Positions 1-22,586 of a stretch of DNA of 22,586 bases are shown piece after piece. The stretch spans positions 1-22,586 of the IMG/VR virus record IMGVR_UViG_3300033144_003345; one strand, written 5' to 3'. A model generated the notes under the pieces. It saw only the letters and a program-made list of their open reading frames with translations. It was not told the origin of the DNA and ran no database searches. How positions within the stretch are numbered: the first letter of the stretch is position 1; every line of letters begins with the position of its first letter. Source of the DNA: a virus. A program made the translations under genes and the position numbers.

Positions 1-2090
1 ATAAAACCGGCATTGCAATCGCCGGTGCTGCCGCTTATGCGGAGCATCCGAGCACGGAAATAATATGTCTTAAGTACGATCTTGTGGATGGGGTGGGGGA
101 AAGAGTGTGGCTACCAGGTACACCGCCCCCAACACCCCTATTTGATCACATAAGTAAAGGTGGAATCATAGAATCCCACAATAGTATATTTGAGTATTTC
201 GTATGGCTATATGTGGCACATAAGCGTATGGGGTGGCCCCCTTTATCTTACCACCAACAAGTGGATACCATGGCTAAATGCTATAGCCATAGTCTTCCGG
301 GCAAACTGGAAAAAGCAATTATAGCTATAAATAGCCCCGTACTCAAAGATAGTAAAGGCACAAACCTAATCCGAAAGTGCTCTGTCCCCCAGAAGCCTAC
401 TAAAAAACTCCCCTACAAGCGCCTTAAACCCCGACACGATCCTGCAACTTTCAATGAGTTTTATGACTACTGTGGGGTAGATATAAAATCTGAAGAAGAG
501 CTATCCAAACGAATACCAGACTTATTACCACAAGAACGCAAACTATGGCTAATCGACCAGGCCATTAATACACGGGGCGTCCATATTGATCAAGAAGCCC
601 TCCGTAATTGTATAGGCATAGTTGAGCAAGCTACAAAAAAATACACTGAAGAACTTCAAGATATTACGGGGGGAGCAGTTAAAACCGCCGATGAAACTGC
701 TAAAATTAAAGATTGGTTGCGTGTTCGGGGTACCCACATGGAAAACATGCAAGCGGAAACTATTAAGGATGTACTTGATACAGGATCGATCCAAGGAGTA
801 GATAAAAGGGTACTTGAAATCAGAGTAATGTTAGGTGCCCGAAGTGTCAAAAAGCTATACGCTATAAAATACCGTCTCTCTGAAGACGGCAGGATACGCG
901 GACTTTTTCAGTTCGCGGGGGCTGATCGTACTGCACGTTGGGCTGGTAGGGGGCCGCAACCCCAAAATCTACCAAGTGGTGGCCCTGAAGTGCGGGAATG
1001 TCCCGTATGTAGTGAGGTGCATTGGTCTGGGTTAGCCGTATGCCCAAAGTATAACCGGGTGTTACCCCCCGTAAAACCGGAAGATATACTAGATTGGGGG
1101 ATAAAGCCAGTGGAAACAGTCCTAGAAGACATGTCCACGGGTTCCCTTGACCGGGTTGAGGCTCTGTGGGGAAATCCTATAGCCGCCGTTTCCGGTTGTC
1201 TCAGGGGGCTATTTACGGCTGCCCCAGGCCATGACCTCATATGCTCAGATTATAGCGCTATTGAAGCCATGGCCCTAGCAGAATTGGCCGGTGAAGAATG
1301 GAGGCAGGAAGTTTTTAGGACGCATGGTAAAATCTATGAAATGTCAGCTTCTAAAATTTCAGGTGTACCATTCGACGAAATCCTTAACTATAAGAAACGT
1401 ACCGGAAAGCACCACCCCCTGCGCAAAAAGTTGGGTAAGGTAGCGGAATTAGCCTCACAATATGGTGGGTCAATAGGTGCCTGGAAAGTATTTGGCGCGG
1501 ATAAGTACATGACCGACCAAGAGATAATTACAAATGTCAAAAAGTGGCGCGCTGAATCCCCCGCGATCGTGTCATATTGGTGGGCTATAGGGGACGCGGC
1601 TATAGATGCAGTACAAAACCCTGGAAGAACATTTACGAACCGGGGTATATCGTGGGGAATGAAAAACGATATCCTATATTGCAAGCTACTATCGGGCCGT
1701 CTTCTCACCTACCATAAGCCCCGATTAATCCGCGGGCAAACCCCCTATGGTAGGGAGATATGGAACTTGTCCTACATGGGGTGGAACTCTGATTATAAGA
1801 AAGGCCCGATAGGATGGTTAAGGATAGAAACGTATGGGGCTAAACTCGTTGAGAACATCACACAGGCAACATGCCGGGACATTCTAGGGTATTCCGCGAT
1901 GGTTAATCTTGAGAGCCACGGGTACCCCCTAGTGCTACACGTCCATGACGAACCGGCGGCAGAGGTCAGACAAGGATGGGGAAGTATAAAAGAATTCGAA
2001 AGTTTAATGTGCGTTTTATCTGATTGGTGTATTGACTGGCCCGTGAAAGCTACCGACGGGTGGCGCGGGCTCCGATTTAGAAAGGGGTAA
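1..2090 (+). CDS. Family A (Pol I-like) phage DNA polymerase, 5'-truncated by the window edge
   Basis: Replicative DNA polymerase that copies the phage genome and carries a 3'-5' proofreading domain. The frame is open from position 3 (KTGIAIAGAAAYAEHPSTE...), and AYAEHPSTE matches the exonuclease N-terminus of phage Pol I-like enzymes, so the GTG at 84 is internal and the true start lies upstream. Exo II is SHNSIFEYF at 174-200; Exo III is the Y-x3-D of YCGVD at 468-482. Polymerase motif A is DYSAIE (catalytic Asp codon at 1248), motif B is the R-x4-K helix with ELASQYGGS (1422-1478), and motif C is VHDE (1941-1952). The Exo I acidic residues fall outside the window. Before motif A an insert has CPVC (999-1010) and CPKY (1041-1052), a zinc-knuckle-like pair whose last Cys is Tyr. 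It is the first visible gene of the plus-strand operon; the radical SAM gene starts 5 nt after its stop. Family assignment is very secure; the exact start is unknown. Confidence 0.95.
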   Translation, partial: KTGIAIAGAAAYAEHPSTEIICLKYDLVDGVGERVWLPGTPPPTPLFDHISKGGIIESHNSIFEYFVWLYVAHKRMGWPPLSYHQQVDTMAKCYSHSLPGKLEKAIIAINSPVLKDSKGTNLIRKCSVPQKPTKKLPYKRLKPRHDPATFNEFYDYCGVDIKSEEELSKRIPDLLPQERKLWLIDQAINTRGVHIDQEALRNCIGIVEQATKKYTEELQDITGGAVKTADETAKIKDWLRVRGTHMENMQAETIKDVLDTGSIQGVDKRVLEIRVMLGARSVKKLYAIKYRLSEDGRIRGLFQFAGADRTARWAGRGPQPQNLPSGGPEVRECPVCSEVHWSGLAVCPKYNRVLPPVKPEDILDWGIKPVETVLEDMSTGSLDRVEALWGNPIAAVSGCLRGLFTAAPGHDLICSDYSAIEAMALAELAGEEWRQEVFRTHGKIYEMSASKISGVPFDEILNYKKRTGKHHPLRKKLGKVAELASQYGGSIGAWKVFGADKYMTDQEIITNVKKWRAESPAIVSYWWAIGDAAIDAVQNPGRTFTNRGISWGMKNDILYCKLLSGRLLTYHKPRLIRGQTPYGREIWNLSYMGWNSDYKKGPIGWLRIETYGAKLVENITQATCRDILGYSAMVNLESHGYPLVLHVHDEPAAEVRQGWGSIKEFESLMCVLSDWCIDWPVKATDGWRGLRFRKG

Positions 2091-2095
2091 TACTT

Positions 2096-2947
2096 ATGAA
2101 AATAATAAGGGTATTTCCAAGAAAAACAAGAGCCTCGCCTACAGATTCATTAGCTTTCTTTGGGCCACCGCAAGATAATTCTATCGAAGCCGATGAGATC
2201 CATATCAGTGTAACTTTTAGCTATGATATTCCAAAGGCTGAAGAACTTATGAGCGAATGGAAATCTATCGCCCCCGTAAAAATAGGAGGTCCAGCGCTAG
2301 GAGATCCCGGAAGTAATTTTAAACCCGGTATGTACCTAAAAAATGGGTATATAATTACATCCAGGGGGTGCCCTAACAATTGTTGGTTTTGCGATGTCCA
2401 TAAGCGTGAGGGGAATATTAGAGAATTACCTATTGCTAAAGGTTATAATCTTCTTGATTCAAACATTTTAGCCTGTTCCGATAAACATATTAATAATGTT
2501 TTTGAAATGTTAAAACAATCACCTAAAAAAGCCCAGCTTACCGGAGGTTTAGAAGCAAAAATTTTAACCCGTAATCATGTATCAATGCTTTGGGATCTTC
2601 GGCCTGATCAAATGTTTTTTGCCTATGATACACCTGATGATTTAGATTATTTAATCGAAGCTGGTAAAAAACTGAGATACGCTAATTTTACACGACGGCA
2701 CTTACGTTGTTATGTACTAATCGGGTGGCCTAAAGATACGATACTAGACGCTGAAATAAGATTGCTACAGGCCTGGAAAGCCGGATTTATGCCTATGGCT
2801 ATGCTCTGGAAAAATAAAATAGGTGAGATAAATCACGACTGGAAAAAATTTCAAAGGATATGGGCTCGACCGGCAATAATAAAAGCCCGTATAAAAGAGT
2901 TATATAATTATGAAACAACCCGGAAGGAGCATTATGACGACAATTGA
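2096..2947 (+). CDS. Radical SAM protein (phage-encoded, substrate unknown)
   Basis: 283-aa protein predicted to bind a [4Fe-4S] cluster and cleave S-adenosylmethionine. The signature C-x3-C-x2-C is at residues 92-99 (CPNNCWFC). A GGLE motif at 150-153 matches the acidic strand that helps hold SAM in this superfamily, and FAYDTPDD and IGWPKDT follow in the barrel. The first 80 residues (VKIGGPALGD) resemble the end of the cobalamin-binding domain seen upstream of many radical SAM barrels, but they are too short to be a full B12 domain. The ATG follows an aGGGGt SD. The 3' end overlaps the DUF4326 gene by 14 nt, so the two are probably translationally coupled. Substrate is unknown; the position between a DNA polymerase and thyX suggests nucleic acid or nucleotide chemistry, but that is inference. 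Confidence 0.85.
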   Translation: MKIIRVFPRKTRASPTDSLAFFGPPQDNSIEADEIHISVTFSYDIPKAEELMSEWKSIAPVKIGGPALGDPGSNFKPGMYLKNGYIITSRGCPNNCWFCDVHKREGNIRELPIAKGYNLLDSNILACSDKHINNVFEMLKQSPKKAQLTGGLEAKILTRNHVSMLWDLRPDQMFFAYDTPDDLDYLIEAGKKLRYANFTRRHLRCYVLIGWPKDTILDAEIRLLQAWKAGFMPMAMLWKNKIGEINHDWKKFQRIWARPAIIKARIKELYNYETTRKEHYDDN

Positions 2948-3257
2948 GATAGTAAATACAAGAGACCTTAAACCATCTCAACTGTATGATGCCTACATCG
3001 ATAGAAGATCCATACTGGGGAATCCCTTTATACTGAAGGATGAAAGTCAGAGGGATCTAGTGTGTGATAAGTATTACGAATGGTTTAAGCACAAAATCAA
3101 TCAGAAAGATGAAAAATTCATGATGGGCTTGAGTATTCTTCGGAATATCCTTCAGGAACACGGAAAATTAAGACTATTTTGTTGGTGCGCCCCTAAACGT
3201 TGCCATGGGGAAACTATCAAAAGCTATTTTACGGAGCCAAAGTGGCCAAGACAGTAA
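2934..3257 (+). CDS. DUF4326 family protein
   Basis: 107-aa protein using the ATG at 2934, which has an AAGGAG SD at 2924-2929; an upstream in-frame ATG at 2910 lacks one and would lie deeper in the preceding gene. Two signatures of the DUF4326 family are visible: GNPF near residues 29-32 and the C-terminal C-x-C-x4-C-H-G motif (Cys83, Cys85, Cys90, His91 in FCWCAPKRCHGETI). The Cys/His cluster could bind metal or act in catalysis; the family has no function I can state with confidence. It overlaps the radical SAM gene upstream and the next gene downstream (16 nt), so it belongs to a coupled cluster. Family call is good, role unknown. Confidence 0.8.
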   Translation: MTTIEIVNTRDLKPSQLYDAYIDRRSILGNPFILKDESQRDLVCDKYYEWFKHKINQKDEKFMMGLSILRNILQEHGKLRLFCWCAPKRCHGETIKSYFTEPKWPRQ

Positions 3258-3604
3258 CCGAATATATCAGGGATTCCCTACTGAAGGGTTTAGATAAGCC
3301 GAAACTTCCGGGTATCTTCGAGTTAGTACGTACTGAATGGTCCCCTGAATTTGAGAAGCACATGAGAGACAGGATGATCATGGGGGCTTTTAGATATAGC
3401 CGCTTGCACGATCCGGAAAAACCACACTTTGATATGATAGCTTCGGCCCATGAACGGTTAGATTTATACCAGAAAACGGGCAATATGGAGCACCTTGTGG
3501 ATATAGCCAATATGTGCCTGTTAGAATTCGAGGAGGGAACTCACCCGAATAAACACTTTAAGAGTATGGATGATGGTAAGCACCATACGAAACGGAGGGC
3601 GTAA
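3242..3604 (+). CDS. Conserved phage-type hypothetical protein, 120 aa
   Basis: Start chosen at GTG 3242 because a CGGAG SD (3232-3236) sits about 6 nt upstream; an upstream ATG at 3200 has no SD and would lengthen the overlap with DUF4326. Visible features are MGAFRYSRLHDPEKP, then HERLDLYQKTGNMEHLVDIAN and MCLLEFEEG, a helical region rich in His and acidic residues that I recognise as a pattern found in many phage hypotheticals. The EHLVDIAN helix with downstream Glu residues faintly recalls all-alpha NTP pyrophosphohydrolases (MazG-like), but I cannot support that. The C-terminus ends ...RRA, and those codons also supply the SD of the next gene. Function unknown. Confidence 0.75.
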   Translation: MAKTVTEYIRDSLLKGLDKPKLPGIFELVRTEWSPEFEKHMRDRMIMGAFRYSRLHDPEKPHFDMIASAHERLDLYQKTGNMEHLVDIANMCLLEFEEGTHPNKHFKSMDDGKHHTKRRA

Positions 3605-3768
3605 TGAATATCGAATCCCGATTGGAAAAGGTACACTTGCTACGTTTATCTGAAAAAGAGGCCCAGTGGCTCCAAGATACAATGAGAAACCCTTTTAACG
3701 TGGATAAAAGCGATATGGATGATAGAATGAGAAAAACACTTTTCGATATTTTAGAACGGAGGGCCTAA
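3604..3768 (+). CDS. Small conserved phage-type protein, 54 aa
   Basis: Short gene beginning MNIESRLEKVHLLRLSEKE and ending FDILERRA. It starts in a TAATG overlap with the stop of the previous gene, has an SD (cGGAGGgc) 5 nt upstream, and itself ends in a TAATG overlap with thyX. The frame is filled exactly between two real genes, which supports coding. The pattern EKEAQWLQDTMRNP followed by acidic residues and MRKTLFDIL is familiar from tiny proteins in phage replication regions; two short helices are likely. No function can be assigned. Confidence 0.8.
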   Translation: MNIESRLEKVHLLRLSEKEAQWLQDTMRNPFNVDKSDMDDRMRKTLFDILERRA

Positions 3769-4379
3769 TGGAACTACTTAAACAGTCTTATGAGATTTTA
3801 AGTTTTCCCACTGACCTAGAACAGCTTATAGAAATAGCCGGACGTACTTGTTACCAATCGCACGATAAAATTACCAATATTTCGGCAAGTAGGTTTTGTA
3901 CTAAAATGGTTGAATCAGGGCACCATGCAATGATCGAATTTGGGAATATTACCGTTAAGTTCATAACAAATAGGGGTGTAACTCATGAACTGGTAAGGCA
4001 CCGTTTATGCTCTTTTGCTCAGGAATCCACACGGTATGTGAAATATGGTAAGGACATGGAGTTCATTGAGCCTGTATGGTGGAGAAATTCATCTATTATC
4101 GAAAGAGAAGCTTTTATAAACTCCTTACGCTTTAGCCGTGATTCTTATTGTCGTTTAATTGATTACGGGTGGGTTCCACAAAAAGCCCGTGAAGTTTTAC
4201 CAAACGCCCTTAAGACAGAAATAGTAGTTAATGCCAATGTGCGAGAATGGAGACATATACTTACCTTAAGATGCGCTAATTCCGCACACCCCCAGATACG
4301 GGCGTTAATGATACCCCTACTCAACGAGCTTACGGATATGTGGCCGGGCCTATTTATGGACGTAAAACTTAATTATTGA
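3768..4379 (+). CDS. thyX: Flavin-dependent thymidylate synthase ThyX
   Basis: 203-aa enzyme making dTMP from dUMP with methylenetetrahydrofolate, NADPH and FAD, supplying thymidine for phage DNA synthesis. The ThyX signature RHR-x7-S is at residues 77-87 (RHRLCSFAQES), followed by TRYV; Ser87 is the signature serine. The C-terminal region VREWRHILTLRC matches the conserved FAD/substrate-binding helix of the family. Length is typical of phage ThyX. The start has a GGAGGG SD inside the previous gene's last codons and a TAATG junction. It is the last gene of the plus-strand operon; its TGA overlaps the -35 box of a downstream promoter. Call is secure. Confidence 0.96.
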   Translation: MELLKQSYEILSFPTDLEQLIEIAGRTCYQSHDKITNISASRFCTKMVESGHHAMIEFGNITVKFITNRGVTHELVRHRLCSFAQESTRYVKYGKDMEFIEPVWWRNSSIIEREAFINSLRFSRDSYCRLIDYGWVPQKAREVLPNALKTEIVVNANVREWRHILTLRCANSAHPQIRALMIPLLNELTDMWPGLFMDVKLNY

Positions 4380-4404
4380 CTTGAAGTATACCCACATATA
4401 CAAT
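4376..4404 (+). promoter_or_regulatory. Sigma70-like promoter at the end of thyX
   Basis: TTGACT (4376-4381) and TACAAT (4399-4404) are separated by exactly 17 nt, five of six matches to each consensus hexamer. The -35 box overlaps the thyX stop codon. Start of transcription is expected near 4411. No protein gene lies on this strand downstream before the terminator at 4490-4517. Confidence 0.6.
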
Positions 4405-4408
4405 GTGG
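4392..4408. promoter_or_regulatory. Perfect inverted repeat over the -10 box, candidate operator
   Basis: CCACAT-ATACA-ATGTGG is a 17-bp perfect inverted repeat (6-bp arms, 5-nt centre) that encloses the TACAAT -10 box. Size and position fit a dimeric repressor site that would block RNA polymerase. No repressor gene is visible in the window, so the regulator is unknown. Confidence 0.4.
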
Positions 4409-4410
4409 CC

Positions 4411-4517
4411 TGTATTTAATCTTTAACGGAGGACGGGTAGATTATGTAAGGTTATTGAAACAAAATGAATTGAGATTATAACAGGTTGGAACCTCGGCGC
4501 AAGCCGGGGTTTTTTTT
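4411..4517 (+). ncRNA. Candidate small RNA between convergent operons
   Basis: The stretch runs from the expected transcription start to a strong terminator. It contains a good SD (GGAGG at 4428-4432) but the first ATG (4444) is followed at once by TAA, and the only other short frame (TTG at 4455, 8 codons) is not convincing. The terminator hairpin would form its 3' end, as in many phage and bacterial small RNAs. It could also simply be a 3' UTR of the thyX operon with a leftover gene start. Existence of the transcript is inferred from sequence signals only. Confidence 0.35.
4490..4517 (+). terminator. Rho-independent terminator with GCAA tetraloop
   Basis: Nine-pair stem AACCTCGGC (4490-4498) with GCCGGGGTT (4503-4511), one G-U pair, closed by a GCAA (GNRA) loop and followed by eight T residues (4510-4517). 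It ends the plus-strand operon and any RNA from the promoter at 4376-4404. On the minus strand the same hairpin has no U tract, so it is not a good terminator for the late operon. Confidence 0.88.
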
Positions 4518-4549
4518 ATGGACGCCCTCAGTCGGTATGTCTCCCCGGG

Positions 4550-4780
4550 TTATTTAAGTTTTAAAAAGAAAAGTAGATAGTTCATGAGGCTAAAAGGCTT
4601 TTTGTCCCGTAACTCTTGGAATTTAGCGGTACAAGATTCTAACCTTTCCGCACAGTTATCTCTAATTTTGATCTGGTTATCATGAATTTCCTTAAGCATG
4701 TCCCACGTTAATGCCTTACCTGTTCTTTCATCTGCATCTGTATATGTATCTTTTTGAACTCCGCCGACACTTCCACTCAT
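4550..4780 (-). CDS. Small hypothetical protein, last gene of the late operon
   Basis: 76-aa protein with a strong SD (GAGGGGG) just before the ATG. The N-terminus MSGSVGGVQKDTYTDADERT is followed by a likely amphipathic helix (about residues 24-60) with Cys43 and Cys50 seven residues apart, then a short hydrophobic C-terminus (LMNYLLFFLKLK). It lies 64 nt downstream of the tail fibre gene and ends the minus-strand cluster. The hydrophobic tail could touch a membrane, and lysis genes often sit at this position, but no holin, spanin or endolysin signature is present. Function unknown. Confidence 0.7.
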   Translation of the reverse strand: MSGSVGGVQKDTYTDADERTGKALTWDMLKEIHDNQIKIRDNCAERLESCTAKFQELRDKKPFSLMNYLLFFLKLK

Positions 4781-4844
4781 AGTTTCCCCCTCTTGGTATT
4801 TATTCTGGGGAAAACCGTATCATACTATGGGCGGAAGCACAACA

Positions 4845-6119
4845 CTAATCGTTATAGCCCCAACCTGCTAAAAATATTCCCCCGGAAAAAGTAGTTGAAA
4901 AAAGGGATTGCCATCTGACATCGAATCTTATACTACTGTCCACGCCAATAGTAAGTTCTGACATAGTCTCTGCTGAAGCATTTCCGGCAGATGATGAGTG
5001 AGTCTTATGGACTATAACTATGTTACTCGTCCCATCTAGTTCCGCACTTCCAGTCCTCCTAGTCCATATAATTGACCGGCGAATAACATTAGCACTACCT
5101 CCTATTTGCTCCGATTCGATATATGCACGAATTCTTATCCAATCTACATCTCCAGGAACCACATCTAGTATAGCCCATATATTATCAGCGCCGCTCCCCG
5201 TGGGGCCGACACTCTCCCATGTAAGTGCTGCGATGGAACTCGTTAAAAAAGCACTATCGCTAATATTAGGATTACCGTTTGCATTATTAACAAAAGTTCC
5301 AATATCCACCCCCGCAAATGGTTGTTCTAAGATCTCCCAACTCCCACTAGTCCCATTGAAAACAAAACTCACATTTTCCCCAGGGTTAATAGTAGTCGAA
5401 AGACCCCCCGAATCAAAAATGACATTATCTGTAGCGCCCACATTTACTACAACTTCCTTAGCCCCATTCGGAAAGGTACCGAGAGGATTATAAGTACGAG
5501 CTAAAACCCCGCCATCTAACGTACTCACCCGTTCTTTTTGATATGGGTAAATAAACGTTTCATTTCCAGTCATAACGGAATTATACGCAGCCGGAACCCA
5601 TACCCACAATTCGAATTGATCGCCCGCCGAATAGTATATGGCCGATATAAACGACCCGTCAAGAATTTCCCCGCCTAACAGGGGGGAGCCGTCGGGGTAT
5701 GTTATGTCTTTAGCCCCCAAGGCGTCAATCTGGGCCGTACAAGCACCGGTGTTAGTGTTTGAGGCCACAAAGGTGATTACCTGCCCATCCTGGTAGCCCT
5801 CTACCGCCGCGCCACTTCTGAGCCCTAATTCATACGCATTAGCAATACCTGTATCGTAATAAACCTGATTAAAACCGAGTATCGCCACAAGGGCGTCATA
5901 GTAATCCGAGTTAATTATGGTGTCCGGTACTCCCGATGCCGTTATACTGGCGGCATTAAGTAACTTTTGCAAAACTCCCTGTATATCATTAGTCCACTTT
6001 TTTTCTAGGGGTGTGCCGTCTAAACTAAGGGGGGCTGTTTCATTTTTAAATGATCCCCCTGGGTATGACGCGTCTGCAGGTGTTGTGTTGACATATTCGT
6101 CTTCTGGTCGGATAGCCAT
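4845..6119 (-). CDS. Tail fibre-like protein
   Basis: 424-aa protein directly after the gp48-like baseplate gene, where Mu-type phages carry the tail fibre. The N-terminus has the virion-attachment pattern of fibres: GTPLEKKWTNDIQ, then GVLQKLLNAA and a D-YYDAL segment (about residues 35-85). The rest is rich in Gly, Ser, Thr and Asn with short beta-prone stretches and no obvious enzyme motif. It ends in FLAGWGYND, a short aromatic C-terminus of the kind seen in receptor-binding tips. ATG with upstream AGGAG-like SD. No separate chaperone gene is recognisable unless the downstream 76-aa protein serves as one. Fibre call is good; receptor unknown. Confidence 0.8.
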   Translation of the reverse strand: MAIRPEDEYVNTTPADASYPGGSFKNETAPLSLDGTPLEKKWTNDIQGVLQKLLNAASITASGVPDTIINSDYYDALVAILGFNQVYYDTGIANAYELGLRSGAAVEGYQDGQVITFVASNTNTGACTAQIDALGAKDITYPDGSPLLGGEILDGSFISAIYYSAGDQFELWVWVPAAYNSVMTGNETFIYPYQKERVSTLDGGVLARTYNPLGTFPNGAKEVVVNVGATDNVIFDSGGLSTTINPGENVSFVFNGTSGSWEILEQPFAGVDIGTFVNNANGNPNISDSAFLTSSIAALTWESVGPTGSGADNIWAILDVVPGDVDWIRIRAYIESEQIGGSANVIRRSIIWTRRTGSAELDGTSNIVIVHKTHSSSAGNASAETMSELTIGVDSSIRFDVRWQSLFSTTFSGGIFLAGWGYND

Positions 6120-6135
6120 TATTTTATTCTCCTTA

Positions 6136-6942
6136 TTAAATTAATTCTACAAGTAAGCCGCACCATGAATGCGCTGGCTTGTACTTAACTATTAAACTTA
6201 CAATTTCATCCCGTCTCGATACGGGTATTTCCGCAAATTCAATACTGGTCAGTTCGCCTGTTCCTGGATCTCGTGTGGCTGGTCCCCCAACGAAAAATAC
6301 GAGCGGCCAATACCCGGAGTCTATAGGCCGGGGATAGGTAACTAAATACCTAGCGATATCCCCATTAGTACCACCGCAAACCGCACTCGCCACACCGCAA
6401 AGCGCTTCCGTGCCACCACATACGGTCGTATAGGTTAGCTCATTGACATAAAGTTCCCCGTTTACTATGAGATCCCCCCCGGCACCACCCGCCCCACAAA
6501 CCGCACTCGCCGCTCCACAAACCGCACTCGCCGCTCCACAAACAACCAAAAACTCATCGGATATAAATAGCGCTGGATTAACCGGGGGGTTATTACGATG
6601 GACATAAACATCAAACCCGGCCAGCCGTAATTTCTCCTGGATAAAAGTATCCGTACCATCGTTTTTATTAGCAGTTTTCGCAGACAATAACCGCGCGCGC
6701 CGTTCAGCTTCCGATAGATCCGGGTTTGGTATAAGCCCCCATTCTTTGTCAGCATCATCTAGAATCGGGGTTTTTCCGGGAATACGGGTATACGCTAATT
6801 GTGCCAAAAATTCTTGAATCGGTATCTCATTATCGGAAATACCATCCAGGAGTTTATCCAAATGCCCATCCACCGTCGGAACCCATAACGGGCCGGGTGG
6901 TAAAAGGGCGTCTATTACGGGCCTGTAGGGGCTATTAGACAT
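6136..6942 (-). CDS. Mu gp48-like baseplate protein (DUF2313/YmfQ type) with Cys repeats
   Basis: 268 aa from the ATG at 6942 (MSNSPYRPVIDALLPPG). This start overlaps the gp47 stop as ATGTCTAA, the same 8-nt junction seen at 10536-10543; the longer frame would start at a GTG at 6972. The N-terminal half (LLPPGPLWV, LDKLLDGIS, AERRARLLSAK) matches the family that caps the baseplate between the J-type wedge and the fibre. Residues about 133-190 carry an unusual run of VCGAASA-type heptads with seven Cys-Gly pairs, encoded in part by a 21-bp tandem repeat. The C-terminus (IVSLIVKYKPAHSWCGLL) is typical of the family. Between gp47-like and fibre genes, as in Mu. Confidence 0.85.
   Translation of the reverse strand: MSNSPYRPVIDALLPPGPLWVPTVDGHLDKLLDGISDNEIPIQEFLAQLAYTRIPGKTPILDDADKEWGLIPNPDLSEAERRARLLSAKTANKNDGTDTFIQEKLRLAGFDVYVHRNNPPVNPALFISDEFLVVCGAASAVCGAASAVCGAGGAGGDLIVNGELYVNELTYTTVCGGTEALCGVASAVCGGTNGDIARYLVTYPRPIDSGYWPLVFFVGGPATRDPGTGELTSIEFAEIPVSRRDEIVSLIVKYKPAHSWCGLLVELI
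6494..6543. repeat. 21-bp tandem repeat, 2.4 copies, inside the gp48-like gene
   Basis: Two identical copies of a 21-bp unit beginning ccacaaaccgcactcgcc (6494-6514 and 6515-6535), plus 8 nt of a third. Each unit encodes one SAVCGAA-type heptad. Degenerate relatives of the unit lie at about 6372-6420 in the same gene. In-frame length allows gain or loss of whole heptads by slippage. Confidence 0.9.
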
Positions 6943-8113
6943 ATGATACTGTTCCCAGTTTAGCCAATTCACCCGGCTCTAAAGTATACAACTCTATGTC
7001 TCCCGTACCTTCTCGATTAAAGCTCACAGTTTCCGCAGAACCACCGAACCCATCAAGTACGCTTTGCACTACACCCCCGATAGTAAGTGTGGTTATTGTA
7101 TCATTTCGTTCAGAAATTAAGTCGATACCCTCCACAAAGGGCCTTATATCCCTTAAATAAAAATCTAAACCGGCGGATATATCTGACTGGGCTTGAGCTA
7201 ATAAACTGGCATCTATGGTAAGCCCCGTTACAGTTACATTAAAAATACTCCGGGTAATAGCAAGGACATCCATGGGCGTATCTTCCAAACCTAGTGGCGG
7301 CCTTGATCGACTTGTTTCCGGGTCGAAATTAAGCGCTTCCCGTACATCATCAAGTAAAGATTGTGGTGGTATCCCGTCAATCTGAATATCGGTGGTAGCC
7401 TCTATAAAAATAGTTCTATCCCCAGGAAAGGTTGACGAAGGTGCCCCAAAATTTCTACCTGAATAAGGATACGCCGTTTCTACCCCGGATACTCCTTCCG
7501 CCCAAATCTTATAATCTGTGGTATTTCCACCCCCCGGACTAGATCGGATAGCAAAAAGAACCCTTTCTCTGTACGCTTCTTGATCTTCTTTATCAGCGCC
7601 CGTGGTATTTACAATAGTTACCACCCCTGTAGACGCGGCCCCCGGAATTTGTACGGACATAGTAAGTGTCGCCCCTACATCCAGATTTCCTACCGCTCCG
7701 GCTATTTCCGCCGTCATAGTGGGGGTAACAATACCGCCCACGGCGACTACTAAAGAATCAGAAAAATACCGGATTCCATTGGCTTGACCTATAAACGCCG
7801 TACCCGCCGGAATAGGAGTAGTATCAATAGCCACAATTTCAACGCTTAGATTGGTAGCTACCGCCGGGTTTATGAGCGTATCATACTCAATCCCTATGTT
7901 CTCTAAATCCTCCCCGGTAGCAGTAAGCGCAAGATTTTGTTTAGTTCTTTCAACTCCGAACTTATATAGCTCAGTCTGATTTATCGCCCCCACAGCAGAT
8001 AGTACCACGTTAAACGCTTTATCATTCGGGGGTGTATCTTGATTCAGACGGGCTTCTATATTAGTTAAATTACGCTCTTGTATTTCTCGGGTGGTAGGGA
8101 TATTTAGGGCCAT
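6935..8113 (-). CDS. Baseplate J-like wedge protein (Mu gp47 family)
   Basis: 392-aa structural protein forming the baseplate wedge that triggers sheath contraction. Visible family marks: N-terminal PTTREIQERNLTNIEARL, the ATGEDLENIG segment near residues 65-75, IPAGTAF, then EDQEAYRERVLFAIRSSPGGG with TDYKIWAEGVSGV in the central domain. Length fits the Baseplate_J family. The ATG is 2 nt after the gp46-like stop; the 3' end overlaps the gp48-like gene by 8 nt. Neighbour order gp45-gp46-gp47-gp48 matches phage Mu. Confidence 0.93.
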   Translation of the reverse strand: MALNIPTTREIQERNLTNIEARLNQDTPPNDKAFNVVLSAVGAINQTELYKFGVERTKQNLALTATGEDLENIGIEYDTLINPAVATNLSVEIVAIDTTPIPAGTAFIGQANGIRYFSDSLVVAVGGIVTPTMTAEIAGAVGNLDVGATLTMSVQIPGAASTGVVTIVNTTGADKEDQEAYRERVLFAIRSSPGGGNTTDYKIWAEGVSGVETAYPYSGRNFGAPSSTFPGDRTIFIEATTDIQIDGIPPQSLLDDVREALNFDPETSRSRPPLGLEDTPMDVLAITRSIFNVTVTGLTIDASLLAQAQSDISAGLDFYLRDIRPFVEGIDLISERNDTITTLTIGGVVQSVLDGFGGSAETVSFNREGTGDIELYTLEPGELAKLGTVSYV

Positions 8114-8115
8114 TA

Positions 8116-8556
8116 TTATATTTTCCTGTATGCAGGATCAATGATTTGGGATATCCAGTTGAGTCCGTTACGAGATACTATAAGCGTTTGAATATCACTA
8201 CCGGGTGGCTCTATAGTTATTACTGAACTAACCACATTAGCCCGCGGGTTATTTGTTACCACTGTAACCGTACCAAAAACGGGCGTAATTAACGCTTTTT
8301 CTGCCGCATCTCTTATTTCATTAAGCGCTGATAAAGTTATGGGCTGTTCATGTGCGGCTACAAAATCACTTTCGACCCTTTGATTTGGGTTTCTAAAAAG
8401 AGCATTCCCAGCCCACCCCCGCTTAGTAAACAGGGCGATTAACACCGGATTCTCAAGACCCCGATCCATAAGGGGCTGGCCGTCCCTATACACTAGATTC
8501 GCGCCGTTTTCGTCAAGCGTCATACGGGGATCACCTTGGTAATTCAGGTCTGTCAT
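8116..8556 (-). CDS. Mu gp46-like baseplate wedge protein (gp25-related)
   Basis: 146-aa protein. GLENPVLIALFTKRGWAGN near residues 33-51 and the LNEIRDAAEKALITPVFG segment near 78-95 match Mu gp46-type wedge subunits, which are related to T4 gp25 lysozyme-fold wedge proteins without the enzyme activity. It starts in an ATGA overlap with the 67-aa gene and is followed 2 nt later by the J-like gene. Position and sequence agree; call is good. Confidence 0.88.
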   Translation of the reverse strand: MTDLNYQGDPRMTLDENGANLVYRDGQPLMDRGLENPVLIALFTKRGWAGNALFRNPNQRVESDFVAAHEQPITLSALNEIRDAAEKALITPVFGTVTVVTNNPRANVVSSVITIEPPGSDIQTLIVSRNGLNWISQIIDPAYRKI

Positions 8557-8756
8557 AATAAACTACCCACTACTGGCACACCAGGTCCACCAGTCTGGGC
8601 ACCCGTAGCGGTACCATCTAAATCAGCGCTGAGTATAGCATCTTGGATAACCGTGGCCATTTGATCCGCAAAAGAATCCTCCGACATCGATGTTGCTTTT
8701 GCAGAATTATATATGCCCAATAAAGCGGCCTTGATTGTTGCGTGCGATGTTGCCAT
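8553..8756 (-). CDS. Small baseplate-region protein, 67 aa
   Basis: Short protein between the spike and the gp46-like gene. Residues 1-45 should form helices (ATIKAALLGIYNSAK, FADQMATVIQDAIL); the last 20 are Gly/Thr-rich (GAQTGGPGVPVVGSLL). Small proteins of this shape, with a helical front and Gly/Thr tail, occur at the same place in other Mu-like tail clusters. Stop and next start overlap (ATGA). A structural or spike-associated role is inferred from position only. Confidence 0.7.
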   Translation of the reverse strand: MATSHATIKAALLGIYNSAKATSMSEDSFADQMATVIQDAILSADLDGTATGAQTGGPGVPVVGSLL

Positions 8757-8759
8757 AAT

Positions 8760-9311
8760 TTACTCCATTAGTCGGTTAAGCCTTGTTTTTATTGCACCTA
8801 GTACGGCTTTACTCGACGGATGAACCGTGTGATTCGTTGGGCTACCAAATGTATCTAGCTCTTGTACTGCTGTTACGAAAGAATCCATTATATCTTTAAG
8901 ATTCTCAGAATTATTAAAGATGGTTACCTTCTCTTGTGGCGTTAATATAATACTTACATCAGAACTATTAGTCAAGGTGATGGTACCATCATTGCCTAAT
9001 GTAATAGTGGCTATTCGTTCGGCCATATTCTCGTCCGTACTATACACCTGACTAGCGCCCTTTTCATCCACCAACTGTAGGGGGGTGCTACCCACGACCG
9101 AAACAGCTACTTGATAAGCGCTGCCCACACCTAAATGAAACACCTTTGAATCGTTCGGGGGGTTTGACTCAGAGCCAAAAGTATCAATAAGCTCAACGGT
9201 CTGGATATCTTGATCGCTGCTAACTTCTATCTGCAACAGACGCACAGTTTTATCACCGTCTCTATTTTTACCGTCTTCTCGCCCGGTTAATCTGCCCTCA
9301 CTTAATCCCAT
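8760..9311 (-). CDS. Baseplate spike / puncturing protein (Mu gp45-like)
   Basis: 183-aa protein expected to form the trimeric central spike. KTVRLLQIEVSSDQDI, VELIDTFGSESNPP and VFHLGVGSAYQVAVSV follow the gp45 N-terminal OB-fold pattern, then IATITLGNDGTITLTNSSDV is the beta-repeat typical of spike shafts. The C-terminal 50 residues differ from the Mu spike tip: they look helical (SENLKDIMDSFVTAVQEL, AVLGAIKTRLNRLME) with NHTVHP between. It overlaps the hub gene by 10 nt and has a GGGAG SD. Family call good; tip architecture uncertain. Confidence 0.8.
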   Translation of the reverse strand: MGLSEGRLTGREDGKNRDGDKTVRLLQIEVSSDQDIQTVELIDTFGSESNPPNDSKVFHLGVGSAYQVAVSVVGSTPLQLVDEKGASQVYSTDENMAERIATITLGNDGTITLTNSSDVSIILTPQEKVTIFNNSENLKDIMDSFVTAVQELDTFGSPTNHTVHPSSKAVLGAIKTRLNRLME

Positions 9312-10543
9312 GGCTCTATTATCTCCCTGCTGGTATACACCTGGGGTGGAACTACATGCAACGTCGCCGATCGACCCGAACCCGAATAGTTATAATCTAC
9401 TGCTCTTATTAGCATGTCGAAACCATCGGGGATATAAATGGTTTTAGATATAATAGTCACAAGTGTGTCCGGCTCCCACAAATTGCCGGAGGGATCAAAC
9501 CAATCCCGGACGGGCAGTGATATACTAAGCGCTTTCGATACCTGGCTATTTCTTCGCCATATGGCCGCTTGTGACACATTTCCACCGGTGGTATCATCGG
9601 CTGTAAAAGTTAAAAAACGAGATCTTGGCACCACGTTATCTATCGCCGGAGCTACATTTTTATTTGATTTAGGACTTTGACCAAGCGCTGTATACGTGTT
9701 AAATCGTTTTCTACCATCAAATTCAGCCCCCCAAGATAGTACAACGCCATCACCCTCTTGAAGAGTTCCAACAGATTTACCTTCAGTATTAGCCTGGGTT
9801 AGTAAAAGATCTCCGGTGTTTGTGTTTGTAACCAGAAACCCCCTTTGCCGTGCGTATTTCAGTAGATGGGTAAAAATAGTAGTTGTTTTTTCTGCCGTTA
9901 TCCTATCGAAAGCACCTCCAGTATCTCCATTAACTATCGCGTTAATACCGATTGGAGTTACAAGACTTTGGGCAAGTTGATCAAGTGTTATGTTATCCCT
10001 TTGGTATGGCGGTTGCACCGTGGAATCAACTAAATCCGCCGTATAGCTAAATCCCGCAAGAGTATTACTCCTATCCGTTGTCAATAACGGAGCTGAGGTA
10101 TACAGCACCCCGTTTACAACTAAATTACCCCCAATATAAACAGCCGCATTAGGATACCGATAAGGGGCCATTTTCTCATACAGTATACCCTCGGTATCGA
10201 AAGGAACTGTGGCCTTCCACCCATCCGCACATGTATCCATGGTACGAGTTATGGTAATGCTAACAGGCACAATACCAACGCCGTCTAATAATACCCGTAA
10301 ACTTGTGGCCTCTTCATTTTTTAAAGTTAAATCCGTAAGTTGAGTTTTAAGTAATTCACGTTCAGATAAAACTGGGATTATTATAGTTTGTCCTACTATG
10401 ATATTATCAGGGCTTGTAATACTGGGATTAGCGGATTGAATCCGCGAGGAAAAAGTAGAATCCCCGTAAGCCTGTGTAGAAATACCGCTCAAAGTATCCC
10501 CACTAACGATAACGTATTGTTGTCCGGGGGTTGGTTTAGACAT
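9302..10543 (-). CDS. LysM-domain baseplate hub protein (Mu gp44/P-like)
   Basis: 413 aa. Residues about 8-58 form a LysM domain (YVIVSGDTLSGISTQAYGD, then NPSITSPDNIIVGQTIIIP). The remainder matches Mu gp44-type hubs related to T4 gp27: VRVLLDG-like and ITITRTMDTCADGW, then FDRITAEKTTTIFTHLLKYARQRGF, a C-terminal VRDWFDPSGNLWEPDTLVTI, and LIRAVDYNYSG. The hub connects tube and spike. In P2 the LysM-like tail X protein is a separate gene; here the two appear fused. Starts inside the N gene as ATGTCTAA and ends overlapping the spike. Confidence 0.88.
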   Translation of the reverse strand: MSKPTPGQQYVIVSGDTLSGISTQAYGDSTFSSRIQSANPSITSPDNIIVGQTIIIPVLSERELLKTQLTDLTLKNEEATSLRVLLDGVGIVPVSITITRTMDTCADGWKATVPFDTEGILYEKMAPYRYPNAAVYIGGNLVVNGVLYTSAPLLTTDRSNTLAGFSYTADLVDSTVQPPYQRDNITLDQLAQSLVTPIGINAIVNGDTGGAFDRITAEKTTTIFTHLLKYARQRGFLVTNTNTGDLLLTQANTEGKSVGTLQEGDGVVLSWGAEFDGRKRFNTYTALGQSPKSNKNVAPAIDNVVPRSRFLTFTADDTTGGNVSQAAIWRRNSQVSKALSISLPVRDWFDPSGNLWEPDTLVTIISKTIYIPDGFDMLIRAVDYNYSGSGRSATLHVVPPQVYTSREIIEPWD

Positions 10544-11795
10544 ATACCACCACCGTTCTACCGGCTGGCAACAATAGAATTTCGGTATTTTTAAGAGTAT
10601 TAGAGGCTATGAACAAATCAAAATTATCATCAATATTATCCTCTCCGTATTCTTGTATGGAAAGTAAAAGTGGTGACGTGGGCACGGAGATAAGAATAAC
10701 TTTTTCTATCAATAAATCAAAACTAACCGATAACAAATAAGCTATCCCGGTAGCTATAAGTATTGATGTATCACTATAGCTCTGTGATTGACTAAAATAC
10801 TGTAGATCAATATCCACACCATCAAAGGTTTCCTGTACAGCGTCCAGCCCGTTCGTTACGGTTTCGAATTGAGTACTTATGGCCGTAATCAGCCCAAGGG
10901 CTTGCGGTCTTGTCGTCAAGGAGCTTGTAACAGCTATTTGTCCTAACGCTCCAAGCGCAGCTACTATGTAGAGCTCTTGAACACTCATTATGTTCTTTTG
11001 TTCTTCAGAGTCTCCTGACGTACCTATTTCCAAAGCTCCCGTTACTAGATTAGAGTACGCGGTTAAACGACTGCTGGAATCATCCGTTGATAGAACCGGT
11101 AGTTGCACCAGATTTTGTACCTGACCTACAAGCACCGTTAAGTCAATGACATCAGCCGCCAAAGAAGTATCTATTCCCCTAAGTATCGAATCTATTTGAC
11201 TTGAAAGGGTAGCATCTGAGGAGTACAAAACGTTGAGAGCTAAAGTGGTTACTGTGGTGGCTTTATCTACCACCGTTTTTAGAGCTGCAATTGCCCTTGA
11301 TGTAGTTTGTTTAACATTATCTATAAACTGGGAAAACGCAGATTCATTTAATTCGATTAGTTGGGAATTCGTATCGGCTTTAAGCTCTGCTAAAGATTTT
11401 GCCGCGCCCTCATCCGTGCGCTCAATCCATTCGGTATCGATCTCCGTTATATTCCCGGAGTCAACCGGGGCGATAGCTTCGGAAATAGTACTAAGATAAA
11501 GAGTCAGTTGGCCTACCACCGGGTGCAATATGGACCATGTTCCCCGCTGACTAGTAGACCTGATAAACCTAGAGGCTTCCAGGTCATTATCAGACCCGGA
11601 AAAAAATAGCGTGAGAGGGTAAATGGTACTCTTAGATCCTAAATCTTGAACTATCGTACCATCAACCCCCGGAGGATCAAAGAGCCCCAGTTTGCGTTCT
11701 ATACTCCTGTTATTATCCGACCATTCTACCTCGAAAACATCTCCGTCCGGGCTTTCGAGTTTTATCGTTTCCTGTAGTCTATCTTGCCAAGTCAT
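10536..11795 (-). CDS. DNA circularisation/tail protein (Mu gpN-like)
   Basis: 419-aa tail protein. The N-terminal 100 residues carry the DNA_circ_N pattern: ERKLGLFDPPGVDGT, QDLGSKSTIYPLTLFFSG, DLEASRFI, then WSILHPVVGQLTLYL. The long middle (residues about 135-330) is predicted mostly helical and low in aromatic residues. Mu gpN homologues lie between tape measure and hub, as here, and are thought to form the upper baseplate ring; the DNA circularisation name comes from an early annotation. It starts in a TAATG overlap with the tape measure stop. Confidence 0.88.
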   Translation of the reverse strand: MTWQDRLQETIKLESPDGDVFEVEWSDNNRSIERKLGLFDPPGVDGTIVQDLGSKSTIYPLTLFFSGSDNDLEASRFIRSTSQRGTWSILHPVVGQLTLYLSTISEAIAPVDSGNITEIDTEWIERTDEGAAKSLAELKADTNSQLIELNESAFSQFIDNVKQTTSRAIAALKTVVDKATTVTTLALNVLYSSDATLSSQIDSILRGIDTSLAADVIDLTVLVGQVQNLVQLPVLSTDDSSSRLTAYSNLVTGALEIGTSGDSEEQKNIMSVQELYIVAALGALGQIAVTSSLTTRPQALGLITAISTQFETVTNGLDAVQETFDGVDIDLQYFSQSQSYSDTSILIATGIAYLLSVSFDLLIEKVILISVPTSPLLLSIQEYGEDNIDDNFDLFIASNTLKNTEILLLPAGRTVVVYV

Positions 11796-13741
11796 TAGTG
11801 ATTAGCCCCCAAAAGAACTACATCCAATCCAAAAGCCCCCGCCCCCTCCGTGGCTACCGTTGATCCTTCCGGCGCTCCGGCGATATCAAGACGTCCACTA
11901 AACTGCGACGATTGCGCCCGAACTTCCTCTTGGTTAGGAGGTATTACCGATGCTTCGGCCCTTATTTTAACTTCGTCTTGGAGTTTATTTATGGTACTAA
12001 CTACCTTATCAAGACCTGAAGTATCGAAACCTAATATCTTGCCGAATTTAGAAGCTGCTGAAACAACAGCTTTCACAATAGTTCCCCAGATTGAAAGGAA
12101 AATATTGGCGAAAGTAAAGAATACTTTTTTAATAACATTAATTGCTATCGTAAAACCAAATTTCATTTTCTCCCAAAGTTTATCAAGCTGTTCCCCCATA
12201 AATTCAACAGCAATCCCCCAGACTTTCTTTACCGTATCCCAGTTCTTAACTAAAAGAACTATTATGGCGATAAGCGCGGCAATTCCGATTATAACTATAC
12301 CTATGGGATTAGCTGACATAATGACGTTAAATAACCCCTGTGCGGCTGTAGCTGCCTGAATCATTTTTATAAATTGCAATAATTGAATAGTACGCATAGC
12401 CACACCATAGGCTATCATACCCCCTATGACTACCGGCAATATGGGCTTTAGGAAATTAAAAATCGCTACAAGGGTTTTAACTCCACTTATAAGAGTTCTT
12501 ACACCCTCAATAACCGGCCCCATATCAAACTGCCTAAAAGCTTCTGTGGCTTTTGTAATCCCTTTTTCAATACCCCCCTCAAAAGCTTCAAGGAATTTAA
12601 AGCCCATTTCAACTGCCGCAGAGCCTAACGTTTTTAAACGATTACCTAGAGACTGCCGCATACGGTTTGCCGTAGCTTCCGAAGTTCCAGCCGCGTTTTT
12701 TAATGTTTGCTCAAATTCTCTTACTCCCCGTATGGAATCGGCGAGAGTTGCAGCGCCGGCGGCAGCTCTAAGGCCAAATATGCTACTAAATACACCAAGC
12801 TCCTGTTGTTTTCCCTTAAATCCTAATTTATCAATTCTCTTAGTAAGTAGATCAAGAATATCTGTTACTTTTTTCATTTTACCGCTCTTATCAACCAAAT
12901 CCGCTTGCGTTAATCCAAGAGAAGCAAGACCTTTTGTGACTTCTTTAGTCGGCGAGGCTAAGCGTACAAATGAGTTTTTTAACGCCGTTGCGCCTAACGT
13001 GCCCTTAATACCTGAATTACCAAGAATAGCAGTTAACGCCGCGACCTCTTCAAGTTCCGCCCCATATTTCCGGGCTATCGGAGCGGCAAATTTCATGGTT
13101 TCGAACTGACTTTCGATTGTAACGTTTGCACTATTCGCTGATTTTACTAAGACATCATTAAGTCTGTTAAGTTTAGATATTTTTTCAGCGGTGTTATCAA
13201 TCTGACCGAAGAAAGCGCCCAGTAAATCGGTGGAAAAATCCGCAACAGTCGCGAATTCTTCGCCGGAGGCAGTCGCTAAATTAATCATACTATCTAACGC
13301 GCCCATGGCTTCCGCTGAAGTAAAACCCGCACGAGCTAAAAAATCCAGAGCTACAGCCGCCTGGGTGGCCGTTTGTTCAGTTGTAGCCCCCGCAAGCCTA
13401 GCCCTGGATTTTAAAACCCGCATTTGTTCGTTAAAATCTTCGGCGAGAGGACCAATATCCTTAAAACGTGCTGCCGCTCCGGTAATAGCATCGTCAAAAT
13501 CGAAAAATTGACTAGTTACTGAGCTTATACCTTGCTTTACTAAACCAAGACCACGCTGTACGGCACTTGCCGCAAGAATACCTTTAGTAATACCCTTAAA
13601 CTTTGAGCCACTTTTTGAGGCTTTAAGAAATGCCGCGCTTGCTTTATTCCCAAACTTTTCCGCCCCCGCCCCCATTACTTTAAACGTACCAGCAAGTTTA
13701 TCCCGTCCTTTAAAAGTAGTGGAAACCAAAAAATCAGGCAT
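11795..13741 (-). CDS. Tail tape measure protein
   Basis: 648-aa protein that sets tail length and enters the host envelope. Residues about 80-290 match the phage tail tape measure domain (FDDAITGAAARFKDI, TQAAVALDFLARAGF, ALDSMINLATASG, FETMKFAAPIARKYG, NSGIKGTLGATALKN). Two hydrophobic stretches at about 425-445 and 478-499 (IGIVIIGIAALIAIIVLLV) can span a membrane. The C-terminus is Gln/Ser/Gly-rich. It is short for a tape measure, implying a short tail tube (roughly 100 nm by the usual length ruler, an inference). It begins 8 nt before the end of the gpGT frame-shift extension. Confidence 0.95.
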   Translation of the reverse strand: MPDFLVSTTFKGRDKLAGTFKVMGAGAEKFGNKASAAFLKASKSGSKFKGITKGILAASAVQRGLGLVKQGISSVTSQFFDFDDAITGAAARFKDIGPLAEDFNEQMRVLKSRARLAGATTEQTATQAAVALDFLARAGFTSAEAMGALDSMINLATASGEEFATVADFSTDLLGAFFGQIDNTAEKISKLNRLNDVLVKSANSANVTIESQFETMKFAAPIARKYGAELEEVAALTAILGNSGIKGTLGATALKNSFVRLASPTKEVTKGLASLGLTQADLVDKSGKMKKVTDILDLLTKRIDKLGFKGKQQELGVFSSIFGLRAAAGAATLADSIRGVREFEQTLKNAAGTSEATANRMRQSLGNRLKTLGSAAVEMGFKFLEAFEGGIEKGITKATEAFRQFDMGPVIEGVRTLISGVKTLVAIFNFLKPILPVVIGGMIAYGVAMRTIQLLQFIKMIQAATAAQGLFNVIMSANPIGIVIIGIAALIAIIVLLVKNWDTVKKVWGIAVEFMGEQLDKLWEKMKFGFTIAINVIKKVFFTFANIFLSIWGTIVKAVVSAASKFGKILGFDTSGLDKVVSTINKLQDEVKIRAEASVIPPNQEEVRAQSSQFSGRLDIAGAPEGSTVATEGAGAFGLDVVLLGANH

Positions 13742-13886
13742 TATCTATTTCCTCTTTAACTGCTCGGTTCAACGCTTCATGCCACTCATTCCAGTACTTA
13801 AGCTCGTGGAAATCCATGGTTTTTATAATGTCCGGGGAAACCCTTCTATAAAAAAGGTTCCCCATCCATTGATGAACATGATCCAT
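13734..13886 (-). CDS. Tail assembly chaperone T frame (expressed by -1 frameshift from G)
   Basis: 50-codon frame MDHVHQWMGNLFYRRV...KEEIDNA between the chaperone and the tape measure. It is in the -1 frame relative to the preceding 135-aa gene and is joined to it through the slippery heptamer at 13901-13907, giving a fusion of about 186 aa (through VTTGL into MDHVHQW). This is the lambda G/GT, P2 E/E' and Mu arrangement found upstream of tape measures. The frame has an ATG in a TAATG overlap with the G stop, so independent initiation is also possible. High Trp/His content and the WNEWHEAL helix resemble other T extensions. Confidence 0.8.
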   Translation of the reverse strand: MDHVHQWMGNLFYRRVSPDIIKTMDFHELKYWNEWHEALNRAVKEEIDNA

Positions 13887-14293
13887 TAAACCTGTAGTAA
13901 CAAAAAACCTAAAGACTCCGCAATGGACAAATCCGCACCTTGTAACTTAGAGATAGCTGTTTCCCCAAGACCGGTAATAGATCCCATAATGGCATAAATT
14001 CTACCAAATATATCCGTATCTTTTTTACCCTTCATCGCTAACTTATGTTTACCCGATACTACCGAGTATTCCAAACTATCCCCATTTTTAAGTATCTGTG
14101 TAACGCAAAGAGAAGAATCTGCTTCTCTAATCTCCAGCCGACCTTTCATGATAGCTTTAATCAACTTATTGGAAACCGTTTCAAACTGCTCCTTAGTTGC
14201 TTCATTGGCGAAATCATCAGCTTCCAAATCATAAAAACCTAGGAACAAATCAAACTGTTCGCTTGCTACTTCCCAACTTATAATAGTTGTCAT
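13886..14293 (-). CDS. Tail assembly chaperone (gpG-like)
   Basis: 135-aa acidic protein between tail tube and tape measure, the fixed position of tail assembly chaperones. The sequence MTTIISWEVASEQFDLFLGF, FETVSNKLIKAIMKGRLEI and SLEYSVV-KGKKDTDIFGRIYAIMGSITG fits chaperones of the kind that bind the tape measure. The last codons contain the slippery heptamer. The ATG follows an SD (GAGGGG) in a 25-bp leader identical to the leader of the 57-aa gene upstream. Sequence similarity alone would not settle the family; the position, size and frameshift do. Confidence 0.85.
   Translation of the reverse strand: MTTIISWEVASEQFDLFLGFYDLEADDFANEATKEQFETVSNKLIKAIMKGRLEIREADSSLCVTQILKNGDSLEYSVVSGKHKLAMKGKKDTDIFGRIYAIMGSITGLGETAISKLQGADLSIAESLGFLLLQV
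13901..13907 (-). other. -1 ribosomal frameshift slippery site U_UUU_UUG
   Basis: In the chaperone gene the codons GGT TTT TTG TTA place the heptamer T TTT TTG in the X XXY YYZ register. Slipping back by one gives TTT TTT and then GTT ACT ACA GGT TTA ATG, which enters the T frame 5 codons before its ATG. It lies 5 codons before the zero-frame stop, as usual for tail chaperone frameshifts. Confidence 0.8.
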
Positions 14294-14315
14294 GATAACC
14301 CCTCGCTTTGTTTAA
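14291..14315 (-). repeat. 25-bp direct repeat, copy A (leader of the chaperone gene)
   Basis: Starts catgataacccctcgctttg on the plus strand and is identical to 14489-14513 over 25 bp. On the mRNA it holds the GAGGGG SD and the ATG of the chaperone gene. Confidence 0.95.
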
Positions 14316-14317
14316 GT

Positions 14318-14491
14318 TTACAGTATCATACTGACCTCATTACCCTCAGAAATACCCGTGGCGGGTATATCGTGATGTGCGGTAATAGCCGCCGCCGTTT
14401 TTTCAGCTATAGCAACCGAATCATCCCCGGGGGAAACATCGCACACAATCCATACACCCGCTATTTCTGCTCTAAACTGTTCCACGCTCAT
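14318..14491 (-). CDS. 57-aa protein homologous to an internal module of the tail sheath
   Basis: Short gene MSVEQFRAEIAGVWIVCDVS...SMIL with a GAGGGG SD. Without gaps it aligns to sheath residues about 115-160: IAG matches IAG, and DDSVAIAEKTAAAITAHHDIP matches DDSDAVAIKAAAAITADQDLP, 15 of 24 identical over the DDS-to-T/G segment. It therefore looks like a free-standing copy of the beta-rich module of Mu-type sheaths. It lies between the tube and the chaperone, fills the gap exactly and has its own start signals. Its role is unknown: a tail accessory subunit, or a leftover of a duplication. I favour a real gene because the frame is intact. Confidence 0.7.
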   Translation of the reverse strand: MSVEQFRAEIAGVWIVCDVSPGDDSVAIAEKTAAAITAHHDIPATGISEGNEVSMIL

Positions 14492-14513
14492 GATAACCCC
14501 TCGCTTTGTTTAA
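14489..14513 (-). repeat. 25-bp direct repeat, copy B (leader of the 57-aa gene)
   Basis: Identical over 25 bp to 14291-14315, spaced 198 bp apart. It carries the SD and ATG of the 57-aa sheath-module gene. Confidence 0.95.
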
Positions 14514-14515
14514 TT

Positions 14516-14896
14516 TTATGCCGCTAAAAACGGCTCCCATTTACCCGCCGGGTGAAATTGTACCGTTGCCCGGAGTTCTTCCGTTTCCCTGTTTTCGACC
14601 TCAATAGATCCCGTCGCTCGGTATACGTCACCACCTGCCGTTTCATAGGACATGGGAAAATCAACGGTAGTTTCTCCAAGCAGAATTAAAACTTGCTTTT
14701 CTTCCCCATTCGCAGCTAACGTAATGGATTCAACTTTTGGAACCCGCCGCGTCATTTTCTTAATATTACGCCCTGACGTCGGAATTCTATCGTTTTCAAA
14801 ACGTGTAATTGTTTCCGAAAAATTAGAATCCGCAAAAACATCAAAAGTAGTGCCGTCAAGCGTAACTTTTCGTATGCTTCCACCTGTATCAGACAT
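14516..14896 (-). CDS. Tail tube protein
   Basis: 126-aa protein that polymerises into the inner tail tube under the sheath. RKVTLDGTTFDVFADSNFSE, then RIPTSGRNIKKMTRRVPKVE and LRATVQFHPAGKWEPF are familiar from tube proteins of Mu/P2-like contractile phages. It lies directly after the sheath gene (13 nt gap) with an AAGGAGG SD. Start codon is the ATG of MSDTGGS. Tube call is strong from position and sequence. Confidence 0.88.
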   Translation of the reverse strand: MSDTGGSIRKVTLDGTTFDVFADSNFSETITRFENDRIPTSGRNIKKMTRRVPKVESITLAANGEEKQVLILLGETTVDFPMSYETAGGDVYRATGSIEVENRETEELRATVQFHPAGKWEPFLAA

Positions 14897-14909
14897 TGCC
14901 TAACCTCCT

Positions 14910-16472
14910 TTAGATTGATAGCACCGCTATACTCGTATCAAATTGGGTTACGGTATCAAGAATAGCGCCCTCACCCGATAAAATAACGCTGAGGATACTA
15001 TCAAACCCAGTGTTTCCCGCGCGTATTGTTACGGCCCCAGATTCCGCCAATTTCTCGATAGTAAAAGCAGCCGTATACAACCAGGCTTTAGACTCGAAAC
15101 TAGTGGCCAGTGTGGATAACTCATCCTTAACGCTGTCTATGTCCCGGGCCTTAAGCCTATCCGTGGTATTAGTTACTGCCGTAACATCCGCGACAATAGA
15201 AATACCCTGCCATTTTTCCGCTTGAAAAGTAACTTTAACGTTATTCATGATATTCTGCAGAATGCTAATATTACGCATGGATCTATAGCCGTTTGACTCA
15301 ACCGGAACACTATCCGGATGGTAAAAAGTTACCACATTTTGGAGAGTTACCGCCCCGTTTTGGATAGCTGTTGGACTTATCCCCGCTTTAACAGCCGTGT
15401 CTCTATCATCATAATCCGAAGTCCATCGATCCGATGTAACCCCCGCGAAAATATCAATAAGCGGTATCCCGATATAACTCTGGGCCGCTCTATCAAGATT
15501 AATCCGGGCCATATGCCCCATAGTTTGCGCCGCTATTTCCGACGGATGATTAGGAGAACCCGGAACCGCAATTATCCCGTTAGCCCTATCAAGTTTCCGG
15601 TTATTTCCAAGGGCTACAAGAGCGGAAAGACCGCCCGAACCGGCAACAACATCCCCTGTTAATACCCTGAAGGGCCGGGCTACTAATTTATCATAAAGCC
15701 CGATGAAGTCATTCCCCGCCCCGACATAAGCGGAAATAGCATCCAGAGTTGTACTATCTTGGAGATACCCGTGGACAACATCCGTAAAGAAATTTTCGTT
15801 TGCGTCATCTCCGGTACCGAGTCCATCCAAAGCTGTGGTTATATCCGGGACACCTGCCCCACTGGCCATATCCGTTATTACTAGGGTAAGCCCGGACGGA
15901 GTTTCCTGACCAAAATTAAGATTAAAATCAATGGTAATATCATTACCCCAAGGAGCACCTGTTTTTGCGGTTATATCTATTTGCTCTGTTGTAACCCCGT
16001 TTACTACAGCCGTAACCGGTAAATCCTGATCGGCAGTAATAGCCGCTGCTGCCTTTATAGCCACAGCATCAGAATCATCCGCCGAAGTAACGGTAAAAGG
16101 TACCGGTAAACCTGCTATGTATAAGTACACCGTTCCCGATTCTAAACTGGCCGCTGTGAAAGTTATATCCCCCGCAGCCTGAACCGCCGAACCGTCTTCC
16201 GCCTGAGGAACAACCCAAGTTTCGACCCCGTTTGATCCCGTAAAGGCCTGTATCGCTAATCGGTGTATCATTGACCCAAAACCAAATTTATCACCCGCAT
16301 CCGCCGCACTCGTTATAAGCACCGGCACATCGTCCACAATTGTAGTTATGGCCGGATCATAAGTGCCTATGATGAGTATTTTTCTCGGCACATTGGTAGC
16401 TTCGGCGCTAAATCTTACATTCTGAACGCCCGCACCTACCGCCGTCGCCAAACTTGTAGCATTAAGTGGCAT
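14910..16472 (-). CDS. Tail sheath protein (Mu gpL-like)
   Basis: 520-aa contractile sheath subunit. The N-terminal region (NVPRKILIIGTYDP, DAGDKFGFGSMIHRL, WVVPQAEDGSA) is characteristic of Mu-type sheaths. Residues about 115-170 hold a beta-rich module (VYLYIAGLPVPFTV, VAIKAAAAITADQDLPVTA), homologous to the 57-aa gene at 14318-14491. Later segments include NRKLDRANGIIAVPG, HMARINLDRAAQSYIGIP and the C-terminal EKLAESGAVTIRAGN, which in sheaths forms the conserved domain that links subunits to the tube. Its presence establishes a contractile tail. Confidence 0.95.
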   Translation of the reverse strand: MPLNATSLATAVGAGVQNVRFSAEATNVPRKILIIGTYDPAITTIVDDVPVLITSAADAGDKFGFGSMIHRLAIQAFTGSNGVETWVVPQAEDGSAVQAAGDITFTAASLESGTVYLYIAGLPVPFTVTSADDSDAVAIKAAAAITADQDLPVTAVVNGVTTEQIDITAKTGAPWGNDITIDFNLNFGQETPSGLTLVITDMASGAGVPDITTALDGLGTGDDANENFFTDVVHGYLQDSTTLDAISAYVGAGNDFIGLYDKLVARPFRVLTGDVVAGSGGLSALVALGNNRKLDRANGIIAVPGSPNHPSEIAAQTMGHMARINLDRAAQSYIGIPLIDIFAGVTSDRWTSDYDDRDTAVKAGISPTAIQNGAVTLQNVVTFYHPDSVPVESNGYRSMRNISILQNIMNNVKVTFQAEKWQGISIVADVTAVTNTTDRLKARDIDSVKDELSTLATSFESKAWLYTAAFTIEKLAESGAVTIRAGNTGFDSILSVILSGEGAILDTVTQFDTSIAVLSI

Positions 16473-16486
16473 TTTTAAATCCTCCG

Positions 16487-17122
16487 TTAGTTATTATCAA
16501 TCGTTACTCCTGTTTTTTCTACATCGTCTCCGTCTATGTCAAGCTCCGTATCGTAAATGCCCGGTACTTCCACCCCAACATCCCCGGTAATATCTTCCGC
16601 CATTCTACAAGAAAGGTTCATCGATCCGGTTAGTACGACAAGACCGCCACGGGGAGTCGGATCATCTTTTTGAATATTATCAACCCAACGATTAGATACC
16701 GTGTATTTAGTAACCCCCAGATCATAATTTAAACCATCCATGAGAATTTGGTACACTATCCCTGCTAGTTCATCAAGACTAGCATCCGCAAGATCGGCAG
16801 CCTCACTAAACGCAGCTAAAGCGGCGGCAAGCTGAGGGGCCGTTGAAGAGGGGTTATCCAACGTCGCTAAATCACCCTCAGCCGCCTTACTCACGGTTAA
16901 CTCTACCCGGTAGACTGCATCATGTTGCACCGGACCAGTGTTCCGACCCGCACGTTTAGGAAAATCGCCCCGGGAAAAGTACACCTGTACCATTCGTAAA
17001 TCTCCCTCGACTTCATCAGCGTTTTTTGACTGCCTTTGAAATCCAACGGTTTGAAATCTTCCGGCTTCCGCCGGTCCAAGAATATTATTAACAATACTAG
17101 CCTTAACTATTTCGAAATTCAT
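16487..17122 (-). CDS. Probable neck/tail terminator protein
   Basis: 211-aa protein immediately upstream of the sheath gene, where contractile phages carry the tail terminator or neck protein. It has YRVELTVSKAAEG (about residues 71-83), a helical LDELAGIVYQILMDGLNYDLG, RWVDNIQKDDPTPRGGLVVLTGSMNL and a very acidic C-terminus. The DPTPRGGLVVLTGS strand resembles the beta-sheet core of tail terminators, but I cannot confirm the fold. TAATG overlap with the 132-aa gene. Function is from position mainly. Confidence 0.6.
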   Translation of the reverse strand: MNFEIVKASIVNNILGPAEAGRFQTVGFQRQSKNADEVEGDLRMVQVYFSRGDFPKRAGRNTGPVQHDAVYRVELTVSKAAEGDLATLDNPSSTAPQLAAALAAFSEAADLADASLDELAGIVYQILMDGLNYDLGVTKYTVSNRWVDNIQKDDPTPRGGLVVLTGSMNLSCRMAEDITGDVGVEVPGIYDTELDIDGDDVEKTGVTIDNN

Positions 17123-17520
17123 TATTCCTGAACCGCCTTTTTTAGATATAAACGTATAAACCCGATAGACCGCCCGCCCTCCGGTGATTTGGTGGGATCT
17201 ATCATGTGGGTAACCAGGGTACCCGTGGTACTGGGGTCAATTGGTATTTTTACAGACCATTTTTCCCCAGCCACGGGCACCCTGGTTAAACTGGATCGTC
17301 TTAGGACAACGATAGGCTCATTAATAACCACCCGGCCACCGGTCACCGGATCTTCCACCACAGTATCGTAGAGCACCTGACCTGTAAGTGGAATATCCCC
17401 GTCGCCTACCGCATCGTGGGTTACACCATCAGGATCTACTAATATCACCGGAAGACTAAAAGCGCCCTCTAAAGTGATACTTAGATCCTGCTCGGCTTTT
17501 TCTCTAAGATTTACGGTCAT
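17122..17520 (-). CDS. Probable head-tail joining protein
   Basis: 132-aa protein: LREKAEQDLSITLEGAFSLPVILVDPDG, TGQVLYDTVVEDPVTGG, IVVLRRSSLTRVPVAGEKWSV-K and a C-terminal GGRSIGFIRLYL. The pattern is familiar from small proteins after the capsid in phages with lambda-type heads and suggests a beta-rich connector, perhaps of the lambda FII type. It lies between the FI-position gene and the neck protein, in TAATG overlap with the latter. Role inferred. Confidence 0.6.
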   Translation of the reverse strand: MTVNLREKAEQDLSITLEGAFSLPVILVDPDGVTHDAVGDGDIPLTGQVLYDTVVEDPVTGGRVVINEPIVVLRRSSLTRVPVAGEKWSVKIPIDPSTTGTLVTHMIDPTKSPEGGRSIGFIRLYLKKAVQE

Positions 17521-17781
17521 TTATTTTTTCTTGGTTTTGGCATCTGCATCAGCTTTAGCCTTAGCATCCGCATCGGCTTTAGCTTTGGCATCTATATTAG
17601 CCTTGACTTTAGCCTCAGCGTCAATTTTAGTCATAACGTCCGCCTTACCTTCAGCCACCACTATCCCCTTATCTATCCAAACTTGAGGAACCTTATGATC
17701 CTCGGGAAGCGGATCACCTTTATAATACTTCTTATTCCCGATTCGGATCTTTCCTTTATTTTTAGTACATATGTATCTCAT
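17521..17781 (-). CDS. Small capsid-adjacent protein with Ala/Lys/Asp repeats (lambda FI position)
   Basis: 86 aa. Residues 1-45 (MRYICTKNKGKIRIGNKKY, GDPLPEDHKVPQVWIDKG) look like a small folded domain. Residues about 48-86 are low-complexity with an 8-residue repeat, DAKAKADA, in two exact and one degenerate copy, ending DAKTKKK; charged, Ala-rich and probably a long single helix. Just after the capsid gene, the place where lambda has FI, which helps DNA packaging, but the sequence does not look like FI. SD AAGGAGG; the next gene's ATG follows the stop directly. Confidence 0.7.
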   Translation of the reverse strand: MRYICTKNKGKIRIGNKKYYKGDPLPEDHKVPQVWIDKGIVVAEGKADVMTKIDAEAKVKANIDAKAKADADAKAKADADAKTKKK

Positions 17782-17794
17782 TGGTTACACCTCC

Positions 17795-19009
17795 TTATGT
17801 GATTAGACCATCCAGAAGCGCAAACGCATCCGTCATGGTAGTGGCAAAAATTGGGGCCGCCTGAGACCTAATGGAGATTTTTTTCCAGTCCGTGCTAATG
17901 TACGCATCGAAATACGCCATGCGGAAATCTACCGCATGAGCCGCCCCTTTAATGTTATTAGGCATTGGAGGTGCAGCCGGATTGAAACCAAACATTTCCT
18001 GGTAAAATGCCACTTTGGCACTTGTCGTAGGCAAGACTTCAGGCGGTCCAAAATACCTATCGCAACGGGCACCACTGAAGCATATTAGCGCCTCATCAAC
18101 AGGCATGTAATTCACTGCTGTCCCGGCATTATTGGTGTACACGTCATTGTAGGTAAACATCCACAATTCATAACCCCCGGGGGTGCGAAGTCTACCACGG
18201 GCAATAAAACCACCCTCAATAAACCTAGCAAATCTAGGAGGAACAGGATTATTCATGCTGACCTCAATAAGCTCTATGCGCCTATTATCCGCCAAAGTTT
18301 GCACTGTAGCGTCTTCAAGAAAAGCCTGCATGGCGGTACTACCGATCACCATCATATCCGCAGTAACATGGCCCAGTACTCGAAGCTCGGTACAAGCGCC
18401 ATCAATATCCCCAAAAATATCTGGAGTTGTATCATTCCAGGCGGTACCGACCGTGGTTGTTAGATCCGCATTCCGCATGAAATCATAGATATAATCCGTG
18501 TTAGTCGTCCCAGATATAGCCACATGTTGGCCGGTCAGTACAGACTGACTCGCTAGAAGTTCACATGCCCTTATGATACGCCGGATACTTTCCTTGTGGA
18601 TATTGAATCCAAGAATCCTCATTCTTGTGAGTCTCTGTAGTAATTGATATGGATTTTCTCCAGCTACACGGTTAATAAGCTGATCGGACTCAATGTCCCC
18701 TTCCTCTTCCATCAAAGGATATTGCCTGGAAAAACTGGTGAATTTTTGCTCGTTCTCATTCTGCTGACTGTTCAAAGGTCTGGAATTTCCACCCCTGTGA
18801 ATGAGCGCCGCTATTCTTTCATTTCCCCGAATAATATCAATATCCACATTCTTCGAATCCGGGTTAAAAACCGTTTGTGCTCCGGTTTCTGGACGACCAA
18901 AAAACGCCTGAAATCCGGTAGATACTCCGATATGATCACGTTCATCGAACATCATTGCCATGAAGCGTGTGGCGAGATCAACGGAGGTTGCTGTAATTTG
19001 ATTTGACAT
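17795..19009 (-). CDS. Major capsid protein (lambda gpE-like)
   Basis: 404-aa HK97-fold capsid subunit of the lambda E family. Visible marks: DERDHIGVSTGFQAFFGRPETG near the N-terminus, RVAGENPYQLLQRLTRMRILGFNIHKESIRRIIRACELLAS, then DIDGACTELRVLGHVTADMMVIG, and EALICFSGARCDRYFGPPEVLP near the C-terminus. Length is close to the family's usual 340-410 aa. A strong AAAGGAGG SD precedes the ATG, as expected for the most highly made virion protein. Upstream is the D-like decoration gene, as in lambda (C-D-E order). Confidence 0.93.
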   Translation of the reverse strand: MSNQITATSVDLATRFMAMMFDERDHIGVSTGFQAFFGRPETGAQTVFNPDSKNVDIDIIRGNERIAALIHRGGNSRPLNSQQNENEQKFTSFSRQYPLMEEEGDIESDQLINRVAGENPYQLLQRLTRMRILGFNIHKESIRRIIRACELLASQSVLTGQHVAISGTTNTDYIYDFMRNADLTTTVGTAWNDTTPDIFGDIDGACTELRVLGHVTADMMVIGSTAMQAFLEDATVQTLADNRRIELIEVSMNNPVPPRFARFIEGGFIARGRLRTPGGYELWMFTYNDVYTNNAGTAVNYMPVDEALICFSGARCDRYFGPPEVLPTTSAKVAFYQEMFGFNPAAPPMPNNIKGAAHAVDFRMAYFDAYISTDWKKISIRSQAAPIFATTMTDAFALLDGLIT

Positions 19010-19026
19010 AGTTATCTTACCTCCTT

Positions 19027-19476
19027 TTATGCGTTTTCAAAACCTGAAATATCAACGGTATCCTCAATGAAAATACCACGATTAGCCATATGGTCCCGAA
19101 CGGTTCTAACATCCGTTGTCCCATCGGTGATAATGGTTGTTAGAAGCTTAGAATCTTCAATCACAAGCTGATTTACATCAATCGTAAGGGCTCCCCCTAC
19201 AAGGATAAGCGAATCAACTACATTTCCAGCCACAAGAGCCGCCGCCGTAATTTCTTGGCCCAAATAAATGCCCTGGGGTATCGCCGTTCCATCGGTAGCC
19301 GTCTCGTCGATAAAGGGCGTCCACAATTGCGTTGCTGCAACTTTAGCCATTAAAGTGGCATATGTTAAAACCGCAGTTCTACCCGCATCCTGGGCGATAG
19401 TTGAGTTTTTAGTAAAACTAATCCCCATGCGAATAAACGCAACATTAGTATTGTCTGTGCTCGCTTGCATTGGCAT
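19027..19476 (-). CDS. Head decoration protein (lambda gpD-like)
   Basis: 149-aa protein, which in lambda trimerises on the capsid surface. The core PQGIYLGQEITAAALVAG followed by VVDSLILVGGALTIDV and a C-terminal TVRDHMANRGIFIEDTVDI match the decoration family. It lies between the protease/scaffold and the capsid, in TAATG overlap with the former. Length and order agree with lambda C-D-E. Confidence 0.88.
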   Translation of the reverse strand: MPMQASTDNTNVAFIRMGISFTKNSTIAQDAGRTAVLTYATLMAKVAATQLWTPFIDETATDGTAIPQGIYLGQEITAAALVAGNVVDSLILVGGALTIDVNQLVIEDSKLLTTIITDGTTDVRTVRDHMANRGIFIEDTVDISGFENA

Positions 19477-19901
19477 TATTTAGCTCCTCCCCGGCCCATA
19501 GCCGTAAGCGCCGCATTTACACCGGCGTCCAAATCGGCTTCATTGGATACTACTCCGGTCGTGGCTACATCTCCGGCGGTTGCCGGGTCTTGAGTACCCG
19601 CATCGGTATTACCCTCGGTATTATCCTGAGCTGACGCGCTGCTATTACCTTCCTGAGTGGCGTCATACACTGCCACCGCACCTTCTAGCGCTGAAAACTC
19701 AGATTCCCCGGCTACAACCTTGGCCGCTAAATTTTGTATTGATTTAGGGTAATCCCCACCCATAAATGCGGTAGCTTTTTTAACCCTTTCTGTTACCTGG
19801 TCTCTCCCGGATTGCTGGCCTCGCTCCAAGGCATCATTTACCAGGGCGTCTACTTCAAGCCGAATTCCATTATCCTCTGCCATAAGGTCTTTAAGTGACA
19901 T
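19476..19901 (-). CDS. Nested in-frame scaffold protein (lambda Nu3-like)
   Basis: 141-aa product that starts at an internal ATG (MSLKDLMAEDN) of the protease gene, with AGGAGG at 19912-19917 and 10 nt spacing. Such a good SD inside a frame is unusual by chance, and lambda makes its Nu3 scaffold by the same kind of internal start in C. The sequence is helical (LEVDALVNDALERGQQSGRDQV) then Ser/Thr/Gly/Ala-rich and disordered, with a C-terminal GVNAALTAMGRGGAK. It shares its stop codon with the protease. Confidence 0.72.
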   Translation of the reverse strand: MSLKDLMAEDNGIRLEVDALVNDALERGQQSGRDQVTERVKKATAFMGGDYPKSIQNLAAKVVAGESEFSALEGAVAVYDATQEGNSSASAQDNTEGNTDAGTQDPATAGDVATTGVVSNEADLDAGVNAALTAMGRGGAK

Positions 19902-21050
19902 AACCTTTTTACCTCCTGTTATACGTTTTTTATATTCATTGATTTGGGTTTTAACCCCTTCCCGCTCACTTTTAGGGACATTCGACATTCCCTCCGTCGA
20001 AAGAATGGCATCTTTGACCGCTACAAGCTCCCCTTCTTGCACTGTGGCAAAAAGCAACTCATAGGACTCAAAAAGGTCGGGCTCTTTCGAATCAAACCAA
20101 AAGAAAGCTTTTCTATAACTTAAAGATGGTTTTTCCTGGGAGTTAGTATGTTCCCTAACTTTCTGTATCGCACTAAGCACATTCCAGGGAATATCTACAA
20201 CTTCTAAAGGTGTATTATCCCCCTTCTCTTCTACCGGGGGCACTTCTATAGCGCCCTCAACTGCATCGATCATACCTACCGATAACGCATCATCTCTATC
20301 TGGGTCGGGGTCTTTTGCTATAAGCAGGCCGCCCCGCCCAAAATGCTGCACTACCTCTTCCGCCGTAACTTTTCGACCCTCAGCAACCCGAGATATAAAT
20401 ACCCGCTCAATAGAATCAAGTCTATCTTGTATAATATCCCTACCTTTTTTAGTGTCAAGATCCGCCGCTTTACGCGGAGCGTTTTGGGATATGATATAAT
20501 GCTTTTTAATACCTACCTTTTTTAATGCATCCGAAAAATCATATCCAACCATTATTACCCCGATGGAACCAGTTTCATCCCCGGGAGATACAGCCACAAT
20601 CCTCGAAGCTTGTGAGGCTATCCAGTATCCAGCGCTAGCTATCAGGCCGTGATTCTCCGCTACTATCTTCTTTTTCTTACCGCAAAGGGCGACCATTTGG
20701 GCAACTTCGTCGCATCCGTCTACGTTTCCGCCCGGTGTGTTCATCAATAACCGGATCTCTTTTATGCTTTCGTTTTCAGTAGCAAGTTTAAGCGCTTCTA
20801 GTATGGCTGTGTAACTCGCTCCCCCGTCTCCATAAAGGACATCCCATCTGTCCGGGCCTTTCCTGGATAAAGGGCCTGATATCTCAATAAAAGCCGTCTC
20901 CCCATCAATAGTTAAAATGGGATTGTCTGATTCCTCAATACCAAGATTACCCGCAAAAGCCGAAAGCTCTTCCAGCGTTAAGGGGTGATTCTCTTTTTTA
21001 TCAAGATACGCAACTATGTAATTCGGTTCTATCGCCCATATATTTGGCAT
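19476..21050 (-). CDS. Prohead protease fused to linker domain and scaffold (S49/ClpP-like, lambda gpC type)
   Basis: 524-aa head-maturation protease. Residues about 50-260 are an S49-like fold: AFIEISGPL, MNTPGGNVDG (about 103-112), LIASAGYWIAS with the nucleophile Ser139, DETGSIGVIMVGYD, and Lys194 as likely second member of a Ser-Lys dyad (55 residues on; lambda C has a similar spacing). Residues about 300-375 hold a second domain seen beside phage proteases (LSYRKAFFWFDSKEPDLFESY, VPKSEREGVKTQI). From residue 384 (MSLKDLM) the C-terminus is scaffold-like: helical, then Ala/Gly/Asn-rich. A strong internal SD before that Met suggests a separate scaffold product. Residue assignments are by eye. 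Confidence 0.92.
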   Translation of the reverse strand: MPNIWAIEPNYIVAYLDKKENHPLTLEELSAFAGNLGIEESDNPILTIDGETAFIEISGPLSRKGPDRWDVLYGDGGASYTAILEALKLATENESIKEIRLLMNTPGGNVDGCDEVAQMVALCGKKKKIVAENHGLIASAGYWIASQASRIVAVSPGDETGSIGVIMVGYDFSDALKKVGIKKHYIISQNAPRKAADLDTKKGRDIIQDRLDSIERVFISRVAEGRKVTAEEVVQHFGRGGLLIAKDPDPDRDDALSVGMIDAVEGAIEVPPVEEKGDNTPLEVVDIPWNVLSAIQKVREHTNSQEKPSLSYRKAFFWFDSKEPDLFESYELLFATVQEGELVAVKDAILSTEGMSNVPKSEREGVKTQINEYKKRITGGKKVMSLKDLMAEDNGIRLEVDALVNDALERGQQSGRDQVTERVKKATAFMGGDYPKSIQNLAAKVVAGESEFSALEGAVAVYDATQEGNSSASAQDNTEGNTDAGTQDPATAGDVATTGVVSNEADLDAGVNAALTAMGRGGAK

Positions 21051-21841
21051 TATGATACCCCAAAAAATTTAAGAAATGATAAAGGAACCTCGCGGCCTTC
21101 CGCTATAATGTTGAACGCCAAAGCGTTACCTATTAGATCGTCTTGTACGAGGCATTCAAGGGCGTCATCAGGGGCTAACAGTAAGGGCGTCCCATGTTTA
21201 TCCTCCCCAGCCCAAGTAACACGACCCCCAAGCCCATCAACTCCCCCCTGAACAGGATAAAAACTAAGATCATACCCCCAGTTTAAAAAATCCTGATTAG
21301 ATTTAATATTATTAAGATTCCTTATAACCCCGTTGTTAACTCTAAACACCAACCCTTGTGTTAATGCCGTGCCGTCTCCAAACTGGCCCAGCTCGGGAGG
21401 TGAAAACGTAACCATAGATATAATTATCCTATTTATAAGTAAATATACCCCACTACCTAACCCGCCCGCACGTACACTGAAGGTCTGGGTCGAAACGGAA
21501 CCATCAACTAATAGATCTTTACTAAAAGCTACAACTGGATCATCTGTTTCAAAAGGAAAATCAAGGGGGGAATCTAGGTCTATATCATCCACTGTCGGTG
21601 CCCCTATTTGAGTTCCGAAATAAAACCGGCCCTCCTCGGAAGTTCCACTGAATATACCCACCCGTGTTCCGTCAACAAAACCGGTAGCATCCGTCAAACT
21701 GACGGTTTTATCCTCTATGCTGGCATCCGACGCTATTGTGGTGACTCCCCCGGTACCGATAACAAACGGCAAATACACAGGCGTACTTACCGAAGGTATG
21801 TTTCGTACAAACAAGCCCGGATCACCATTTCCTATGGTCAT
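21050..21841 (-). CDS. Phage structural protein, 263 aa, beta-rich
   Basis: Protein between the surface-protein paralogues and the protease. Beta-rich by eye, with DKTVSLTDATGFVDGTRVGIFSGTS (about residues 44-68), VYLLINRIIISMVTFS and a C-terminal section WAGEDKHGTPLLLAPDDALECLVQDDL, which I recognise from virion-associated proteins of other phages. No enzyme motif. TAATG overlaps on both sides suggest coupled translation. It may be a head or accessory surface protein; function uncertain. Confidence 0.65.
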   Translation of the reverse strand: MTIGNGDPGLFVRNIPSVSTPVYLPFVIGTGGVTTIASDASIEDKTVSLTDATGFVDGTRVGIFSGTSEEGRFYFGTQIGAPTVDDIDLDSPLDFPFETDDPVVAFSKDLLVDGSVSTQTFSVRAGGLGSGVYLLINRIIISMVTFSPPELGQFGDGTALTQGLVFRVNNGVIRNLNNIKSNQDFLNWGYDLSFYPVQGGVDGLGGRVTWAGEDKHGTPLLLAPDDALECLVQDDLIGNALAFNIIAEGREVPLSFLKFFGVS

Positions 21842-22317
21842 TATCCAATTCCTTTAAGTGTAAAAGTTAAATGCTCGATATCTATAGACCGGGCATTAGC
21901 AGACCAAATTCGTATTTCTAAAACAAGGGGTACATCCCCCTCGGTTAACTCAAATTGATTAAGGGCAGATAAAAGCTCAACCACATTAGAATTTTGAATA
22001 TCCACGGATTTTACTGTATCTGGAACAAGTACGCCATCTGCATAAAAACCTGCAGACGCTGTAGTCACACCGCTCAGTGAAAAGGACATACCCATCATAA
22101 CCTCATACGCCCCTGGAGTATTGAGGGTAAACTGTCCGGCGGCCCCATCTAACGTAATCCCCGAATTAACACCCTCGTTTAAATCATCTACAACACCGGG
22201 AGTAACCACGATAATGCCCGAATACGCATCAGACTCAAGGATATACAGTTCCCCATAATTACCTAGAGCCCCTAAGGCTATACCCGGTCCCGAAAAACCA
22301 TTACCAATACAGAGCAT
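21841..22317 (-). CDS. Virion surface-type protein, paralogue of the next gene
   Basis: 158 aa. The C-terminal 80 residues (MMGMSFSLSGVTTASAGFY, GVLVPDTVKSVDIQN, EGDVPLVLEIRIWSANARS, DIEHLTFTLKGIG) are about half identical to the partial gene at 22317-22586. The alternating strands with a GFYADG turn resemble the jelly-roll of TNF/C1q-like phage surface domains, an inference. The N-terminal half (GNYGELYILESDAYSG, then TLDGAAGQFTLNTPGAYEV) would complete the fold. TAATG junctions at both ends. Possibly a head decoration or fibre-like protein. Confidence 0.65.
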   Translation of the reverse strand: MLCIGNGFSGPGIALGALGNYGELYILESDAYSGIIVVTPGVVDDLNEGVNSGITLDGAAGQFTLNTPGAYEVMMGMSFSLSGVTTASAGFYADGVLVPDTVKSVDIQNSNVVELLSALNQFELTEGDVPLVLEIRIWSANARSIDIEHLTFTLKGIG

Positions 22318-22586
22318 TACCCAATCCCTTTAAGCGCAAAAGTAAAATGGTGTATGTCCATACTCCGGCTAATATCCGAAGAAACCCGAGTATCGATAAG
22401 AAAAGGGAGATCCCCTTCTTCCACTTCAAATTGACCGAAAGCGGAAAGCTCCGCGATTACATTAGCGTTTTGTACCTGGACGCTCATTTCTGTTTCGGGT
22501 ACAAGCACACTGCCCACAAAAAACGCCGCCGTAACCGTGGCCCCGTTAGAAAGATTGAAAGACATACCCATAATACCATCATCTGC
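22317..22586 (-). CDS. Paralogous surface-type protein, 5' end outside the window
   Basis: Only the C-terminal 89 residues are in the window; the frame is open to the edge (ADDGIMGMSFNLS). IMGMSFNLSNGATVTAAFF, VLVPETEMSV, EGDLPFLIDTRVSSDISRS and the final LKGIG mirror the neighbour gene, so this is a tandem duplication. Start is unknown and the ATG at 22571 is not assumed. Function as for the neighbour. Confidence 0.75.
   Translation of the reverse strand, partial: ADDGIMGMSFNLSNGATVTAAFFVGSVLVPETEMSVQVQNANVIAELSAFGQFEVEEGDLPFLIDTRVSSDISRSMDIHHFTFALKGIG

Follow-up and report, generated by a model that had tools for sequence, protein, structure and literature searches.

The window, by which we mean the whole 22,586-nt stretch analysed here (positions 1 to 22,586 of IMG/VR virus record IMGVR_UViG_3300033144_003345), carries on its minus strand a Mu-type contractile tail cassette in which sheath, tube, a 57-aa open reading frame (ORF), a chaperone-position gene with its -1 extension, tape measure and baseplate genes follow one another in that order. 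The sheath gene (14910..16472, minus) encodes a Mu gp39-like protein of 520 aa that matches PHROG 165 with an E-value of 2.5e-66 and whose structural model finds the Mu sheath chains 9khy (E 4e-26) and 9ki1 (E 1e-25) as its best Foldseek matches. The 57-aa ORF (14318..14491, minus) begins with ATG; its upstream neighbour is the tail tube gene (14516..14896, minus; 126 aa; PHROG 4699, E 7e-6) and its downstream neighbour a gene of 135 aa (13886..14293, minus; PHROG 4648, E 1.5e-15). PHROG 4648 names no function, so that our assignment of this downstream gene to the tail assembly chaperone is founded on its place before the tape measure (13741-11795, minus, from the PHROG and ORF annotation of the window), on synteny and on a -1 frame extension; a single-sequence search with the protein returned no match. 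Past a slippery T TTT TTG within the chaperone-position gene the -1 frame stays open for about 50 aa, giving an extension at 13734..13886 on the same strand, so that gene and extension together span 13734-14293.

The nearest relative found is JAGLON010000048.1, hereafter L032, a phage-like contig of 44.8 kb that was assigned to a metagenome-assembled genome of Candidatus Zixiibacteriota (Zixibacteria). It is colinear with the window at about 80% DNA identity, its sheath is 95% identical, and it conserves the slippery site of the chaperone gene together with the extension, but the latter lacks the ATG that is present in the window, in keeping with programmed frameshifting of the lambda G/GT type. 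A sheath search of 132 genomes of its phylum recovered only the known contig, and since the other 131 genomes carry no such sheath the host assignment of L032 is uncertain. Elsewhere in the window, a radical SAM-like gene (2096-2947, plus; Pfam E 6.4e-5, below the curated cut-off) lies between the DNA polymerase gene and a DUF4326 gene, at a position where L032 has no similar DNA; a low-complexity KADADAKA run is encoded in an 86-aa gene (17521-17781, minus), and repeated AVCGAAS units occur in a 278-aa gene (6136-6972, minus).

Homology to the sheath and predicted fold

The sequence-only reading of this locus had described the ORF as a free-standing copy of a sheath module lying between tube and chaperone, aligned without gaps to sheath residues of about 115 to 160, with 15 of 24 identical positions in the DDS...PxT segment and a common IAG anchor. 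All of this is borne out: the gap-free alignment covers sheath residues 119-159 with 20 of 41 positions identical, the core segment yields the same count of 15/24, and the IAG anchor is found in both proteins. The local BLOSUM62 score is 90, whereas 2000 shuffles averaged 30.8 (sd 4.6) and reached at most 51; at the DNA level 82 nt of the ORF (14356-14437) are 72% identical to positions 16010-16091 of the sheath gene. When the whole record is searched with the ORF, the sheath is recovered at E 9.5e-8 and there is no second match; PHROG 165, annotated as tail sheath, is likewise the sole family matched (E 0.0035, profile positions 120-166). A sheath-module profile built from 25 sheath segments, with the ORF left out, recovers the ORF at E 8e-8, and among 7937 frames of 42 loci the ORF is the only match of this profile outside sheath frames. 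To judge from these comparisons the resemblance is homology, far above chance, and the ORF is a diverged copy of a module of the sheath.

The corresponding module of the sheath gene (15963..16139, minus; residues 112-170) lies inside a predicted extension domain: the sheath model (pLDDT 82) has a domain inserted at about residues 98-205, of which the copied part comprises two strands, a helix and two further strands. The ORF model has the same beta-beta-alpha-beta-beta arrangement at a pLDDT of 89.6, a prediction steered by a multiple sequence alignment that consists mostly of sheath modules. Against the PDB, the first two Foldseek ranks of this model are the sheaths of Milano and A-1(L), with TM-scores by query of 0.61 and 0.74 and no significant E-value, while a viral structure library gave nothing significant. 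The structural match between the 57 residues and the sheath module, for which a profile search or a structure model had been proposed, is present. By the models, and by comparison with Agrobacterium phage Milano, whose gp20 has an external sheath extension domain at residues 91-203 (PMC10811340), the copied stretch is the central beta-beta-alpha-beta-beta part of the sheath extension domain, which faces outwards. The label of a mini-sheath, which the sequence-only reading also used, goes too far, the copy being a sub-piece of a peripheral domain without polymerising or tube-touching parts. Subunits of the Milano sheath are linked through a handshake domain and terminal arms (PMC10811340); the ORF, which spans only sheath residues of about 112-170, includes neither a body domain nor the N- and C-terminal handshake arms, so that a free fragment of this kind would presumably be unable to build a sheath. 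Nor, at 57 aa, is it a second full-length sheath paralogue of the jumbo-phage type.

A duplicated leader and an empty site

A feature that the sequence-only reading had missed is a 31-nt direct repeat bracketing the ORF. The first copy (TAAAATTAAACAAAGCGAGGGGTTATCATGA; 14488..14518, minus) holds the tube stop region, the Shine-Dalgarno sequence GAGGGG and the ATG of the ORF, and the second (TAAACTTAAACAAAGCGAGGGGTTATCATGA; 14290..14320, minus) the stop codon of the ORF, a Shine-Dalgarno sequence and the chaperone ATG. The two leaders are 97% identical, and each extends from the stop codon of the gene before it up to the next ATG. L032 has the tube gene, then a single leader identical to the second copy of the window, then the chaperone gene, which is the arrangement of an empty site: the window differs from it at this junction by a clean unit of 198 bp, and a close relative with an empty site thus stands beside a window with a duplicated flank. 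We considered the near-identity of the leader copies as proof of a very recent event and dropped this argument; the leader is also identical between the window and L032, and a sequence that remains unchanged between two genomes at about 80% identity is a poor clock. A search of IMG/VR with the leader DNA pattern found none.

The ORF is confined to the window in every comparison that was made. It is absent from 25 of 25 contigs in which both tube and chaperone were found, that is, from L032 and the other 24, and a small gene of this kind, for which the sequence-only reading had proposed to search other phages at this place, does not appear in these relatives as a conserved accessory gene would. 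In the whole records of 22 relatives, matches to the module are confined to sheath genes, and neither single-sequence searches of annotated phages and IMG/VR with the ORF nor a DNA search of phages brought up a relative. The tube/chaperone junction itself tolerates inserts in related phages: Acinetobacter phage Scuro has an 89-aa gene (Scuro_02) and Vibrio phage 1.174.O a reverse-strand cluster (genes 15-19) at this position. Four further relatives have a non-coding stretch of 147-152 nt there (L010:5947-6099, L013:5947-6100, L020:5952-6109 and L021:5952-6109) with a common multi-branch fold of 30 pairs, five of which show two-sided changes. The stretches of L010 and L020 have no Rfam match, and the folding z-score is -3.6 in L020 and only -0.95 in L010. 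This junction element is possibly structured, the evidence being weak because the four contigs represent only two distinct lineages.

Origin, age and function

We consider that the ORF probably arose when part of the sheath gene of this same phage lineage was duplicated, together with a start signal, and that it most likely has little or no function. Roughly codons 111-167 of the sheath, the beta-beta-alpha-beta-beta core of the extension domain, would have been copied into the tube/chaperone junction and the 31-nt leader of the chaperone duplicated along with the fragment, which would thereby have gained a Shine-Dalgarno sequence and an ATG of its own. Its product may be initiated about as strongly as the chaperone and form a small domain that folds and stays soluble; given the favourable start signal and a fold predicted with confidence, the ORF is probably translated. 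It would now be under weak or no constraint, most likely with little or no function, and recombination between the two leaders would remove it exactly and restore the empty site. Upstream of the IAG anchor, the continuation of the DNA homology does not reach significance alone (P 0.08 and 0.47), leaving the exact duplicated boundaries uncertain; nor did a test give significant support to the idea that the first nine ORF residues derive from sheath DNA read in a shifted frame.

That the source lies in the same lineage is indicated by a comparison with 29 sheaths, among which those of this phage and of L032 have the highest DNA identity to the ORF. The proportion of differences at synonymous sites is 0.57 for this phage and 0.45 for L032, and at least 0.67 for the others; in a DNA tree, built on just 41 codons and with low support values, the ORF groups with these two sheaths on a long branch (0.55, against 0.06 and 0.02 for theirs). 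Synonymous divergence (dS) between ORF and sheath is 0.7-1.1, comparable with the divergence of the two genomes from each other (0.45 in the sheath, 0.7-1.4 elsewhere), which would place the duplication at about the time of the split from L032, whether before or after it. Two histories are compatible with the data: the insert was gained in this lineage, or it was already gained when the lineages parted and L032 then lost it exactly by way of the repeats. Were the insertion very recent, its divergence from the sheath would call for rapid evolution or for a donor that has not been sampled. A young duplication specific to this lineage is the most likely account of the ORF. Tandem duplication also appears elsewhere in the window genome, since two adjacent genes (21841-22317 and 22317-22586, minus) each match both of two tandem L032 genes at 45-51% identity.

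The main alternative concerning the source is that an already diverged sheath fragment of an unsampled related phage entered the tube/chaperone junction by illegitimate recombination. This would explain why the leaders are 97% identical when the payload is only 63-65% identical to sheath DNA over 41 codons, and the inserts of Scuro and 1.174.O show other arrivals at the junction; however, the nearest sampled sheaths are those of this phage and of L032, synonymous sites included, and the leader comparison loses its force once leader identity is recognised as a poor clock, so that we regard this origin as unlikely. An assembly artefact is conceivable in that the window is a single metagenomic contig, but misplaced sheath reads cannot explain an insert whose best identity elsewhere in the record is the 72% over 82 nt noted above, and we give this explanation almost no credence. 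Very improbable, too, is a role of the insert as DNA or RNA, be it as a spacer or as a second chaperone initiation region, in which the peptide would be irrelevant: the exact duplication of the leader from stop to start codon and the 147-158 nt gaps of other relatives would suit such a role, which nevertheless leaves the sheath homology of an open frame to be explained. Nor does the RNA of the insert fold in an exceptional way (z -1.66), and the idea of an unusual structure there was discarded.

Whether the peptide matters is a separate question, and a functional accessory would be made as a subunit of its own, binding the surface or the extension domains of the sheath, or keeping its subunits spaced until they assemble, and would in this way modulate how the tail is assembled or how stable it is. 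Its intact module and confidently predicted fold (with the qualification already made about the alignment) and the good, duplicated Shine-Dalgarno sequence would be in keeping with this, as would the copying of the module almost exactly at structural boundaries, the frame that is still open, and the persistence of a fragment between 31-bp repeats that are expected to recombine and from which it should be easily lost; the last three count against the duplication account as we have framed it. Against the sheath, second codon positions of the ORF are more conserved (76%) than third positions (49%), which would likewise suit an accessory. In neutral simulations the probability of no stop is 0.42-0.58, and a similarity to the sheath as high as that observed, marginally above neutral drift, arises with P 0.026-0.07; this slight excess speaks for an accessory and against the duplication account, and constraint is hinted at but is not significant. 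Nonsynonymous divergence between ORF and sheath is about 0.39, and as the sheath's own dN/dS between genomes is about 0.06, nearly all of it should fall on the ORF branch, where by our estimate the ratio is at least about 0.5. Moreover, Y118, invariant across the aligned sheaths, is lost in the ORF, the arms and body domain that make the inter-subunit contacts in Milano (PMC10811340) are missing, and the ORF occurs in one genome only, its closest relative being without it. We accordingly lean against a functional ORF and hold an accessory subunit to be distinctly unlikely; the more specific proposal of a newborn accessory gene, its start signal copied from the chaperone, whose small, separately translated sheath-derived protein docks on or modulates the contractile sheath, seems to us quite improbable. 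The sequence-only reading, which had left the choice among accessory subunit, decoy and duplication product, is upheld as regards duplication by the homology, the duplicated leader and the empty site, whereas nothing positive speaks for the accessory or the decoy. It had also held that absence of the frame from close relatives, with near-neutral rates, would tell against its proposal: the closest relative indeed lacks the frame, and the substitutions depart only marginally from a neutral pattern.

Relation to known systems

A limited search of the literature brought up no earlier description of a sheath module encoded on its own. Read as a duplication, the locus offers an example of the birth of a small ORF, in which a module of a virion gene was probably copied and an existing translation start duplicated before it, with an empty site at hand for comparison. 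A functional ORF would represent a sheath accessory of a new class, whereas one without function advises caution, as small module-bearing ORFs in phage structural operons may be duplication debris. Scuro_02 and genes 15-19 of Vibrio phage 1.174.O share with the ORF the syntenic place of insertion, and no sheath similarity was found in these two loci outside the sheath gene. The module family of the ORF matches residues of about 117-164 of the Mu gp39 sheath (PDB 9khy; PHROG 165), and the predicted module is common to both, although the ORF amounts to only about 50 of some 500 residues and has neither the N- and C-terminal arms nor the body domain. In Milano gp20 the homologous stretch (residues 110-163) lies inside the sheath extension domain, where the module is one domain of the sheath subunit and not a separate gene, and the ORF covers only about half of that domain. 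Two copies of the tail sheath protein, products of gene duplication, are known from jumbo phages (PMC9230969), and the present case resembles theirs in being a sheath duplication within a genome, but differs in that only a 57-aa fragment is concerned.
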